Shown: in pieces, positions 1 through 64,000 of the stretch
How the letters are laid out: the number at the start of each line of letters is the position of its first letter
Numbering within the stretch: the first letter of the stretch is position 1
NCBI RefSeq assembly: GCF_025354435.1
Contig: NZ_JANXMU010000077.1
Coordinates: 1 to 64,000 of the forward strand
Length of the DNA stretch: 64,000 bases
Origin: Rhodoferax sp.
Lineage (GTDB): Bacteria; Pseudomonadota; Gammaproteobacteria; Burkholderiales; Burkholderiaceae_C
Direction: 5' to 3'
The notes under the pieces: model-generated
Databases searched by the model: none
What the model was told of the DNA's origin: nothing
The model's input: only the letters and a program-made list of their open reading frames with translations
Program-made: the position numbers and the translations under genes

Positions 1-121
1 GGCCCTTATCAAGATTGCGCACCCACAGCGTGAGGCTATGGCCTTGCGCCAGCAGCATGCGGCACAGCGCCTGGCCTAAAAAACCGGTGCCGCCGGTAAC
101 GAGTATGTGGAGGGAAGGCAT
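1..121 (-). CDS. NAD-dependent epimerase/SDR, N-terminal part only
   Basis: Cut by the window edge, with only about 40 N-terminal residues present. The translation opens MPSLHILVTGGTGFLGQAL, a classic GGTGFLG dinucleotide-binding motif at the start of a Rossmann fold, followed by CRMLLAQGHSLTLWVRN. The TGGTGFLG plus WVRN pattern resembles the TIGR01777 (YfcH/SDR39U1) family. The ATG at 121 lies 40 bp from the divergent DinB gene, so the two share a small promoter region. The substrate cannot be told from this piece. Confidence 0.75.
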   Translation of the reverse strand, partial: MPSLHILVTGGTGFLGQALCRMLLAQGHSLTLWVRNLDKG

Positions 122-161
122 AGGGTGTTCAGTGTTAAAAATCCATGTTTGAATAGCCAAT

Positions 162-704
162 ATGGAACCTACATTCTCTAACAACTACCAGTTTCTCGCC
201 CGCTATAACCATTGGTTCAACCAGCGTTTGTACGCGGCTTGCGACGGGCTCAGCGGTGCGGTGCGCCAGCAGGACAACGGCGCATTCTTTGGCTCCATCC
301 ACCGCACGCTAAACCACCTGCTGGTGGCCGACCAAGTTTGGCTGCGGCGCTTTGTGGATTGCGGCATAGCACACGGTGCCGCTTGGCCGGTGCTCACCGA
401 TGCCATCCGCATGCCAGCCCAGCACCCGCTGAACCAGCCCCTGCACGCCGACTGGACCGCCCTGCGCGCCCACCGCGAAGCGCTAGACACCGCCATTGAA
501 ACCTGGCTGGCCGATGCGCCCGCCGACATGCCGGGCTGGACCATGGTCTACGCCAACTCCAAAGGCACGCAGCGCCAGCATCCGATGTGGCAGGCACTGA
601 CGCATTTCTTCAACCACCAGACGCACCACCGCGGGCAGGTGACCACCCTGCTGTCGCAACAGGGCGTGGACGTAGGGGTGACGGATTTGATTGCGCTGGT
701 GTAG
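162..704 (+). CDS. DinB family protein
   Basis: A 180-residue protein with the four-helix DinB/YfiT-like layout. It starts with the aromatic YQFLARYNHWFNQRLY helix. A conserved His follows at about residue 52 (TLNHLLVADQVWL), and a His-rich C-terminal segment (HFFNHQTHHRGQ, about 148-159) supplies the other predicted metal ligands. DinB proteins are cytoplasmic, dimeric, metal-binding and often thiol-transferase-like, but this family gives no precise substrate. The ATG at 162 has no strong Shine-Dalgarno; no better start is visible. Its neighbour is a divergent epimerase with no evident functional link. Confidence 0.85.
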   Translation: MEPTFSNNYQFLARYNHWFNQRLYAACDGLSGAVRQQDNGAFFGSIHRTLNHLLVADQVWLRRFVDCGIAHGAAWPVLTDAIRMPAQHPLNQPLHADWTALRAHREALDTAIETWLADAPADMPGWTMVYANSKGTQRQHPMWQALTHFFNHQTHHRGQVTTLLSQQGVDVGVTDLIALV

Positions 705-738
705 ACCGCGCTATCACTTTACACAAATACTCTCATTT

Positions 739-771
739 TGATAGCATAATGTGTAGGCCGAAATTACGCCA
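739..771 (+). repeat. Degenerate copy of the dispersed hairpin repeat
   Basis: ATAGCATAATGTGTAGG followed by CGAAATTACGCC resembles the 32-37 bp repeat found elsewhere in the window. The match is poor, so this may be an old copy or chance. It lies between dinB and the DUF898 gene. Confidence 0.3.
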
Positions 772-854
772 TCTCCATATCTGCATACAAAACTGAATGT
801 AAAGACCATAGGGCAGCGCGTTACATTGAGAGCCTCCTAACGCTGTTGTCCACC

Positions 855-2039
855 ATGACCGAACCGCACTTCGCCGACACCCACCCCATGGCTCTGCCGG
901 CGGCCAGCCCCCAAGCCACCCGCGCCACCCCGCTGGGCATCCGCTTCACCAGCTCGGGCAGCGAATACTTTCGTATCTGGATCGTCAACCTGCTGCTGAC
1001 CTTGGTGACGCTGGGTATCTACCACCCCTGGGCCAAGGTGCGGCGGCTGCGCTACTTTTATGGCAACACCCTGGTGGACGGCGCGGCGCTGGACTTCCAT
1101 GGCAACCCCAAGAAGATGCTCAAAGGATCGGCGCTGGTAGCCGTGTTGTTTGGCCTGTATTCCCTGGCAGGCCAGTTTTCGCCGATGGCGGGGCTGATCG
1201 CACTGGTGCTCGTGGCAGTGATTGCACCGGCACTGGTGCGCGCGTCCATGCAATTCCGGCTGGCCAATACCAGTTGGCGCGGTCTGCGCTTTCGCTTCAC
1301 AGGCAGCATGCCCGAGGTCTACCGGGCCGTGTTACCGCTGTACGCGCCCGCTGTGCTGATGGTGGCCCTAGTGACTTTTGCCGCACCGGATGCCGCACAC
1401 CCCACGATTTCGCTGTGGTTCCTGCAGTTCATACTGGTCATGGTGGTGCTAGCGCTGGCCATCCAACCCTGGACCTTCTGGAAGCTGAAACAGTACCAGC
1501 ACAACCACTATGCACTGGCCACACAGCAAACCCGCTTCACCGCCACACCCGGCTCTATTTACATACTTGGTTTAAAAATTTTGGGTGTCCTGCTACTGGC
1601 CATCGCGGTACCTGCGGCGATGACGGTCCAAGCCATCGATAAGCTCGCCCAAACCCGTTCCCTATCTGCAGGAGTGACGGCATTTTTACTGGTTATTTTT
1701 ATGCTGTTTGTCATGCTGGCAGCGGTAAAACCCTACGCTATTTCGCGCACGCAAAATCTGGTGTGGAACCACACCCGCAGTGCTTCCCTGCAATTTCTCA
1801 GCGATTTGCGGTTCAAGCCGCTGCTCTGGTTGACGCTGAAAAACTGGCTGCTGATGCTGGTCACACTGGGCCTGTATTGGCCGTTTGCCGCCGTGGCCAT
1901 GGCGCGGCTGCGGCTACAGGCCATGTCCATCCAAAGCGACATCGATATGAATACCCTGGTGGGCCAGCACGGCAGCGGCAGCAACGAAGCAGCGGGTGAT
2001 GCGGCAGGCGATATGCTGGGCTTTGACCTGGGTCTGTAA
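855..2039 (+). CDS. DUF898 (YjgN-like) inner-membrane protein
   Basis: A polytopic membrane protein of about 394 residues with repeated hydrophobic segments and the family signatures YFRIWIVNLLLTLVTLGIY, HPWAKVRRLRYFYGNT and a C-terminal repeat of the same module (NWLLMLVTLGLYWPF). This is typical of DUF898/YjgN. An in-frame TTG lies nine bases upstream at 846; the ATG at 855 is preferred because it needs no rare start codon. It ends two bases before the M48 peptidase start, so the pair is almost certainly co-transcribed and translationally coupled. DUF898 genes often sit beside M48 peptidases. The molecular role is unknown. Confidence 0.85.
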   Translation: MTEPHFADTHPMALPAASPQATRATPLGIRFTSSGSEYFRIWIVNLLLTLVTLGIYHPWAKVRRLRYFYGNTLVDGAALDFHGNPKKMLKGSALVAVLFGLYSLAGQFSPMAGLIALVLVAVIAPALVRASMQFRLANTSWRGLRFRFTGSMPEVYRAVLPLYAPAVLMVALVTFAAPDAAHPTISLWFLQFILVMVVLALAIQPWTFWKLKQYQHNHYALATQQTRFTATPGSIYILGLKILGVLLLAIAVPAAMTVQAIDKLAQTRSLSAGVTAFLLVIFMLFVMLAAVKPYAISRTQNLVWNHTRSASLQFLSDLRFKPLLWLTLKNWLLMLVTLGLYWPFAAVAMARLRLQAMSIQSDIDMNTLVGQHGSGSNEAAGDAAGDMLGFDLGL

Positions 2040-2041
2040 AA

Positions 2042-3082
2042 GTGCCCACCCCGCCACTGCCTGCTACCTATTTCGACGGCCTGCAGGCCCGCCCCCACCC
2101 GGTCACACTGGACATCGCCGACGGCGCTTTGCACATCCACGGCGACGGCATTGCCCGCAGCGTGCCCCTGCACGGCGTGCGCTGGCCCGAGCGTACACGC
2201 CACGGCATGCGGGTCACGCATCTGGCCGACGGCGGCGAGCTGCACTGCGCCGACAGCGCTGCCTGGGATCGCTGGTACCTGTACCATGGCCAAAGCGAGT
2301 CGCTGGTGGTGCGCTTGCAGCAAAGCTGGCGCGGTGTGCTGGCCAGCCTGCTGGCCATGGTCGCGCTGCTGGTGGCGGTGCAACAGTGGGGCCTGCCGCT
2401 GGCTGCCCAGGCATCGCTGCTGGTACTGCCGCAAAGCGTGGATGTAACCCTGGGCGACACCACTTTGCTGGCAGTAGACCAGGACATGATGCGGCCCAGC
2501 CAGCTGCCACGGGCCGAACAAGCCCGCGTACAGGCAGCCTTTGCCCAAGCCGTAGCCCACTTACCGCCCGCCAGCGTGCCCGATTGGCAACTGGTGTTCC
2601 GTGCCAGCCACATCGGCCCCAACGCCCTGGCCTTGCCCGGTGGCACCATCATCATGACCGACGAAATGGTCTACCTGGTCGGGCGCGACACCGATGTATT
2701 GACCGCGGTGCTGGCCCACGAACTCGGCCACGTACAGCACCGCGACGGCGTGCGCATGCTGGTCCAGGTGACCTTGCTGGGCACCGTGGGCTCGCTGGTG
2801 CTGGGCGACTTCAGCACCTTGTTGGCAGGCACTACGGCCCTGCTCGGCCAAGCCGACTACTCTTGCGAAGCCGAGCACGCCGCCGACGTGGCCGCCGTGC
2901 AACTGCTGCAAGCCGCCCGCATCGACCCGGCCACCATGGTCACCCTGTTCGACAAACTGGCCGAGGCCCGCAAAGCCAAACATGCCGACACTTCAGAGCA
3001 CTGGCTGGGGATTGCGTTTGCGTCCCACCCCAACGATGCGGAGCGGGTGCGGTTTTTCCAGCAGGCGGGCAAGGGACATTAG
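2042..3082 (+). CDS. Membrane-anchored M48 family zinc metallopeptidase
   Basis: A 346-residue protein starting with GTG immediately after the DUF898 stop codon. An N-terminal domain of about 95 residues is followed by one membrane segment (about 99-115) and then a zinc peptidase domain. The zinc motif HELGH is at 226-230, preceded by NALALPGGTIIMTDEMVYL, which is typical of M48 (BepA/Oma1-like). The third ligand region is CEAEHAADVAA at about 276-286. The C-terminal SHPNDAERV is also characteristic of the family. It probably acts at the periplasmic face in envelope quality control together with DUF898. That role is inferred from family and context. Confidence 0.88.
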   Translation: MPTPPLPATYFDGLQARPHPVTLDIADGALHIHGDGIARSVPLHGVRWPERTRHGMRVTHLADGGELHCADSAAWDRWYLYHGQSESLVVRLQQSWRGVLASLLAMVALLVAVQQWGLPLAAQASLLVLPQSVDVTLGDTTLLAVDQDMMRPSQLPRAEQARVQAAFAQAVAHLPPASVPDWQLVFRASHIGPNALALPGGTIIMTDEMVYLVGRDTDVLTAVLAHELGHVQHRDGVRMLVQVTLLGTVGSLVLGDFSTLLAGTTALLGQADYSCEAEHAADVAAVQLLQAARIDPATMVTLFDKLAEARKAKHADTSEHWLGIAFASHPNDAERVRFFQQAGKGH

Positions 3083-3098
3083 GTTTACAAGGTTTTTA

Positions 3099-3135
3099 GG
3101 CCTCTTGCGCTTATTCCACCTACGCTAGAAGCTAT
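3099..3135 (-). repeat. Dispersed hairpin repeat, reverse orientation
   Basis: Well-conserved copy: GGCCTCTTGCGCTTATTCC then ACCTACGCTAGAAGCTAT. It lies between the convergent 3' ends of the M48 peptidase and metR genes, where it could act as a bidirectional transcript end. Confidence 0.8.
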
Positions 3136-3155
3136 TTATTTCATAGCAAACACAG

Positions 3156-4073
3156 CTACAGCAACGCAATCCCCTTCAGGCTCAGAAAGCAGCTTTCGCG
3201 GGTGATCTGCACAAAGTCTTCCAGGTACGGTTTGGCCCCCTTGCTGCTAGCCGCGTACAGCCGCCCCGTCAGCCCCTGCGGCCCCACCGGACGCGCGACG
3301 ACGTAGCCGCGGTCCAGATAACCCTGTACCGCCCACAGCGGCAGGGCCGCCAGCCCACGCCCACTGGCCACTAGCTGCAGCATGGCGATGGTCAGCTCGG
3401 TGGTGCGGCGGGCCACGCGCACCCCGGCGGGCTCCAGCACCTGGCGCACGATGTCCAGCATCTCGTCGGGCACCGGGTAGGTGATCAGGGTCTGGTCGGC
3501 AAAGTCCTCGGCGACCAGGTAGGGCTTGGCGGCCAGCGAGTGGCTGTGGGCCAGCAGCGCGCGGATCTCGAAGCTGAACAGCGGGTGGTAGTCCACCGCC
3601 TCGGTCGCGTCCAGCTCGGAGACGATGGCCACGTCGGCGCGGTTCTGGTGGATCAGACCAATGGGGTCGGCGTGGAACCCGGAGACGATGTCCAGCTCTA
3701 CCTCGGGCCAGCGGTGGCGGAACGCGTCCATGGCGGGCATCAGCCAGTCGAAACAGGTGTGGCATTCCACGGCGATGCGCAACTGGCCGGTCTGGCCGTC
3801 CAGCAGGCGGGCCACGTCGCGCTCGGCCTCGGCTATTTGCGGCAACAGCGTATCGGCCAGCGCCAGCAGCCGCAGCCCCGCCGCGCTGAACTGCGGCGGC
3901 ACAGATTTGCGCTCGAACAGTGCCGCGCCGTAGCGATCTTCCAGCAGCTTGACCTGGTGCGACAGCGCCGATTGGGTGAGGTTGAGCAACTGCGCTGCCC
4001 GCACCAGGCTGCCCGCATCGCGTAGCGCCACCAGGGTGCGCAGGTGGCGAAATTCCAAGGGCGACTGCATCAT
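3156..4073 (-). CDS. metR: LysR-type regulator of methionine biosynthesis, MetR
   Basis: A 305-residue LysR-family activator. The N-terminal winged helix-turn-helix covers about residues 5-64 (FRHLRTLVALRDAGSLVRAA, LTQSALSHQVKLLEDRYG). The effector domain carries the MetR-like stretch RIAVECHTCFDWLMPAMDAF and EVELDIVSGFHADPIGLI. In the family, MetR binds homocysteine and activates metE. It is transcribed divergently from metE across a 100 bp gap, the standard arrangement. A palindrome in that gap at 4105-4123 is a candidate operator. The symbol rests on both sequence signature and context. Confidence 0.93.
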   Translation of the reverse strand: MMQSPLEFRHLRTLVALRDAGSLVRAAQLLNLTQSALSHQVKLLEDRYGAALFERKSVPPQFSAAGLRLLALADTLLPQIAEAERDVARLLDGQTGQLRIAVECHTCFDWLMPAMDAFRHRWPEVELDIVSGFHADPIGLIHQNRADVAIVSELDATEAVDYHPLFSFEIRALLAHSHSLAAKPYLVAEDFADQTLITYPVPDEMLDIVRQVLEPAGVRVARRTTELTIAMLQLVASGRGLAALPLWAVQGYLDRGYVVARPVGPQGLTGRLYAASSKGAKPYLEDFVQITRESCFLSLKGIALL

Positions 4074-4104
4074 TAGTATTTTTCACGTTAATGTCTAAAA
4101 ACTT

Positions 4105-4123
4105 TCGTTTGAATAATAAACGA
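4105..4123. promoter_or_regulatory. Palindrome in the metR-metE intergenic region, candidate MetR site
   Basis: TCGTTTGAATAATAAACGA is a perfect inverted repeat with 6-base arms and a 7-base centre, lying between the divergent metR and metE starts. LysR-type regulators bind interrupted dyads of this size. It differs from the enterobacterial TGAANNNNNTTCA MetR consensus, so the assignment is by position only. Confidence 0.45.
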
Positions 4124-4173
4124 GATTCCGGGACCATCGCTGTCATTCCCATCCACACAGAAAGACGGCTTCC

Positions 4174-6492
4174 ATGGCGACCCACATCCATACCCTCGGC
4201 TTCCCCCGCATGGGCGCACACCGCGAGCTCAAGTTCGCCCTGGAAAGCCACTGGCGTGGCGACAGCAGCGCAGCCGAACTCGAAGCCGTGGGCTCCGAGC
4301 TTCGCGCCCGCCACTGGGCGGTGCAGCGCGATGCGGGACTGGACTATGTGACGGTGGGCGACTTCGCCTGCTACGATCACGTGGCCAACCACATCCAGCT
4401 GCTGGGCTGCGAACCGGCACGCTTTGGCTTCAGCGGCGCGGAGCCCGAACTGGCCCGCTACTTCGCCATGGCCCGGGGCCTGAACCCCAACCACGACCCC
4501 AGCGCAGATTGCAGCTGTGCCCACGCATCCACCCAGGGCCAGCCCGCGCTGGAGATGACCAAGTGGTTTGACACCAACTACCACTACCTGGTGCCCGAGT
4601 TTTCCGCCGCCACCCGTTTCCATCTCGCGTCCGAGCGATTGTTTGACGAGGTCGCCCAGGCCAAACAGGCAGGCCACCCGGTCAAGGCCGTGCTGCTCGG
4701 CCCCCTGAGCTTTTTGTGGCTGGGCAAGGCTGCCGACTGCGACCGGCTCACTTTGCTGGACGGCATGTTGCCCGTCTATGAAACCATCCTGGCCCGTCTC
4801 AAAACCCTGGGTGCCGACTGGGTGCAGATCGACGAGCCCATCCTCGGCCTGGACCTGCCCGATGCCTGGCGCCACGCCTTCGCGCCCGCCTACTGGCAAC
4901 TGGCGCGCAGCGGTGCGCAACTGCTGCTGGCCACCTACTTCTCGCCCCTGCAAGACAACCTGCGCCTGGCCTGCCAGTTGCCCGTGGCCGGGCTGCACGT
5001 AGACGCAATGCGCGCCCCCGAAGAGCTGGTAGGAGTAGCCGACTGGCTGCCCGCGCACAAAGTGCTGTCGGTCGGCATCGTGGATGGCCGCAACATCTGG
5101 CGCACCGACCTGGATGCCGCCCTGGCCCGCCTGCGCCCGGTGGCCGACAAGCACCAGGGCCCGCTGTGGCTGGCCCCGTCGTGCTCATTGCTGCACGTGC
5201 CCTACAGCCTGGGGGCAGATGCCACGCAAGACGCGGAAGTCGGCACCTGGCTGGCGGGCGCGGTAGAAAAGCTGGCCGAGCTGCGCACCCTGCAAGCCGT
5301 GCTGGATGGACAGGATGCCAGCGCAGCACTCGCGGACAACCGCGCCGCCGGCCTGTCGCGCCGCACCAGCCCCCGCGTGCACCGCGCCGACGTGGCCCTG
5401 CGCCTGGCCCGCGCCACCGCCGATGACGACCGCCGCACCACGTCCTTCCCCCTGCGCCAAACGCAGCAAAGCCAGCACCTCAATCTACCCCTGCTGCCCA
5501 CCACCACCATCGGCTCGTTTCCACAGACAGGCGAGATCCGCGCCGCCCGCGCCGCCTTCAAACGAGGTACTTTGGATGCCGCCCACTACCGCGCCCAGAT
5601 GGAGCTAGAAATCACCCACGCCGTGCGCCAGCAGGAAGCCCTGGGCCTGGACGTATTGGTCCACGGCGAGGCCGAGCGCAACGACATGGTCGAATACTTT
5701 GGCGAGCAGTTGGACGGCTTTGCCTTCACCGCCAACGGCTGGGTGCAGTCCTATGGCTCCCGCTGCGTCAAGCCGCCCATCCTGTTTGGCGACGTGGCCC
5801 GCCCCGCGCCCATGACGGTAGGCTGGACCGTGTACGCCCAAAGCCTCACCACACGCCCCATGAAAGGCATGCTCACCGGCCCCATCACCATCCTGCAATG
5901 GTCGTTTGTGCGCGACGACCAGCCGCGCAGCAGCACCGCCCACCAAATCGCCTGGGCCATCCGCGACGAGGTGCAAGACCTGGAGCGCGCCGGCATCCGC
6001 CTGGTGCAGATCGACGAGCCCGCCCTGCGTGAAGGCCTACCCCTGCGCCGCACAGGCTGGGCGGCGTACCTCGACTGGGCCACCCGCGCCTTCCGCACCA
6101 CCGCCAGCGGCGTGGCGGATGCCACACAAATCCACACCCACATGTGCTACGCCGAGTTCAACGACATCCTGCCCGAGATTGCCGCCATGGATGCCGACGT
6201 GATCACCATCGAGACCAGCCGCTCCGGCATGGAGCTGCTGCAAGGCTTTGGCGACTTTGCCTACCCCAACGGCATCGGCCCAGGCGTGTACGACATCCAC
6301 TCCCCCCGCGTGCCCACGGTAGACGCGATGGTCGCCCTGCTCCGCAAAGCCGCCAGCGTGGTGCCGGTGGAGCGCCTGTGGATCAACCCCGACTGCGGGC
6401 TGAAGACCCGCGGCTGGAGCGAGACGCAGGCGGCGCTGGGGAATATGGTGCAGGCGGCGCGGCAACTGCGGGAAGAGCTGACGCAGGTTTGA
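4174..6492 (+). CDS. metE: Cobalamin-independent methionine synthase MetE
   Basis: A 772-residue protein, the usual length of 5-methyltetrahydropteroyltriglutamate-homocysteine methyltransferase. It transfers the methyl group of methyl-THF-polyglutamate to homocysteine without B12, in the cytoplasm. The two-barrel architecture is visible: N-terminal barrel from [19 protein letters not shown]-terminal catalytic barrel from about 440 ([12 protein letters not shown]). The zinc ligands are present: His656 and Cys658 in [10 protein letters not shown], and Cys741 in NPDCGLKTR. The ATG at 4174 follows a purine-rich AGAAAG. It is regulated by the divergent MetR. No cobalamin riboswitch precedes it, although the same window has one before the B12 operon. 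Confidence 0.97.
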
Positions 6493-6517
6493 TGGCAAAA
6501 ATAGCCTCTAGTGTTGG

Positions 6518-6697
6518 CACATCCATACAGCCACCCACCCGCTGGAGGCCGCCGCCCGCCGCTCCGGTGTGGAATACGCGCTACCGATCACGATTAGCGA
6601 GAACACCGTGATGTGCGCGGGCAGCGTGGTCACCAAGGATTTGCCCGCTAATGTGGTGGCGGCGGGGAATCCGTGCCGGGTGATGCGGGCGTTGTAG
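6518..6697 (+). pseudogene. Remnant of a maltose/galactoside O-acetyltransferase (hexapeptide-repeat) gene
   Basis: An open stretch of 59 codons without a start reads [20 protein letters not shown], then [10 protein letters not shown], then AGSVVTKDLPANVVAAGNP and CRVMRAL before TAG. The pieces match the C-terminal third of Maa/NodL/LacA acetyltransferases. The middle hexapeptide coil (normally DNVWIGGGA...) is missing between SENT and AGSVV, and everything upstream is gone. This is a deletion derivative, not an expressed gene. Its 5' edge lies just after a half-copy of the dispersed repeat (AATAGCCTCTAGTG at about 6500-6513). It sits directly downstream of metE. Confidence 0.75.
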
Positions 6698-6849
6698 GAA
6701 TGCTATCTAAATAGCAGCAGATTACGCTGATTAAATAAGCATTGGCAGCTTCTTTTTATGCGCTCATCAGCGCCAATTGAAATGCATTTTTGCAGTTAGA
6801 GTGACTCTTTGAAATCGTAATATTTGCGGGATACATCAGGTCAGATGCA

Positions 6850-7498
6850 ATGAGTAAAAAACTTTCCTCGACACAACTCCTCGGTTCGCAACAAGGGATT
6901 GATGAGCGTCTTAAGCTTCTAAAAGCCCCCCATATGGCCCGCTTGGTCCAATTTAGAGAGCAACTTACAGAGGACGCTCCCACACACGTCCCGCACTTCG
7001 ATCCGCTCGATGGCGGTGTGCGGGCACGCTGCCTACTGCTTCTTGACTCCCCTGGTCGACGTTCAGCAGATTCCGGCTCGACAACGGTCGTAGGGACTGG
7101 CTTCGTGTCCCGGGACAACCCCGACCCCACAGCAGACAACCTACGTGCAGCCACGCTTCAAATGGGTTTGCCGCGTGACGCAACTGTTCTATGGAACACG
7201 GTACCTTGGTACCTCGGCGACGCGAACAAGCTCGCCCCAACGGTCGCCGCCAACTGGCACGCTGCCATGCCTGCGCTTAGGCAACTCGTTCTTCTACTGC
7301 CGGAGTTGCAGGTCGTAATACTGCTTGGCCGGAAAGCCGAACGCGCAGAGAAAAATGCTTCGATCGGAGTTCGCTTCGCTGACCGTTCTGAAGTGCCCAC
7401 ATACAGGGAATCAGGCATACAACCATGCTCACCTGAAGATCAAGGTTCTTGATGAACTAAGCGTAGCCGCACGCCACCTGGGTTTCAAAAGCGTCTAG
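6850..7498 (+). pseudogene. Uracil-DNA glycosylase-like gene with a homopolymer frameshift
   Basis: The first frame gives 200 residues with the UDG-like features HFDPLDGGVRARCLLLLDSPG, GFVSRDNPDPTADN and LWNTVPWYLG. It ends at 7452 in a nonsensical tail. The +1 frame carries the expected C-terminus: after RKAERAEK it reads MLRSEFASLTVLKCPHTGNQ and then AYNHAHLKIKVLDEL, to a TAG at 7496-7498. CPHTGNQAYN corresponds to the conserved CPHPS... end of this family. Removing one A from the AAAAA run at 7351-7355 joins the frames. The gene is either a recent pseudogene, a sequencing error or a slippage-dependent gene. Base composition is more AT-rich than its neighbours, hinting at transfer. Confidence 0.7.
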
Positions 7499-7559
7499 TC
7501 GTCACTAAGCGAATATGCCTACAGTACGTCAGGCACCGTCTGTCCTCTATTTAAAATAG

Positions 7560-7593
7560 TAGCTACTAGCGTAGGTGGAATATGCGCTAGCGG
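7560..7593 (+). repeat. Dispersed hairpin repeat, forward orientation (best copy)
   Basis: TAGCTACTAGCGTAGGTGG followed by AATATGCGCTAGCGG. CTAGCGTA near the left can pair with TATGCGCTAG at the right (eight pairs, one of them G-T), giving a short hairpin. It lies between the convergent glycosylase-like gene and a LysR gene, followed by CACTTTTTTC, so it may serve as a terminator. Confidence 0.85.
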
Positions 7594-7615
7594 CACTTTT
7601 TTCTTAAATTTATCC

Positions 7616-8539
7616 TCACCGGCTATCCATAAACAACTCCGCCACCACCCCGCGCAGCCAGCGGCTGGCCGCATCGTGGTGGTAGCGCACATACCAGTAC
7701 TGCTTCACCGTAAACGGCGGTATCGGCAGCGGGCACGCCTGCACGCGCAGACCGGCGGCCTGGGCCAGGGTTTCACCAATCTGGCGCGGCAACGTGGCGA
7801 CCAGGTCGTTGTTGGACAGGATGGCGGCCAGGCCCAGAAAGCCGGGCAGCTCCAGCAGCACGCGGCGCTCTACGCCCAGGGCTTTGAGGGTGCTGTCCAG
7901 CAACTGGTAGCCGGTGCCCGAGACGATGCCGATGTGCGATTCGGCCAGATAGTCTTGCAGGGTGAAGGTGTTGCCAATGCGCGGGTGGCGGGCATTGCAC
8001 AGGCAGATCCAGTCCTGGCCGAACAGGCTTTGCTGGTAAAAGCCCGCCTCTTGCCCGGCCTCTAGGCCGCGCACCAGGCCCAGGGCCAGATCGGCCTCGC
8101 CGGACTGCAGGGCAGGCACCAGGCTGGCATCGATGGTGGCGGCCTCCAGCCGGACCTGCGGGGCCAGGGCGCGCACGTGCGAAAACAGGCGCAGCAGCAG
8201 GGTGACGTGGCTGGCGTCGGTCATGAAGATGCGGAACTCGCGCCGCGAGATGGCGGGGTCGAACACGGCTTCGGATTCGGACAGACGGCGCAGGCCCTCC
8301 AGCACCTCGCGCACGGTGGCGATCAGGCCGTCGGTGCGGGGTGTGGGCTGCATGCCATCGGGCGTGCGCACAAACAGCGGGTCATTGAACTGGGTGCGCA
8401 GCCGCCCCAGCCAGATGCTGACGGTGGGCTGGCTCTGGCCCAGTTGCTCGGCCGACTTGGTGACGCTGCGCGTGGTGTAGAGCAGGTCCAGCAAGCGCAG
8501 CAGCTTGGGCTCCAGCAGGGTGGGATCGGTGTCGGCCAT
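7616..8539 (-). CDS. LysR-family transcriptional regulator of the catabolic cluster
   Basis: A 307-residue LysR regulator. The helix-turn-helix region is at about 11-70 (LLRLLDLLYTTRSVTKSAEQ, QSQPTVSIWLGRLRTQFNDP), followed by a co-inducer domain (RREFRIFMTDASHVTLLLRL). The N-terminus resembles the NodD/PcaQ/LinR-like subgroup. It is divergent from the VOC gene at 8640. The 100 bp gap contains a palindrome, AATGC-N12-GCATT at 8550-8571, that recurs before the divergent amidohydrolase/reductase genes at 10.4 kb. This regulator is therefore the likely controller of the 8.6-18 kb cluster and of itself. The inducer is unknown. Confidence 0.88.
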   Translation of the reverse strand: MADTDPTLLEPKLLRLLDLLYTTRSVTKSAEQLGQSQPTVSIWLGRLRTQFNDPLFVRTPDGMQPTPRTDGLIATVREVLEGLRRLSESEAVFDPAISRREFRIFMTDASHVTLLLRLFSHVRALAPQVRLEAATIDASLVPALQSGEADLALGLVRGLEAGQEAGFYQQSLFGQDWICLCNARHPRIGNTFTLQDYLAESHIGIVSGTGYQLLDSTLKALGVERRVLLELPGFLGLAAILSNNDLVATLPRQIGETLAQAAGLRVQACPLPIPPFTVKQYWYVRYHHDAASRWLRGVVAELFMDSR

Positions 8540-8549
8540 AAAGAATCTA

Positions 8550-8573
8550 AATGCTGGTTATTGCAGGCATTGC
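8550..8573. promoter_or_regulatory. Candidate LysR operator, copy 1 (AATGC-N12-GCATT)
   Basis: Inverted repeat AATGC (8550-8554) and GCATT (8567-8571), with TATTGC in the 12-base spacer. The same geometry and the same central TATTGC occur at 10410-10431. It lies between the divergent LysR and VOC genes, which suits autoregulation plus activation. Confidence 0.55.
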
Positions 8574-8639
8574 GGTGTAAGTATAGGTATGCAGCGCACG
8601 GGATACTGCCAAAATAGCGGCCTAACCACCTACTCCAGC

Positions 8640-9521
8640 ATGCACAACCCATTCAACCGCGCCACCGAAGATGTGGGCAACATTGTCGAATTCGGCCACG
8701 TCAACCTGCGCGTGGCCAACCAGCAGCAGGCCATCATCTTCTACGCCATGGGCCTGGGTCTGACCCGCGACCCGTACCAGCGCGTGGGCATTGAAAACGC
8801 CTGGATGAACATCGGCAGCAGCCAGTTCCACCTGCCCACCGGCCGCGCCGAAGTACTGCGCGGCGTGGTAGGCCTAGTGATGCCCGACCTGGACGCGCTG
8901 CTGGCGCGACTGGGCCAGATTGCGCCGCTGCTCAACGGCACGCAGTTCAGCTTCGAGCGCCACGGCGAGGTGGTGCTGGCCACCTGCCCCTGGGGCAACC
9001 GCATCCACGTGCACGCGCCCGACCCGGCGCAGTTTGGCCCGCTGTTGCTGGGCATGCCGTATGTGGAGGTGGACTGCGCGCTTGGCACGGCGGCAGGGAT
9101 TGCGCGGTTTTACGCCGAGATTCTGGGTGCACCGGGCAGCGTGCGCGAAGACGGGCGCGGCGCGTTTGCACGCATCCCCATGGGCCTGTGGGGCTATCTG
9201 GTGTTCCGCGAAACCGCGCGCCCCCTGCCTGCCTACGACGGCCACCATGTACAAATCAGCGTGGCCGATTTCTCTGGCCCGCACCAGCGACTGCTGGCGC
9301 GCGGGCTGGTCACCGAAGAAAGCAGCCAGAGCCAGTACCGCTTCCAGGACATTACCGATCTGGATACCGGCCGCGTGCTGGCCACGCTGGAGCACGAGGT
9401 GCGCGGCATGCGGCACGCCTCCTTCGCCCGCCCCCTGGTGAACCGCAACCTGGCCAACCACGGCGATGCCTACGTGCCGGGCTGGGAAGATACGGCTTGG
9501 CTGCGGCCCCCTAGCCCGTAA
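8640..9521 (+). CDS. Two-module VOC (glyoxalase/dioxygenase-fold) protein
   Basis: A 293-residue protein starting at ATG 8640. An in-frame start at 8505 would overlap the divergent LysR gene and is less likely. Two vicinal-oxygen-chelate modules are seen: VEFGHVNLRVANQQQAIIFY from about residue 14, and PYVEVDCALG...FYAEILGAPGS from about 140, with ATCPWGNRIHVHAP between them. Metal-ligand-like His residues are visible (GHVNLR, HHVQIS). The fold covers extradiol dioxygenases, glyoxalases, isomerases and 4-hydroxyphenylpyruvate-dioxygenase-like proteins, so the reaction is not fixed. It ends 11 bp inside the convergent amidohydrolase gene. Confidence 0.8.
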   Translation: MHNPFNRATEDVGNIVEFGHVNLRVANQQQAIIFYAMGLGLTRDPYQRVGIENAWMNIGSSQFHLPTGRAEVLRGVVGLVMPDLDALLARLGQIAPLLNGTQFSFERHGEVVLATCPWGNRIHVHAPDPAQFGPLLLGMPYVEVDCALGTAAGIARFYAEILGAPGSVREDGRGAFARIPMGLWGYLVFRETARPLPAYDGHHVQISVADFSGPHQRLLARGLVTEESSQSQYRFQDITDLDTGRVLATLEHEVRGMRHASFARPLVNRNLANHGDAYVPGWEDTAWLRPPSP

Positions 9522-10341
9522 AGCCGAACAGGCGGCGCGGCGTGTCCCACTGCATGGCCTGCCTTGCCGCCGCATCGGGCACCAAGCGGTCGAACAGCGC
9601 CAGCAGAGGGCCGTAGTCGATGCGCTCGGGTGCCCGCAAAAACGGCCAGTCCGAAGCCCACACCAGCGACTGCGGCGTATACGCACCCACCAGCGCCTGC
9701 GCGAACGGCCCGGCATCCGAATACGGAAACGGCTGCACCGAGGTTTTCACCAAGCTGGAAACCTTCACTACCGCACGGCCCGTCTCGGCCAGTCCCAGCA
9801 GCGCCTGGAACCCGGCCTGGCCCACGCCCGCTGTGGAGTTGGGGCGGCCACAGTGGTCAAACAGCAGGCGCGCACCGCTGTCGACCAGCAGGGGTTTCAG
9901 GGCCACCAGTTCATCGTGCTGCACCTGCACTTGCGCCCACATGTCCAACTGGCGCAAACGCTCCAGCAAGGGACCGGCATCGCGGTAGTAGTCCACGCCC
10001 AGCAAAGCCACGTTCAGCGTCACACCCACCACGCCTGCGGCCTGCAGATCCTGCAGTTCCGCCAAGCTGGTGTCCAGCGGCACCACCGCTACGCCCTTGA
10101 AGCGACCTGCGCTGTGGACCACCGCGTCGAGCAGGCAACGGTTGTCAAAGCCATAGCCTGAATTGGGGCCAACGATCAGCGCATGGCTCACGCCGTGGGC
10201 ATCGAGCGTGTGCCCTAGTTGCGCGGCGGTGGCGATCTCGTGCCCAGCGGGCTTGTAGAAGTTGTCTTGCGGGTACGGAAAACGGGCCGGATCGAAGATG
10301 TGTACATGGCAGTCGATCTTGGGGTGTACTGGGGTGTCCAC
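9511..10341 (-). CDS. Amidohydrolase 2 family (2-pyrone-4,6-dicarboxylate lactonase-like) hydrolase
   Basis: About 276 residues of TIM-barrel metal-dependent hydrolase. The start is taken as GTG at 10341 because it follows a perfect AAAGGAG (10348-10354) and leads directly into the family N-terminus, PKIDCHVHIFDPARFPYP. HxH is at His12/His14; later motifs are LLFDHCGRPN and the catalytic-Asp region LVWASDWPFLR. Relatives hydrolyse lactones such as 2-pyrone-4,6-dicarboxylate in aromatic catabolism. It is divergent from the ketopantoate-reductase-like gene, with a shared palindrome between them. The exact substrate is unknown. Confidence 0.85.
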   Translation of the reverse strand: MDTPVHPKIDCHVHIFDPARFPYPQDNFYKPAGHEIATAAQLGHTLDAHGVSHALIVGPNSGYGFDNRCLLDAVVHSAGRFKGVAVVPLDTSLAELQDLQAAGVVGVTLNVALLGVDYYRDAGPLLERLRQLDMWAQVQVQHDELVALKPLLVDSGARLLFDHCGRPNSTAGVGQAGFQALLGLAETGRAVVKVSSLVKTSVQPFPYSDAGPFAQALVGAYTPQSLVWASDWPFLRAPERIDYGPLLALFDRLVPDAAARQAMQWDTPRRLFGFTG

Positions 10342-10409
10342 AGAATGCTCCTTTGGTTTTGTACCAGATTGTCCATCCTGAATCGACCTGCATCTACATT
10401 GCCAAAAGC

Positions 10410-10433
10410 AATGCAATGTATTGCCTGCATTGC
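10410..10433. promoter_or_regulatory. Candidate LysR operator, copy 2 (AATGC-N12-GCATT)
   Basis: AATGC (10410-10414) and GCATT (10427-10431) with TATTGC in the spacer, the same spacing as copy 1. It is embedded in a longer perfect dyad, GCAATGCA (10408-10415) and TGCATTGC (10426-10433). It lies between the divergent amidohydrolase and reductase genes. Confidence 0.6.
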
Positions 10434-10490
10434 ATTTACAGCATGATGACCAAAACCTACGATCTGCCTCCATAGATACGGGAGACGGTA

Positions 10491-11420
10491 GTGAAAATTT
10501 GCATTGTGGGCGCGGGGGCCTTGGGCTGTGCCATCGGTGGCGTGCTGGCGGAAGCCGGGCACGCGGTATGGCTGATCAACCGGGGCCAGGCGCAGGTGGA
10601 TGCCTTGCGCCACCACGGGCTGACCCTGCGTGAAAACGGTGTGGACCGCCAGGTCGCCGTGCACGCCGCCACCCGCAGCGCCGAGATAGACGGTACGGTG
10701 GACCTGGTCATCGTGCTGGTCAAGTCCTTCCACACCTTCGAAGCTATTGACTCTGCACGCTGCATCGTCGGGCCTGACACCGTGGTGCTGTCGCTGCAAA
10801 ACGGACTGGGCCACGAGGACGTGCTGGCCGAGGTAGTGGGCCGCCAGCATGTGCTGGCCGGTAAAACCTATGCCGGTGGCGTGATGCTAGCCCCCGGCCA
10901 TGTGCTGGTGGGCACCCAAGGCAAAGAAACCCTGATCGGCGAGCTCGACGGCCAGGTGTCCGACCGGGCCACCGCGATTGCCGCCGCCTTCAACCAGGCC
11001 GGGCTAATCACCACCGTCAGCAACAACATCCTGGGCACCATGTGGGACAAGCTGTTGGTCAACGTGGCCACCGGTGCCTTGAGCGGCATCACCCGCCTGA
11101 CGTACGGCGACCTCTACGCCGTACCCGAAGTCGAAGCCTACGCCGTGGCCGCCGTAGCCGAGGCGATGGCGGTGGCCAAGGCCGCAGGCATCCAACTGAC
11201 CAGCACCGAGCCGCGCCAGGCCTGGGTGAAAGCCGCCGACGGCCTGCCCGCTGCGTTCAAGGCATCCATGCTGCAAAGCCTGGAAAAAGGCTCGGTCACC
11301 GAGATCGATTTTGTGAACGGCGCCGTGGTGCGCTGGGGCGTGAAGTACGGCGTGCCCACCCCTGTCAACCAGGCCCTGGTGGCCTGCATCAAAGGCATTG
11401 AGCGTGGATTGCCCCGCTGA
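10491..11420 (+). CDS. Ketopantoate reductase (PanE/ApbA)-family oxidoreductase
   Basis: A 309-residue protein with a GTG start preceded by GGGAG. The N-terminal Rossmann motif is IVGAGALGCAIGGVLAEAGH (GAGALG at 7-12). The ApbA region includes VLVKSFHTFEA, SLQNGLGHED and the conserved lysine of MWDKLLVNVATGALSG. The family reduces 2-keto acids such as 2-dehydropantoate with NADPH. In this catabolic setting it may act on another 2-oxo or 2-hydroxy acid rather than in pantothenate synthesis. It is the first gene of a run of same-strand genes (10.5-18 kb) under a palindromic candidate operator. Confidence 0.85.
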   Translation: MKICIVGAGALGCAIGGVLAEAGHAVWLINRGQAQVDALRHHGLTLRENGVDRQVAVHAATRSAEIDGTVDLVIVLVKSFHTFEAIDSARCIVGPDTVVLSLQNGLGHEDVLAEVVGRQHVLAGKTYAGGVMLAPGHVLVGTQGKETLIGELDGQVSDRATAIAAAFNQAGLITTVSNNILGTMWDKLLVNVATGALSGITRLTYGDLYAVPEVEAYAVAAVAEAMAVAKAAGIQLTSTEPRQAWVKAADGLPAAFKASMLQSLEKGSVTEIDFVNGAVVRWGVKYGVPTPVNQALVACIKGIERGLPR

Positions 11421-11443
11421 CCATTTACCAAGAGACAAAACCC

Positions 11444-11842
11444 ATGACCCAAAAATCTTTTGTAGAGCACGTCGCCATGCGCGTCCAAGACATCCAGTGG
11501 CACATCCGCTTCTTCTACGAGGTGCTGGGCATGGACGTGCGCGAGATCGACGGCCCCGCCGATGCCCCGAACCAGTACTGGACGCTGGGCGGCATGCAGT
11601 TGATGAGCACGCCGGGCTTCACTGCCCCGCCCAGCAACGACGCGGGCTGGCTGGCCCACCTCGGCATCATGGTGCAAGACCTGCCCGCCGCCCTGCAGGC
11701 TGCGCAGGCCTGGGGCGTGAATCCCCTGCCCCAGGGCAGCAACTGGCTGCAATTGCCCGACGGCCTGGCGATTGAGCTGATCCAGGCCAGCGGCACGTCC
11801 GTCGCCGACGTGCTCGCCATCAACCCCCGCGCAAAACTCTGA
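11444..11842 (+). CDS. Small VOC family protein
   Basis: A 132-residue single VOC module: FVEHVAMRVQDIQWHIRFFY at the N-terminus, then VLGMDVREIDGP, and a second half WLAHLGIMVQDLPAALQAAQ with LPDGLAIELIQ. His and Glu residues at the usual metal positions are visible (EHVAMRV, AHLGIMV, AIELIQ). Members act as glyoxalase, isomerase or epimerase enzymes. It lies 23 bp after the reductase and 8 bp before the MaoC gene, so it belongs to the same operon. The reaction is not assigned. Confidence 0.8.
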   Translation: MTQKSFVEHVAMRVQDIQWHIRFFYEVLGMDVREIDGPADAPNQYWTLGGMQLMSTPGFTAPPSNDAGWLAHLGIMVQDLPAALQAAQAWGVNPLPQGSNWLQLPDGLAIELIQASGTSVADVLAINPRAKL

Positions 11843-11850
11843 GCCCCACC

Positions 11851-12324
11851 ATGATCATCCCCACACTCCACTTTCAGACCCCCGAAAAATATTGGGACGA
11901 TGCCCAGGTCGGCGACAGCTGCACCAGCCCCACCTACCTCGTGACCGGTGAGCGCATCGATGCCTATGCCGAGATCACCGGCGACTACACCCCCGTGCAC
12001 GTGGACGAGGCCTACGCCAACGCCTCGCACTTCGGCTGCCGCGTGGCCCATGGGCTGATGGGCCAGTCGGTGGCCGACGGCCTGAAGACGCAGAGCGAAT
12101 ACCGCTTTCTGCCCGGCATGTCGCTGGGCTGGACCTGGGACTTTTTGCTGCCCATCAAGATTGGCGACGTGCTGCACGTGCGCTTCACCGTGGGCAGCAT
12201 GCGCGCCAGCAAAAGCAAACCCGGCTGGGGCATCGTGGTGCTGCCGTCCGAACTGCTGAACCAGCACGACCAGGTGGTGCAAAAAGGCGAACACCGCCTC
12301 ATGGTGCCGCGCCGTCCCGCGTGA
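11851..12324 (+). CDS. MaoC-like (R)-specific enoyl-CoA hydratase/dehydratase
   Basis: A 157-residue hot-dog-fold protein. The hydratase 2 signature is present: ERIDAYAEITGDYTPVHVDE, then SHFGCRVAHGLMGQS. The Asp of GDYTPVHVD and its nearby His are the catalytic pair in the family. A CoA-thioester substrate is expected, which fits the CoA transferase gene downstream. It is tightly linked to the preceding VOC gene. A 215 bp gap with structured DNA and a dispersed repeat follows before the CoA transferase. Confidence 0.88.
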   Translation: MIIPTLHFQTPEKYWDDAQVGDSCTSPTYLVTGERIDAYAEITGDYTPVHVDEAYANASHFGCRVAHGLMGQSVADGLKTQSEYRFLPGMSLGWTWDFLLPIKIGDVLHVRFTVGSMRASKSKPGWGIVVLPSELLNQHDQVVQKGEHRLMVPRRPA

Positions 12325-12365
12325 TGGAACAGCCCCAGGCTTGCGCACTGCGTGTCGCAGCGCCC

Positions 12366-12406
12366 CCCCCTTGCAGGGGGCAGCAGCAGCAGCCTGGCAA
12401 AGCCAG
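12366..12406 (+). other. GC-rich hairpins in the MaoC-CoA transferase gap
   Basis: The 12325-12539 gap holds two consecutive simple hairpins: CCCCC-TTGCA-GGGGG (12366-12380) and CTGGC-AAA-GCCAG (12394-12406). No T-run follows, so they look like structured mRNA or an attenuating element rather than a clear terminator. The remainder of the gap is the dispersed repeat at its 3' end. Confidence 0.5.
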
Positions 12407-12496
12407 CTCTGCGCTGTTCACGAAAAGGCTTCGCTGCGCTCGCCTTCGGACTGCAAAAGCGAACCCTTTGCTTCGACATTCATCGTTACTAATTTC

Positions 12497-12532
12497 ATAG
12501 CTACCTGTGTAGGCCGCACCTGCGCTAGAAGG
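12497..12532 (+). repeat. Dispersed hairpin repeat abutting the CoA transferase start
   Basis: ATAGCTACCTGTGTAGG then CCGCACCTGCGCTAGAAGG. The AGAAGGA at its right edge lies 6-8 bases before the ATG at 12540, so this copy appears to supply the Shine-Dalgarno of the CoA transferase. Confidence 0.75.
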
Positions 12533-12539
12533 ACATTTC

Positions 12540-13760
12540 ATGCCTAAAAACACCCAAGCCCTGCCGTTGGCCGGTTTCCGCGTGGTCGATTACAGCCACT
12601 TCCTGGCCGGGCCCTACCTGAGCCGCTGCCTGGCCGCCCTGGGCGCGGACGTGATCAAGGTGGAGCGGCCCAAGGCAGGCGATGCCGGGCGCGCCCACGC
12701 TTACTTCATCCAGGGCCAGAGTGGCTACTTTTTGCAGCAGAACATGGGCAAGCAGGGCCTGTGCATCAACCTCAAAGACCCGCGCGGCCTGGCGCTGATG
12801 CACAAGCTCACCGACGGTGCCGACGTGTTTGTCGAAAACTACCGCCCCGGCGCGCTGACCAAGCTGGGCCTGGGCTACGACGAGCTGTCCACCCGCAACC
12901 CCGGCCTGGTGTACTGCTCCATCTCGGCCTACGGCCACACCGGGCCGGACGCGCACCGCGCCGGATTTGGCCTGATCGCCGAGGCCAAGAGCGGCATCAT
13001 GGCCATGGTCGGCTCACCGGGCGAGGCACCGCCGCTGCTGCGTGTGTCGCTGGGCGACATGTACACCGGCATCCACGGCGTGGCGGCGGTGTGCGCGGCC
13101 CTGCTGGGTCGGGTGAAATCGGGCCGCGGCCAGCATATTGATTTGTCGCTGTACGACTGCCTGGTGTCCATGCACGACTACGCGGTGCAGTGCTACACCT
13201 TGTCGGGCGGCAAAGAAATGCCCGAGCAAACCGGCCATGACATGCCGCAAAGCACGCTGTACGGCGTGTTCACCGCCAGCAACGGCTACCTGGTGATTGC
13301 CGCACAGGTGGACGATGCCTGGAAGCGTTTTGCACTGTTGATCGGCGGCGAGGCGCTGGCGGCCGACACGCGCTTTCATACCTCCGCCGGGCGCAATGCC
13401 CACCGGGTGGAAATCCTGGCCCTAGCCAAGGCCTGGGTGGCCGCCCGCAGCGTGGCCGAAGTGTTGTCGGCGCTGGATGCCATCGACGTGCCGAGCGCCA
13501 AGGTGCAAAACATCGAAGAGGTCTTGAACGACCCGCAGATCGTGGCCCGCAACATGGTCATCGAACAAGACCACCCGGTGCTGGGCAAGATCCGCATGCC
13601 CAACCTGCCGTTCCGCTTCTCCGACTGCGACACCTTGCCCCAAAGCGTCGCCCCCCGCATGGGCCAGCACAACCGCGAGATCGCTGCGGGCCTGGGCTAC
13701 AGCGCCGAAGAGATCGACGCGCTGCTGGCGGCAGGCGTGCTCTACGCATCCGAAGACTAA
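12540..13760 (+). CDS. CaiB/BaiF-type (family III) CoA transferase
   Basis: A 406-residue family III acyl-CoA transferase. It opens with PLAGFRVVDYSHFLAGPYLS and RCLAALGADVIKVERPKAGD, both diagnostic. The catalytic Asp is in VSLGDMYTGIHG, and FVENYRPGALTKLGLGYDEL is also a family block. The enzyme moves CoA between carboxylates, commonly from succinyl-CoA or formyl-CoA-like donors, and would activate a substrate for the upstream MaoC hydratase. It is followed 11 bp later by a shikimate-dehydrogenase paralogue. Confidence 0.92.
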   Translation: MPKNTQALPLAGFRVVDYSHFLAGPYLSRCLAALGADVIKVERPKAGDAGRAHAYFIQGQSGYFLQQNMGKQGLCINLKDPRGLALMHKLTDGADVFVENYRPGALTKLGLGYDELSTRNPGLVYCSISAYGHTGPDAHRAGFGLIAEAKSGIMAMVGSPGEAPPLLRVSLGDMYTGIHGVAAVCAALLGRVKSGRGQHIDLSLYDCLVSMHDYAVQCYTLSGGKEMPEQTGHDMPQSTLYGVFTASNGYLVIAAQVDDAWKRFALLIGGEALAADTRFHTSAGRNAHRVEILALAKAWVAARSVAEVLSALDAIDVPSAKVQNIEEVLNDPQIVARNMVIEQDHPVLGKIRMPNLPFRFSDCDTLPQSVAPRMGQHNREIAAGLGYSAEEIDALLAAGVLYASED

Positions 13761-13771
13761 AAGGAAAAACC

Positions 13772-14581
13772 ATGACAGATCAATACGCCGTCATTGGCAA
13801 CCCTATCAGCCACACCAAGTCGCCGTTCATCCACGGCAGCTTTGCCAGCACCACGGCGCAAGACCTGGTCTACACCGCCATAGAAGGCCCGCTGGACGGC
13901 TTTGCCGCCGCCGTGGATGCGTTTCGCGCCGCGGGCGGCCAGGGGATGAACATCACCGCGCCGTTCAAGCTGGATGCCTTCCGCTACGCCACCGAACTGA
14001 CAGAGCGGGCCCGGCGCGCCGGGGCCGTCAACGCCATGAAGTTTGTGGGCGAGCGCGCCTATGCCGACAACTTTGACGGCGTGGGCCTGGTGCGCGACAT
14101 CACCCACAACCTGGGCTGTGCCTTGCAAGGCCAGCGCGTGCTGCTGCTGGGCGCAGGCGGCGCGGCACGCGGGGCGCTGCTGCCGTTTCTGGAACAGAAC
14201 CCGGCCCAGTTGGTCATCGCCAACCGCACCCTGGCCACGGCGCAGGCGATGACTGAGGGCACTTCGGCCACGGTCTGCAACTACGGCGATCTGGCGGGGC
14301 AAACCTTCGACATCGTCGTCAACGCTACCTCGGCCAGCCTGCGTGCCGAGTTGCCGCCCGTGCCCGCCAGCGTGTTCGCCCAGGCCCGGCTAGCCTATGA
14401 ACTGGCCTATGGCAAAGGCCTGACCCCGTTTCTGCGGCTGGCGCACAACGCCGGGGTGGCGCAGCGGGCCGATGGCGTGGGCATGCTGGCCGAGCAAGCC
14501 GCCGAGGCCTTTGCCTGGTGGCGCGGCGTGCGGCCGGACACTGCGGTGGTAATTGCCCAACTGACGATTCCGCTGGTGTGA
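13772..14581 (+). CDS. Shikimate dehydrogenase family protein, paralogue 1
   Basis: A 269-residue AroE-fold enzyme. The substrate-binding loop is NPISHTKSPFIHG (first Ser of the usual SxS replaced by Thr15, Ser17 kept). Catalytic Lys66 lies in NITAPFKLDAF, Asp102 in DNFDGVGLVRD, and the NADP loop GAGGAARG is at about 127-134. This is close to canonical AroE, so a shikimate or quinate-like alicyclic substrate is plausible. Its place between a CoA transferase and an SDR, with a second paralogue at 16.2 kb, points to a catabolic rather than biosynthetic role. It could still be the housekeeping aroE. Confidence 0.85.
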   Translation: MTDQYAVIGNPISHTKSPFIHGSFASTTAQDLVYTAIEGPLDGFAAAVDAFRAAGGQGMNITAPFKLDAFRYATELTERARRAGAVNAMKFVGERAYADNFDGVGLVRDITHNLGCALQGQRVLLLGAGGAARGALLPFLEQNPAQLVIANRTLATAQAMTEGTSATVCNYGDLAGQTFDIVVNATSASLRAELPPVPASVFAQARLAYELAYGKGLTPFLRLAHNAGVAQRADGVGMLAEQAAEAFAWWRGVRPDTAVVIAQLTIPLV

Positions 14582-14681
14582 TCGCTCCCGGCAACACCGT
14601 GCCGAAGGCATGCCCCGCCCGCCGCAAGGGGCTAGGCACGCGCGCCACAATGGCCCACTTTTAACCGTTGGAGACCCCGCG

Positions 14682-15458
14682 ATGGACCTGCATCTACGCC
14701 ACAAAAACGTACTCATCACCGGCGGCAGCAAGGGCATTGGCCTGGCCTGCGCGCAGTTGTTTCTGCACGAAGGCGCGCGCGTGGCCATCGTGTCGCGTTC
14801 GCAGGCCAACCTGGACGCGGCCAAAGCAGTGTTGGGCGACTGCTGGTGCATGGCGGTTGACCTGACAGACGCATCCGCCGCGGCCGCCACGGTGGAACGG
14901 GTCGAGGCCGAATTTGGCCCGCTCGACATTCTGGTCAATAGCGCCGGAGCCGCCCAGCGCACCAACGCCACCGACCTGACCCCCGCCGCCTGGCGCGCCG
15001 CCATGGATGCCAAGTATTTTTCGTACATCCACGTGATCGACCCGGTCATCAAGCGCATGGCGGCACGCGGCACGGGGGCCATCGTGAATGTGATCGGCAA
15101 TGGCGGCAAAATTCCCTCGCCCACCCACCTGGCCGGGGGTGCCGCCAATGCTGCCCTGATGCTGGCCACGGCGGGCCTGGCGCTGGCTTATGCGCCCCAG
15201 GGCGTGCGCGTGGTGGGGCTGAACCCCGGCCTGACCAACACCAGCCGCGTTGCCGAAGGCATGCAGGCCGAAGCTCAACGTGCCGGGGTGTCCGAGGCCG
15301 AGGCCTTGCAGCGCATGGTCGCCAAAATGCCCCTGGGCCGCATGGCCGAGCCCGAGGAGATTGCCGACCTAGTGGTGTTCGCCGCATCCGAGCGCGGCCG
15401 CTACCTCACAGGGGCCAACATCACGGTGGATGGTGCCGGTGCGCCCACGGTGGTGTAG
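14682..15458 (+). CDS. SDR-fold protein lacking the usual Tyr-x3-Lys
   Basis: A 258-residue short-chain dehydrogenase/reductase fold. The ATG at 14682 follows GGAG; in-frame starts upstream are less plausible. Cofactor motif TGGSKGIG is at about 13-20, and LVNSAGA and GLNPGLTNTSRV are present. The expected catalytic YxxxK is replaced: the aligned stretch PTHLAGGAANAAL has His149 and Gly153 at the Tyr and Lys positions, and the usual Ser region reads VNVIGNGG. It may therefore use another mechanism or not be a classical dehydrogenase. It lies within the catabolic cluster between the AroE-like and AroQ-like genes. Confidence 0.85.
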   Translation: MDLHLRHKNVLITGGSKGIGLACAQLFLHEGARVAIVSRSQANLDAAKAVLGDCWCMAVDLTDASAAAATVERVEAEFGPLDILVNSAGAAQRTNATDLTPAAWRAAMDAKYFSYIHVIDPVIKRMAARGTGAIVNVIGNGGKIPSPTHLAGGAANAALMLATAGLALAYAPQGVRVVGLNPGLTNTSRVAEGMQAEAQRAGVSEAEALQRMVAKMPLGRMAEPEEIADLVVFAASERGRYLTGANITVDGAGAPTVV

Positions 15459-15479
15459 CCTTGAATTGCTATTTAAAAT

Positions 15480-15513
15480 ATAGCTACTAGTGTAGGTAAT
15501 ATATGCGCTAGAT
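15480..15513 (+). repeat. Dispersed hairpin repeat, forward orientation
   Basis: ATAGCTACTAGTGTAGG followed by TAATATATGCGCTAGA in the 200 bp gap between the SDR gene and the AroQ-like gene. The rest of that gap shows no gene. Confidence 0.8.
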
Positions 15514-15659
15514 GCATATTTAATGCTTATTCTCAAACTTGCCGCAAGGGTAATCCCTAGGCTCCACATAATTAACCAGTTGGTACATTCACGGGTTTGG
15601 GCCTGCTGCGCTAGGCCTAACCGTTTGTATTTCCCCCATTTCAACGTCCAGGAAACCCC

Positions 15660-16109
15660 ATGAAAATCGTCATGCTCCACGGCATCAACCACAACATGTT
15701 TGGCAAGCGCGACCCCAAGCAGTACGGCACCATCACGCTGGACGAGATCAACGCAAGCCTGTCGGCCTTGGGCCAGGAACTGGGTGCCACGGTGGAGGCT
15801 TTTCAAACCAACAGCGAAGCCGCCATGTGCGAGCGCATCCACCAGGCCTACACCGACGGCGCCGATGCGGTGCTGATCAACGCCGGGGCCTGGACGCACT
15901 ACAGCTACGGCATCCGCGACGCGCTGGCTATCCTGACCTGCCCCATCGTCGAGCTGCACATGTCCAATATCCACGCCCGCGAAGCCTTCCGCCACGTCTC
16001 GGTGTTCGCCGAAATCGTCAAGGGCCAGATCTGCGGCTTTGGCGTGGACAGCTACCTGCTGGGCCTGCGCGCCGGCGTGTCGGCCGCCCAGGCAGCCAAG
16101 AGCGCCTAA
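15660..16109 (+). CDS. Type II 3-dehydroquinate dehydratase paralogue
   Basis: A 149-residue flavodoxin-like fold protein of AroQ size. The catalytic set of type II dehydroquinases is largely kept: Tyr22 in KQYGTITLDEI, Asn74 in INAGAWTHYSY, Glu98 and His100 in VELHMSNIHAREAFRH, and the Arg at 107. The N-terminal loop reads LHGINHNMFGKRDP instead of the usual LNGPNLNLLGTREP. The active-site lid therefore differs and the substrate may be a dehydroquinate analogue. It is flanked by two AroE-like genes, which suggests a quinate- or shikimate-like catabolic route. The start is supported by AGGAAACCCC before the ATG. Confidence 0.82.
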   Translation: MKIVMLHGINHNMFGKRDPKQYGTITLDEINASLSALGQELGATVEAFQTNSEAAMCERIHQAYTDGADAVLINAGAWTHYSYGIRDALAILTCPIVELHMSNIHAREAFRHVSVFAEIVKGQICGFGVDSYLLGLRAGVSAAQAAKSA

Positions 16110-16130
16110 AGGCCATTTGCTATATAAAAA

Positions 16131-16168
16131 ATAGCTACTTGTGTAGTATTCATATGCGCTAGAAGCCT
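16131..16168 (+). repeat. Dispersed hairpin repeat followed by a T-run
   Basis: ATAGCTACTTGTGTAGTATT then CATATGCGCTAGAAGCC, followed by nine T residues. With the T-run it resembles a weak intrinsic terminator between the AroQ-like and second AroE-like genes. Confidence 0.75.
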
Positions 16169-16207
16169 TTTTTTTATATATTTTCAACCCACATCCAAGA
16201 GCACAAA

Positions 16208-17041
16208 ATGATCAGCGGCAAGACAGAAATCATCGCCCACATCGGCTTCCCCACCCACGCCTTCAAGGCGCCGATGATCTACAACCCCTACTTCGACCCG
16301 GCCGGTATCGACGCGGTGGTGGTACCCATGGGTTGCAAAACCGAGGACTACCCGGCCTTTTTGAAGGCCGTGTTCAGCCTGCAAAACATCCGCGGCGCGC
16401 TGATCACCATGCCGCACAAGGTCACCACCGTGGGCCTGCTGGACGAGGTGTCGCCCACGGCCCGCATTGCCGGTGCCTGCAACGCCGTGCGGCGTAACGC
16501 CGACGGCAAGCTCATCGGTGACATGTTCGATGGCGAGGGTTTTGTGCGCGGCGTGCAGCGCAAGGGCTTGCAGGTCACTGGCATCCGCGCGCTGGTGGTG
16601 GGCTGTGGCGGCGTGGGCTCGGCCATCGCGGCATCGCTGGCGGCCGCCGGAGTCAGCGCCCTGCAGTTGTTCGATGCCTACACCCCGTCCATGGAAGGCC
16701 TGGCCACCCGCCTGCGCGAGCACTACCCCGCGCTGCTGGTCGAAACCGGCTCCAACGACCCCGCAGGCTGCGACCTGGTGGTCAACGGCACGCCCATGGG
16801 CATGAACGACGGCGACCCGCTGCCCATGGACGTGGACCGCATCGCGCCCACCACCTTTGTCGGCGAAGTGGTGATGAAGTCCGAAATGACCGCCTTTCTG
16901 CGTGCCGCCGTAGCCCGCGGCTGCCCGGTGCAGGTGGGCACCGACATGCTGTTCGAGCAGATTCCGGCCTACCTGGAATTCTTTGACCTGCCCACCACCA
17001 CGCCCGAAGTGCTGCGCGCGGTGGCCACGCTGAAATACTGA
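16208..17041 (+). CDS. Shikimate dehydrogenase family protein, divergent paralogue 2
   Basis: A 277-residue AroE-fold protein. Catalytic Lys71 (ALITMPHKVTT) and Asp108 (GDMFDGEGFVRG) are conserved, as is the nucleotide loop VGCGGVGSAIAASL. The substrate-binding SxS loop is gone: where AroE has a serine pair, this protein has GFPTHAFKAPMIYN. The active site is thus intact but the ligand pocket differs, suggesting another cyclic hydroxy acid. It lies 98 bp after the AroQ-like gene and before the AEC transporter. Function is inferred from family and neighbours only. Confidence 0.82.
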   Translation: MISGKTEIIAHIGFPTHAFKAPMIYNPYFDPAGIDAVVVPMGCKTEDYPAFLKAVFSLQNIRGALITMPHKVTTVGLLDEVSPTARIAGACNAVRRNADGKLIGDMFDGEGFVRGVQRKGLQVTGIRALVVGCGGVGSAIAASLAAAGVSALQLFDAYTPSMEGLATRLREHYPALLVETGSNDPAGCDLVVNGTPMGMNDGDPLPMDVDRIAPTTFVGEVVMKSEMTAFLRAAVARGCPVQVGTDMLFEQIPAYLEFFDLPTTTPEVLRAVATLKY

Positions 17042-17107
17042 TCGACCTGCTCTGGCTCGCTCTCCCCAGCATGGGAAAGGGGCGAGGAAGGGGCTGAACC
17101 CCATCCC

Positions 17108-18061
17108 ATGCTCCAAATCCTTGCCATTACCGCGCCCATCTACCTGATCATCGCGGCGGGCTATCTGTCTGTGCGCTACGGCCTGTTCAGCAAACCCGAC
17201 ATGCGGGTGTTGGGCCGCTTTGTCGTCAACTTCTGCCTGCCAGCGCTGATTTTCAACGCCCTGTCCAAACGCCCGCTGGCCGAGGTGCTCAACGGCCCCT
17301 ACCTGCTGGCCTACGCCGGTGGCTCGCTGGCGGTGGTAACGCTGGCCATGCTGGTGGGGCGGCGGCTGCGCGGGCAAACCATGCCGCTGGCCACCATGCA
17401 AAGCCTGGGCATGGCGGCCTCGAACAGCGGCTTTGTGGGCTACCCCATCGTGCTGCAGTTGCTGGGCCCCACAGCCGGCGTGGCGCTGGCGCTGACCATG
17501 CTGGTCGAGAACCTGCTCATCCTGCCGCTGTGCTTTGCCATGGCCGACAACGAGGGCCAGGATGCCGCCCGGCGCTGGCACCACACCCTGTTCATCAGCC
17601 TGCGCAACCTGCTGAAAAACCCCATGGTGCTGGCCATCCTGGCGGGCTTTGTTTTCGCCCTGCTGGACCTGCACCTGCCTGCCGTGCTGGCGCAGACCGT
17701 GCAGATCGTGGCCACTGCGTCCAGCCCTGTAGCACTGTTCGTCATCGGCGGCAGCCTGGTCGGCCTGAAGCTGGCCGGGATGCGCCGCGACCTGGCCTGG
17801 GTGGCCACAGGCAAGCTCATCCTGCACCCGCTGGCGGTGTTCACCTTGCTGTGGCTGCTGCCGCCCATTGCCCCGGAGCTGCGCGTCGCCGCCGTGCTGT
17901 TTGCCGCCATGCCCATGCTGAGCATCTACCCGGTGGTGGCCCAGAAATACGGGCTGGAAGGCTTCACCGCCGCAGCCCTGCTGGTGACCACCGTGGCCTC
18001 GTTTTTCAGCATCAGCACCTTGCTGTGGGCCATGCACCACCTGCTGGGCTGGACGGCTTGA
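17108..18061 (+). CDS. AEC (auxin efflux carrier) family transporter
   Basis: A 317-residue membrane protein with about ten hydrophobic segments in two halves. It opens with ILAITAPIYLIIAAGYLSVR and continues with family features RFVVNFCLPALIFNALS, MAASNSGFVGYPIVLQLLG and LLKNPMVLAILAGFVFALL. Bacterial AEC proteins are inner-membrane carriers for dicarboxylates such as malate or malonate. As the last intact gene of the catabolic cluster it may import its substrate or export a product. Confidence 0.88.
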   Translation: MLQILAITAPIYLIIAAGYLSVRYGLFSKPDMRVLGRFVVNFCLPALIFNALSKRPLAEVLNGPYLLAYAGGSLAVVTLAMLVGRRLRGQTMPLATMQSLGMAASNSGFVGYPIVLQLLGPTAGVALALTMLVENLLILPLCFAMADNEGQDAARRWHHTLFISLRNLLKNPMVLAILAGFVFALLDLHLPAVLAQTVQIVATASSPVALFVIGGSLVGLKLAGMRRDLAWVATGKLILHPLAVFTLLWLLPPIAPELRVAAVLFAAMPMLSIYPVVAQKYGLEGFTAAALLVTTVASFFSISTLLWAMHHLLGWTA

Positions 18062-18077
18062 GTTTTTTAATGAAATC

Positions 18078-18115
18078 GGCTTCTAGCGCATATTCCACAT
18101 ACACTACTAGCTATT
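18078..18115 (-). repeat. Dispersed hairpin repeat, reverse orientation
   Basis: GGCTTCTAGCGCATATTCC then ACATACACTACTAGCTATT between the convergent AEC transporter and the broken LysR gene. Confidence 0.8.
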
Positions 18116-18142
18116 AATTAAATAGCATTTTTGCGCCAAGGC

Positions 18143-19051
18143 TCAGCGGATGCGCAGGGTGTCGCCCAGGTAGGCCAGCAATCCATCGACCTTGGGCAAG
18201 GCTTGTCGGCTCAGTAGCCACACCAGATGCAGCGGCAGGCCCTCGGTGGCCCAGTCCGGCAGGATTTGCACCAGCCGACCGTCGCGCAGGGCATCGTCCA
18301 CCAGCCAGGTCGCCAGCTGCGCAATGCCGAAACCAGCCACCACGGCCGCCACCTGGGCCTCGGCGTGGCTGACCACCACGCGGGCCTGCACGCTGCGGCG
18401 CTCGGCCGGGCCCGCGCCCTGGGCAATTCGCCAGGTAATGGCACGGTCATCCGCCCCGCCGTAGGCCACCGCGTCGTGGTCGGCCAACCCGGCCACCGCA
18501 GTGGGCGTACCGCGCTGGGCTAGGTAGCTGGGCGCAGCGCAAAAAATCAGCCGCTCGTTACCCAGAAAACGGTGCCCCAGGTTGGTCGGCCAACGGTCTG
18601 GCCCGCCGATGCGCACGGCCACGTAGATGCCCTCCTCCACCACGTCCACGAAGCGGTCGGTGAACGAAATATGGGGCTGCAGCCCTGGATGCCGCTCGCA
18701 AAAGGCCAGCAGCTACGGCAGCACCTTCAAGCGGCCAAAGGTGGCGGGCACATCCACCCGCAGCCGACCCGAAGGCTCCAGCCGCTCCGCCGCCAGCAGT
18801 TGCTCTGCCGTCTCCAGATCGTCCAGCACCCGCACGCAGATGCGGTAGAAGGCGCTGCCCGCGTCCGTCAGCTTCAGGCGGCGGGTGGTGCGCTCGAAGA
18901 GCTGGGTTTTCAGGCGGGCCTCTAGCCGCGCCACCGATTTGCCGACGGCGGAATTGGTCTGGTGCAGGCGCAGCGCGGCAGCCGTGAAACTACCCGCGTC
19001 GGCGGTAGCCACAAACGCTTCAATGCCCTTGAGACGTTCGGAAGGAAGCAT
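18143..19051 (-). pseudogene. LysR regulator broken by one in-frame TAG
   Basis: Reading 303 codons in one frame gives a full-length LysR protein apart from a single TAG (top-strand CTA at 18713-18715). Upstream: LPSERLKGIEAFVATADAGS and the helix-turn-helix LHQTNSAVGKSVARLEARLK, ending RLKVLP. Downstream, without any gap: LLAFCERHPGLQPHISFTDR and VDVVEEGIYVAVRIGG. The stop falls where relatives usually have a short polar residue; a CAG-to-TAG change would explain it. It is divergent from the MFS gene at 19169, its likely former target. It may be a true nonsense mutation or a sequence error. Confidence 0.85.
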
Positions 19052-19168
19052 TTTTCTCCGCCTTATTTAAGAAAATTCCTCCAGAGTTTAAAGAAATAGC
19101 ATCGCAAATAAGAACTTAATTCTCCAATATGCTGCGCGCTTGTTGACTGTATTCCGGAGTTTCTTGCC

Positions 19169-20377
19169 ATGTCCCGCGTCTTATCTAGCACCTTACCCCT
19201 CTCGGCCAGCAGCCCCCCGTCAGCGGCCCGTGGCCACAATCTGGCGGTCTTCGTGCTGGCAGTGGCCGCCTTTGTGATCGTGACCACGGAATTTCTCATC
19301 GTCGGCCTGCTGCCTGCGCTGGCGCGCGACCTGTCGGTCTCGGTCTCGGCCGCAGGCCAACTGGTGACCTTGTTTGCCCTGGTGGTGATGCTGTTTGGGC
19401 CGGTGCTGACGGCCTGGCTGTCGCACATCGAGCGCAAGCGGTTGTTTGTGGCCATTCTGTTGCTGTTCGCAGGCGCAAACGCGCTGGCCGCCCTGGCACC
19501 GAATGTGGGCGTGCTGGCGATTGCGCGCTTTGTGCCTGCCCTGGCCTTGCCGGTTTTTTGGGGTACGGCCAGCGAGACGGCGGGGCAGTTGGCCGGGCCT
19601 GCGCGCGCGGGCCAGGCGGTGTCGCGGGTCTACCTGGGCATTTCTGCCGCCATGCTGTTTGGCATCCCGCTGGGCACCTTGGCGGCGGATGCCATCGGCT
19701 GGCGCGGTGCGTTCTGGGTGCTGGCCGCGCTGTCGCTGGCCATCGCTGCGATGGTGCAGTGGTGCATGCCACGGCTGCAGGCAACGCAGCGGCTGCGCCT
19801 GGCAGAGCAGGCGCGCATTCTGCGCGACCCCGTTTTCGTAGCCAATGTGGCGCTCTCGGTGCTCGTATTTACGGCGATGTTCACCGCCTACACCTACCTG
19901 GCAGAAACGCTGGAACATGCCGCAGGCATTGCACCGGCGCAGGTGGGTTGGTGGCTGATGGGCTTTGGTGCGGTGGGTTTGGTGGGCAACTGGCTGGGAG
20001 GCCGCTGGGTGGGGCGGCATCCTCTGGCCACCACCGCCGCTTTCTGCGCCTTGCTGGCTGTGGGCATGGCGTTGACCATGCTGCTGGCGGGCGCGGCGCG
20101 GGTGTGGCTGGGCCTGGCGCTGGCGGTGTGGGGCGTGGCCAATACGGCGCTGTACCCGGTGTGCCAGATCCGGGTGATGCAGGCCGCATCCCACGCGCAG
20201 GCATTGGCGGGCACGCTGAATGTGTCGGCAGCCAATGCAGGCATTGCATTCGGTGCCGTCCTGGGCGGCTTGAGCATTCCGGCCTGGGGCGCGGGCAATG
20301 TGGGCTATGTGGCGGCGGCTATCGCCCTGCTGGCGGTGGTGGCTGTGCCCGCCGTTGCCTGGCTTAAAAAGCCTTAG
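19169..20377 (+). CDS. MFS transporter, DHA1 family exporter
   Basis: A 402-residue membrane protein with twelve predicted segments. Family features are FVIVTTEFLIVGLLPALARD in the first helix, a SHIERKRLFVAILLLFAGAN loop-helix, and WRGAFWVLAALSLAIAA. It resembles AraJ/YdhP-type sugar or drug efflux proteins of the DHA1 group. The divergent LysR gene, now carrying a stop codon, is the probable regulator. If that regulator is dead, expression of this exporter may be unregulated. The substrate is unknown. Confidence 0.87.
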   Translation: MSRVLSSTLPLSASSPPSAARGHNLAVFVLAVAAFVIVTTEFLIVGLLPALARDLSVSVSAAGQLVTLFALVVMLFGPVLTAWLSHIERKRLFVAILLLFAGANALAALAPNVGVLAIARFVPALALPVFWGTASETAGQLAGPARAGQAVSRVYLGISAAMLFGIPLGTLAADAIGWRGAFWVLAALSLAIAAMVQWCMPRLQATQRLRLAEQARILRDPVFVANVALSVLVFTAMFTAYTYLAETLEHAAGIAPAQVGWWLMGFGAVGLVGNWLGGRWVGRHPLATTAAFCALLAVGMALTMLLAGAARVWLGLALAVWGVANTALYPVCQIRVMQAASHAQALAGTLNVSAANAGIAFGAVLGGLSIPAWGAGNVGYVAAAIALLAVVAVPAVAWLKKP

Positions 20378-20378
20378 C

Positions 20379-20510
20379 TCAGCGCGTGGCAGCTGTCTGG
20401 TGAATCACCACCACCACGGCATCCGGGTGCGACAACATCGCCACGTGGCTGGAGGCTACTTCGGTCACCCGCGCGCCCATCTTGTGCGCCATGGCGCGGC
20501 GATGGATTTA
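20379..20510 (-). pseudogene. C-terminal remnant of an alpha/beta hydrolase
   Basis: On the minus strand about 40 codons read AMAHKMGARVTEVASSHVAM then LSHPDAVVVVIHQTAATR and TGA. This matches the end of alpha/beta hydrolases of the type ...AKRAGATVTEV..SHVPMLS.P, with the catalytic His in SSHVAM. Everything upstream is missing: an in-frame TAA lies five codons before, and a dispersed repeat begins within 15 bp of the truncation. It is a deletion remnant and not expressed. Confidence 0.65.
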
Positions 20511-20521
20511 AGGAAAGTAGG

Positions 20522-20554
20522 TCGCTAGCGCTTATCCGCCATGCACTAGTAGCT
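20522..20554 (-). repeat. Dispersed hairpin repeat, reverse orientation
   Basis: TCGCTAGCGCTTATCC then GCCATGCACTAGTAGCT. It lies between the hydrolase remnant and the end of the potassium channel gene. Confidence 0.7.
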
Positions 20555-20574
20555 CTTAATTCAATAGCATTAAC

Positions 20575-21459
20575 CTATTCTGCAGCCTCGTGCTGCCAGC
20601 GCGGCAGCACGGCACCGCAGTCGCTGCAAAAGCGCGCACCGGGTGCATGGCCTTCGCTCAGGCATTCGTGGCAGGTGCGGGTGGTGGGCACGCGGGGCAT
20701 GCGCTGCAGGGTGAATTCGGCGCTGACAATGCCGGTAGGCACGGCCAGCGTGCCCCAGCCCAGCAGCATCATCAACGAGGCGATCACCCGGCCCAGGTCG
20801 GTCTTGGGCGTGATGTCGCCAAAGCCCACCGTGGTCATGGTGGTGATGGCCCAGTACACGCCCACCGGGATGCTGGTGTAGCCGTTGGCCGCGCCTTCCA
20901 CCACGTACATCAGCGTGCCCATCACCACGACCACCACCATCACAAAACTCATAAACACCAGAATCTTGCGCCGCGATGCCGACAGCGCCTGCCCCAGGGC
21001 GCGGAACTCCGCCACGTAGGCGGTGAGCTTCAGAATCCGGAAAATCCGCAACAGGCGCAGCACCCGCACATCGATCAGCGCATGCAGCCCCGGCACCAGC
21101 ACCGCCAGGTAGGTGGGCAGCAAGGCCAGCAGGTCGATGGTGCCAAAGCCACTTTTCGCATAGCGCATGGGCCGCCGCACACAGGCCAGCCGGGCGATGT
21201 ACTCCACGGTAAACACGGTGGTGAACACCCACTCGAGCACATTGAACACGGCGCTGTAGCGGGCATGCACCTCGGCCATGCTGTCCAGCACCACCACGCC
21301 CACGCTGGCCAAAATCACGCCGATCAACAGCAGGTCAAACAGCCTGCCCGCCCGCGTATCTGCCTCGAAAATCACCGTATAAATCTTCAGCCGCCAGCCC
21401 GTATCGGGCCGCCCAAACCGTTGTCCATCCAGAGGCTGTAAGGTCGTTTTTTTCGTCAT
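20575..21459 (-). CDS. Kv-like voltage-gated potassium channel with C-terminal zinc ribbon
   Basis: A 294-residue six-helix ion channel. The S4-like helix has Arg every third residue (Arg132, 135, 138, 141) and Lys144 in VRVLRLLRIFRILKL. The pore loop holds the K+ selectivity filter TVGFGD at 210-215. Before S5 runs SRRKILVFMSFVMVVVVVMG. The cytoplasmic tail ends in a treble-clef or ribbon-like Cys4 motif: Cys263, Cys266 (CHEC) and Cys278, Cys281 (CSDCG). The tail suggests metal binding or redox sensing, which is inference. It stands alone, divergent from the tail-tube-like gene. Confidence 0.93.
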   Translation of the reverse strand: MTKKTTLQPLDGQRFGRPDTGWRLKIYTVIFEADTRAGRLFDLLLIGVILASVGVVVLDSMAEVHARYSAVFNVLEWVFTTVFTVEYIARLACVRRPMRYAKSGFGTIDLLALLPTYLAVLVPGLHALIDVRVLRLLRIFRILKLTAYVAEFRALGQALSASRRKILVFMSFVMVVVVVMGTLMYVVEGAANGYTSIPVGVYWAITTMTTVGFGDITPKTDLGRVIASLMMLLGWGTLAVPTGIVSAEFTLQRMPRVPTTRTCHECLSEGHAPGARFCSDCGAVLPRWQHEAAE

Positions 21460-21519
21460 GGCGGGATCTTATGCGGATAGGATGCGCCTGGGACCGAAGT
21501 ACTTATCCAGGAGAGCACC

Positions 21520-21972
21520 ATGGCCATCCAGCGAGATACCCCCTACAGCGGCATGAACTTCAGCGTGGACCTGGGCGACGGCCAGGAAGATGGCACCGGT
21601 GCCGGCCTGCTCGAAGTCGTCTTGCCGCACGCCGCCTTGACCGTGCTGACCTACCGCAACGGCAACGACCGCGACAACGCCGTCAAAAAGCTGCAAACCA
21701 CCACCCAGTACAGCAACCTGGTCCTCAAACGCGGCGCGCTCGGCGCACTCAACTGGTACAGCTGGTGGAACGGCATGCGCAACGGCGAGCAAGGCATCCA
21801 GCGCAACATCACCGTGCGGCTGCTCAGCGAAGACCATGGCGACGTGGTGATGGTCTGGAAATTCCGCAACGCCCGGCCCGTGGGCTACCACTTCTCGCCC
21901 CTCAACGCCCTCGGCACCGAGGCGCTGGTCGAAACGCTGGAGCTGGTGGTGGAGCGGATGGAGATGGAATAG
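21520..21972 (+). CDS. Orphan gp19-like contractile tail tube protein
   Basis: A 150-residue protein resembling the phage T4 gp19 / contractile injection system inner-tube family (TIGR02241 type). Features are an N-terminal beta strand MNFSVDLGDG, TYRNGNDRDNAVKKL, LVLKRGALGALNWYSWW and the C-terminal MVWKFRNARPVGYHFSPLNA followed by GTEALVETLELVVE. No sheath, baseplate, spike or AAA+ gene lies nearby, so it is a lone tube subunit. It starts after AGGAGAGCACC. It may serve a remote injection particle or have been recruited for another use. Confidence 0.8.
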   Translation: MAIQRDTPYSGMNFSVDLGDGQEDGTGAGLLEVVLPHAALTVLTYRNGNDRDNAVKKLQTTTQYSNLVLKRGALGALNWYSWWNGMRNGEQGIQRNITVRLLSEDHGDVVMVWKFRNARPVGYHFSPLNALGTEALVETLELVVERMEME

Positions 21973-21991
21973 ACCGGCTATCCTGCCCGGG

Positions 21992-22726
21992 ATGCCCGCC
22001 CTGCCCGAAACCCCTGCCCCGCCCGACCACCTCACCGCGTACTTCTACAGCGGCGACACCTTGCGCAGCCGCAGTGTGGGCACCAGGGTGCTGCATGGCA
22101 CGGTCGATGTGCCCGCGCCCCCGGCCCGGCTGTTGGCCGACTGGGAGCGTGACATCGCCACCCACCTGGGCCTGGAGCCCGGCGATGTAGACACCCTGCC
22201 CTTGGCCCGCGCCCGCATGCGCTGGCCCGACTACCCCCGCTGCGTGCAGGCCGTGGCCGACTGGCTGCACACCCTCGGCCTGCCCGACCTGCTGCCATCC
22301 TGCGACACCGCCCTCATGGCCTGCCGTGGTGCGCGCTACCACCACGACGGCGCGCAGTACGCGGGTGCCGCGTTTTGCAACCTGTTCCTGAGCGAAGACA
22401 AAGGCCTGGACGTGCACTTCCCCGGCACCGGCCAGCGCATCCCCCTGGCCCGGGGCGCCGTGCTGGTCTTCGACACCGGCCAGCCGCATGCCGTCATCCC
22501 GCGTGGCAGCAGCGGGTTTGATGCAGCCGACTTCCCGCCCGGGCGCGACTGCAGCCAGGTGTTTTTGACCTGGGAGCTGCCGATTACGCATCCCGGTGTG
22601 GGGCGCGTGCTGGGGGTGGAAATGGATACCGACCCGGTGCTGGGGATGGAGCAGGAGCAGGTGTGGTGCAGTGGTGCACCGGCCTGCGTGTGTGCGGAGA
22701 CCGGGCGGTGGCAGCCAATGGACTGA
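21992..22726 (+). CDS. Uncharacterised protein with a 2OG-Fe(II)-oxygenase-like HxD...H pattern
   Basis: A 244-residue soluble protein. The central part reads ACRGARYHHDGAQYAGAAF and, about 50 residues later, VLVFDTGQPHAVIPRG. This gives a possible iron-binding His-x-Asp and distal His plus an Arg for 2-oxoglutarate, in a double-stranded beta-helix-like context (FCNLFLSEDKGLDVHFPGTG). No closer family is recognised. It follows the tail-tube-like gene by 20 bp on the same strand, so co-transcription is likely. Function is not assigned. Confidence 0.65.
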   Translation: MPALPETPAPPDHLTAYFYSGDTLRSRSVGTRVLHGTVDVPAPPARLLADWERDIATHLGLEPGDVDTLPLARARMRWPDYPRCVQAVADWLHTLGLPDLLPSCDTALMACRGARYHHDGAQYAGAAFCNLFLSEDKGLDVHFPGTGQRIPLARGAVLVFDTGQPHAVIPRGSSGFDAADFPPGRDCSQVFLTWELPITHPGVGRVLGVEMDTDPVLGMEQEQVWCSGAPACVCAETGRWQPMD

Positions 22727-22784
22727 CGGGCAGGCAGAGCTTTCCCGGTGCATTGGCTACCCGGTCAACCGGTAAAACCGTTGT

Positions 22785-23711
22785 TTACACCCCAAACGCT
22801 GCCAACGCAAAATCCCCCCGCTGCAGCTCCTGCACCAGGTAGTCCACGCACACCTTCAGCTTGGCCGAATTGCCCAGCCGCGTGGCCGTCACCGCCCATA
22901 CATTGGCCTGTTGGTAGTAGACGGGCAGCACGCGCTCCATGCTGCCGTCTTGCAGGCGGGCGGCCACGTCCCAGCTGGACAGCAGCACGATGCCATGGCC
23001 GTCTACTGCCCAGTTCTGCACCGCGTCGCTGTGGTTGGAGCCCAGGGTGCTGGTGACCTTGACCGACTCCACGCCCTGCGGGCCCTCCAGCCGCCACACA
23101 CCGTAAGCCTGGTCGCGGTCGCGGAACAGCAGGCAGTCGTGCTGGGCCAGCTCGGCCAGGGTCTTGGGTGCGCCGCGGCGGGCCAGGTAGGCCGGGGCGG
23201 CGCACAACACGCGCACGCTCTGGGCCACGGGGTGGGCCACCAGATACGGCTCTTGCACATCGCCCACGCGAATGTCGATGTCGAAGCCTTCCCCCAGCAC
23301 GTCCACCCGGCGGTCCACCAGCTCCAGCCAGATGTCCAGCGCCGGGTACTGCAGCTTGAGCCGCGCCAGGATGTGCGCCACGTGGTTGCGGCCCAGGCGC
23401 AGGCTGGTGCTGATGCGCAGCGCGCCTGAGGGTGTGGCCCGCGTGCGGCCCACCTCTTGCGTCAGGCTATCTGCGGTGTCCAGCACCTTGCGCGCCCAGA
23501 GCAAGGCAGTTTCGCCCTCGTCGGTAATGGACACGCGCCGCGTGGTGCGGTGGAACAGCGCCAGCCCCAGGGCTTTTTCCAGCCCGGCCACCCGCTTGCT
23601 CACATAGGCGGGCGAGATGCCCAGCTCCACCGCCGCCGCGTTGAAGCTGCTGCGCCGCGCCACGCAGCAGAAGACCCGCAGGTCGATCAATTCCCATTGA
23701 TTGTTCACCAT
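22785..23711 (-). CDS. LysR-family transcriptional regulator
   Basis: A 308-residue LysR protein. The helix-turn-helix is FNAAAVELGISPAYVSKRVA at about 23-42 within LIDLRVFCCVARRSSFNAAA. The C-terminal domain has FDIDIRVGDVQEPYLVAHPV, typical of the DsdC/GcvA-like group. It is divergent from the Gfo/Idh/MocA oxidoreductase gene across 84 bp and is probably its regulator. Nothing in the sequence tells the inducer. Confidence 0.88.
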   Translation of the reverse strand: MVNNQWELIDLRVFCCVARRSSFNAAAVELGISPAYVSKRVAGLEKALGLALFHRTTRRVSITDEGETALLWARKVLDTADSLTQEVGRTRATPSGALRISTSLRLGRNHVAHILARLKLQYPALDIWLELVDRRVDVLGEGFDIDIRVGDVQEPYLVAHPVAQSVRVLCAAPAYLARRGAPKTLAELAQHDCLLFRDRDQAYGVWRLEGPQGVESVKVTSTLGSNHSDAVQNWAVDGHGIVLLSSWDVAARLQDGSMERVLPVYYQQANVWAVTATRLGNSAKLKVCVDYLVQELQRGDFALAAFGV

Positions 23712-23795
23712 CAGCTCATTGTGAATCAGCTTCCGGGCTAATTACAAATCGATTGCTTATGAATACGATGCCGCACCGCAACCCAAAGAGACACC

Positions 23796-24839
23796 ATGAC
23801 CCAGCTAAAACTCGCCGTGGCAGGCGCAGGCATCATCGGCCAGGCGCATATCGCCATCCTGGCCCAAAGCAGCCGCTGCACCCTGTCGGCCATCGTCGAC
23901 CCGTCCCCCGCCGCCGTGGCCACCGCCTCCCAGGCCGGGGTGCCGCTGTATACCTCGCTGGCCGCGCTGTTGGCCGCAGGCAAGCCGGACGGTATCGTGC
24001 TGGCAACGCCCAACCACCTGCACCTGCCGCAGGCGCTGGAGTGCATAGCGGCGGGCGTGCCCATCCTGCTGGAAAAGCCCATCGCCGCCACCCTGGCAGA
24101 GGGGCTGCAGCTGCAAAAAGTGGCAGAGGAAACCAGCGCCCGCGTGCTCATCGGCCACCACCGTGCCCACAGCCCCATCATGGCCAAGGCCCGGGAAATG
24201 GTCGGCAGCGGCAAGCTGGGCAAACTCGTCAGCGTGGTGGGCAGCGCCCAGTTCTTCAAGCCCGACGACTACTTTGCCAGCGGCCCCTGGCGCACCCAGC
24301 CCGGCGGCGGCCCCATCCTCATCAACCTGATCCACGAGGTGCACAACCTGCGCATGCTGTGCGGCGACATCACCGCCGTGCAGGCCTTTGCCAGCAACGC
24401 CACGCGCGGCTTTGCGGTGGAGGACACGGTGGCCATCAACCTGCGCTTTGCCAGCGGCGTGCTGGGCAGCTTCATGCTGAGCGACACCGCCGCCAGCGCC
24501 CGCAGCTGGGAGCAGACCAGCCAGGAAAATCCGGCCTACACCAGCTACGCCGACGAAGACTGCTACCTCGTCGCAGGCACCCTGGGAAGCCTGGCCGTGC
24601 CCACCATGCGCCTCAAAACCTACCCCCGCGCAGAAGACCGCTCGTGGTGGAAAGCGTTTGAGGTCAGCGTGGTGGGCATGGTGCGCGACGACCCGCTCAA
24701 GCGCCAGATGGACCACTTCGCCGATGTCATCGAAGGCAAAGCCGCACCACTGGTGAGCGCACGGGATGGGGTGCAAAACCTGCGGGTGACAGAGGCGATT
24801 ACCCAGGCGGCGAAGACGGGGTTGGTAGTCACCATTTGA
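23796..24839 (+). CDS. Gfo/Idh/MocA family NAD(P)-dependent oxidoreductase
   Basis: A 347-residue protein. The Rossmann domain begins LKLAVAGAGIIGQAHIAILA (GAGIIG), with TPNHLHLPQALECIAAGVPI and the diagnostic EKPIA near residue 93. The C-terminal substrate domain includes WRTQPGGGPILINLIHEVHN, where the conserved catalytic-type His-x-x-x-His/Asp region lies. The family oxidises or reduces sugars, inositols and related polyols. It stands alone with a divergent LysR gene; no sugar transporter is adjacent. The substrate is unknown. Confidence 0.88.
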   Translation: MTQLKLAVAGAGIIGQAHIAILAQSSRCTLSAIVDPSPAAVATASQAGVPLYTSLAALLAAGKPDGIVLATPNHLHLPQALECIAAGVPILLEKPIAATLAEGLQLQKVAEETSARVLIGHHRAHSPIMAKAREMVGSGKLGKLVSVVGSAQFFKPDDYFASGPWRTQPGGGPILINLIHEVHNLRMLCGDITAVQAFASNATRGFAVEDTVAINLRFASGVLGSFMLSDTAASARSWEQTSQENPAYTSYADEDCYLVAGTLGSLAVPTMRLKTYPRAEDRSWWKAFEVSVVGMVRDDPLKRQMDHFADVIEGKAAPLVSARDGVQNLRVTEAITQAAKTGLVVTI

Positions 24840-24853
24840 GTGTGAACTAGGCC

Positions 24854-25345
24854 TTAACCGCCAGGCAGAACCTTGTCCAATGGCAATTGCATGCTGGACT
24901 TCAGCCACCCCAGCGTGACCGAGGTGCGAAAGCGCCGTATGTTGTCGTCGCCCTCGAACAGCCGCTTGGTCAGCGCCTCGTAGTCGGCCATCGAGGCTAC
25001 GGTCAGGATCAACAGGTAGTCGGCCTCGCCGATCACGCTGTAGCACTGCTGCACCGCAGGCTCGGCGGCGATGCGGGCGCGCAGGGGGGCGGTGCGGTCA
25101 GGCCGTTCGTTCTCAATGTGCACTTCGGTGATGATGGTCAGCGGCAAGCCGATCTTGGCCGCGTCCAGCACCGCCACATTGGCGCGGATCACACCACTGT
25201 CTTGCAACTTGCGGATACGGCGCTGCACCGCCGGAGCCGACAGATGCACGGCCTCGGCAATCGCGCGCTGGGGCACGCTGTTGTCCTTTTGCAAAATCTC
25301 CAGAATGGCAATGTCAAACGCGTCGAGGGGCATGGTGGCGGGCAT
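24854..25345 (-). CDS. Lrp/AsnC-family transcriptional regulator
   Basis: About 163 residues from the ATG at 25345 (a second ATG at 25333 is also possible). The helix-turn-helix is seen in LDAFDIAILEILQKDNSVPQ and EAVHLSAPAVQRRIRKLQDS. The RAM effector domain follows: LTIITEVHIENE, then QQCYSVIGEADYLLILTVAS. Lrp-type proteins respond to amino acids. It is divergent from an RhtA/EamA-type exporter across 100 bp. That arrangement suggests control of amino-acid efflux. Confidence 0.92.
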   Translation of the reverse strand: MPATMPLDAFDIAILEILQKDNSVPQRAIAEAVHLSAPAVQRRIRKLQDSGVIRANVAVLDAAKIGLPLTIITEVHIENERPDRTAPLRARIAAEPAVQQCYSVIGEADYLLILTVASMADYEALTKRLFEGDDNIRRFRTSVTLGWLKSSMQLPLDKVLPGG

Positions 25346-25445
25346 GGTGAAGTCTGACAAGTAAGGTGTTAAGGTGAGCGAATCTTGCGTTTGTGCCCTG
25401 AATTTGCAGCGAAAACCAGGCGCTTGGCGATTTATATTTTCACCC

Positions 25446-26339
25446 ATGGCTACGACACATTTTCAACGGGCAATTCCTTTTTTGGCAGTGCTGGGCGCGG
25501 TGACCGCGCTGGGTATCGGTACCTCCTGGGCGAAACAGCTGTTTCCGCTGGTAGGCGCGCAGGGCACGACGGCGGTGCGGGTGGGGTTTTCGGCGCTGCT
25601 CTTGCTGGCGCTGTGGCGGCCGTGGCGCTGGCATCTGTCGCGTGCCGACGCGATCTCCATCGCCTGCTATGGCGCCACGCTGGGGGCCATGAACCTGATG
25701 TTCTACATGTCGCTGCGCACGCTGCCGTTTGGCCTGGCCGTAGCGATCGAATTTGCCGGGCCCTTGACAGTGGCCATTGCCGCGTCCCGCCGCAAGGTGG
25801 ACTTTGCCTGGCTGGCGCTGGCCGGTTTTGGCCTGCTCATGCTGCTGCCGCTGGGCCTGGGGGGCCGCGATCTGGACCCAATAGGCGTGCTGTACGCGCT
25901 GGCAGCGGCGGTGCTGTGGGGCCTGTACATCGTCTTTGGCAAGCGGGTCGGCCATCTGCATGCAGGGCATTCGGTGTCGCTGGGCCTGCTGGTGGCTTCC
26001 ATCGTGGTGGTCCCGGTGGGCATCGCACACGCTGGTGCCGCGCTGCTGTCACCCACGGTGCTGTGGGTGGGGGTGTGCGTCGCGGCAATCTCCAGCGCGA
26101 TCCCGATATCGCTGGAGATGGTGGCCATGAAACGGCTACCGAAAGAGGCTTTCGGCATCATGATCAGCATGGAGCCTGCGGTGGCCGCGCTGCTGGCCAT
26201 GGGCCTGCTGGACGAGCACCTGGACCACCGGCAGTGGCTGGCCATCGCCTGCATCATGGCCGCCTCGATGGGCAGCGCCTCCACGGCGCGGCGGCCGCAG
26301 GCCCAGGTGCCGCAGGCAGCCGCCTGCCCTGCCGCCTGA
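25446..26339 (+). CDS. EamA/RhtA-type amino-acid exporter
   Basis: A 297-residue membrane protein with ten predicted helices in two EamA repeats. Family features are GIGTSWAKQLFPLVGAQGTT, MNLMFYMSLRTLPFGLAVAI, EFAGPLTVAIAASRRKVDF and AISSAIPISLEMVAMKRLPK. It most resembles the threonine/homoserine exporter RhtA. The ATG at 25446 is preferred over an in-frame start at 25374, which lies close to the divergent lrp start. The neighbouring Lrp-family gene is the probable regulator. Confidence 0.88.
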   Translation: MATTHFQRAIPFLAVLGAVTALGIGTSWAKQLFPLVGAQGTTAVRVGFSALLLLALWRPWRWHLSRADAISIACYGATLGAMNLMFYMSLRTLPFGLAVAIEFAGPLTVAIAASRRKVDFAWLALAGFGLLMLLPLGLGGRDLDPIGVLYALAAAVLWGLYIVFGKRVGHLHAGHSVSLGLLVASIVVVPVGIAHAGAALLSPTVLWVGVCVAAISSAIPISLEMVAMKRLPKEAFGIMISMEPAVAALLAMGLLDEHLDHRQWLAIACIMAASMGSASTARRPQAQVPQAAACPAA

Positions 26340-26720
26340 CGCAGTCGCTGCCACACGGCGGGGGAATGGACAGCCGAACACCCACCCGGGCTCGCGCCCT
26401 AGGCGCGATGGGGCGCTGCGCGCCCCCGATCCCGCTCCCCAGGGTCCCCATCTGTATGCGCCGAGGAGCACAGCTTTGGGCGGATCAGGGCTGGCGTCTG
26501 TTTGAGCGCCAGCGAGTTTAGCCAGACCCCGCCCAAAGCGCGCACCGCAGGTTCCCCGGCGCGAGAGCGACGGGGCGCTGGCAGTGGGGGTGGCCTTTCT
26601 TTTGGTTCCTTTTCTTTGGCCAAACAAAGAAAAGGGACTGCGCCGCCGGGCGCACATCCCGGCCAGCGGCGACTGAGGCATGTACCGCTATATAAGTCGC
26701 CCAAACCTCGACCAAAATAT
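26340..26720 (+). other. Structured non-coding intergenic element
   Basis: This is the densest part of a 560 bp gene-free stretch (26340-26898). It is GC-rich and contains GGATCAGGGCTGGCGTCTG, TTTGAGCGCCAGCGAGTTTA and a purine/pyrimidine hairpin: CCTTTTCTTTG (26608-26618) and CAAAGAAAAGG (26625-26635) with a 6-base loop. From memory, similar blocks occur beside many genes of beta- and gammaproteobacteria; this is not verified here. Short ORFs inside it have no protein-like composition. The last 180 bp before the next gene are AT-rich with no clear signal. Confidence 0.5.
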
Positions 26721-26898
26721 CTAAGGAAAATGTGGCTTCAGTGCTTATTCAAATAGCATAAAACGCTATAAAAATAAGAGCATTTAGTACCTTCAGCAAT
26801 TAAAAAAAAATAATGTTGCACGAAAATTCTCAAGGTTTCGCCGGGCTATAGCGGTCAGCCGTTTATCTTGTATATCCCGTTGGTGTCAGGAGTTATGC

Positions 26899-27687
26899 AT
26901 GGTCGTTTTTGAGATAGTTACCCCTGGAACTTGGCTGGATTACGAGGATAGAGATTGGACAGGGAGGATTCATAACCTACTTCGTTCCCTTGAATCTCAT
27001 TTCTTTGAAGCAAATTCGGCACTGAATTTGTTTATCAGCACGCAGTCGATTCGCCCATCGTTTGCGGATCGAAACAACTGGGAACACGACTCTCAGCGTC
27101 GCTCAGAGATTGAACGCGCTGTAGAAGAAGAGCACAGAGGCTGCATGTCTCCAGAGAACTGGGATGAAATTCATTTTGAAGCCGAGGTCCGTTTTAAGCG
27201 CGAAAAATGGTCGAACGGTGGAATTCCTCGCGCGTTCCAACAAGATTTGCCATTTATCTATGCGCGCGCCTTTCTTTACGCACTCGATGCTTTTGAGAAA
27301 TTTCTTGCCGTTCTCTCGAAGGAGGCTAACGTTTCAAAAGAAGTCGCGAGTTTCTATGCGCAGATGGCCGAAGATTTCCCAGACCTCCGGGGTGTGCGAA
27401 ACACTGTTCAACATCTCGAAGATCGCTCGCGCGGGCTTGGCGCTGGTAAGAACCCGCAACCGCTTGATCTGAAGCCGATAACGAACAGCCTTATCAATGC
27501 TCCGGACGGAGGCGTGCTTGTTCTGAATAGCTTAAACGGAAGTCGGTACGGTTCCACAATGGCGGACGGTCATTATGGGGAGGTAGATGTCTCACTGGAT
27601 TCAATGGGGCGCTTGCAAAAAATTATTGAAGGAGTCTTACAGTCGTTTAAGTGGCGTGGTGCGAAGCAACACGCGCCGAGTACGTGA
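26899..27687 (+). CDS. Hypothetical protein, AT-richer than its surroundings
   Basis: A 262-residue soluble protein that I do not recognise. It is rich in charged and aromatic residues, for example TWLDYEDRDWTGRIHNLLRS, ENWDEIHFEAEVRFKREKW and YARAFLYALDAFEKFLAVLS. There is no signal peptide and no membrane segment. The segment VRNTVQHLEDRSRGLG resembles the HEPN-type or immunity-like Rxxx-H pattern only loosely. Codon use is less GC-biased than neighbours, and the gene follows a structured intergenic element, so it may have been acquired horizontally. ATG at 26899 follows TCAGGAGTT. Confidence 0.7.
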   Translation: MVVFEIVTPGTWLDYEDRDWTGRIHNLLRSLESHFFEANSALNLFISTQSIRPSFADRNNWEHDSQRRSEIERAVEEEHRGCMSPENWDEIHFEAEVRFKREKWSNGGIPRAFQQDLPFIYARAFLYALDAFEKFLAVLSKEANVSKEVASFYAQMAEDFPDLRGVRNTVQHLEDRSRGLGAGKNPQPLDLKPITNSLINAPDGGVLVLNSLNGSRYGSTMADGHYGEVDVSLDSMGRLQKIIEGVLQSFKWRGAKQHAPST

Positions 27688-27760
27688 CCCACAACCATTC
27701 ATGGAGGGCCATATCGTGCGGCAGCGATAGCCTTGGCTCTGTTGAGACCCGCACTCAGCC

Positions 27761-28711
27761 CTACCCCCGCCCCAACGCATCCTGCCCCCCCGGCCCCAAC
27801 ACCCCCAACCTTACATACCCCGCCAACCCAAACGACGCAGCATCCCGCAACTTCACCCCCCGCGCACGCAACCGCTGCAGCCGCAACGACAAATCATCCC
27901 CCGGCGGCCGGGCGCAAAAGAAGTTCGCCACACTAGGCACACACTCCCACCCCAGCGTGCGGCACAGAATAATCTGCCGCGCCTTCCACTCCCGCAAAGT
28001 CCGCAGCGACTGCGCCAACCACACCTGGCTGTCGGGCTGGCACCAAGCCTGCAACATGGCCACGCCGTGCGCGCCCACGGGCCAGGACGGGCACAGGGCC
28101 TGCAGCGTCGCGGTGTCAGCCCCCCGCGGCGCAATCGCATACGCGGCGCGGATGCCGGTCAGGCCTAGCGCTTTGTTGGGGGTCCACATCTGCCATACCC
28201 GGTCCAGGCGCGCGGCATCCAGGCTGGGTGTGCCTTCCAGGCGCAGCGGGGCGTAGGCACAGTCGAGCACCAGGCTCTGGCCGGGCTGCAATGCGTCCAC
28301 CAAGGCCGCCAGACCGGGGTGCGCCTGCCCCAGCGGGCTGGACGGCTCACAAGCCCACAGCAATTGCGCGTGCTGGGCATCGGCCGACACCAAACCCCAG
28401 GCCTGCGCCGCCTGCGCGTAGTCGCCGTAGTGGTGCTGCGGCAGGCACACGCCCTGGCCCCAGTGGAGCGCGCTGATGCGGTGGATAAACTCGCTGGCGC
28501 TGGCCGCCAGCAGCACCCGCGCCGCATCCACACCATGGAACGCGGCCAACTGCGCCCGCAGCGCCGTGTACTGCGGGTCGGGGTAGCGGGTGGCATCGGC
28601 TTGCTGCACGGCGGCCAGGGCGTGGGGGCAGGGGCCGCAGGCGTTGCTGTTGGTGGAGAAGTCAAACTGGGGCACGCCCAGCGCATCTGGCCCACCGTGA
28701 ACCGCCGTCAT
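27761..28711 (-). CDS. cobC: Threonine-phosphate decarboxylase-like aminotransferase (cobalamin)
   Basis: About 316 residues of class I/II PLP-dependent aminotransferase fold. The N-terminus PQFDFSTNSNACGPCP is the CobC/CobD signature, with RYPDPQYTALRAQLAAFHGV following. The PLP lysine is in MWTPNKALGLTGIRAAY. The enzyme supplies the aminopropanol arm of cobalamin. The ATG at 28711 overlaps the cbiB stop as ATGA, which decides it over a GTG at 28717. It is the last gene of the B12 operon. The C-terminus is short and proline/glycine rich. Confidence 0.87.
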   Translation of the reverse strand: MTAVHGGPDALGVPQFDFSTNSNACGPCPHALAAVQQADATRYPDPQYTALRAQLAAFHGVDAARVLLAASASEFIHRISALHWGQGVCLPQHHYGDYAQAAQAWGLVSADAQHAQLLWACEPSSPLGQAHPGLAALVDALQPGQSLVLDCAYAPLRLEGTPSLDAARLDRVWQMWTPNKALGLTGIRAAYAIAPRGADTATLQALCPSWPVGAHGVAMLQAWCQPDSQVWLAQSLRTLREWKARQIILCRTLGWECVPSVANFFCARPPGDDLSLRLQRLRARGVKLRDAASFGLAGYVRLGVLGPGGQDALGRG

Positions 28712-29670
28712 AACCACCTCTCTATCAAAATCATAGCTACTACCGCATACAGAACCAGCGCCAGTACCGCATTACGCGCATGGAAAATAGCCACAGGCGT
28801 ATCCCACGATGCGGGCTCGCGGAGCGCCGGGTTCAGCGTGTACACGCCCGGCTTGCCCAGGCGCACGCCCAGGCACAGCGCCATGGCTGCCATCGGCCAG
28901 CCGCTGTTGGGGGATGGCGTGAGGCGCGCCTGCTGCCCCAGCGCCCGCCACTCGGTGCGGTAGTCCAGCACCATCAGCAGCACGGCAGTGATGCGCGCGG
29001 GCAGCCAGCTCAGCACGTCGTCGGCCCAGGCCGCCCACTTGCCCGCCCATTCCCAGACCCGGCCATTGCGCGTGCCCCGGTAGCCCCACATCGCATCGGC
29101 GGTGTTGGCAAAGCGGTACAGCGCCGCGCCGGGCAGGCCCAGCAGCACGAACCAGAAGATGGGGGCGACGACCGAGTCGTTCAGGTTCTCGGCCAGCGAC
29201 TCGATGGCGCTCTCGCGCACCTGGCCCTCGGTGAGCGCGGCCACGTCGCGGCTGACCAGCCAGGCCAGGCGCTGGCGGCCCGCATCCAGCGATTCACCCA
29301 GGGCCGCCTCCACCGCCAGCACTTCGCTCTTCAGCATCGCCCAGGCCAGCAGGGGTTTGAGCAGCAAGCCCAGCAGCAGCACCGCCAGCAGGCTACCGGA
29401 CCACGCACCCAGGGCTTGGGGGAGCTGCAGAATACTTTTTTGCAAAAACCACGCCGCTACATAAACCGTAGCTGCTCCCGCCCACCACATGAGCGCAGCA
29501 AGACTGAAAGACTTGTAATCGGGTGTGGCGGTGGCCGTTGTCGGAGCCACCCGCCGCCCAGCCCAGCCGAGGTAATTGCCCATCCACACCACCGGGTGCC
29601 AACGCACGGGTGGTTCGCCCAGCCGCCAGTCGACCAGCACGGCCAGCACCAAGGCGGCAGCCCACAGCAC
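28708..29670 (-). CDS. cbiB: Adenosylcobinamide-phosphate synthase CbiB/CobD
   Basis: About 320 residues, membrane-bound. The start is placed at GTG 29670 because the open frame upstream overlaps the cupin gene and the family N-terminus begins here: VLWAAALVLAVLVDWRLGEP then PVRWHPVVWMGNYLG. Other signatures are SRDVAALTEGQVRESAIESL, AENLNDSVVAPIFW and NTADAMWGYRG. The enzyme joins aminopropanol (phosphate) to adenosylcobyric acid. The last codons are formed by a degenerate dispersed repeat at 28733-28764. There is no strong Shine-Dalgarno, and translation is probably coupled to the preceding cupin gene. Confidence 0.93.
   Translation of the reverse strand: MLWAAALVLAVLVDWRLGEPPVRWHPVVWMGNYLGWAGRRVAPTTATATPDYKSFSLAALMWWAGAATVYVAAWFLQKSILQLPQALGAWSGSLLAVLLLGLLLKPLLAWAMLKSEVLAVEAALGESLDAGRQRLAWLVSRDVAALTEGQVRESAIESLAENLNDSVVAPIFWFVLLGLPGAALYRFANTADAMWGYRGTRNGRVWEWAGKWAAWADDVLSWLPARITAVLLMVLDYRTEWRALGQQARLTPSPNSGWPMAAMALCLGVRLGKPGVYTLNPALREPASWDTPVAIFHARNAVLALVLYAVVAMILIERWL
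28733..28764 (+). repeat. Degenerate dispersed repeat inside the cbiB 3' end
   Basis: ATAGCTACTACCGCATACAG then AACCAGCGCCAG is the same length as the 32-base repeat core and agrees at 22 of 32 positions by hand alignment. Read on the minus strand it encodes part of the CbiB C-terminus (LALVLYAVVAM). Confidence 0.5.
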
Positions 29671-29675
29671 GCCGC

Positions 29676-30047
29676 TTACACCGGCCGCAGCTGGTCCGCC
29701 AGCGAACGCGTCTTGTCGGTGGCCACGTCGCCGGTGTGCAAGGTGGATTTGCGCTCGATCAGCAGGATGTGGCATTCCTCCTCGGCTACCGGGTTGTGCC
29801 GCATGCCCTTGGGCACGACATACATCTCACCCTGCACCAGCTCGACCACGGCGGTTTCCAGCTCAATGCGCAAATGGCCTTTGAGGACCAGGAACATCTC
29901 GTCCTCATGGTCATGGCTGTGCCAGGCCAGGGAGCCCAGCACCTTGGCAACCTTGATGTACGAGTCGTCCAGCTCGGCGATCACGCGGGGCGACCAGTAT
30001 TCGGTCAGCGATGCGGCGATGTCGGCAGGGGAACTGATGGGAGTCAT
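29676..30047 (-). CDS. Cupin domain protein within the B12 operon
   Basis: A 123-residue single-domain cupin. Motif 1 is WHSHDHEDEMFLVLKGHLRI, providing His, His and Glu ligands; motif 2 is VPKGMRHNPVAEEE with the last His. A metal-binding beta-barrel is expected, but the reaction is unknown. It sits between the acetyltransferase and cbiB on the same strand with short spacing, so it is co-transcribed with cobalamin genes. Its role there is not established. Confidence 0.85.
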   Translation of the reverse strand: MTPISSPADIAASLTEYWSPRVIAELDDSYIKVAKVLGSLAWHSHDHEDEMFLVLKGHLRIELETAVVELVQGEMYVVPKGMRHNPVAEEECHILLIERKSTLHTGDVATDKTRSLADQLRPV

Positions 30048-30074
30048 GGCGTGTCTGTAGGTTGAAAAATGGGG

Positions 30075-30491
30075 CTAGTCTGGAATCAAGCGCTTGCCCA
30101 GGCCCACGGCCTCGTCTTGCGCGTAGCCCAAGTGGCGGTAGAAATCGAGTACGGCGGTGTTGCTGCTGCGCACCTGCAGGTTCAGCTTGGGGCAGCCCAA
30201 CGCCAGCAGTTGCTGCTCGATGTGCTGCATCAGGGCCGCACCCAGGCCGTGGCCGCGCTGACTCGGCTCTACCGCCAGGTAGTTGACCCAGCCGCGGTGG
30301 CCGTCGTACCCGGCCATGGCCGTGGCGATAAGTTGACCGTCGGCCTCGCCCACCAGGAACAGCTCGCGCTGCACCTGCAGTTTGCGGGCAATGTCCTTGT
30401 GCGGGTCGTTCCAGGGGCGGGTCAGGCCGCAGGCCTGCCACAGGGCGACCACGGCGGCTTCGTCGGTTTCTTGGTAGGGGCGTATATGCAT
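30075..30491 (-). CDS. GNAT family acetyltransferase (YpeA-like)
   Basis: A 138-residue GNAT protein. The ATG at 30491 begins MHIRPYQETDEAAVVALWQA. The acetyl-CoA loop is visible in YLAVEPSQRGHGLGAALMQH, followed by QQLLALGCPKLNLQVRSSNT and DFYRHLGYAQDE. It closely fits the YpeA group of small acetyltransferases. It lies 13 bp after bluB in the B12 operon, an unusual neighbour whose substrate is unknown. Confidence 0.9.
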   Translation of the reverse strand: MHIRPYQETDEAAVVALWQACGLTRPWNDPHKDIARKLQVQRELFLVGEADGQLIATAMAGYDGHRGWVNYLAVEPSQRGHGLGAALMQHIEQQLLALGCPKLNLQVRSSNTAVLDFYRHLGYAQDEAVGLGKRLIPD

Positions 30492-30504
30492 GGTGGGGGT
30501 ATTG

Positions 30505-31170
30505 TCAGGCCCCGAACAAGCTGGAGGCCTGGCCCCAGGCATCGTCAAACACCAGCCCGGCCAGGGCCTCGCGCCGGGCCCAGTTTTGCTGCTGCAGCAT
30601 GGGCTGGTCGTAGAACTGTTCGACCGGCCCCAGGCACAGCAAGGCGATGGGTTCGGCCCCCTCGGGCAGGCCCAGCGCATCGGCCAGGGCCAGCGGATCA
30701 AACAGCGACACCCAGCCCATGCCCAGCCCCTCGGCGCGGGCGGCCAGCCACAGGTTCTGGATGGCGCAAGCGCTGGAGGCCAGGTCCATCTGCGGCAGGG
30801 TGCGGCGGCCAAAAATGTGCTGCTCCCGGCCATTGGGCAGCACCACGGCCAGCACCTCGGCCGCATCCAGCAGGCCTTGCACTTTGAGCCGCATGAAGTC
30901 GTCTGCACGCTCGCCCAGTGCCTGGGCGGTCAGCAGGCGCTCGGCCTCTACCAGGGCGTGCAGTTGCTGGCGCAGGGTCGCCTGGGTGATGCGGATAAAG
31001 CGCCAGGGCTGCATGAAGCCCACGCTGGGGCCGTGGTGGGCCGCCAGCAACAGGCGTTGCAGCAGCTCGGGGGCCACGCTGCCGCCGCTGAAATGCCGCA
31101 TGTCGCGGCGCTCGAAAATGGCACGGTAGACGGCAGCGCGCTCGGGGGCGCTGAAGGCGTTGTCGACCAT
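30505..31170 (-). CDS. bluB: 5,6-dimethylbenzimidazole synthase BluB
   Basis: About 221 residues of the nitroreductase-like fold. BluB signatures are YRAIFERRDMRHFSGG, AAHHGPSVGFMQPWRFIRI, FGRRTLPQMDLASSACAIQN and LWLAARAEGLGMGWVSLFDP. The enzyme fragments reduced FMN with oxygen to make the lower ligand of B12. The ATG at 31170 overlaps the stop of the ABC ATPase gene as ATGA; an upstream in-frame start is therefore rejected. Its presence suggests aerobic DMB synthesis in this organism. Confidence 0.95.
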   Translation of the reverse strand: MVDNAFSAPERAAVYRAIFERRDMRHFSGGSVAPELLQRLLLAAHHGPSVGFMQPWRFIRITQATLRQQLHALVEAERLLTAQALGERADDFMRLKVQGLLDAAEVLAVVLPNGREQHIFGRRTLPQMDLASSACAIQNLWLAARAEGLGMGWVSLFDPLALADALGLPEGAEPIALLCLGPVEQFYDQPMLQQQNWARREALAGLVFDDAWGQASSLFGA

Positions 31171-31952
31171 CAGCCGCCACCCCGCTCTAGTTTTGGTAGC
31201 GCAACCCACTGCTGGGACAAGCGCTGGATGGTGATTCGGTCATCAAAGACCTGCTCTACTGCCCGGTGGGTGGCGGCATCGGCGCAGGCACCGGCGTGGC
31301 ACACGCGGCCTTGGGCCAGCACTAGCAGGTCGTCGGCCTGCAGCGCGATCGACAGCTCGTGCAGCACGCTGACCACGGTGTGGCCACGGGCCACCAGCTC
31401 GCGCACCAGCAGCAGCCAATCGGTCTGGTGCGGAGGGTCCAGATTGGCCAGGGGTTCGTCCATCAGCAGCACCGGGGCCTGCACGGCCAGGGCGCGGGCC
31501 AGCAGCACACGCTGGCGTTCGCCGCCCGAGAGCTGGCCCAAGCTGCGGGCGCGCCAATCCCAGGCCTGGGTGGCGCGCAGGGCCTGTTCCACGGCGGCCA
31601 GGTCCTGGGCGCTGGGTGCCGCCAGCCAGGGGCGGTGCGGAATGCGGCCCAAGAGCGCCACATCCCAGACGCTGAGGTCGTCGGCGCTAGCCTCCCCCTG
31701 CCCCAGCCAGGCCAGGGTTTGGGCGCGCTGGCGGGCGGGCATGCTGGCCATATTCTGGCCCAGCAGCGTCACCGTGCCAGTGAACGGCAGCAGGCCCGCC
31801 AGCACCTTGAGCAACGTGGATTTGCCCGCGCCGTTGGGGCCGACGATGCCGGTCCAGCAGCCCGCTTGGATATCGACGCTGACACCCTGCAATACAGGTA
31901 CTTTTGACAGGCTGGCGCTTATGGATTCAGCGTGGATAGCTACATTCTTCAT
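31170..31952 (-). CDS. btuD: Cobalamin ABC transporter ATP-binding protein BtuD-like
   Basis: A 260-residue ABC ATPase. Walker A is GPNGAGKST (about 40-48), the signature is LGQLSGGERQRVLLARALAV, Walker B is VLLMDEPLANLD, and the switch His is in SVLHELSIAL. It resembles FecE/BtuD-type importers. The start ATG 31952 overlaps the permease stop (ATGA). With BtuC, BtuF and the TonB receptor it makes a complete B12 uptake system. A very degenerate repeat copy may overlap its first codons (31912-31943). Confidence 0.92.
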   Translation of the reverse strand: MKNVAIHAESISASLSKVPVLQGVSVDIQAGCWTGIVGPNGAGKSTLLKVLAGLLPFTGTVTLLGQNMASMPARQRAQTLAWLGQGEASADDLSVWDVALLGRIPHRPWLAAPSAQDLAAVEQALRATQAWDWRARSLGQLSGGERQRVLLARALAVQAPVLLMDEPLANLDPPHQTDWLLLVRELVARGHTVVSVLHELSIALQADDLLVLAQGRVCHAGACADAATHRAVEQVFDDRITIQRLSQQWVALPKLERGGG

Positions 31953-32941
31953 AGCACACCGCCCGTGCGCTTGTGCATGCGCCACAGCAGGTAGCTGCCG
32001 CCCAGTACCGCCGTGAGCACGCCCACCGGTAGTTCCTGCGGGGCGGTGAGCCAGCGGGCCAGGATGTCGGCGGCCAGCAGCAGCACGCCGCCGGTCAGGC
32101 TGGCCAGCAGCATCAAGCGGCTGTGCGTGGTGCGCACCAGCGAGCGGGCCACGTGCGGCGCGGCCAAGCCTACAAAGGCGATCATGCCGGTCTGCGCCAC
32201 GGCGGTGCCGGTGGCCAGCGCCAGCACCAAGATCAGCGCGGCGCGCATGCGCGGCAGCGGCAGGCCCAGGCTGGCAGCTGTGGCTTCGCCCAGGGTCAGC
32301 CCGTCCAGCACCGAGCCGAGCAGCCAGGCCACGGTGGTACACACGGCCCACACGGCCAGCATCAGCAGGCAGGCGGTCCAGCCCACAAAACCGGTGCTGC
32401 CCAGGTTGAAGCCCTGTAGGGCGCTGAGGATGTCGGGGATGGCCAGCGTGACCAGGTCCTTGCCCGCGCCCAGCACCACGCCCACGATCACGCCCGCCAG
32501 CAGCAGGCGCAGGGTGTGCTGCACGCCCCGGGCCAGCGCCAGCGTCAGCAGCACGCCGCACACGGCCCCGGCAAAGGCCGCACCCGTCAGCCCCACGCGC
32601 ACCAGCCAGGCGGTGGCAAAGGGCGACACGCCCAGCACGGCCAGCGCCAAAGCCATGGCCAGCGACGCCCCCGAGGCGCTGCCCAGCAAATACGGGTCGG
32701 CCAGCGGGTTGCGGAACAGGCCCTGCGCCACCGCGCCCGCCAGCCCCAGCAAGGCCCCGGCCACCCAGGCCCCCAAGGTGCGCGGCAGGCGGATGTCCCA
32801 GACGATTTGCAGGGCGATGGGGTCGTGGCGGGCGGGCAGCACGCTGTCGAAACCGGTGCTGCCGATGCTGGTGCCGACCAGCAGCAAGGCGAACGCCAGC
32901 AGCAGCAAAACCAGAGCGAGCGCACCGGGGTGGGACTTCAC
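31949..32941 (-). CDS. btuC: Cobalamin ABC transporter permease BtuC-like (FecCD family)
   Basis: About 330 residues with ten predicted helices. FecCD features are WDIRLPRTLGAWVAGALLGL, AQGLFRNPLADPYLLGSASG and MIAFVGLAAPHVARSLVRTT. The GTG at 32941 overlaps the btuF stop as GTGA and is the chosen start; an open frame runs further upstream to 32962. It forms the membrane channel of the B12 importer. It is in an operon with btuF and btuD. Confidence 0.92.
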   Translation of the reverse strand: MKSHPGALALVLLLLAFALLLVGTSIGSTGFDSVLPARHDPIALQIVWDIRLPRTLGAWVAGALLGLAGAVAQGLFRNPLADPYLLGSASGASLAMALALAVLGVSPFATAWLVRVGLTGAAFAGAVCGVLLTLALARGVQHTLRLLLAGVIVGVVLGAGKDLVTLAIPDILSALQGFNLGSTGFVGWTACLLMLAVWAVCTTVAWLLGSVLDGLTLGEATAASLGLPLPRMRAALILVLALATGTAVAQTGMIAFVGLAAPHVARSLVRTTHSRLMLLASLTGGVLLLAADILARWLTAPQELPVGVLTAVLGGSYLLWRMHKRTGGVL

Positions 32942-33783
32942 GGAGCCTTCTCCAGCAGGCACGCAGCCATAGCCCGCGCGGCCTCGGCCATGCGCGGGCC
33001 GGGGCGCACCAGCACGTCAGACTGCTCAGGCTTGAAGCTGCACACCCGCTGCTCGCGGATGGCGCGGATGCCACCCCAGCCCGGGCGCTGCGCCAGGCCT
33101 ATGCTGTTGCGGTCGCCGACCATGATCAGGTCGGGGTTGGCGCGCACCACGAACTCGGGGTTCAGCTTGGGGAACGGGCCCAGCGCGGCGGGGACCACGT
33201 TCTGCACGCCCAGCCGCGTCAGTGTCTCGCCGATGAAGGACGTGGTGCCAGCGGCGTACGGTGCGGCGTTCACCTCGAAGTAGACCCGGGTGGCTTTGAC
33301 CCGCGCGGGCAGCGACTGGGCTGCTGCCGACACACCGGCATCGATGCCGCGCCAGATGCGGGCGGCATCGTTGACCGCCAACAATTGCCCCAGCGTGCCC
33401 AGCACGCGCTGCACGTCGGCATAGGTTTTGGGCTCCAGCGCCACTACCTTCAGGCCCAGCGCCTCCAGCCGGGCGCTGGCGCGGGAGGCGGTGGCCAGCA
33501 GCACCACGTCGGGGTGCAGGGCCACGATGGCCTCGATGTTCGGGTCCAGCCCTCCCCCCACCTGGGGCAAGGCGCGCACGCTGGCCGGAAAGTTGGAATA
33601 GCGGTCTACCCCCACCAGGCGCGCGCACTGCTCCAGCGCACAGACGCTTTCGGTCAGCGAGGGCAGCAGGCTGACGATGCGCTGCGGGGTCTGGGCGAAC
33701 TGCACGGTGGTGCCGCGGTCGTCAGTGACCTGCAGGGCGTGGGCCGACGATGCCAGACACAGCAGCAATGCCCAAAACCTCAT
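32938..33783 (-). CDS. btuF: Periplasmic cobalamin-binding protein BtuF-like
   Basis: A 281-residue type III solute-binding protein with signal peptide MRFWALLLCLASSAHA. Family features are RIVSLLPSLTESVCALEQCA, LVGVDRYSNFPASV and NIEAIVALHPDVVLL. The start ATG overlaps the cobU stop as ATGA. It delivers corrinoids from the outer-membrane receptor to BtuCD. The riboswitch-controlled operon supports B12 as ligand over haem or siderophores. Confidence 0.9.
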   Translation of the reverse strand: MRFWALLLCLASSAHALQVTDDRGTTVQFAQTPQRIVSLLPSLTESVCALEQCARLVGVDRYSNFPASVRALPQVGGGLDPNIEAIVALHPDVVLLATASRASARLEALGLKVVALEPKTYADVQRVLGTLGQLLAVNDAARIWRGIDAGVSAAAQSLPARVKATRVYFEVNAAPYAAGTTSFIGETLTRLGVQNVVPAALGPFPKLNPEFVVRANPDLIMVGDRNSIGLAQRPGWGGIRAIREQRVCSFKPEQSDVLVRPGPRMAEAARAMAACLLEKAP

Positions 33784-34346
33784 GCTGCATCCTTCAAGGT
33801 CAACGGCAAACCCGCCGCCATCAACGTCACCCGCTGGCAGCGCTGCGCCACCTGCTGGTTCAGGCTGCCCAGCGCATCCACAAAGGCCCGCACCTCGCGG
33901 CCCAGGGGGATCACGCCCAGGCCGATCTCGTTGCCCACCAGCACCAGCGGGCCGGGCGCAGCGCCAATTGCTTCCAAAAATATAGCTACTGGCGTATGCG
34001 GAATATGCGCTAGAGGCTGATTTTCTTTAAATTCTGCAGGCATGAGCAAGTTGGTCAGCCACAACGTCAAACAGTCCACCACCACCAGCGTGTCGGGGTG
34101 GCTGTGCTGGCGAATAGCCTCGGCCAGCAACAGCGGCTCTTCCACCGTCACTATGCCCGGCACGCGCTCGGCCCGGTCGCGCTGGTGGCGGGCGATGCGC
34201 TCCACCATCTCCGCGTCCCAGGGCTGGGCGGTGGCGATGAACACGGCGCGGTGGCCTGGATCGGCCAGCCACGCCGCAGCCAGCTGCTCGGCGCGGCGGG
34301 ACTTGCCGCTTTTTTGGCCACCGAGGATGAGTTCGCTGCGGGTCAT
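33780..34346 (-). CDS. cobU: Adenosylcobinamide kinase/guanylyltransferase CobU/CobP
   Basis: A 188-residue bifunctional enzyme of corrinoid salvage. The P-loop is ILGGQKSGKSRRAEQLA (about 7-23), followed by FIATAQPWDAEMVERIARHQ. Other conserved blocks are LVVVDCLTLWLTNLL and LVLVGNEIGLGVIPLGREVR. Between these two blocks, where homologues have a variable linker, the residues KENQPLAHIPHTPVAIF are encoded by an inserted dispersed repeat (33982-34018), in frame and without stop. The enzyme probably tolerates this. It lies seven bases after btuB. Confidence 0.94.
   Translation of the reverse strand: MTRSELILGGQKSGKSRRAEQLAAAWLADPGHRAVFIATAQPWDAEMVERIARHQRDRAERVPGIVTVEEPLLLAEAIRQHSHPDTLVVVDCLTLWLTNLLMPAEFKENQPLAHIPHTPVAIFLEAIGAAPGPLVLVGNEIGLGVIPLGREVRAFVDALGSLNQQVAQRCQRVTLMAAGLPLTLKDAA
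33982..34018 (+). repeat. Dispersed hairpin repeat inside the cobU coding sequence
   Basis: ATAGCTACTGGCGTATGCGG then AATATGCGCTAGAGGCT, a well-preserved copy. On the minus strand it is read in frame as part of CobU (around PLAHIPHTPVAIF). It is the only well-conserved copy inside an intact gene. Confidence 0.85.
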
Positions 34347-34352
34347 ACCGGC

Positions 34353-36296
34353 CTAGAACTTGTAGCGCAGCGAGGCCGTCACGGCACGGCCTGCTTCGGG
34401 GTAGATCGACTGGGTCTCGCCCGCAGTGCAGCCGTAGGCCTGGGTGTAGTACTTGTGGCCGGTGGCATTGGCCACGCCCAAGGCCAGCTCGGCGGCACCG
34501 AAGCGGTAGGCGTAGCGCACATCCACCGTGGTGTAGCTGGGCATGGTGCAGGCATTGGCAAAGTCGGGGTTTTGCGAGGCCACCCAGTTCACGCCTGCAT
34601 CCAGGGTGTGGCCGGGCGCGGGCCGCCAATCGGTGCGCACCGCCAGGGTTTTCTTCGGCACCAAGGCCAGGTTTTTACCAGCGTAGGCACCTTCGGTGAA
34701 GGTGGCTTTGCGCAAGGCGGCATTCAGGCGCAAGTCCCAGGCGGCGCTGAGGGCGTGGCGCGACTCCAGCTCCAGCCCCTGGCGCTGGGTCGGGTCAAAG
34801 TTGACATTGGCACCGAAGGGGCCGTAAGGGCCCTGGCCCGACGGGTCGTAGCCAATTTCGTGCTGGAGCTTGCTGCGGTACACGCGCACATCCACCTGGC
34901 TTTGCTCCAGCGTCCAGCGCGCACCCAGCTCCATGTCGCGCGAGGTTTGGGCCTGCAGCGACACGTTGGGGTTGGTGAAAGAAAACTCGTCGACGTTCGC
35001 CAGGCGGAAGCTGCGGCCCACCCGGGCGTAAACGGTCACATCGGCTGCCACCGGCTGGCTCAGCCCCAGATTCCAGGCGTTTTGGCGTTCTTTCAGGGTC
35101 GATGCCGACGCAGCCTCGGCCTTTTTCATTTCTTCGGTACGCCAGCCGATACTGAAACGGGTGCCCGTGGCCGCCAGCGTGAAGTCGTCTTTGGCATACA
35201 GCGCCGTGCTGCGGGCGGTGGCCACCGTGCCGACCGGAGTGAAGCTGGATTGGGTGGTGGTGCGTTCCCACGCTCCCTTGTCCATACCGATGACGAAAAC
35301 GTTGTCCGATGCCCCTACTTTGCGCGCATTGCGGGCGCGCACGCTGTAGTTGGACGCGTCCACGTCGTAGCCGTACGGGCTGCCGTAGACCACGCTGGTG
35401 TATTTTTTCGTCCGTTGGTTGGCATCGGCAGCCAGTTGCCAGTCGCCCACGGTGGCCTCGGCAAACACACCGGCATTGTCTTTCTTGAACGAGCCGAAGT
35501 CGGTTAACGATTGGGCCTGGCGGAGGTTGGCGGCGTACTGCGCTGCCGTCAATGCGCCTGGCAAACCGCTGTCTTGGTCGTTGCGGCCCGCGCGCGCGCC
35601 CAGGCGCAGCCATTCGTTGCGCCACTGCCCCGTCACCGCCAGGGCTTGCGTGCTGGAGACGAAGTTGTCGCGGTGGCCGTCGCTGCGGCGGTCGTCGGCC
35701 GCCACGTCCAGCGAAAACCCGCCGGAGGCGATTACGGCATTGGCCCGCAGGTCCTTCAAATTATGGCTGCCCACGGCGGCGTACACCTCGGCCGAACTGA
35801 CCCGTTGCACGCCCATGGCCGCCTTGGTGGTGACCACAATCACACCGCCGGTAGCCCCCTCGCCGTACAGGACCGCACCGGTGCCGCGCAGAATTTCAAT
35901 GCGGGCGACGGATTCGATCGGGATGGAGGCCAGCCCGGCGGTCGCCATATCGGCCTCGTTCAGGCGCAGGCCGTCCACGATCACCACCTGGTTGCTGTCG
36001 GCTGTGACACCAAAGCCGCGCAGGTCCAGGCTGTAGTTGTTGCCGCCCGAGATGTCCAAACGGCCTACTACGCCCAGCAGCTTCATCACGGCTTCGTTCA
36101 CCGTACTGGCACCCGAGGCCTGGATTTCCTCTGCGGTGATAACGCTTACGCCAAACGGCAGCGGGGCGGCAGGTTCGGCGAAACGGGTCGCGGTGACCAC
36201 CACCTCTTTGAGCTGTGTCTGGGCCCAAGACGGCAATGCGGCGGCCAAGGCCAAGGGCAGCACGGCCAAGCGTGCAGAGGCGAAAACAGTTTTCAT
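34353..36296 (-). CDS. btuB: TonB-dependent outer-membrane cobalamin receptor BtuB-like
   Basis: About 647 residues. The signal peptide ends around ALAAALPSWAQ, followed by a TonB-box-like KEVVVTATR. The plug has VSVITAEEIQASGASTVNEA, LDLRGFG, VVIVDGLRLNEADMATAG and ARIEILRGTGAVLYGEGATG. The beta-barrel ends in the usual aromatic ASLRYKF. The ATG at 36296 is preferred to TTG at 36305. It is first in the operon and directly downstream of a cobalamin riboswitch, which supports B12 as its substrate. Confidence 0.93.
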   Translation of the reverse strand: MKTVFASARLAVLPLALAAALPSWAQTQLKEVVVTATRFAEPAAPLPFGVSVITAEEIQASGASTVNEAVMKLLGVVGRLDISGGNNYSLDLRGFGVTADSNQVVIVDGLRLNEADMATAGLASIPIESVARIEILRGTGAVLYGEGATGGVIVVTTKAAMGVQRVSSAEVYAAVGSHNLKDLRANAVIASGGFSLDVAADDRRSDGHRDNFVSSTQALAVTGQWRNEWLRLGARAGRNDQDSGLPGALTAAQYAANLRQAQSLTDFGSFKKDNAGVFAEATVGDWQLAADANQRTKKYTSVVYGSPYGYDVDASNYSVRARNARKVGASDNVFVIGMDKGAWERTTTQSSFTPVGTVATARSTALYAKDDFTLAATGTRFSIGWRTEEMKKAEAASASTLKERQNAWNLGLSQPVAADVTVYARVGRSFRLANVDEFSFTNPNVSLQAQTSRDMELGARWTLEQSQVDVRVYRSKLQHEIGYDPSGQGPYGPFGANVNFDPTQRQGLELESRHALSAAWDLRLNAALRKATFTEGAYAGKNLALVPKKTLAVRTDWRPAPGHTLDAGVNWVASQNPDFANACTMPSYTTVDVRYAYRFGAAELALGVANATGHKYYTQAYGCTAGETQSIYPEAGRAVTASLRYKF

Positions 36297-36403
36297 GGAA
36301 GGCAATCAATCAGCAATAGGCCCGCACCGGCGTCCCCGCCAGGGCTTGGGCATCAAGGCAATGCGATTTTTTGAAATTAAAAAAGACGCACCACCACCTT
36401 GTT

Positions 36404-36590
36404 GGCCGGTATCCGGGCTGGCGGAGAACTTTCACCGTCTTCCCAGATGCGTGCGCATCCAGTGACTGGGTGGTGAAAGATGAGCATGGGGCTCATCCGC
36501 TTTACCGTTGCGGGGGCAGCGCAGGCTTAAAGGTGGTAAATATGTTCCAACACCTCCTCCTGCTTCCCGTTGAACTGCGGCATGTGAACC
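36404..36590 (-). ncRNA. Cobalamin riboswitch
   Basis: On the minus strand the conserved elements appear in order: ACGGGAAGCAGG, then GCGCTGCCCCCGCAACGGTA, then TCTGGGAAGACGGTGAAAG, and the B12 box GCCAGCCCGGATACCGGCC ending at 36404. This spacing is that of the AdoCbl riboswitch. It precedes btuB by about 110 bases. High cobalamin would lower expression of the receptor, transporter and salvage operon. The 5' boundary is approximate. Confidence 0.95.
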
Positions 36591-36615
36591 ACGTCGCGAG
36601 CACCAACCCACTGAT

Positions 36616-36644
36616 TTTACGGTTGAATCGCGCCCCACTAGAAT
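36616..36644 (+). promoter_or_regulatory. Candidate sigma-70 promoter of the zapA operon
   Basis: TTTACG (36616-36621) and TAGAAT (36639-36644) are separated by 17 bases. Transcription would begin near 36651, only about 4 bases before the ATG at 36655, so the first mRNA may be nearly leaderless. This favours ATG 36655 over the in-frame ATG at 36643, which falls in the -10 box. Confidence 0.4.
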
Positions 36645-36654
36645 GTGCAAGCTT

Positions 36655-36900
36655 ATGGCCACCCCCACCCAAATTGAACAAGTTGCAGAACGTACCGAGC
36701 GCCTGCTGGTGCGTTACCGCAAATTGCAGCGCGCCAACCAGTTGCTGACCGAACAGGTCGCCGGGCTGGCCTATGAACGCGATTCGCTCAAATCCCGCCT
36801 CGGCGCAGCCCGCGCCCGCATCGACGCACTGCTGGAGCGCTTGCCCCAGATCGGCAACCCGCCCGCCATCCGCCCCGCCCCCCGCAAGGACGCAGAATGA
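36655..36900 (+). CDS. Small coiled-coil protein upstream of ZapA (ZapB-like/TIGR02449-like)
   Basis: An 81-residue, almost entirely helical protein: EQVAERTERLLVRYRKLQRA then NQLLTEQVAGLAYERDSLKS shows a heptad pattern, with a proline-rich tail. It overlaps zapA by ATGA, a conserved linkage in betaproteobacteria. It probably supports Z-ring assembly with ZapA; this is inferred from context. Confidence 0.85.
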   Translation: MATPTQIEQVAERTERLLVRYRKLQRANQLLTEQVAGLAYERDSLKSRLGAARARIDALLERLPQIGNPPAIRPAPRKDAE

Positions 36901-37217
36901 AGCAGCTCGACGTGCAGATCCTCGGCCAAAGCTATTTGCTGGGCTGCCCGGAGGGCGGCGAAGCGCGCCTGCTGGAGGCCGTGAAGATGGTCGATACCGC
37001 CATGTGCGCCATCCGCGACGGCGGCAAGATCAAGGCCCGCGACCGCATCGCCGTGCTGGCCGCCCTGAATTTGGCCTTCGACCTGACCGACCGGGCCCGA
37101 GCGCCCGTGCGCCCTGCGCCCGTGCAGTCCGAGGCCGCCAACGACGACGACCCGGTGCTGACCACGTTGATTGGGCAACTCGACTTGGCTTTAGGCGACG
37201 ACGGCCACCTGATTTAG
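36897..37217 (+). CDS. zapA: Cell division protein ZapA
   Basis: A 106-residue protein. KQLDVQILGQSYLLGCPEGG is the ZapA beta-hairpin head, followed by LLEAVKMVDTAMCAIRDGG and the RIAVLAALNLAFDLT helix of the coiled-coil dimer. ZapA binds FtsZ filaments and stabilises the Z-ring in the cytoplasm. It is translationally coupled to the small coiled-coil gene and immediately followed by the 6S RNA, the usual order. Confidence 0.94.
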   Translation: MKQLDVQILGQSYLLGCPEGGEARLLEAVKMVDTAMCAIRDGGKIKARDRIAVLAALNLAFDLTDRARAPVRPAPVQSEAANDDDPVLTTLIGQLDLALGDDGHLI

Positions 37218-37230
37218 CCTAGAATCAAAG

Positions 37231-37403
37231 CGTCTGCGGTGCATGCCGGGCTTTATATTTCCTTGAACCAATGCTCCATGAGCCCGGGCCTGGAATATCC
37301 CCTGGGGAGCGTGATCATCTCGCGTTAGATGAACCCAACTCCAGGGTGACCTAGCCCACCTGAACCCCGGTTCAGGATGCCGGTCCGGTGGCTTCCGCAG
37401 ACA
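37231..37403 (+). ncRNA. ssrS: 6S RNA
   Basis: The gene-free region after zapA carries a long imperfect hairpin. GTCTGCGG (37232-37239) pairs with CCGCAGAC (37395-37402). Inside it, GCCGGGCTTTATATTTCC and TTGAACC face GGTTCAGGATGCCGG around an open central bubble. A TAGAAT box at 37220-37225 is suitably placed as -10. Position behind zapA is the classical one. 6S RNA binds housekeeping RNA polymerase in stationary phase. The ends are estimated from the closing stem. Confidence 0.87.
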
Positions 37404-37590
37404 CCTAATTTCTTCTTCGAGCCACTCGGCCTCGACATCCACACTTCCCACCCATTCAGCCAACACCCCACCGGGCGGTGCCGTAGACGCGGGTAACAAC
37501 TTGTAGTCACGGGGTAAAGCTACGGCGCTTTGCGCGTGGTGTGCCTGGTTGCGCTTATAAACGAACCAGTACATTCAAAAAAAGACCACA

Positions 37591-38112
37591 ATGGACCCCA
37601 CTGCATCCCCTGTGCCGCGCCGTTTGCTGCTGACCGGTTTGCTGGCCAGCTACAGTTTTTCTATCTTTAACCTGCCCACTGCCTGGGCCACTGGCGACAG
37701 CAAAACCGACACCACGCCGATGCCCGAGGCCTTTGTCAAGGTATCACAGTGGCTCACCGGTCGCTCCACACTCGACATGGCGCAGGCCGAGCGCCTGCAC
37801 ACCGCACTGCTAGCCCAGGATGGCACTTTCGACACGCAACTGGCCTTGCTGGCGGCGTTTATCGCGCAAAAAAATCCCGATCTGGCCACGTTGCAAGCCG
37901 CGCTGGACACAGAAAAAGCCCGCTTTGCTACTCTGCCCGCCAGCATCCTCACCGCCTGGTATGTGGGCGTGGTGGGCAGTGGTGTGGCGGCGCGCTGCGT
38001 TACCTACGAAGCCAGTTTGATGAGCCTGGCCGTGGCCGACCGCCTCAAGCCGCCCAGCTATGCCTACGGCCCGTACGGCAGTTGGAGCCGCAACCCGCTC
38101 GCCATCCCCTAA
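37591..38112 (+). CDS. Small (gamma) subunit of a membrane FAD-dependent sugar/alcohol dehydrogenase
   Basis: A 173-residue protein of the FAD-SLDH / gluconate 2-dehydrogenase subunit 3-like group. The N-terminus PVPRRLLLTGLLASYSFSIF has a twin-arginine-type signal, as usual for this hitch-hiker subunit. Later features are ILTAWYVGVVGSGVAARCVT and PPSYAYGPYGSWSRNPLAIP. It would help export and maturation of the large flavin subunit encoded next. The gene is intact although the partner gene carries a stop codon. The 187 bp between 6S RNA and this start show no other gene. Confidence 0.87.
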   Translation: MDPTASPVPRRLLLTGLLASYSFSIFNLPTAWATGDSKTDTTPMPEAFVKVSQWLTGRSTLDMAQAERLHTALLAQDGTFDTQLALLAAFIAQKNPDLATLQAALDTEKARFATLPASILTAWYVGVVGSGVAARCVTYEASLMSLAVADRLKPPSYAYGPYGSWSRNPLAIP

Positions 38113-38131
38113 AACCATCAAAAAATACCCC

Positions 38132-39730
38132 ATGAATGAACCACTTTCGGCCGATGTTGTCGTCATCGGCTCGGGCATCGTCGGCGCGCTGGTTGCCCAA
38201 CGCCTGGCTTTGCAAGGCGCTTCGGTGCTGATCCTGGAATCCGGCCCCCGCGTGGGCCGCGACCGCCTGGTCGCCAACTTTCGCAACTCGCCACGCAAAA
38301 GCGACTTCATGTCGCCCTACCCTTTTTCTGCCTGGTCGCCACACCCGGTGTACCAGCCGATGGACAACGACTACCTGGTGCAGGCCGGACCGTACCCCTA
38401 CAAGGCCGAGTACATCCGCATCGTGGGTGGCACCACCTGGCACTGGGCGGCACAGGCCTGGCGCGTGCTGCCCAACGACCTGCGCATCCACAGCCTGTAA
38501 GGCGTGGGCCGCGATTGGCCGATTGCTTACGAGGACCTGGAACCGTTCTACCAGGAAGCCGAGGTAAAAATGGGCGTGTCCGGCGCGCCCAACAACGGCT
38601 CGCCACGCGCCAAGCCGTTCCCCATGCAGCCGGTGGCCGAGTCGTTTCTGGAGCAGCGCTTTCGCGAACGGCTGGCGGGCAGCGGGCTGGACGTGATCAC
38701 CAACACCACGGCACGCAACAGCATCAACTACGACGGCCGCCCGGCCTGCTGCGGCAACAACAACTGCATGCCGATCTGCCCGATCGATGCGCAGTACCAT
38801 GGCGGCCTGGCGGTGGACGCGGCGGAAAAAGCCGGTGCCAAACTGGTCGAGAACGCCGTGGTCTACCGCATTGAACACGACGCGCAAGACCGCATCGTCG
38901 CCGTGCATTACTACGACCCAGACAAGGGCACGCACCGCGTCACCGGCAAGACCTTCATCCTGGCCGCCAACGGCATCGAAAGCCCCAAGCTCTTGCTGCT
39001 CTCCAGCAGCGAAAAATTCAAAAATGGCCTGGCCAATAGCTCGGGCAGCGTCGGCCAGAACCTGATGGACCACCCCAGCAACGGCCTGACCTTCGATGCC
39101 GAAGAAGAACTGTGGCCTGGCCGCGGCCCGATGAGCCCGGCGTCCATCAACGGGCTGCGCGACGGGGCGTTTAGGTCCGAATCCGCAGCCTTTCGCATCG
39201 ACATCTCCAATTCGTCCCGGGTGGAATCCATCACCCGGAATTTGATCGCCAAAGGGGTGTACGGCCCGGAGCTAGAGCGCCAGATCCGCTTCTACGCGGC
39301 ACACGAGGTCAGCCTGAAGAACGTGCTGGAAATCTTACCCAACCCCGACAACAAGGTGGTGCTGAGCGACAAGAAAGACGCGCTCGGCATCCCCCGCCCG
39401 CAGGTGCACTACGCCATGAGCGACTACGTGCACAAGGGCATGGCGGCGGCTAAAGCGCAATACATCCGCATTGCCACCATGATGAGCGGCACCAACCTGC
39501 GCCATACGCCCGACGGTATTTATGGCAACAACCAGCACATCACCGGCACGGTGAGCATGGGCGCAGACGCCAAAAACTCGGTGGTGGACGGCTTTGGCCG
39601 CGCGCACGACCACCCCAACCTCTACATCGCCAGCACCGGCGTGATGCCGACGGCAGCCACTGTCAATTCGACCCTGACCGCCGTGGCCATTGCGCTGCGC
39701 TCGGCCGAACACATCCACGCCAACGCTTGA
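38132..39730 (+). pseudogene. GMC-type FAD dehydrogenase large subunit, interrupted by one TAA
   Basis: One frame of 533 codons encodes a complete GMC oxidoreductase except for TAA at 38498-38500. Before it: the FAD motif VVVIGSGIVGALVAQRLALQ and GGTTWHWAAQAWRVLPNDLR ending IHSL. After it, without shift: GVGRDWPIAYEDLEPFYQEA. Relatives normally read ...SLYGVGRDWP, so a Tyr codon (TAC/TAT) became TAA. The iron-sulfur-like cysteine cluster CCGNNNCMPICP and the C-terminal NNQHITGTVSMG (catalytic His) and TVNSTLTAVAIA are intact. The change is a recent mutation or a sequence error. Confidence 0.88.
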
Positions 39731-39732
39731 AG

Positions 39733-41124
39733 ATGCCCATGCTCAAAACCCATTTATGCGCCTTGGTTGCGGCTTGTCTCAGCGTGTTCTCGGTAGCCGC
39801 CCATGCGGACACTACCGAACTCGTCACCCGCGGCCAGTACCTGGCCACCGCCGGTGACTGCATCGCCTGCCACAGCGCCCCGGGCGGCAAACCGTTTGCG
39901 GGTGGGCTGGAGATCACCACGCCGTTGGGCAAGATCGTCTCGACCAACATCACACCCAGCACCACGCATGGCATCGGCAGCTACACGCTGGCCCAGTTTG
40001 GCGCTGCGCTGCGCCACGGCGTGCGGGCAGACGGTGCGCATCTTTACCCGGCCATGCCGTACACCGCGTATGCCAAGGTGAATGACGCGGATGTGGCGGC
40101 GCTCTACGCCTATTTCCACGAGGGTGTGCAAGCGGTGGATGCAGCGCCGCCACCTACGGCCTTGCCGTTTCCGTTCAATATCCGTTTGTCGATGGCGGCC
40201 TGGAACCTGCTATTCCTCGATGACAAGCCGTTTGCACCAGATGCCAAGCAAAGCGCCGAATGGAACCGGGGCGCCTACCTGGCCCTGGGCCTGGCGCATT
40301 GCAGCACCTGCCACACGCCGCGCAATCTGCTGATGGCCGAAGACCTGTCGAAAAGCCTGGGCGGTGACGTGCTGGCCAGCTGGTATGCGCCCAACATTAG
40401 CAGCGATGCGCTCAGCGGCATTGGCGGCTGGAGCCAGGCCGAACTGGTGGCCTACCTGCGTACCGGGCATGCCGAGGGCAAAGCCCAGGCGGCTGGCCCT
40501 ATGGCCGAGGCCATCGACAACAGCTTTCGCCACCTGAGCGAAGCCGATGTGAACGCCATGGCGGTGTATTTGAAGTCCACCGCCCCGGTACACAACCCGG
40601 CCGATACCCAGGCCGCCTACCGCTGGGGCCAGCCGACCGCCGGGTTTGTGGAGGTGCGCGGGGTCGATCTGCCCGCCGATGCCAACCAATGGGCCGGTGC
40701 CCAGCTGTACGACGCACACTGCGCGTCTTGCCACCAGGCCAGCGGCGAAGGCGTGGGCCTGGCTTTCAACGGCGCGCGGCTGCCATCCCTGTTCCACAAC
40801 ACGGCACTCGGCCATGCCAACGCCAACAATCTGGTGTCCGCAATTTTGGAAGGCGTGCAACGCCAAAGTGGTGGGCCCAATGTGCTGATGCCGGCATTTG
40901 CCAAGGACCTGTCAGACACGCAAATCGCCACCTTGGGCAACTACCTGCTGCAGCATTTCGGCAACCCGGCAGCCCACGTCACGGCGGAACAGGTCAGCAC
41001 CTTGCGCAGCGGCGGAGAAGCCAGCGCACTGGTGCTACTGGCGCGCATCGGCATGGGGGTTGGTTTGGTGTTGTTGTTGCTGTTGCTGCTGCTTACCTGG
41101 CTGCTGCGTCGCAAAACACGCTAG
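39733..41124 (+). CDS. Triheme membrane-anchored cytochrome c subunit of the dehydrogenase
   Basis: About 463 residues. A signal peptide (LCALVAACLSVFSVAAHA) is followed by three haem sites: CIACH (Cys43 to His47), CSTCH and CASCH. The C-terminus is a membrane anchor, IGMGVGLVLLLLLLLLTWLL. This matches the cytochrome subunit of gluconate, sorbitol or alcohol dehydrogenases, which passes electrons from the flavin subunit to ubiquinone in the periplasm. Its partner's large subunit has an in-frame stop just upstream. The ATG at 39733 is chosen over TTG 39727. Confidence 0.9.
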   Translation: MPMLKTHLCALVAACLSVFSVAAHADTTELVTRGQYLATAGDCIACHSAPGGKPFAGGLEITTPLGKIVSTNITPSTTHGIGSYTLAQFGAALRHGVRADGAHLYPAMPYTAYAKVNDADVAALYAYFHEGVQAVDAAPPPTALPFPFNIRLSMAAWNLLFLDDKPFAPDAKQSAEWNRGAYLALGLAHCSTCHTPRNLLMAEDLSKSLGGDVLASWYAPNISSDALSGIGGWSQAELVAYLRTGHAEGKAQAAGPMAEAIDNSFRHLSEADVNAMAVYLKSTAPVHNPADTQAAYRWGQPTAGFVEVRGVDLPADANQWAGAQLYDAHCASCHQASGEGVGLAFNGARLPSLFHNTALGHANANNLVSAILEGVQRQSGGPNVLMPAFAKDLSDTQIATLGNYLLQHFGNPAAHVTAEQVSTLRSGGEASALVLLARIGMGVGLVLLLLLLLLTWLLRRKTR

Positions 41125-41133
41125 AACCCGCTC

Positions 41134-43599
41134 TTAGGCTGCCATCCGCTCCATGGCGTCGGCGATCACCCGGTCCAGATCCTCGCTGGGCACGCCGGGT
41201 GCACACAAAAACCCCTGGTACTGGTCGCACAGCAGGCGCTGCAACAGGTCGCGCTGGGCGACGGTTTCCACGCCCTCGGCAATCACCGTGAGCTTGAGTG
41301 CCCGGCCCATCTGGATGATGGCGCTGACGATGGCCTGGTCGCTCTCGTCATCGGGCAGGCCGCTGATGAAAGAGCGGTCGATTTTCAGCTTGTGAATGGG
41401 GAATTTCTTCAAATACGCCAAGCTGGAATAGCCGGTACCAAAATCGTCGATCGACAAAAATACCCCCAGCCCCGCCAGCGCCCGCAGCCGGGCCAGGGCC
41501 TCGTCTGCGTCTTGCACCAGGATGGATTCGGTCAACTCCAGCTCCAGCAGGGCCGGGGCCAGCCCGGAATCGGCCAAGGCACTGGCCACGCGTTCCACAA
41601 AATCGCTTTGCTGGAACTGCAGGGCCGACACGTTGACCGACACCCTGCGGTCATAGCCTTGACGTTGCCACACAGCCGCCTGCCGCACCGCCTCGTTGAG
41701 CACCCAGGTGCCGATGGTGATGATGTAGCCCGACTCTTCGGCCACCGGGATGAACTGGCCGGGCGACACCGAACCCCGCTCGGGGTCCTGCCAGCGGATC
41801 AACGCCTCCACGCCCAGCACCGCACCGGTGGTCAGGCTGACCTGCGGCTGGTAGTGCAGCCGAAAATGCCCGGCCTCCATGGCCTGGCGCAGGCTGTGCT
41901 CCATCTTCATGCGCGATAGCAAGGCCACGTTCATCTGCGGCTGGTAGAAGCGGAAATTGCCGCGGCCGCGTTCCTTGACGCGGTTCATGGCCGTGTCGGC
42001 CGACTTGATCATGTCGTCCAGCGTTTGTCCATCCACCGGGTACATGGCCACGCCAATACTACAACCCATCGAAAAATCCACCCCATCCATATGGAAAGGC
42101 TGGGCCAGGCTTTCCAGTACGCGCTGGGCCACCATCTTGGCCCCCTCGGCATCGGCCTGGTGCAGGTACATCACAAATTCGTCACCGCCCAGGCGGCACA
42201 AGGTGTCTACCTGGCGCAGGCAACGCAGCATGCGCTGCCCCACCTCGACCAGTACACGGTCGCCAAACAAATGGCCCAGCGAATCGTTGATATTTTTGAA
42301 CCGGTCCAGATCGAGAAACAGAACGGCGAACTCGCCCCCGTCCCGCTCGGCCAAGCGCAATGCAAAGTCCACCCGCTGCGACAGCATCAGACGGTTCGGC
42401 AGGCCGGTCAGCACATCGGAATAGGCCAGCTGCTCGATGCGCTCGAAGCTGGCTTTCTTTTCGGTCAGGTCTTTGAAGAAACCAATGCTTTGCGTCACCA
42501 CGCCCTGGGCATCGCGCAAGGCCACCCACGACAGATGCACCACACAGGTGCTGCCATCCCCGCGTTGGTGCAGGGCCTCACCATCCCAATGGCCTTCGCG
42601 GTGCCAGCCGCGCTGGACGCTGTTGAACAGCTCGCCGCCGCTGGTGTCCTGGAACAAGGTGGGGGCCAACTGCCCCATGAACTGCGCCTGGCTGGAGCGG
42701 CTCAAGCGCTCGCAGCTGGGGTTGACCGCCACAATCTGGTGCTGCGCATCGGCAATAAAAACCGCATCCAGGCTGGACTCGAACACCTTGCCCGCCAGCT
42801 GCAATTGCGCCTCGGACTCGACGCGCTCGGTGATGTCGCGAAACGAATACACCCGGCCAATCGACCGCCCCAGGCTGATCTGTGGCCGCGTCACACGCTT
42901 CAGAATTCGCCCGCTGCGCAGCAGCAGCATGTCGGTGCCCTGGTACAGCGGCGTGTTGACAATCAAGTCCATGCGCCGCTGGTAGGCTGCAATATTTACC
43001 ACCACCCGGGCCATATGGGCGTACAACGCGGCATCGTTGTGCGGGTCCAGCAGGGCTTCGGGCAGGTCCCACAGCTCGGCAAACTGGCGGTTGCGCACCG
43101 TCACCACGCCGTCCAGGCTGCACACCAGAATGCCGTCTACCGTGGACTCCAGTGTGGCCTGCATTTCGGCCAGCACCAGCTCCAGACGGTCTTCCATCCT
43201 GCGCAGCGGGCCCAGGTCGCGCAGGGCCACCACGTACACCAACGCATCGTCGCCCAAGGCCAGCGGGCTGACGCGGCGATCCACCAGCAGGCTGCGGCCA
43301 TCGGCATGCAAGACCAGGCTTTCGGAATGGATGCGTTGCTCCTGGGGGGCATGGCCTGCTGCCACGTCGGCCCAAAAATACAGGTCTTCGGGGACCGGGC
43401 TGAAGTCGGTGACCAACTGGCCCAGCATCGCATCGCGCGGCAGGCCCAGTAACTGGGCGGCTGCAGCGTTGACCATCACAATTCGGCAGTCGCTCGGCGC
43501 AACAATCCACACGGCATCGGGCAGGCTATCGATCAATGCCCCCAGCACACCGGTGTTCACCCTAGGCACCAGGCCGGTCGCTGCCGACCACCCGCTCAA
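41134..43599 (-). CDS. PAS-GGDEF-EAL cyclic-di-GMP signalling protein
   Basis: About 810-821 residues. PAS-like modules come first (ALIDSLPDAVWIVAPSDCRI, ESTVDGILVCSLDGVVTVRN, KVFESSLDAVFIADAQHQIV). A GGDEF domain has the intact motif LCRLGGDEFVMYL, and an EAL domain has GVEALIRWQDPERGSVSPGQ and DDFGTGYSSLAYLKKFPIHK. Both enzyme motifs look complete, so it may make or degrade c-di-GMP. The start is uncertain: TTG 43599, GTG 43569 and GTG 43560 are in frame and all overlap or abut the upstream HD-GYP gene end. It is cotranscribed with that gene. Confidence 0.9.
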   Translation of the reverse strand: MSGWSAATGLVPRVNTGVLGALIDSLPDAVWIVAPSDCRIVMVNAAAAQLLGLPRDAMLGQLVTDFSPVPEDLYFWADVAAGHAPQEQRIHSESLVLHADGRSLLVDRRVSPLALGDDALVYVVALRDLGPLRRMEDRLELVLAEMQATLESTVDGILVCSLDGVVTVRNRQFAELWDLPEALLDPHNDAALYAHMARVVVNIAAYQRRMDLIVNTPLYQGTDMLLLRSGRILKRVTRPQISLGRSIGRVYSFRDITERVESEAQLQLAGKVFESSLDAVFIADAQHQIVAVNPSCERLSRSSQAQFMGQLAPTLFQDTSGGELFNSVQRGWHREGHWDGEALHQRGDGSTCVVHLSWVALRDAQGVVTQSIGFFKDLTEKKASFERIEQLAYSDVLTGLPNRLMLSQRVDFALRLAERDGGEFAVLFLDLDRFKNINDSLGHLFGDRVLVEVGQRMLRCLRQVDTLCRLGGDEFVMYLHQADAEGAKMVAQRVLESLAQPFHMDGVDFSMGCSIGVAMYPVDGQTLDDMIKSADTAMNRVKERGRGNFRFYQPQMNVALLSRMKMEHSLRQAMEAGHFRLHYQPQVSLTTGAVLGVEALIRWQDPERGSVSPGQFIPVAEESGYIITIGTWVLNEAVRQAAVWQRQGYDRRVSVNVSALQFQQSDFVERVASALADSGLAPALLELELTESILVQDADEALARLRALAGLGVFLSIDDFGTGYSSLAYLKKFPIHKLKIDRSFISGLPDDESDQAIVSAIIQMGRALKLTVIAEGVETVAQRDLLQRLLCDQYQGFLCAPGVPSEDLDRVIADAMERMAA

Positions 43600-44878
43600 A
43601 GAAATACGACACCCGCTGTCGGGGCGATAAATAGTCTTGCACCACGCGCGGCAGTTGCGAAGGTTTGAGGCTGCGCCTAATGCCCAGCTCGGGCGCGTGC
43701 TCCAGGTCCACCATCAAAGCCTCGTCGCGCGGCACGCTGGCATCGAACACGATCACGTAGGGCTTCAGGGGCCGGGTCGAATTAACCGACACCACCATTG
43801 CGTAGCCATCGTTGAGCAACTGCACCACCGAGCCCGGCGGGTACACGCCCATCATGCGGATGAACGCGCCCAATGTGGCGGTATCAAAGCGCGCTTTCAT
43901 CTGGGCAAAAATCAGCGACAAAGCCTCGTGCGGGGTCATGGCATTGACCAGCCGGGGCGGGTTGCACAGGTTGTCGTAGCGGTTCACCAGCGCCAGAATT
44001 TTGCCGCTGGCCGACAGGTTGGCCCCCACCAGACCCGAGGGGAAACCACTGCCGTCGGCCAGTTCGTGGTGCTGGGCAATCGACCGCAAAACGTCTTCCG
44101 ACAAACCCATGCGCCGCCCCATCACCAGGCTGTGCTCCACATGCTCCTGGTAGACCAACTGCTCGGAGGCCGAAAACCCTGGATCCTGGTAGCGCATACG
44201 CTCGGCCATCTGGACCTTGCCCAAGTCGTGCAGCAACGCCGCCAAGCCCAGGTCGGTGAGCGCAGCGGCCGGCAGCCCCAGGGCCTTGCCCAGCAGCAGC
44301 GACACGACCATCACATTGACCGGGTGCACCGCGCTGCGCTCGCCCATGGCCTCGGACAACAGGCGGATGGCCGACTCGCCTTCGGCCAGGATGTCGTCGA
44401 CACACCCGGCCACCAGGGCCGTGCTTTCTTCGCGCATCTGCCCCGCCCGGCTGCTGGCTTGCTCTACGACCCGCCGGTACTGTTGGGTGGCTTCGCCAAA
44501 CCGGCGTTCGCACACCGCCAGGCTGCGCCGCTGGGCTGCCAGCCGGTCACGGCGCTGCAAACGCAGCATTTCGGCTTCGCTCAAGGCAGGCTGGGGAGCG
44601 CTTTCAGGGTCTGGCGCGCTGGGGCTAGAAACCCGGTGGGGCAAGCCTTCGGGCTCGGCCAATGGCGCAGGAGAGCTGTCGGGAGGCGCATCGCTTTGGT
44701 CCGGAAAGTACCGCACCTGGCTCACGCCCAAGGACAGAATCGTCTTGATCTGGTCGTCCGAGGTGATTTTGAAGCTGCCCTTGGGAAAAGGATGGTCCAT
44801 CCAGCCCAGGTCCAGCTGTATGAAGAGTCCACGCCGCAGTTGGGCAACGTCTATCCACCGAGAGGATGTTTCTCCCAT
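43562..44878 (-). CDS. DUF3391-HD-GYP cyclic-di-GMP phosphodiesterase
   Basis: A 438-residue protein. The N-terminal DUF3391 begins DVAQLRRGLFIQLDLGWMDH. The C-terminal HD-GYP domain carries LLHDLGKVQMAERM (the HD pair) and a later HHELADGSGFPSGL, where the usual GYP is replaced by GFP. That variant may alter activity, but the metal-binding residues appear present. Linked with the GGDEF-EAL gene by overlap, it forms a two-gene c-di-GMP unit. The upstream region has a GTGAA-TTCAC palindrome. Confidence 0.9.
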   Translation of the reverse strand: MGETSSRWIDVAQLRRGLFIQLDLGWMDHPFPKGSFKITSDDQIKTILSLGVSQVRYFPDQSDAPPDSSPAPLAEPEGLPHRVSSPSAPDPESAPQPALSEAEMLRLQRRDRLAAQRRSLAVCERRFGEATQQYRRVVEQASSRAGQMREESTALVAGCVDDILAEGESAIRLLSEAMGERSAVHPVNVMVVSLLLGKALGLPAAALTDLGLAALLHDLGKVQMAERMRYQDPGFSASEQLVYQEHVEHSLVMGRRMGLSEDVLRSIAQHHELADGSGFPSGLVGANLSASGKILALVNRYDNLCNPPRLVNAMTPHEALSLIFAQMKARFDTATLGAFIRMMGVYPPGSVVQLLNDGYAMVVSVNSTRPLKPYVIVFDASVPRDEALMVDLEHAPELGIRRSLKPSQLPRVVQDYLSPRQRVSYFFERVVGSDRPGA

Positions 44879-45217
44879 GGTTCAGTCGTATACAGCTAAA
44901 AAATGCATTTTTTGATTATGCCGCCAGCGGGTGACATTTTGTTACTAAGCGTGAAATAGTTCACAGTAAAGGCATTTACTTTTGGCCTATGAAAATAACA
45001 AAACAGTACATAGAACAATGAAAAGTACCCGTAGTTATAACCCGGTGTAATCAGAATATCGTCAAAGCACCCGCAAACTTAAATCAAATCGTCACATTTT
45101 GTATATTGTGCGCGCGCTGCCAGGCATACACCAAGAACAGCTAAACCGGCCACAGTCAGGGAGACCTTGGAACCGGTTTTGACGGGCCACTGGATCGCCC
45201 CCAGCGAGGGGGTTGAC
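44879..45217. other. Regulatory gap between the c-di-GMP pair and the acyl-CoA synthetase gene
   Basis: 339 bp without a supported gene. The left two-thirds is AT-rich and is the promoter region of the HD-GYP gene. The right end has an inverted repeat of AACCGG (about 45144) and CCGGTT (about 45172), and a CCCCC-AGCGA-GGGGG hairpin at about 45197-45211 just beyond the synthetase stop, a possible transcript end. A short hydrophobic reading frame occurs on the minus strand, but it has no credible start. Confidence 0.5.
44951..44964. promoter_or_regulatory. Palindrome GTGAA-ATAG-TTCAC upstream of the HD-GYP gene
   Basis: A perfect inverted repeat 73 bp upstream of the HD-GYP start codon, within AT-rich DNA. 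It is a plausible operator of a dimeric regulator. The cognate protein is unknown. Confidence 0.4.
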
Positions 45218-46750
45218 TCAACCTGGGGGGGTTCCATAGATTGCGCGCAAGCTGTTTTTTTGCACTTTGCCCATCGCGTTGCGTGGCAACTCGGCCACTA
45301 CAAAGCAGTGTTTGGGTACTTTGAAGTTGGCCATGCGGGCCTTCAGTGCCGCCAAAATCTGCACCGGGTCGATTACCGCCCCCGCCTGCGCAATGACTAC
45401 GGCCACGCCCACTTCGCCAAAGTCGGCATGCGGCACGCCCACCACCGCACTCTCGGCCACGCCGGGCAGTTCATTGATGGCGGCCTCGACCTCGGCGGGA
45501 TAAACGTTGTAGCCGCCACTGATGATCAGGTCTTTGCTGCGGCCCACGATGTGCACATAGCCCCGTGCATCGATCTGGCCCACGTCGCCGGTTTTGAAGA
45601 AGCCATCGACCGTGAACTCTTCGGCCGTCTTCTCGGGCATGCGCCAGTAGCCCTGGAACACGTTCGGCCCACGCACCTGGATGCCGCCGATCTCGCCCGT
45701 GGGCAGCGGCTGGTTCGCACCGTCCACCACGCGCAACTGCACGCCAGGCAGTGGGAAACCCACGGTGCCGCCGCGCCGCTCGCCGTCGTCGGCACGGTAG
45801 GGGTTGGAGGTCAGCATGGCGGTTTCGCTCATGCCGTAGCGTTCCAAAATGGTGTGGCCGGTTCGCGTTTGCCATTCTTTGAAGGTGTCGATCAGCAGCG
45901 GGGCCGACCCGGCGATGAACAAACGCATATTGCGCGCCGCCTCGGGCGTGAGCCCCGGCTCCTGCAGCAGGCGCACGTACAGCGTGGGCACGCCCATGAA
46001 CACCGTGGCCCGGGGCAGCCATTCCACCACTTTGCGTGCATCAAACTTGGCGCTCCACAGCATCTTGCTGCCATTGAGCAGCGCACCGTGGAGGGCTACA
46101 AACAGGCCATGCACGTGGAAGATGGGCAAGACATGGATCAGCACATCGCTCGGCTGCCAGCCCCAGTAGTCCTTCAGCGTGGCGGCGTTGCTCAGCAGAT
46201 TGCCGTGCGACAGCATCGCGCCCTTGCTACGCCCGGTGGTGCCGCTGGTGTACAGAATGGCGGCCAGGTCGTCGGCCTGTTGGTGCGCCACAGTGTGCTG
46301 GTCGCTGTGGTGGGCGGCACGGTCCAGCAGGGAGCCGGTGCGGTCGCTATTCAAGGTAAAGACGTATTCGGTGCCCGCCATGAAAGCGATCTTGCTGACC
46401 CAGCCAAAGTTGGGGGCACTGCAAACCACCACAGCAGGCTCGGCATTGCCAATGAAGTAGCGGATTTCATCGGCCTGGTAGGCGGTGTTGAGCGGCAAAA
46501 ACACATAGCCCGCGCGCAAGGTGGCCAGGTACAAGACCATCGCCTCCACCGATTTGTCCACCTGCACGGCAATGCGGGCCCCGGCTGGCAGGCCCAATGA
46601 GGCCAGGAGATTGGCCAGCATGGCCGTGCTGCGGTCCAGGTCGCGCCAGGAGTACAACAGGCCGCTGTCGGTCTCTATGGCCACGGCATCCAGATCGGAC
46701 GGGAAACCGGCCCGCAGCGCCGTAAACAGGTTGTTGTTGCGCTCGGGCAT
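45218..46750 (-). CDS. Malonyl-CoA synthetase-like AMP-forming ligase
   Basis: A 510-residue ANL-superfamily enzyme. Core motifs are AILYTSGTTGRSKGAMLSHG (P-loop), ERYGMSETAMLTSNPY, FFKTGDVGQIDARGYVHIVG and the catalytic lysine region LPRNAMGKVQKNSLR. The RYGMSETAMLTSNPYR plus GTVGFPLPGV pattern is that of MatB-type malonyl-CoA synthetases, although other short acids are possible. The ATG at 46750 has an AAGGA eight bases upstream; an in-frame TTG at 46771 is rejected. No malonate decarboxylase or transporter gene is adjacent. Confidence 0.87.
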   Translation of the reverse strand: MPERNNNLFTALRAGFPSDLDAVAIETDSGLLYSWRDLDRSTAMLANLLASLGLPAGARIAVQVDKSVEAMVLYLATLRAGYVFLPLNTAYQADEIRYFIGNAEPAVVVCSAPNFGWVSKIAFMAGTEYVFTLNSDRTGSLLDRAAHHSDQHTVAHQQADDLAAILYTSGTTGRSKGAMLSHGNLLSNAATLKDYWGWQPSDVLIHVLPIFHVHGLFVALHGALLNGSKMLWSAKFDARKVVEWLPRATVFMGVPTLYVRLLQEPGLTPEAARNMRLFIAGSAPLLIDTFKEWQTRTGHTILERYGMSETAMLTSNPYRADDGERRGGTVGFPLPGVQLRVVDGANQPLPTGEIGGIQVRGPNVFQGYWRMPEKTAEEFTVDGFFKTGDVGQIDARGYVHIVGRSKDLIISGGYNVYPAEVEAAINELPGVAESAVVGVPHADFGEVGVAVVIAQAGAVIDPVQILAALKARMANFKVPKHCFVVAELPRNAMGKVQKNSLRAIYGTPPG

Positions 46751-46785
46751 GCCGTGGTCCTTACAAGTCAAATACTATCTATTTC

Positions 46786-46820
46786 ATAGCTACTAGCGTA
46801 GGTAGAACATACGCTAAAGG
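46786..46820 (+). repeat. Dispersed hairpin repeat, forward orientation
   Basis: ATAGCTACTAGCGTAGG then TAGAACATACGCTAAAGG in the 76 bp gap between the synthetase start and the lgt stop. Confidence 0.8.
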
Positions 46821-46826
46821 TCATTT

Positions 46827-47657
46827 TTACTTAAATTTTGTCTTTAACTGCGGCGTGGCGACTTTGCCCGCCCACCACCACATCAGCGCACCGCCCAGGA
46901 TCATCGGCACGCACAGCCATTGGCCCATGCTCATGCCCAGCGACAGCAGGCCCAGGAAGGCATCGGGCTCGCGGAAGAACTCGGCAATAAAGCGGAACAC
47001 GCCGTAGCCAAACAGGAATGCCGCCGCCACCTGGCCCGGCGCACGCTCTTTGCGCGCATACAGCCACAGCAACACGTACAGCAGCAAACCTTCCATCAGG
47101 AACTGGTAGACCTGCGATGGGTGGCGCGGCAGCGGGCCGCCGTCGCGGAACACCATGCCCCAGGGCAGATCGGGTGCACTCAGCCGTCCCCAGAGTTCGC
47201 CGTTGATGAAGTTACCGACCCGACCCGCCGCCAAACCGGTGGGCACGCAGGGCGCCACAAAGTCGGCCACTTGCCAAAACGGCTTTTTGCGCGAGTAGGC
47301 AAACCACACCATGGACGCAATCACGCCCAGCAACCCGCCGTGGAAAGACATGCCGCCTTGCCACACATAGAACACCTCCAGCGGATGGCTGAGGTAGTAG
47401 CCGGGCTTGTAAAACAGGCAGTAGCCCAGGCGCCCGCCCAGCACCACGCCCATCACGCCCAGGAACAAAATATCCTCCACGTCTTTGGACACCCAAGCCC
47501 CCGGCCCGGTGATGTGGACAAACGGCGGATGCCGCAAGCGGCGGATGCCCAGGAACATGAATAGCGCAAATGCGGCCAGATAGGTCAGGCCGTACCAGTG
47601 GACCGCGAGGGGCCCGATTTGCAGGGCGATGGGATTGATTACAGGGTGGATCAGCAT
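46827..47657 (-). CDS. lgt: Prolipoprotein diacylglyceryl transferase Lgt
   Basis: A 276-residue inner-membrane enzyme that transfers diacylglyceryl from phosphatidylglycerol to the lipobox Cys of prolipoproteins. The Lgt signature is complete: [20 protein letters not shown]. Also present are [35 protein letters not shown] (conserved His) and [14 protein letters not shown]. The start ATG 47657 overlaps the end of the isomerase remnant by seven bases. Essential housekeeping gene. Confidence 0.97.
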
Positions 47658-47980
47658 GGGCGGTATTGTGCCTTCAGCCAAACCAGTTCTTCGCGGGTAC
47701 CCGCCCGTGGCCGGTACCCGCAACCCACCCAGCGGGTGTAGCCCAGATCGTCCAGCAATTACAGCGACCGCAGCAAATACGGATAGTGCAACTCGCCCCG
47801 GTTGGGCTCCTGCCGGTCGGGCACGCCTGCAATTTGCACGTGGATGCGCTTGCAGCCCGTGGCCCGCGCGAGCTGCGGGGCCTCGACACCTTTGAACCCG
47901 TCTTCGGCGCATGCCTGGAAGCGGTCCATGAACGGGAATTCGGGATACAGCAACGAGAGGTTGGCGGCAAATTTGGCCAT
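47651..47980 (-). pseudogene. Hydroxypyruvate isomerase remnant with internal deletions and a stop
   Basis: The minus-strand frame begins [20 protein letters not shown] and [13 protein letters not shown], the normal start of Hyi/OtnI. It then jumps to [20 protein letters not shown] and [15 protein letters not shown], where a TAA follows, and continues [20 protein letters not shown] and TREELVWL, the normal end. Roughly 110 codons remain of about 260 in the family. At least two internal segments are missing, yet the frame is kept. It is decayed and probably non-functional. Confidence 0.8.
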
Positions 47981-48038
47981 GGTTTACGTTTACGGAGCGC
48001 ACTGCGCATACGATGTGCCAACTCTTCCAAAGGAGCCC

Positions 48039-50687
48039 ATGCCGCACACCGCACACGTCACAGGCGATGGCAATACCGTGGTGCAGATTACAGGCGACCA
48101 CAACACAGTGGTGCTGGGCCGCGCCTTCCTGACGCTCACGCGGTTTGACAGCCAGCGCCGCGCCTCCCATTCGCCGAGCCACCCGCTGAACGCCCTGTCG
48201 CCCTACTCCCGCTCCACCCGCCTGCTGGGCCGCGACGACGAACTGGCCAGCCTGCGCGCTTTTTTGTCCACCCCCAAACCCATCAGCGTACGCGCCATGG
48301 TCGGCAGCGGTGGCAGCGGCAAGACCCGGCTGGCGCTGGAACTCTGCGACCAGATGCAGACCGAGGGCTGGAACGCCGGCTTCGCCACCAGCACCGAGGC
48401 CGACCGCTTCCTCCAAGCCCAAAACCTCAGCGCCTGGGGCTGGCAAAAGCCCACTCTGGTGGTGATGGACTACGCTGCCGCCAAAGCCGAGGCACTGGGC
48501 CCATGGCTGGACGAACTGGCCGACCGCACCGCGGCAACTCCGCACCCCTTGCGCATTCTGCTGCTGGAACGCAGCGCCGACCCGGCCTCTGGCTGGTGGG
48601 CCAGCGTGTTTGGCGGCGGCTGGCGCGCCCTGGGCAAGCTGGCCTTGCTGGACCCCGCCGCGCCCGTACCGATTCGCCCGCTGGCCACGCCAGCGCACCG
48701 CGTCGCCTTGCTGCAGGACATGCTGGCCCTCGCCAGCCCCGCCCCACCTGTCGCGCTGCCACTGCACGACCCGGCGTTCGGCCAGCAGCTGATGCAGCTC
48801 AGTTGGGGCGGCGATCCGCTGTTTTTAATGCTAGCCGCCATGGCCATGGTTAGCCAAGGCCATGGCGCTCTGGCGCTGGGCCGCACCGACCTAGCCGACT
48901 TGGTGGCCCAAGGGGAAATCGACCGCCTCGCCAAACTGGCCCGCGCCCACGGCCTGACAGCCGACCTGGTGCTGCACCTGGCCGTCTGCGCCACACTGGC
49001 CCAGGGCCTGGCACGCGCCGCGTTTCTGCCCTTCGCCGCCACAGAACAACAAGCCACCGGTTGGACCCAGCCCGATGCCCCCGCCGCCCTGTTCAAGCTG
49101 CTGCAGCAAGCCCTGCCCGGCCCCCAAGGCATCGCCCCGGTGATCCCCGATATGGTGGGCGAAGCCATGGTGGTACGGTTGCTGCAGGGTGACGAAGGTC
49201 GGGAGGCTGTACTGCGTTGCTACGCCGCCACGGGCCATCGGGTGGCGGAGACGGTGATCCGGTGCGTGCAGGACTTTGCGGGGGTGGCAACAGGGCCGAT
49301 AGGGTGGCTTACAGGTATCTTCGAAGCGGTACAAAACGATAAGTTGGCCCTCAACGCACTCGCCACGAGCCTACCGACCCAAAGTATGGCCCTGCGAGAA
49401 CTCAATCTGCGAGTGATGCACCAGGTTCTGGCGATAAGTCCTGACCAGCCTGCAGCAGAAACCGCCGGTGCCCATGCTTATGCCCTGAATAACCTGGCTC
49501 TTGCGCAAAGGGCCCTCGGTCAGCACTTGCTGGCACTGCAGACTGCACAGCGGGCATTGGCAAAGTTTGCGAGCCTGGCGCAGCAATGGCCCACCGTATT
49601 TATGCCGGATCTGGCGGCAACCTTTGTCAATACATCCACCATGCACAACGCCTTGGGCCAGCATGTACAGGCCTCGCAAACCGCGCAACTGGCTGTAGAC
49701 GTATACAAACACCTGGAGCAGCAGCAACCCGGTGTCTTTACGCCAGATTTAGCCAGAGCACTGGGTAACCTGGCCAACCGGCAGAGTGATCTGGGGCAGC
49801 TCGTATCAGCCGCGCAATCAGCGCAGTCGGCCGTAGCACTGCTGCGCCCGCTGCAAGCACAACAAATGGACGTATTTACCGCTGATCTGGCGATGGCACT
49901 GACCTGCCAGTCCAACGCGCACAGTGATTTGAACCAGCACCAAGCCGCGCTAGCAACCGGGCAAGAGTCTGTGGATTGGTTTCGTACACTGGCAGCGCAA
50001 AGACCAGACATCTATTCGCCAGATTTAGCCAAAGCACTCAATAACCTGGCGAACACGCACGGCAATCTCCTGCAACACGCAGAAGCACTCCAGCCAGCGC
50101 AGCAAGCGGTCCATATCAACCGCAACCTGGCTGCCCAAAGGCCAAATGTGTTTACACCAGACCTCGCCTTATCGCTCAACAATTTAGCCCTCATACAACG
50201 CAAGCTGGGCCAGGACGAGACGGCGTTAACGCTGGCCCACCAGTCTGTCCAGCTGTACTGCGACTTGGCAGAGCAGCTACCCGACGTCCACATAGTCCAT
50301 CTGGCCAATGCATTAGAAACACGCGCAACCATACAAACCGCGATGGGCCAGCACCCGTCTGCCTTGGCATCCGCACAGCAAGCGGTCGATCTGTACCGCA
50401 GCATGGACACCATGCCGAGTGCCGTGCTGGCACCCCTGTTCGCCAGAGCCTTGATGGGTTTAGCCCGCACGAGCAGCCAAGTGTGGGGCGCAGCAGCGGC
50501 ACTGGCCAGCGCGCGCGAAGCGGTAGCGCTCTTGCGCCCCGAGTTTTTGCTACAGCCAGAAGTCCACCACCAACCGATGGGATATCTTTTAGCCCATTAC
50601 TGCAGGCTGCACGACGCAGCGGGCGAAGAATTCGATGCCGACTTACTGGAGCCCCTGAACCGCTACTTCAACCCACCACAGGAATAA
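48039..50687 (+). CDS. STAND/NLR-like NTPase with N-terminal amyloid-type motif and TPR-like repeats
   Basis: An 882-residue protein; the ATG at 48039 follows AAAGGAG, so longer in-frame starts are rejected. Residues 7-25 ([19 protein letters not shown]) form a pseudo-palindromic RHIM/BASS-like motif. A short linker leads to an NTPase core with Walker A GSGGSGKT (89-96) and Walker B LVVMDY (140-145). From about 474 to 841 there are eight TPR-like units, at least seven of exactly 46 residues (starts at 520, 566, 612, 658, 704, 750, 796), with the pattern VFTPDLAxALxNLA. By analogy with NLR proteins, ligand sensing by the repeats would trigger assembly. The partner gene begins two bases after the stop. 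Confidence 0.85.
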
Positions 50688-50689
50688 CC

Positions 50690-51088
50690 ATGCTCGACCC
50701 TACCGTTCTAAGCACCCTGGCCAGCGCCACCGTGGCCCTGCTTGCACCCCTGGTCGGCAAAGCCTTTGAAAAAGGGGCCGAAGAAGCCGCCAAAGGCACG
50801 GCAGGCCTGCTGGTGGAGCGCCTGAAAGCCCGGCTCAGCGGCACCCGCGCCAAAGACGCGCTGGACGATGTGGCCCAGCAGCCGCAGGACACCGACAGCC
50901 AGGCGGCATTGCGCGTGCAACTCAAAAAAGCCATCGAGGCCGAGCCCGCGCTGGCGGACTTTTTGCAGCAATGGCTGGAAGATGGCCGCAAACAGGCTGC
51001 AGCACTGGGCATCCAGCAAACCGCCACCGTCACCGGGGACCACAACAAAACGGTGCAAATTGCGGGGTCGGGCAATTCGGTGGGTTGA
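50690..51088 (+). CDS. Small Bell-like helical protein with C-terminal amyloid-type motif, presumed effector
   Basis: A 132-residue protein starting at ATG 50690 after AGGA. The N-terminal half is helical with a hydrophobic first helix (LSTLASATVALLAPLVGKAF, 7-26), followed by charged helices (EKGAEEAAKGTAGLLVERLK). It resembles the Bell-type domains described in bacterial NLR-linked effectors. Residues 114-131 (VTGDHNKTVQIAGSGNSV) match 11 of 18 positions of the motif at the N-terminus of the adjacent NTPase (residues 7-24). The expected action is seeded aggregation and membrane damage or another cell-death response. That function is inference; the paired motif is directly seen. Confidence 0.8.
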   Translation: MLDPTVLSTLASATVALLAPLVGKAFEKGAEEAAKGTAGLLVERLKARLSGTRAKDALDDVAQQPQDTDSQAALRVQLKKAIEAEPALADFLQQWLEDGRKQAAALGIQQTATVTGDHNKTVQIAGSGNSVG

Positions 51089-51119
51089 CGGGCCACACTG
51101 CAGCTTCACTATTGAATTT

Positions 51120-51154
51120 ATAGCTACCTGTGCATATGAAATAAGCGCGAGAAC
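51120..51154 (+). repeat. Dispersed hairpin repeat, degenerate copy
   Basis: ATAGCTACCTGTGCATATG then AAATAAGCGCGAGAACC between the convergent effector gene and the reductase gene. Confidence 0.55.
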
Positions 51155-51198
51155 CTACTTTTATATCGTAAAAGTGTTTAGGTTGGGCATGCCCGTGG

Positions 51199-51849
51199 TC
51201 ACTGCCGGGTCAACACCACGTGGGTGGCCAGTGGTGAGCTCTCGCACCGGGTGCAGGCGTAGCCCAAGGCGGGAAGGTTCACGCCTTCGAAGAGCCGCTC
51301 GCCAGAGCCGAGCAGGACGGGGGAGATGGCGATGTGCATCTCGTCGATCAGGCGCTGGCGAAGGTACTGTTGGATCACGCTGACACCGCCACCCAGACGC
51401 ACATCCTTGCCTCCGGCTGCTTCTCGCGCACGCTCCAGTGCGACCGCAATGCCTTGCGTCACGAAGTGGAAGGTGGTGCCGCCTTCCATGACCAACGGTG
51501 CGCGGGCGTGGTGGGTCAGCACGAACACCGGCACGTGGTAGACCGGGTTATCGCCCCACCATCCGCGCCAGCTCTCGTCCGGCCACGGTCCGCGCACCGG
51601 CCCGAACATGTTGCGGCCCAGAATCCAGGCCCCGATGTTCTGAAAGCCCCGCGCGGCAAACTCCTCGTCGACACCTTCCGTCGATCCGCCATCGCCACCA
51701 AACACGTGCTGGCGAAACGTGCGCGTGGACATCGCCCAGCCATGCAGCCCGGTGCCGCCCACGCCGAGCGGGTTGTCGAGGTCCTGGTTCGGACCTGCGC
51801 CGAAGCCGTCGAGAGAGAGGGTGAAACTTTCTACGCGAAGCTTGGACAT
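51199..51849 (-). CDS. Dihydrofolate-reductase-fold (RibD C-terminal-like) protein
   Basis: A 216-residue protein of the RibD_C/DHFR-like family. Features are LRVESFTLSLDGFGAGPNQD, AWILGRNMFGPVRGPWPDES and KDVRLGGGVSVIQQYLRQRL followed by IDEMHIAISPVLLGSGERLF. Members reduce a pterin or flavin-like substrate with NADPH, but stand-alone versions mostly lack a known role. It is divergent from the DUF3750 gene. Nothing indicates a link with the amyloid-motif gene pair. Confidence 0.88.
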   Translation of the reverse strand: MSKLRVESFTLSLDGFGAGPNQDLDNPLGVGGTGLHGWAMSTRTFRQHVFGGDGGSTEGVDEEFAARGFQNIGAWILGRNMFGPVRGPWPDESWRGWWGDNPVYHVPVFVLTHHARAPLVMEGGTTFHFVTQGIAVALERAREAAGGKDVRLGGGVSVIQQYLRQRLIDEMHIAISPVLLGSGERLFEGVNLPALGYACTRCESSPLATHVVLTRQ

Positions 51850-51970
51850 GGCATTTCTCCAGGTTGCGAGTGGCGACGAAATTTGTTTGCCCGCCGCACG
51901 GAACCATGACTATAGCCCGGCGAAAGCACGCCATGCGCCTGGGGAATCCCCGCAAAGGCATACTCCCGCC

Positions 51971-52771
51971 ATGGCTTCCGGCACACCGCTCAACACCTCT
52001 TCCCCCCACCCAACCCGCACCCGCCTGCGCTGGCCGCTGCGGCTGCTGGGCCTGGTGCTGCTTTTGCTCCTCGGCCCCATGGGCGTGCTGGCCTCGGGCA
52101 CGCTGGATTTGCAGACCCCTTGGAACCAAGCCCGCAGCGACAGCACCGGCCAAACGCCCGACCCGGCAGTAGAGCGGCGCGCGGTGGTGCAGGTGTTTGG
52201 GGCGCGCACCGTGCGCTGGCGCGGCTCTTTTGCCATCCATCCGTGGATCGCGGTCAAGCGCCCGGGCGCAGACCACTACACCACCTACCAGGTGGTGGGT
52301 TGGCGCGCCCAAAACGGCGAGGAATCGCTGGTCACCGGCAGCAGCAGCCATCCCGATGCCCGCTGGTACGGGGCCTATCCACAGCTGCTGGCAGACCACC
52401 GTGGCGCGGACGCAGACGGCATGATCGATGCCATCGAGGCGGCGGTGGCCGACTATCCCTGGGGCCACGAATACCGACTCTGGCCCGGCCCGAACAGCAA
52501 TACCTTCGTCGCCTGGGTCGCCCGCCGCGTGCCCGCGCTGCACCTGGACCTGCCGCCCACGGCTATCGGCAAGGACTATCTGGGTGCCAGCACCTTCATC
52601 GACCATGCCCCCAGTGGCACGGGCTGGCAGGTGTCGCTGCTGGGGCTGGCAGGGGTGACGGTGGCGCGGGAAGAAGGCCTGGAGCTGAACCTGCTGGGGC
52701 TGGGCTTCGGCATCGATGTGAACCACCTGCAGCTGCGCCTACCGGGCTTTGGAAAAGTGCCCTCGCGGTAA
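51971..52771 (+). CDS. DUF3750 family protein
   Basis: About 266 residues with one N-terminal membrane segment (WPLRLLGLVLLLLLGPMGVL). The soluble part has TVRWRGSFAIHPWIAVKRPG, YQVVGWRAQNGEESLVTG and EYRLWPGPNSNTFVAWVARR, which is the DUF3750 pattern with the NSNTF block. The orientation places the main domain in the periplasm. Function is unknown. ATG 51971 is chosen because it opens the membrane protein without overlapping the divergent reductase gene. Confidence 0.83.
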   Translation: MASGTPLNTSSPHPTRTRLRWPLRLLGLVLLLLLGPMGVLASGTLDLQTPWNQARSDSTGQTPDPAVERRAVVQVFGARTVRWRGSFAIHPWIAVKRPGADHYTTYQVVGWRAQNGEESLVTGSSSHPDARWYGAYPQLLADHRGADADGMIDAIEAAVADYPWGHEYRLWPGPNSNTFVAWVARRVPALHLDLPPTAIGKDYLGASTFIDHAPSGTGWQVSLLGLAGVTVAREEGLELNLLGLGFGIDVNHLQLRLPGFGKVPSR

Positions 52772-52793
52772 GCTCTAGATTCAGTAAAAAATA

Positions 52794-52830
52794 GGCCTCT
52801 AGCGATTATTCCACCTACACTAGCAGCTAT
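52794..52830 (-). repeat. Dispersed hairpin repeat, reverse orientation
   Basis: GGCCTCTAGCGATTATTCC then ACCTACACTAGCAGCTAT between the convergent DUF3750 and LysR genes. Confidence 0.8.
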
Positions 52831-52841
52831 CAAAAATAGAG

Positions 52842-53753
52842 CTACTGCGCTACAAAAGCAATAAAGCGCTGCAGCGCCGGGCTGGGCTGGGCCGCCGACC
52901 ACACCAGGCTGGTTTCGCACCCTGGCAGAGCCACGCCACCTTTGCCCTTTTTGCCCGGCTCCATGCTGCGGTACACCACGCCCGGCCGCTGGAACTGCGT
53001 CACGCTGTGCGGCACCCAGGCGCAGCCCAGCCCGGCAGACACCAGGTTGACGATGGTCTGCATCTGGATAGCCTCCTGCGCCACGGTGGGCAGGTGCCCG
53101 GCGGCGTGGTAGGCGGCAAAGATCGCGTCATACAGAGACGGCACGATGCGGCGCGGAAAGATCACCAGCGGTGCGTCCAGCACGGCGGCCAGCGTCAGCC
53201 GGGGCAGTGCGGCCAGGGCGTGCTGCTCGGGCACGGCCAGCACCAACGGCTCCTGGTGCACGGTGTGGCGCTCCAGCCCGACCGGGGCGAAACCCGGGGC
53301 GTGCAACATGAAGCCCGCGTCCATCTCGCCCCGGGCAAAGGCTTCCAGCTGCACATCGCCGGTGGCCTCTACCAGCTCCATCTGCACCTGCGGGTACAGG
53401 GCGCGAAAGCCGCGCACCCACTGCGGCAGCAGCGCAAACCCCACCGTGGACACAAAGGCCAGCCGCAGGCGGCCCAGCTCGCCCGCCGCCGCCGCCCGGG
53501 CGTGCTCGGGCAAGGCCTGGGCCCGGGCCAGCAGGTCCAGCACCTCGGGCAGCAGCGCCCGCCCGGTGGCGGTGAGCTGCACGCTGCGCTTGGTGCGGTC
53601 AAACAGGCGCACGGCCAGGCGCTTTTCCAGCAGGGCGATGGCCTGGGTCAGCGGCGGCTGGGTCATATGCAGGCGCTGGGCGGCGCGGCCAAAGTGCAGC
53701 GCGTCGGCCAGCACGGCAAACTGGTTCCACAGTCTTAATTCAATGTCATTCAT
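52842..53753 (-). CDS. LysR-family transcriptional regulator divergent from ilvD
   Basis: About 303 residues. The helix-turn-helix lies in LHFGRAAQRLHMTQPPLTQA then IALLEKRLAVRLFDRTKRS, of the CbbR/BenM-like type. The ATG at 53753 is preferred over a GTG at 53759. It is divergent from ilvD, with 106 bp between the starts. Either ilvD or itself may be controlled; the inducer is unknown. Confidence 0.87.
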   Translation of the reverse strand: MNDIELRLWNQFAVLADALHFGRAAQRLHMTQPPLTQAIALLEKRLAVRLFDRTKRSVQLTATGRALLPEVLDLLARAQALPEHARAAAAGELGRLRLAFVSTVGFALLPQWVRGFRALYPQVQMELVEATGDVQLEAFARGEMDAGFMLHAPGFAPVGLERHTVHQEPLVLAVPEQHALAALPRLTLAAVLDAPLVIFPRRIVPSLYDAIFAAYHAAGHLPTVAQEAIQMQTIVNLVSAGLGCAWVPHSVTQFQRPGVVYRSMEPGKKGKGGVALPGCETSLVWSAAQPSPALQRFIAFVAQ

Positions 53754-53859
53754 ATGCACAACATATTAATACGCACTTAAAAATAGATTGGACTCGTATT
53801 TTCGGGTGGCGGATACTGCAGCCTGCAAAATAGCTTCCCCACGACACAAAGAGACCCCC

Positions 53860-55554
53860 ATGGAAACCAAACCCATCGTTTTGAACCCCCGCTCCAAGAA
53901 CATCACCGAAGGCAAGTCGCGCGCGCCCAACCGCTCGATGTACTACGCCATGGGCTACGAAGAAGCGGATTTCAAGAAGCCCATGGTCGGCGTGGCCAAC
54001 GGCCACAGCACCATCACCCCCTGTAACAGCGGCCTGCAAAAGCTCACCGACGCGGCCATCGCGGCGATTGAAGCGGCGGGCGGCAACGCCCAGGTGTTCG
54101 GCACGCCCACCATTTCCGACGGCATGGCCATGGGCACCGAGGGCATGAAATACAGCCTGGTCAGCCGCGAAGTCATCAGCGACTGTATTGAGACCTGCGT
54201 GCAAGGCCAGTGGATGGACGGCGTGCTGGTGGTGGGCGGCTGCGACAAGAACATGCCCGGCGGCCTGATGGGCATGCTGCGTGCCAACGTGCCCGCCATC
54301 TATGTGTACGGCGGCACCATCCTGCCCGGCACCTACAAGGGCAAAGACCTGAACATCGTCAGCGTGTTCGAAGCCGTGGGCGAAAACGCCGCCGGCCGCA
54401 TGAGCGACGAAGACCTGCTGCAGATCGAGCGCCGCGCCATCCCCGGCACGGGCTCCTGCGGCGGCATGTACACGGCCAACACCATGTCCAGCGCGTTCGA
54501 GGCTTTGGGCATCAGCCTGATCTACTCGTCCACCATGGCAAATCCGCACGACGAGAAGCTGAACTCGGCGCAGGAATCGGCCCGTGTGCTGGTCGAGGCC
54601 ATCAAAAAGGACCTCAAGCCCCGCGACATCGTGACCCGCAAGTCCATCGAAAACGCCGTGGCCGTGATCATGGCCACCGGCGGCTCGACCAATGCCGTGC
54701 TGCACTTCTTGGCCATCGCCCACGCGGCCGAAGTCGAATGGACGATTGACGACTTCGAGCGCGTGCGCGTCAAAACCCCGGTGCTGTGCGACCTGAAGCC
54801 CAGCGGCAAGTACCTGGCCGTGGACCTGCACCGCGCGGGCGGCATCCCGCAGGTGATGAAGACCCTGCTGGCCGCCGGCCTGCTGCACGGCGACTGCATC
54901 ACCATCACCGGCCAGACCGTGGCCGAGGTGCTGGCCGACATCCCCGACGTGCCGCGTGCCGACCAGGACGTGATCCGCCCCATCACCAACCCCATGTACG
55001 CCCAGGGCCACCTGGCCATCCTCAAAGGCAACCTGTCGCCCGAGGGAGCGGTGGCCAAGATCACCGGCCTGAAGCGCCCGGTGATGACCGGCCCGGCCCG
55101 CGTGTTTGACGACGAGCAGTCGGCCCTGAAAGCCATTTTGGCCAACCAAATTGTGGCGGGCGACGTGATGGTACTGCGCTACCTGGGCCCCAAAGGCGGC
55201 CCCGGCATGCCCGAAATGCTGGCCCCCACCGGCGCGCTGGTCGGCCAGGGCCTGGGCGAGTCGGTCGGCCTGATCACCGACGGCCGCTTCTCCGGCGGCA
55301 CCTGGGGCATGGTGGTGGGCCACGTGGCCCCCGAGGCGGCGGTCGGTGGCACCATTGCCTTCATCGAAGAGGGCGACTCCATCACCATCGACGCGCACCA
55401 GTTGCTGTTGCAACTCAACGTGGATGACGCCGTGATCGCCCAGCGCCGCGCCGCCTGGACAGCCCCCAAGCCCCGCTACACCCGCGGCGTGCAGGCCAAG
55501 TTCGCCTTCAACGCATCCACCGCCAGCAAGGGCGCGGTGCTCGACGCGTATTGA
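53860..55554 (+). CDS. ilvD: Dihydroxy-acid dehydratase IlvD
   Basis: A 564-residue enzyme that dehydrates 2,3-dihydroxy-isovalerate and -methylvalerate in branched-chain amino acid synthesis. Iron-sulfur cysteines are Cys55 (TPCNSG), Cys128 ([12 protein letters not shown]) and Cys200 ([13 protein letters not shown]), and Lys130 lies at the metal site. The C-terminal [20 protein letters not shown] is typical. IlvD and sugar-acid dehydratases are similar; the short length and these motifs favour IlvD. The ATG at 53860 follows AAAGAG. Confidence 0.93.
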
Positions 55555-55573
55555 GCTGACGCAGCGATAAAAC

Positions 55574-56638
55574 ATGCGCACCGTGCAGTCGGCAGTCGCC
55601 CATCCGAAGAATAATTTCGATGCTGTACGGCTGATTGCCGCCCTGTGCGTGCTGTTTTCGCACCAACTAGCGTTGGGAAATCTGCCTGAACCCAGGGTAT
55701 TGGTGGTTCACACGTTAGGTGGAGTTGGCGTACTGGTTTTCTTCTCCATCAGCGGCTTCTTGGTGGCGCGCAGTTGGAATGCCGATCCGCATATCGGTCG
55801 ATTTGCTGCGAAGCGCCTGTTGCGCATCTGGCCAGGTTTTGCCGTGGTGATCTTGCTTACAGCATGCGTGTTGGGGCCGTTGGTGAGCCCGCTTTCCATA
55901 CAAGACTATTTCACCGACATTGGGTTTTGGCGATATTTCAAAAATCTGCTTTTCAAACTGCAAGAAGTTTTGCCGATCAACTTTGACGGCAGTCCTTACC
56001 CTCATTCGGCAAATGGTTCGCTGTGGACACTTCCCATGGAACTACAGTGTTATTTGGTTCTCGGCCTATTCGGTATCGTCGACCTGATGCTCCACCGTTG
56101 GCGGTGGCTACTTATGGCGGTGATGCTGGCCGTTACCGTGGTGTACATGGTGATTCCAGCCGCGGGAGAGGATTGGAACAACCCATGGAGCTGGTCTAGA
56201 GGATGTCGCGACTTCCTGGAGTTCGGCATGTTTTTCATGGCAGGCGGATTGTTTGCGGTGTTTCGCATGCATGAAAGTCCTTGCAAAGCCCGATGGATGC
56301 TGGCCGCCTGCTGGGTCTTGGGTGCTGCTGCGGTAGCCGCCAACTGCAACCTGTTGGCATTGTGGCTGGTGGTACCCACTACAGCGGTGATGATCAGCAA
56401 CGCCAGCACCCCCGGTCTTCGGCGTGCAGGGCGTTTTGGTAATCTGTCTTATGGCATGTATATCTACGCATTCCCTGTGCAACAAACCTTAATCTGGCTG
56501 TACCGCGACACACTTTCGTGGCAAACACTACTGGGTCTGGCGTTGGCGATCACATTGACGCTCGCCTTCGCGTCATGGCACTTGGTAGAAAAAAGAGCAT
56601 TGCAATGGAAACCTCGGCGAGCCTACGTGCCAGCGTAG
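55574..56638 (+). CDS. Acyltransferase 3 family membrane protein
   Basis: A 354-residue membrane protein of the OafA/OatA type. The family start is NNFDAVRLIAALCVLFSHQL (catalytic-type His in FSHQ), followed by GVGVLVFFSISGFLVARSWN and KRLLRIWPGFAVVILL. The C-terminal signature GNLSYGMYIYAFPVQQTLIW is present. It probably O-acylates a surface polysaccharide or lipid. It is more AT-rich than ilvD, from which it is separated by 19 bp, hinting at acquisition. Confidence 0.9.
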   Translation: MRTVQSAVAHPKNNFDAVRLIAALCVLFSHQLALGNLPEPRVLVVHTLGGVGVLVFFSISGFLVARSWNADPHIGRFAAKRLLRIWPGFAVVILLTACVLGPLVSPLSIQDYFTDIGFWRYFKNLLFKLQEVLPINFDGSPYPHSANGSLWTLPMELQCYLVLGLFGIVDLMLHRWRWLLMAVMLAVTVVYMVIPAAGEDWNNPWSWSRGCRDFLEFGMFFMAGGLFAVFRMHESPCKARWMLAACWVLGAAAVAANCNLLALWLVVPTTAVMISNASTPGLRRAGRFGNLSYGMYIYAFPVQQTLIWLYRDTLSWQTLLGLALAITLTLAFASWHLVEKRALQWKPRRAYVPA

Positions 56639-56654
56639 CGGTCAAGATTCAAAT

Positions 56655-56897
56655 TCAGCGCGGAGGCTTGCGCTTGGTGCCCATGGCTTCCTTGTTTTTG
56701 TCGATGCGCGTCTGCTTGCGCGCTTCCTCGCGCTGCATCACTTTGCGCTTGGTATAGCCGGTGGTGTCGGCCCACCACCACCACAGCACGGCCAGCATGA
56801 AAGGCGACAGCACGATGGTCCAGCTCCAGCCCACCACGGGGGCGATGGCCAGGTACTTCAGCACGACCAGCAGCAATCCAATTCCCAAAAACAGCAT
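56655..56897 (-). CDS. Small tryptophan-rich membrane protein (TIGR04438-like)
   Basis: An 80-residue protein with two hydrophobic segments, LFLGIGLLLVVLKYLAIAPV and TIVLSPFMLAVLWWWWADTT, and a very basic tail (TKRKVMQREEARKQTRIDKN). Four consecutive Trp identify the TIGR04438-type small Trp-rich proteins of betaproteobacteria. The start is supported by a perfect AGGAGG spaced before ATG 56897. Function is unknown. Confidence 0.85.
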   Translation of the reverse strand: MLFLGIGLLLVVLKYLAIAPVVGWSWTIVLSPFMLAVLWWWWADTTGYTKRKVMQREEARKQTRIDKNKEAMGTKRKPPR

Positions 56898-56991
56898 GTT
56901 TGCCTCCTGCAGGGAATACCGTCTGCACCGCTGCAGGGTCTGGCACCGCCCGATAAAATTATTCACTGTACCCCACACCATAAGGAAAAAA

Positions 56992-57297
56992 ATGAGACAA
57001 GCCCTGATTACTTTGGCACTGGCTGCCGCCTGCTGCACCCCCGCGCTGGCCAGTCTGGACTTGGCCAAGGCCAAGAACTGTCTGGGTTGCCACGCGGTGG
57101 ACAGCAAACTGGTGGGCCCGGCCTTTAAGGATGTGGCCGAAAAATACCGGGACGACAAGGGTGCGGCCGCGCAACTGGCGCTGAAAATCCGCAAGGGCGG
57201 CTCCGGCGTGTGGGGGCCCATGGCCATGCCCGCCAACGCCCAGGTGAACGAGGCCGACTCCAAGAAACTGGCCGCGTGGGTGCTGTCGCTGAAGTAA
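56992..57297 (+). CDS. Class I c-type cytochrome (c551/c552-like)
   Basis: A 101-residue periplasmic cytochrome. The signal peptide MRQALITLALAAACCTPALA is followed by the haem site KNCLGCHAVDSKLVGPAFKD and the axial Met in GVWGPMAMPANAQV. It is a small soluble electron carrier. ATG 56992 has AAGGA upstream. A strong intrinsic terminator follows at 57321. Confidence 0.94.
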   Translation: MRQALITLALAAACCTPALASLDLAKAKNCLGCHAVDSKLVGPAFKDVAEKYRDDKGAAAQLALKIRKGGSGVWGPMAMPANAQVNEADSKKLAAWVLSLK

Positions 57298-57320
57298 GCC
57301 CACCGCTGCACGCCCACCAA

Positions 57321-57348
57321 AGCCTGCGTTATTGCCGCAGGCTTTTTT
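57321..57348 (+). terminator. Rho-independent terminator of the cytochrome gene
   Basis: AGCCTGCG (57321-57328) and CGCAGGCT (57336-57343) form an 8 bp stem with a 7-base loop, followed directly by a run of T. It is placed 24 bases after the cytochrome stop codon. Confidence 0.9.
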
Positions 57349-57360
57349 AATAGTCTTTTA

Positions 57361-57397
57361 GGCCTCTAGCGCAATACACACATACGCTAGTAGCTAT
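57361..57397 (-). repeat. Dispersed hairpin repeat, reverse orientation
   Basis: GGCCTCTAGCGCAATACAC then ACATACGCTAGTAGCTAT between the convergent cytochrome and TPR-oxygenase genes. Confidence 0.82.
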
Positions 57398-57411
57398 ATA
57401 AAATATAGCGA

Positions 57412-58683
57412 TCAGGTGGCAGTCTGGAAATGGAACAGCTGCACCAGCCGCCCGTTGTCTGGCTGGTTGCCAAACAGCTCGCTCACGGCGTGGAAGTAGT
57501 CGCTGCGAAAGACGACCAGGCGGTTGAAGCGCATCGGCACCTCAAACAACCATTCCCAGCGGCCATCGCGCTGCGCACGCCACTGGGCAAACGGCTGGAG
57601 CTTGTTGGGCGGCAGGTGGCGTTTTTGGAAATCCAGCAGGCTGGCGAACCCTCCGGCCTGCACGTCGGCGGCTTCCGGGCGGCGCGCCAAGCCGGTGGCG
57701 CGCTGGCGGTAAAAGCTGGTGCCGCCCTGGCAATCCTCGGGCAAGCTCAGGTACAGCACGCCGCCAAAAATATGCGGCAGCGTGGGGCTGTCCACATGCA
57801 CGTCGGCGCGGGCCTCGTCCGTGGCCAGGCTGACGCGCAGGGCCCCGTGGTCGGGCGAATCCCATTTGACAGTGCGGCCCAGCGCGTCGGCAATGCGCTG
57901 CATGGTGGCATCGCAGGTCTGGGCGGCGGTTTGCACGCCAGGGAACACGCCATTGGCCAGCAGCTGGGTGCGCTGCAGGCACAGGGCCAGGGCTTGCGCC
58001 CGAAAGGCCAACGGGTCCTCTAAAAAATCATCGATGACCAGCAGGTCGCGCTCTAGGCAGGCGGCGGCTAAATCTACGCCAGGCGCGGCGCGCAGTGCAT
58101 CCAGTGGCGGTGGCACGGGTCGGGTTTCGTGAGGTTCGGCATAGCCCAGGTTCAGGCGCTGTGCCACTTGTTTGTCGCCCAGTGCCAGCGCAAGCTGGCT
58201 GCTGGCCAGGGCCTCGGGCAGGCTCCAGCGCTGGTGCTGCAACTGGGCCAGCGCCTCGTGCCAGGTGGCTTGCTGGCCATCCAGCGCCACGGCTGCGGCA
58301 TAGCGGCGTTCGGCTTCGGCGTAACGGTTGAGCTGGATCTGCAGCGCGCCCAGCTGGGCGAGTGCTTGCGGGCTCACCGGCTCGACAGCGCAGGCAGCCT
58401 CCAGCACCGCGCAGGCCTCGTCGGTCTGCCCTTGCTGGGCCAGCACCTGCGCCAATTCCAGGCGGTAGGTAATAGCGGTGGGTTCCAGGGCAATGGCCTG
58501 GCGGACCAGTGGCACGCCTAAAACGGCCATGCCCATGGCCACGTAAGCCATGCCCATCAGGTGCAAGGCCTCGGGATGCTGAGGCTGCTCCTGCAGCGCC
58601 GACTGGTAGCAGGCAAACGCCTGGTTGGTACGGCCCTGCGCCTGGTGCGCACGGCCCTGGTTGAGCAGCTTGAGCGCCCTCAT
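57412..58683 (-). CDS. TPR protein with C-terminal DUF6445/2OG-oxygenase-like domain
   Basis: About 423 residues from ATG 58683; the upstream extension has no protein-like start. The first half is TPR: KLLNQGRAHQAQGRTNQAFA, PQHPEALHLMGMAYVAMGMA and YRLELAQVLAQQGQTDEACA. The second half is DUF6445-like with VIDDFLEDPLAFRAQALAL and WDSPDHGALRVSL, then ADVHVDSPTLPHIFGGVLYL and SDYFHAVSELFG. His-x-Asp and the distal His suggest a non-haem iron oxygenase fold, but activity is unproven. Confidence 0.8.
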   Translation of the reverse strand: MRALKLLNQGRAHQAQGRTNQAFACYQSALQEQPQHPEALHLMGMAYVAMGMAVLGVPLVRQAIALEPTAITYRLELAQVLAQQGQTDEACAVLEAACAVEPVSPQALAQLGALQIQLNRYAEAERRYAAAVALDGQQATWHEALAQLQHQRWSLPEALASSQLALALGDKQVAQRLNLGYAEPHETRPVPPPLDALRAAPGVDLAAACLERDLLVIDDFLEDPLAFRAQALALCLQRTQLLANGVFPGVQTAAQTCDATMQRIADALGRTVKWDSPDHGALRVSLATDEARADVHVDSPTLPHIFGGVLYLSLPEDCQGGTSFYRQRATGLARRPEAADVQAGGFASLLDFQKRHLPPNKLQPFAQWRAQRDGRWEWLFEVPMRFNRLVVFRSDYFHAVSELFGNQPDNGRLVQLFHFQTAT

Positions 58684-58819
58684 GCTGCTTGCCCCGAAAG
58701 AAAAAACTCTGCTTGTGTGGAAACCACGTCCACTCCCAAAACCCCCATGCGCGACTCCTGTGTGCACAGCGCCCTGCAAGCCTGCAGGAACCACTGAGCG
58801 CCCACTGTACCGCGCCGAC

Positions 58820-59881
58820 TTAAGGATTGTGTAAACCGCCCTGCCCCACATGGGCATAGGCAAACGGGTCACCCAACACCGCCAGCGCCACCGCTTGCCC
58901 CACCCGCAGGAAACGGTAGTCGTCGGCGCGGGCTCCGAGGCGGCTGCCGTCCGCCAGGCGTACCGTCAGGCGTGTGTCGCCACCCTGGAACAGGATGTCC
59001 TCCACCCAGGCTTGCACGGGGGTCGCGCCAGGCAGGGCCGAAGCGCGTATTTGCTCGGGCCGCAGCAAGAGCTGCACCGGGCCGTCTGGCACGGCGTTGG
59101 CCAATGGCAGCTGCCCCAGAGCACAGTGCGCATACCCGGCCTGCGCCATGCCGTCCAACCACACCGCCTCGCCCACAAAGTTGGCCACATCGCGGTTGGC
59201 GGGCTGGTAGTAAACCTGTTGCGGCGCGGCGGTTTGTAGCATTTCGCCGCCCCACAGAATGGCGACCTGCTGGCCCATCGCAAAAGCTTCGGCCTGGTCG
59301 TGCGTGACCAGCAGCGCCGTGGCATGAGCGGCTTGCAATGCAGCTGCCAGCGACTGCCGGGTTTCCACCCGCAAACCCGCATCCAGGCCCGAAAACGGCT
59401 CGTCCAGCAACACCAGGGCCGGGTTCGGTGCCAGGGCCCGCGCCAGGGCCACGCGCTGCTGTTCGCCACCCGACAACTGCTGGGGCGAGCGCTGCGCCCA
59501 GGCCGGTGGCAGGCCGACCATCTCCAGCAGCTCCGCCACTCGGTAGGCTGCCCGGCGCTGCGCCAGGGGCAGGCCAAAAACGATGTTGTCGGCCACCGAC
59601 AGGTAGGGAAACAAGGCGCCTTCTTGCGGCACGTAGCCAATGCGCCGCTGCTCGGTCAGCACATGCAGGCCGGTTGCGGACACCCGCACGCCGTCCAGCG
59701 TGATCTGCCCCTGGTCGGGCAGGTCAAAGCCGCAAATCAAGCGCAGCAGCGTGGTTTTTCCGCCGCCCGACGGGCCCAAAATGGCGGTCAGGCTGCCCGC
59801 CGCCACGGTCAGGCTGACATCGCGCAGCACGGCCCGCCCGGCAAAGGATTTGCCTAGGTTTTCAATCCGCAACTCAGCCAT
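58820..59881 (-). CDS. fbpC: Ferric iron ABC transporter ATP-binding protein FbpC-like
   Basis: A 353-residue ABC ATPase. Walker A is GPSGGGKTT (36-44), the signature LSGGEQQRVALARALA, Walker B LVLLDEPFSGLD and the switch LVTHDQAEAFAMGQQV. A C-terminal TOBE-like regulatory domain follows (GPVQLLLRPEQIRASALPG). It is the last gene of the operon, overlapping the permease end by eight bases. With the permease and the YY-type binding protein it is assigned to Fe(III) import. Confidence 0.9.
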   Translation of the reverse strand: MAELRIENLGKSFAGRAVLRDVSLTVAAGSLTAILGPSGGGKTTLLRLICGFDLPDQGQITLDGVRVSATGLHVLTEQRRIGYVPQEGALFPYLSVADNIVFGLPLAQRRAAYRVAELLEMVGLPPAWAQRSPQQLSGGEQQRVALARALAPNPALVLLDEPFSGLDAGLRVETRQSLAAALQAAHATALLVTHDQAEAFAMGQQVAILWGGEMLQTAAPQQVYYQPANRDVANFVGEAVWLDGMAQAGYAHCALGQLPLANAVPDGPVQLLLRPEQIRASALPGATPVQAWVEDILFQGGDTRLTVRLADGSRLGARADDYRFLRVGQAVALAVLGDPFAYAHVGQGGLHNP

Positions 59882-61409
59882 TTTTGTTTCCCAGCAGCGA
59901 CATCAGCGCCCAGGTCGCCAGCAGCGAAATGCCCACCAGCAGGGCCGCATACGGTGCCGCCGCCGCAAACGCCAGCGTCGAGGTATCAGACCACATCTGG
60001 GTGGCCAGTGTCAGGGTGCCAATCGGCGACAGCATCAAGGTGGCGGTGAGTTCGGTCACCACCGCAATGAACACCATGGCCCCCGCCGCGCACAGGCCAG
60101 GGGCCGCCAGCGGCAGTACCACGCGCAGCGCCGTGCCCCAGGCCGACAGCCCCAGTGCGCGCGCCACCTCTTCCAGCCGGGGCTGCACCTGCGCATAGGC
60201 CGCGTGCACGTTCACCAGCGCCAGCGGCAAAAAAAGTATGGCGTAGCTGACCACCAGCATCGCCGTGCTTTGGTACAGCGGCTGCAGCACGGTGATGCCG
60301 ATAGACACCACGGCCAGCGCCACCACAATGCCCGGCAGGCCCTGCGCCAGGAACACACAACGCTCCAGCAGGCTGGACCAGCGCCCCGGATAGCGCACCA
60401 GCAAGATCGCCAGCGGCAAGGCCAGGGCCGTGGTCAGCAGCGCCGCGGCCAGGCCCAGCTGCACCGAATTGGCGGTGGCCTGCCACAGCAGGGCCGCGGT
60501 GGCCAGCACCGGGGTGGTGGCATCGGCTCCGGTCTGGGTCAGCCAATAGCCAATGGCCAGCAGCGGCACGCCCAGCGCCGTGGCCACCAGCAATGCCAAC
60601 CCGCCCAGCACGGGCAGACGGGTCCAGCCCAGCCGGTACACCAGGGCGGCGCGCCGGGTGCCCCGGTCGGGCTTATGGTAGCGGGCATGGCCGCGCACGC
60701 GCGCCTCGGCCAGCAGGCACAGCACGCACAGGCCTATCAGCACACAGGCCAGCAAGGCGGCACCACTGCTGTCAAAGCTGGAGCGGTATTCGGCGTAGAT
60801 TTCGGTGGTGAAGGTGCGAAAGCGCAACAGCACAAACGCCCCAAATTCGGACAGCACCCCCAGCGCCACCAGCAGCATGCCGCCCAAAATGGCATGGCGC
60901 AGCTGCGGTAAGACAACGCGGGTAAAACAGGCCCACGGCCCCAGACCGAGCGCACGGGCGCTCTCCTCCAGCGCCGGATCCATACCGCGCAAGGCGGCCG
61001 ACACCGGTAAAAACACCAGCGGGTAGTACACGCTGCAGACCACCAGCAGTGCACCGGCAAAGTCTTGCAGATCGGCGCTGATGGACAACCAGGCATAGCT
61101 GCTGATGAACGGTGGAATCGCCAGCGGCACCGCCACCAGCAGCGCCCACACGCGGCGAAATCGCAAGGTGGTGCGCTCTACGCACCAAGCTGCCGCCGTG
61201 CCCACCAGTGCGCACACCAGCGTGGCCGCCGCCGTGATCGACAAGGTATTGAGCAGCAGCCGGCCCACCAGGGGGCGAAACAGGATTTCGCCCGCTTCCG
61301 CCAGGTCAAACTGCGTGGCATCCCAGAGCGTGGAGGCCAGGGGCAAAAACACCAGCAAGGCCGCCAGCACCCCACCGAGCAGCAAGCCCGTGGGGGTGCG
61401 ACGGCGCAT
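59874..61409 (-). CDS. fbpB: Ferric iron ABC transporter permease FbpB-like
   Basis: About 511 residues with two fused permease halves, as in FbpB/SfuB. Each half has an EAA-like loop: ALEESARALGLGPWACFTRV and RLEEVARALGLSAWGTALRV, both followed by VVLPL-type sequence. The ATG at 61409 is taken as the start. An open frame continues upstream to 61520 across the binding-protein stop, and GTG 61463 is an alternative. It forms the inner-membrane pore of the importer. Confidence 0.9.
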   Translation of the reverse strand: MRRRTPTGLLLGGVLAALLVFLPLASTLWDATQFDLAEAGEILFRPLVGRLLLNTLSITAAATLVCALVGTAAAWCVERTTLRFRRVWALLVAVPLAIPPFISSYAWLSISADLQDFAGALLVVCSVYYPLVFLPVSAALRGMDPALEESARALGLGPWACFTRVVLPQLRHAILGGMLLVALGVLSEFGAFVLLRFRTFTTEIYAEYRSSFDSSGAALLACVLIGLCVLCLLAEARVRGHARYHKPDRGTRRAALVYRLGWTRLPVLGGLALLVATALGVPLLAIGYWLTQTGADATTPVLATAALLWQATANSVQLGLAAALLTTALALPLAILLVRYPGRWSSLLERCVFLAQGLPGIVVALAVVSIGITVLQPLYQSTAMLVVSYAILFLPLALVNVHAAYAQVQPRLEEVARALGLSAWGTALRVVLPLAAPGLCAAGAMVFIAVVTELTATLMLSPIGTLTLATQMWSDTSTLAFAAAAPYAALLVGISLLATWALMSLLGNKNG

Positions 61410-61473
61410 GCTGGCGTTGACGTTGGCGTTAGTCTTCGCGTTGATGAGGGCAACAGCAGCCACAAAGATGCCG

Positions 61474-62484
61474 CTACAGCAAACCGGCCTGGCGCAGCAG
61501 CTTGGGCACTTCGATGGCATTGCCCAGCATCTCGATGCTGACGGCCGGTGGGCTTAGCTGGTCCAGGGGTTTGAGCAAGGGGTCGGCAGCAATGCCAGGG
61601 TGCAGCGGGTATTCGAAATCGACCTTGCTTTTAGCCATCAGCTGCTGGGCGCGTTCGCTCACTAGGTAGGTCAGAAACTGCTGCGCACCCTCGGGGTTGT
61701 GGGCGGTCTTGAGCACCGCCGCACCCGACACGTTGACCAAAGCCCCCACGTCGCTATTGCCGAAATGGTGCAGCGCACTGCGCGTGGCCTTGTCGCCCAG
61801 TTGCACGTGCATGCGGGCCCAGTAGTAGCTATTCAGAATGCCCACCGCCACCGAGCCCCGGTTGACCGCCGCAGCTACGCCCTCGGAATCGTCGTACATC
61901 TGGGCGTTGTCGCGCATGCCTTTGAGCCAGTTCAACGTCACGTCATGGCCTTTGAGCGCCAGCATGGCACCGACCAGGGGCAAAAAGTCTGCATCTTCGG
62001 GGGCGATGGCAATCTTGCCCTTCCAGGCCGGGCCTGCCAGGTCCAGCATGGACACCGGCAACTGTTTGGCATCCAGGAGAGTGCTGTTGTAGACCAGCAC
62101 GTTTTCACGCGCCAGCACGCCCAGCCATTGGCCAGATGGTGAGCTGGAGCGGACGGGCACTTCGGCCAGCGCAGCGGGGGCTACCTTGGCAAACATGCCT
62201 TTTTGCTCCAGCAGGGTCAGCTCAGGGGAGTTTTCAGTGAAGTACACGTCCGCCGGGGACGCTGCGCCCTCTTTCAGCAACTGGGCGGCCAACTGCGGCC
62301 CTTCGCCGTGGCGAACCTTGACCACAACGCCGGACAGTTTTTCAAAGTCCTTGACCAGCAGGTTGACCATTTGCTCATGCTGGGCACTGTACAAAATGAC
62401 GCTGGGTGCCGCCATCGCCGCCCTCGCACACAGGCTGGCCACAGTGGCCAGCAATAAAACGCGGGCGATTGCAGGGAAGTTCAT
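61474..62484 (-). CDS. fbpA: Ferric iron-binding periplasmic protein FbpA-like
   Basis: A 336-residue binding protein with signal peptide (RVLLLATVASLCARAAMAAP). Features are VILYSAQHEQMVNLLVKDFE and VRHGEGPQLAAQLLKEG, followed by SPADVYFTENSPELTLLEQK. The iron-coordinating tyrosine pair is seen in ILNSYYWARMHVQLG. ATG 62484 is the proper start. It lies 16 bp after the peroxidase gene and 64 bp before the permease, in one operon. Confidence 0.92.
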   Translation of the reverse strand: MNFPAIARVLLLATVASLCARAAMAAPSVILYSAQHEQMVNLLVKDFEKLSGVVVKVRHGEGPQLAAQLLKEGAASPADVYFTENSPELTLLEQKGMFAKVAPAALAEVPVRSSSPSGQWLGVLARENVLVYNSTLLDAKQLPVSMLDLAGPAWKGKIAIAPEDADFLPLVGAMLALKGHDVTLNWLKGMRDNAQMYDDSEGVAAAVNRGSVAVGILNSYYWARMHVQLGDKATRSALHHFGNSDVGALVNVSGAAVLKTAHNPEGAQQFLTYLVSERAQQLMAKSKVDFEYPLHPGIAADPLLKPLDQLSPPAVSIEMLGNAIEVPKLLRQAGLL

Positions 62485-62500
62485 GGTGATTCTTTCAAGA

Positions 62501-63802
62501 TTAAGCGGAGGCTGCGGCGGCTTCAAACAGAGCCGCGCCAAGGTACGAGCCAGCCTGTACGCCGGGGGGACAGGCAAAAATGCCGCTGCCGTTGTGGGTG
62601 GTGAACTGGTTCATGGTGTCCAGCCCCGCCAGGCGGTGGTTGGTCGGAATAAAACTGGTGCGCGGGTCTTTTTGGTAGCAGAAAAACAGCAACCCGGCAT
62701 CGAACTCGACCGCCTGCTTCCAGGGGGGCCAGCGTTCGGAGTGGAAGTTGCTGCCGTCGTGGTACGAATAACCGCGCCGCAGCATTTGCGTACCGCCGTT
62801 ATTGGCCGCGGCCGACAACCGGATGTGCGCCGCTTCAGGCACCACCAGTTCGCCATCGGGGTCCACGGCCTCCAGGTCGGCCGCATCGTGCTCGTGCAGC
62901 TTACCCAGTGGGGCGCCGCTGGATTTTTTGCGGCCCACCACCTGCTCCTGGAAGTCCAGCGGCATGCGGTCCCAGTGCTCCAGGGCAATGCGCACGCGCC
63001 GGACCACCATGTAGCTGCCGTCGCGCATCCAGGCCGGGCCCTCGTTGCCAACCCAGACCACGTTGCGCATCAGCGCGGCCTGGTTGGTGGCCGGGTTGTT
63101 GCTGCCGTCCTTGAAACCCATCAGGTTGCGTGGTGTTTCTTTGCGGCTGTCGCCGGTGAAACCCGTCTGGGTCCACTGCAGGCTGGCTTTGCCGTAGGCC
63201 GCGCGCGCCAACTGGCGGATGGCGTGAAAGGCCACCTGCGGGTCGTCCGCACAGGCCTGCACGCTCAGGTCACCACCGGTTTTTTCCGTGATCAGCTGGT
63301 CGCCGTTGAACTTGGGCAGATCGACCAATGCCGCCGGGCGCTGACCGGCCAGGCCGTAGCGGTCCACACCGTTTTTGCTGAACAGGCCGGGGCCGAATCC
63401 AAATGTCAGGGTCAGGTTTTCAGGCGGCAGGCCCATGGTCTCGCCCGAATCGCCGGGCAGTGGGTCGGCGCTGCCGTCCGGGGTATAGCTACCGGGATAA
63501 GCCGGTTCACCGCGGGCCAAGCGCGCCGACACCTCGGTCCACTGGCGCAGCAGGGCGATCACGTCCGCGCGCTTGTCGCTGTCCAGCGCGAACACCGCAA
63601 AATAGGTGTGCCGCTGCGCAGGCGTGAGGATGCCGCTCTGGTGCGGGCCGTGGAACGGCACGCTGGCCACAGAACCGGAGTGTGCAGCAGGTAATTTGGC
63701 AGCCTGCGCCGGACCCAGCGCCCCGGCCGCTACCGCCAGCCCCCCGGCGGTGCCAAAAAAGCCCCGGCGCGACACCTCCGCAGGTGGGTTCACGGGCTTC
63801 AT
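62501..63802 (-). CDS. efeB: Tat-exported Dyp-type peroxidase / EfeB-like deferrochelatase
   Basis: A 433-residue haem peroxidase. The twin-arginine signal is EVSRRGFFGTAGGLAVAAGA. The Dyp motif GxxDG appears as LMGFKDGSNNPATNQ, and RGYSYHDGSNFHSERWPPWK and GLLFFCYQKDPRTSFIPTNH are characteristic of EfeB. EfeB acts in the periplasm in haem iron release or peroxide-linked ferrous iron uptake. Here it is linked to a ferric FbpABC importer instead of EfeUO. The ATG at 63802 overlaps the upstream gene's stop as ATGA. Confidence 0.93.
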   Translation of the reverse strand: MKPVNPPAEVSRRGFFGTAGGLAVAAGALGPAQAAKLPAAHSGSVASVPFHGPHQSGILTPAQRHTYFAVFALDSDKRADVIALLRQWTEVSARLARGEPAYPGSYTPDGSADPLPGDSGETMGLPPENLTLTFGFGPGLFSKNGVDRYGLAGQRPAALVDLPKFNGDQLITEKTGGDLSVQACADDPQVAFHAIRQLARAAYGKASLQWTQTGFTGDSRKETPRNLMGFKDGSNNPATNQAALMRNVVWVGNEGPAWMRDGSYMVVRRVRIALEHWDRMPLDFQEQVVGRKKSSGAPLGKLHEHDAADLEAVDPDGELVVPEAAHIRLSAAANNGGTQMLRRGYSYHDGSNFHSERWPPWKQAVEFDAGLLFFCYQKDPRTSFIPTNHRLAGLDTMNQFTTHNGSGIFACPPGVQAGSYLGAALFEAAAASA

Positions 63803-64000
63803 TGCGCCAGCACGAGCGTGTTGACGTCGTCTTCCACGTAATAAAAGCTGCCGCCCCCAGCGTGCATGGCCAGGCCAAACAGGTCGCCATTGCCGGGCGG
63901 GGTTTGGGCCTTGTTGGCATCGATCCACTTGGCGTAGAGCTGGGTGCCGGTGGCGGGGTCAATCTCAATCACCTTGCCGTTCAGACCGTTGGTCACCAGC
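63799..64000 (-). CDS. Beta-propeller-like protein, C-terminal part only
   Basis: The window cuts this gene, and only about 66 C-terminal residues are seen: LVTNGLNGKVIEIDPATG, QLYAKWIDANKAQTPPGNGD and LFGLAMHAGGGSFYYVEDDV. The blade-like NGKVIEIDPATG repeat suggests an NHL/SMP-30 or PQQ-type propeller. Its TGA overlaps the efeB start, so it heads or precedes the iron operon. The full function cannot be judged. Confidence 0.6.
   Translation of the reverse strand, partial: LVTNGLNGKVIEIDPATGTQLYAKWIDANKAQTPPGNGDLFGLAMHAGGGSFYYVEDDVNTLVLAQ

Follow-up and report, generated by a model that had tools for sequence, protein, structure and literature searches.

Two predicted operators of one LysR-type regulator in a Rhodoferax gene cluster

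Does an inverted repeat that occurs in two divergent gene gaps of a Rhodoferax cluster mark the operators of the LysR-type regulator encoded beside one of them, and which genes would that regulator then control? The window, a stretch of 64,000 nucleotides of Rhodoferax sp. DNA, carries the pattern AATGC-N12-GCATT at 8550 to 8571 (site 1) and 10410 to 10431 (site 2). A position-by-position comparison found 16 of the 22 bases to be identical, with TATTGC at the same position in both spacers, and a preliminary description of this DNA was therefore correct in its coordinates, its count of agreeing bases, and the shared TATTGC. Site 1 lies 10 nt ahead of the start codon of the gene proposed to encode the regulator of both sites (7616 to 8539, minus strand), whose product was identified as a LysR-type regulator by its matches to the Pfam families HTH_1 (52.1 bits; cutoff, 26.6) and LysR_substrate (69.6 bits; cutoff, 28). 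On the other side of site 1 is VOC1 (8640 to 9521, plus strand), a glyoxalase-like gene whose control by LysR is uncertain; its homolog in locus L071 matched Glyoxalase weakly, and no Pfam family was found for the window protein itself.

The second gap separates an Amidohydro_2 gene (9511 to 10341, minus strand; assigned with Pfam), whose protein reached 110 of 500 bits against 4-sulfomuconolactone hydrolase, from the proposed target, a ketopantoate-reductase-like gene with ApbA and ApbA_C matches that we call KPR (10491 to 11420, plus strand). KPR is followed on the plus strand by VOC2, MaoC, CaiB, AroE, SDR, AroQ, AroE-like, and AEC-like genes (11444 to 18061), of which the second AroE-like gene and the AEC-like transporter gene fell under the NCBIfam cutoffs. 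We propose that KPR and this run up to 18061 are co-transcribed as one putative operon; there are gaps of approximately 200 bp ahead of CaiB and AroQ. TRAP transporter genes are present in related clusters (DctP and DctM in L013, 2220 to 4593; DctQ and DctM in L071, 16500 to 18332), and the substrate of the cluster may for this reason be an organic acid. A literature search for this cluster returned no paper on it, the sole match treating Salmonella coenzyme A and thiamine pathways. A dispersed repeat of approximately 60 bp was also noted at 18060 to 18150 and 15464 to 15524 of the window, and its scored copies in the same genome number at least 40, among 202 first-look candidates.

A scan with the LysR protein yielded 36 loci. 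In 26 of these, the regulator gene is directly divergent from KPR with no gene between them, and the single gap holds the same box; this arrangement, with one operator between LysR and the KPR operon, is the commonest in the relatives and probably the ancestral one. An amidohydrolase gene lies between LysR and KPR in the window, L070, L071, L004/L072, L005/L100, and L075, and VOC1 is also found there in all of them except L075, in which the VOC1 query had no match. (L004 is Rhodoferax sp. OV413; L072 and L100, on the same contigs as L004 and L005, were among the duplicate loci left out of the matrix-scan counts.) An extra open reading frame adjoins LysR in L070, L071, L072, and L075, that of L071 being GFO_IDH_MocA by Pfam and the others having been recognized by eye, while in L005 VOC1 is directly beside LysR, as in the window.

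The exact pattern was observed twice in the window versus 0.14 times expected, a number reached by 1 of 100 shuffles. The preliminary description had proposed scanning the genome for it, and the scan recovered both sites and also a third place, C59:22370, which was set aside, its spacer being unrelated and the place being absent from the output of the R1 profile described below. Among the related loci, both exact sites are present in L004/L072 and only site 1 in L070 and L071, and the exact pattern is absent from all 26 LysR-KPR gaps, for which reason it was rejected as the conserved operator. The form conserved in these gaps is approximately AATG-N4-CAATA-N5-CATT in the same 22-bp register, the exact pattern being narrower than this conserved element. 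An alternative register, CAAT-N7-ATTG, was rejected because blind motif discovery returned the register of AATGC-N12-GCATT.

That discovery, which was begun from random starting points in 23 LysR-KPR gaps (the 26 less the near-identical L019, L025, and L031), converged on AATGGATACAATACACTGCATT, in register with the 22-mer first described, and its motif ranked site 2 first (25.05) and site 1 second (21.19) in the window, with the third place at 18.4. A 37-bp matrix was also built, from a hand-written starting consensus, on 29 LysR gaps (the 26 LysR-KPR gaps plus L010, L012, and L033), with the window excluded. It gave its best score in the window, 42.75 bits, to the frame of site 2 (10404 to 10440, minus strand) and its second best, 22.2 bits, to that of site 1 (8544 to 8580, minus strand), the next nonoverlapping place scoring 13.35. 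The best scores in 100 dinucleotide shuffles averaged 9.6 and reached a maximum of 23.2, so that the matrix score of site 1, taken alone, is within reach of chance. By eye, a candidate T-N11-A box, TGCAATGCAGGCA, could be seen inside the 37-mer of site 2; it is not clear in site 1, which has C in place of the T. The box was found in the LysR-KPR gap of six loci outside both training sets (L115, L116, L120, L121, L166, and L167; 26.6 to 45.1 bits), and few matrix matches occurred elsewhere in the 959 kb scanned: one in L079, two in L080, and one each in L024 and L030. Those at L024 10891 (26.2 bits) and L030 4993 (25.6 bits) are additional box-like sites located immediately 3' of LysR, and they may face a different target gene. 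In the Pseudacidovorax-type loci L016, L019, L023, L025, L026, L029, and L031, the arms are changed to CATGGG...CCATG-like forms or GCATG with the spacing kept, even though their LysR recognition region has hardly changed.

Specificity was assessed with R1, a sequence-only profile made from 24 operators that included same-genus relatives and not the window. Only two matches with an E value of <0.01 were found in the 4.66-Mb genome to which the window belongs, namely, 10404 to 10440 (E = 5.6e-7) and 8544 to 8572 (E = 0.002); the next, C78:13725 (E = 0.32; 16.0 bits by matrix), was left as chance. Across 399 family genomes, R1 gave 25 matches in 18 genomes at an E value of ≤0.01, and LysR orthologs were found in 35 of the 399 at an E value of ≤1e-90. 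An ortholog was present in 17 of the 18 genomes with an R1 match (Fisher P = 2e-19), a count that is not wholly independent of training, as G131, G044, and G175 correspond to the training loci L006, L008, and L020. Nineteen of the 25 matches are 5 to 80 nt upstream of a LysR match, four are before KPR (G000, G162, G243, and G311), one is just downstream of LysR (G017), and one (G284; E = 0.008) is not linked to LysR. No R1 match at an E value of ≤0.01 was obtained in 18 of the 35 LysR genomes, stricter filters losing weak matches in large searches. Neither a LysR ortholog nor an R1 match was found in G370, which is of the same genus, and no box was found in L077, whose LysR homolog is 57% identical.

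If the box is linked to control by LysR, it should be found at each of LysR and KPR wherever the two are separated, and this expectation mostly held. In L010, which has a different rearrangement from that of the window, boxes precede both LysR (30.7 bits) and KPR (25.9 bits); both were in the R1 training set and the LysR-side box alone in that of the matrix. G399 carries LysR on contig C846 and an R1 match (E = 0.009) in the KPR/amidohydrolase gap of contig C911 (L161), where the matrix score was below 14 bits despite the R1 match. No KPR box above 16 bits was found in L075 by matrix.

The relation of site 2 to the KPR promoter was derived from 33 KPR-facing gaps, which, when aligned on the box, are gapless through the box, the -35 hexamer, the 17-bp spacer, and the -10 hexamer. 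The proposed -35 element in the window is TTTACA (10435 to 10440, plus strand) and the proposed -10 element, 17 bp away, is TACGAT (10458 to 10463, plus strand), both with checked positions. In the -10 hexamers of the 33 gaps, positions 2 and 5 are A in all and position 6 is T in 97%, L034 being without that T. The box of site 2 is just upstream of the KPR -35 element and touches it. By sequence comparison, the element is thus an inverted repeat upstream of the -35 hexamer of its proposed target and is conserved together with the regulator, as is typical of LysR-type operators. Transcription of KPR would start near 10470, which puts the center of the 22-bp core near -50. In the portions of two papers that were available, -65 is given as the usual approximate position of the LysR recognition site, with the activation sites near -35 and -10 (PMC8407307, PMC4730206); the element at site 2, being centered closer to the start, therefore probably reaches into the activation region. 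In the mechanism that we infer, including activation rather than repression and the involvement of an inducer, site 2 would be the target operator, at which inducer-bound LysR would activate KPR together with the downstream genes.

Equivalents of site 1 occupy the corresponding position in L004, L070, L071, and L005. The core has the same sequence in the window, L004, and L070 and a single change in L071, and the neighboring bases differ. In L004, L070, and L071, the outward promoter at site 1 retains CCTACGAT, with the same spacing from the box that the KPR promoter shows; in these three loci it matches the genome's own KPR promoter at 35 to 38 of 55 bases, versus 27 of 55 in the window. Such likeness fits a duplicated operator-promoter, shared function being an alternative explanation. 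The place of the -10 element facing VOC1 reads ACGGGA in the window, whereas L005 keeps TAGGAT there, and an apparent 3'-terminal fragment of a Gfo/Idh/MocA gene, recognized by eye against the gene ends in L070 to L072, is present as a putative deletion scar at 8595 to 8617 (plus strand). These two features indicate that a deletion most likely took both the Gfo/Idh/MocA gene and the TACGAT -10 element facing VOC1. Relocation of that gene was not supported, the best match in the same genome being only 40% identical. With the -10 element deleted, it is doubtful whether site 1 still governs VOC1 in this genome; the LysR-dependent promoter of VOC1 may be gone, and site 1 would most likely serve lysR autoregulation.

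From conservation, genome-wide specificity, and co-occurrence with LysR, we consider it very likely that both sites are binding sites of the LysR protein encoded at 7616 to 8539, with site 2 as the KPR operator and site 1 serving autoregulation of lysR. A role of the conserved bases as mere promoter elements of lysR and KPR (-35, -10, and an A+T-rich leader) would account for the contact of the box with the KPR -35 element, and TACACT inside the box could be a lysR -10 element in relatives; this explanation is nevertheless improbable, as the KPR hexamers do not include the AATG...CATT core, which is dyad symmetric, and the box is rare genome-wide, is tied to LysR, and stays beside LysR and KPR when these are apart. 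Even less probable is binding by a different LysR-type protein, such as the paralog beside CaiB in relatives: similar boxes do occur at the paralog loci L101 and L102, but this genome has one match to the window LysR at an E value of ≤1e-80, and the boxes adjoin that LysR. That the likeness of the two sites arose by chance is hardly credible, although the score of site 1 is near the top of the shuffle range, since blind discovery placed the sites at ranks one and two and equivalents of site 1 occur at the corresponding position in four relatives.

Binding of both sites by this LysR thus remains the preferred reading, and the comparisons made here give good support to the predicted control of the KPR operon and of lysR itself. 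The earlier proposal that the LysR at 7616 controls both divergent promoters holds for the predicted use of the sites and is doubtful for VOC1. Its further claim that the sites define the regulon borders does not hold, since site 2 is internal and heads the KPR run, which continues to approximately 18061. The regulon here most likely comprises lysR plus the KPR run; whether VOC1 and the amidohydrolase gene belong to it is uncertain.

In keeping with a conserved operator, the LysR orthologs differ little in their helix-turn-helix region, where the recognition region reads SQPTVSIW or a close variant of it. The nearest solved structures, 2uye and 1utb, which we take to be those of DntR, matched the window LysR over its full length (E = 1.7e-48), a likeness that does not imply a shared effector or shared target genes. 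The best NCBIfam match was BsrA (NF050187), at 172.2 bits versus a cutoff of 480; the window LysR thus shares the LysR family with BsrA of Pseudomonas aeruginosa and scores far under the cutoff for BsrA itself. BsrA binds hundreds of places, according to the part of its description available (PMC8407307), in contrast to the two predicted sites found for the window LysR. A parallel in layout is given by CatR/BenM of the Betaproteobacteria, in which, according to the available part of the source, regulator and target have divergent LysR-type promoters that contain recognition and activation sites (PMC6449761). As far as that part goes, CatR/BenM and the window have in common a regulator divergent from its target, a shared inverted-repeat operator reaching the -35 element, and predicted autoregulation; they differ in motif (AATG-N14-CATT in the window versus the ATACC-N5-GGTAT type) and in that the window has the operator twice, flanking an inserted module. 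The LysR paralog of L101 and L102, approximately 60% identical, lies beside CaiB and has similar boxes before LysR and CaiB (9673 and 10720 in L101; 8037 and 9098 in L102), which suggests a sister regulon.

In the Rhodoferax line, a module of VOC1 and the amidohydrolase gene, joined in several species by Gfo/Idh/MocA, lies between the regulator and its target, with a predicted operator copy on each side. We offer tentatively, with a little less than even confidence, a rewiring of the regulon in steps, in which the module entered, the operator-promoter was duplicated, and one outward promoter is being lost with the core spared; the rule of two boxes applies in L010 as well. As a form of bacterial gene control, the system is ordinary and of a familiar type; only the duplication of the operator on either side of an inserted module sets it apart. 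The analysis provides a well-defined predicted operator and a two-site regulon for an uncharacterized LysR regulator found across the family. The predicted operator makes the inducer and the pathway of the cluster testable by a simple reporter, and the related loci form a small natural series on how operators get copied when genes enter between a regulator and its target.
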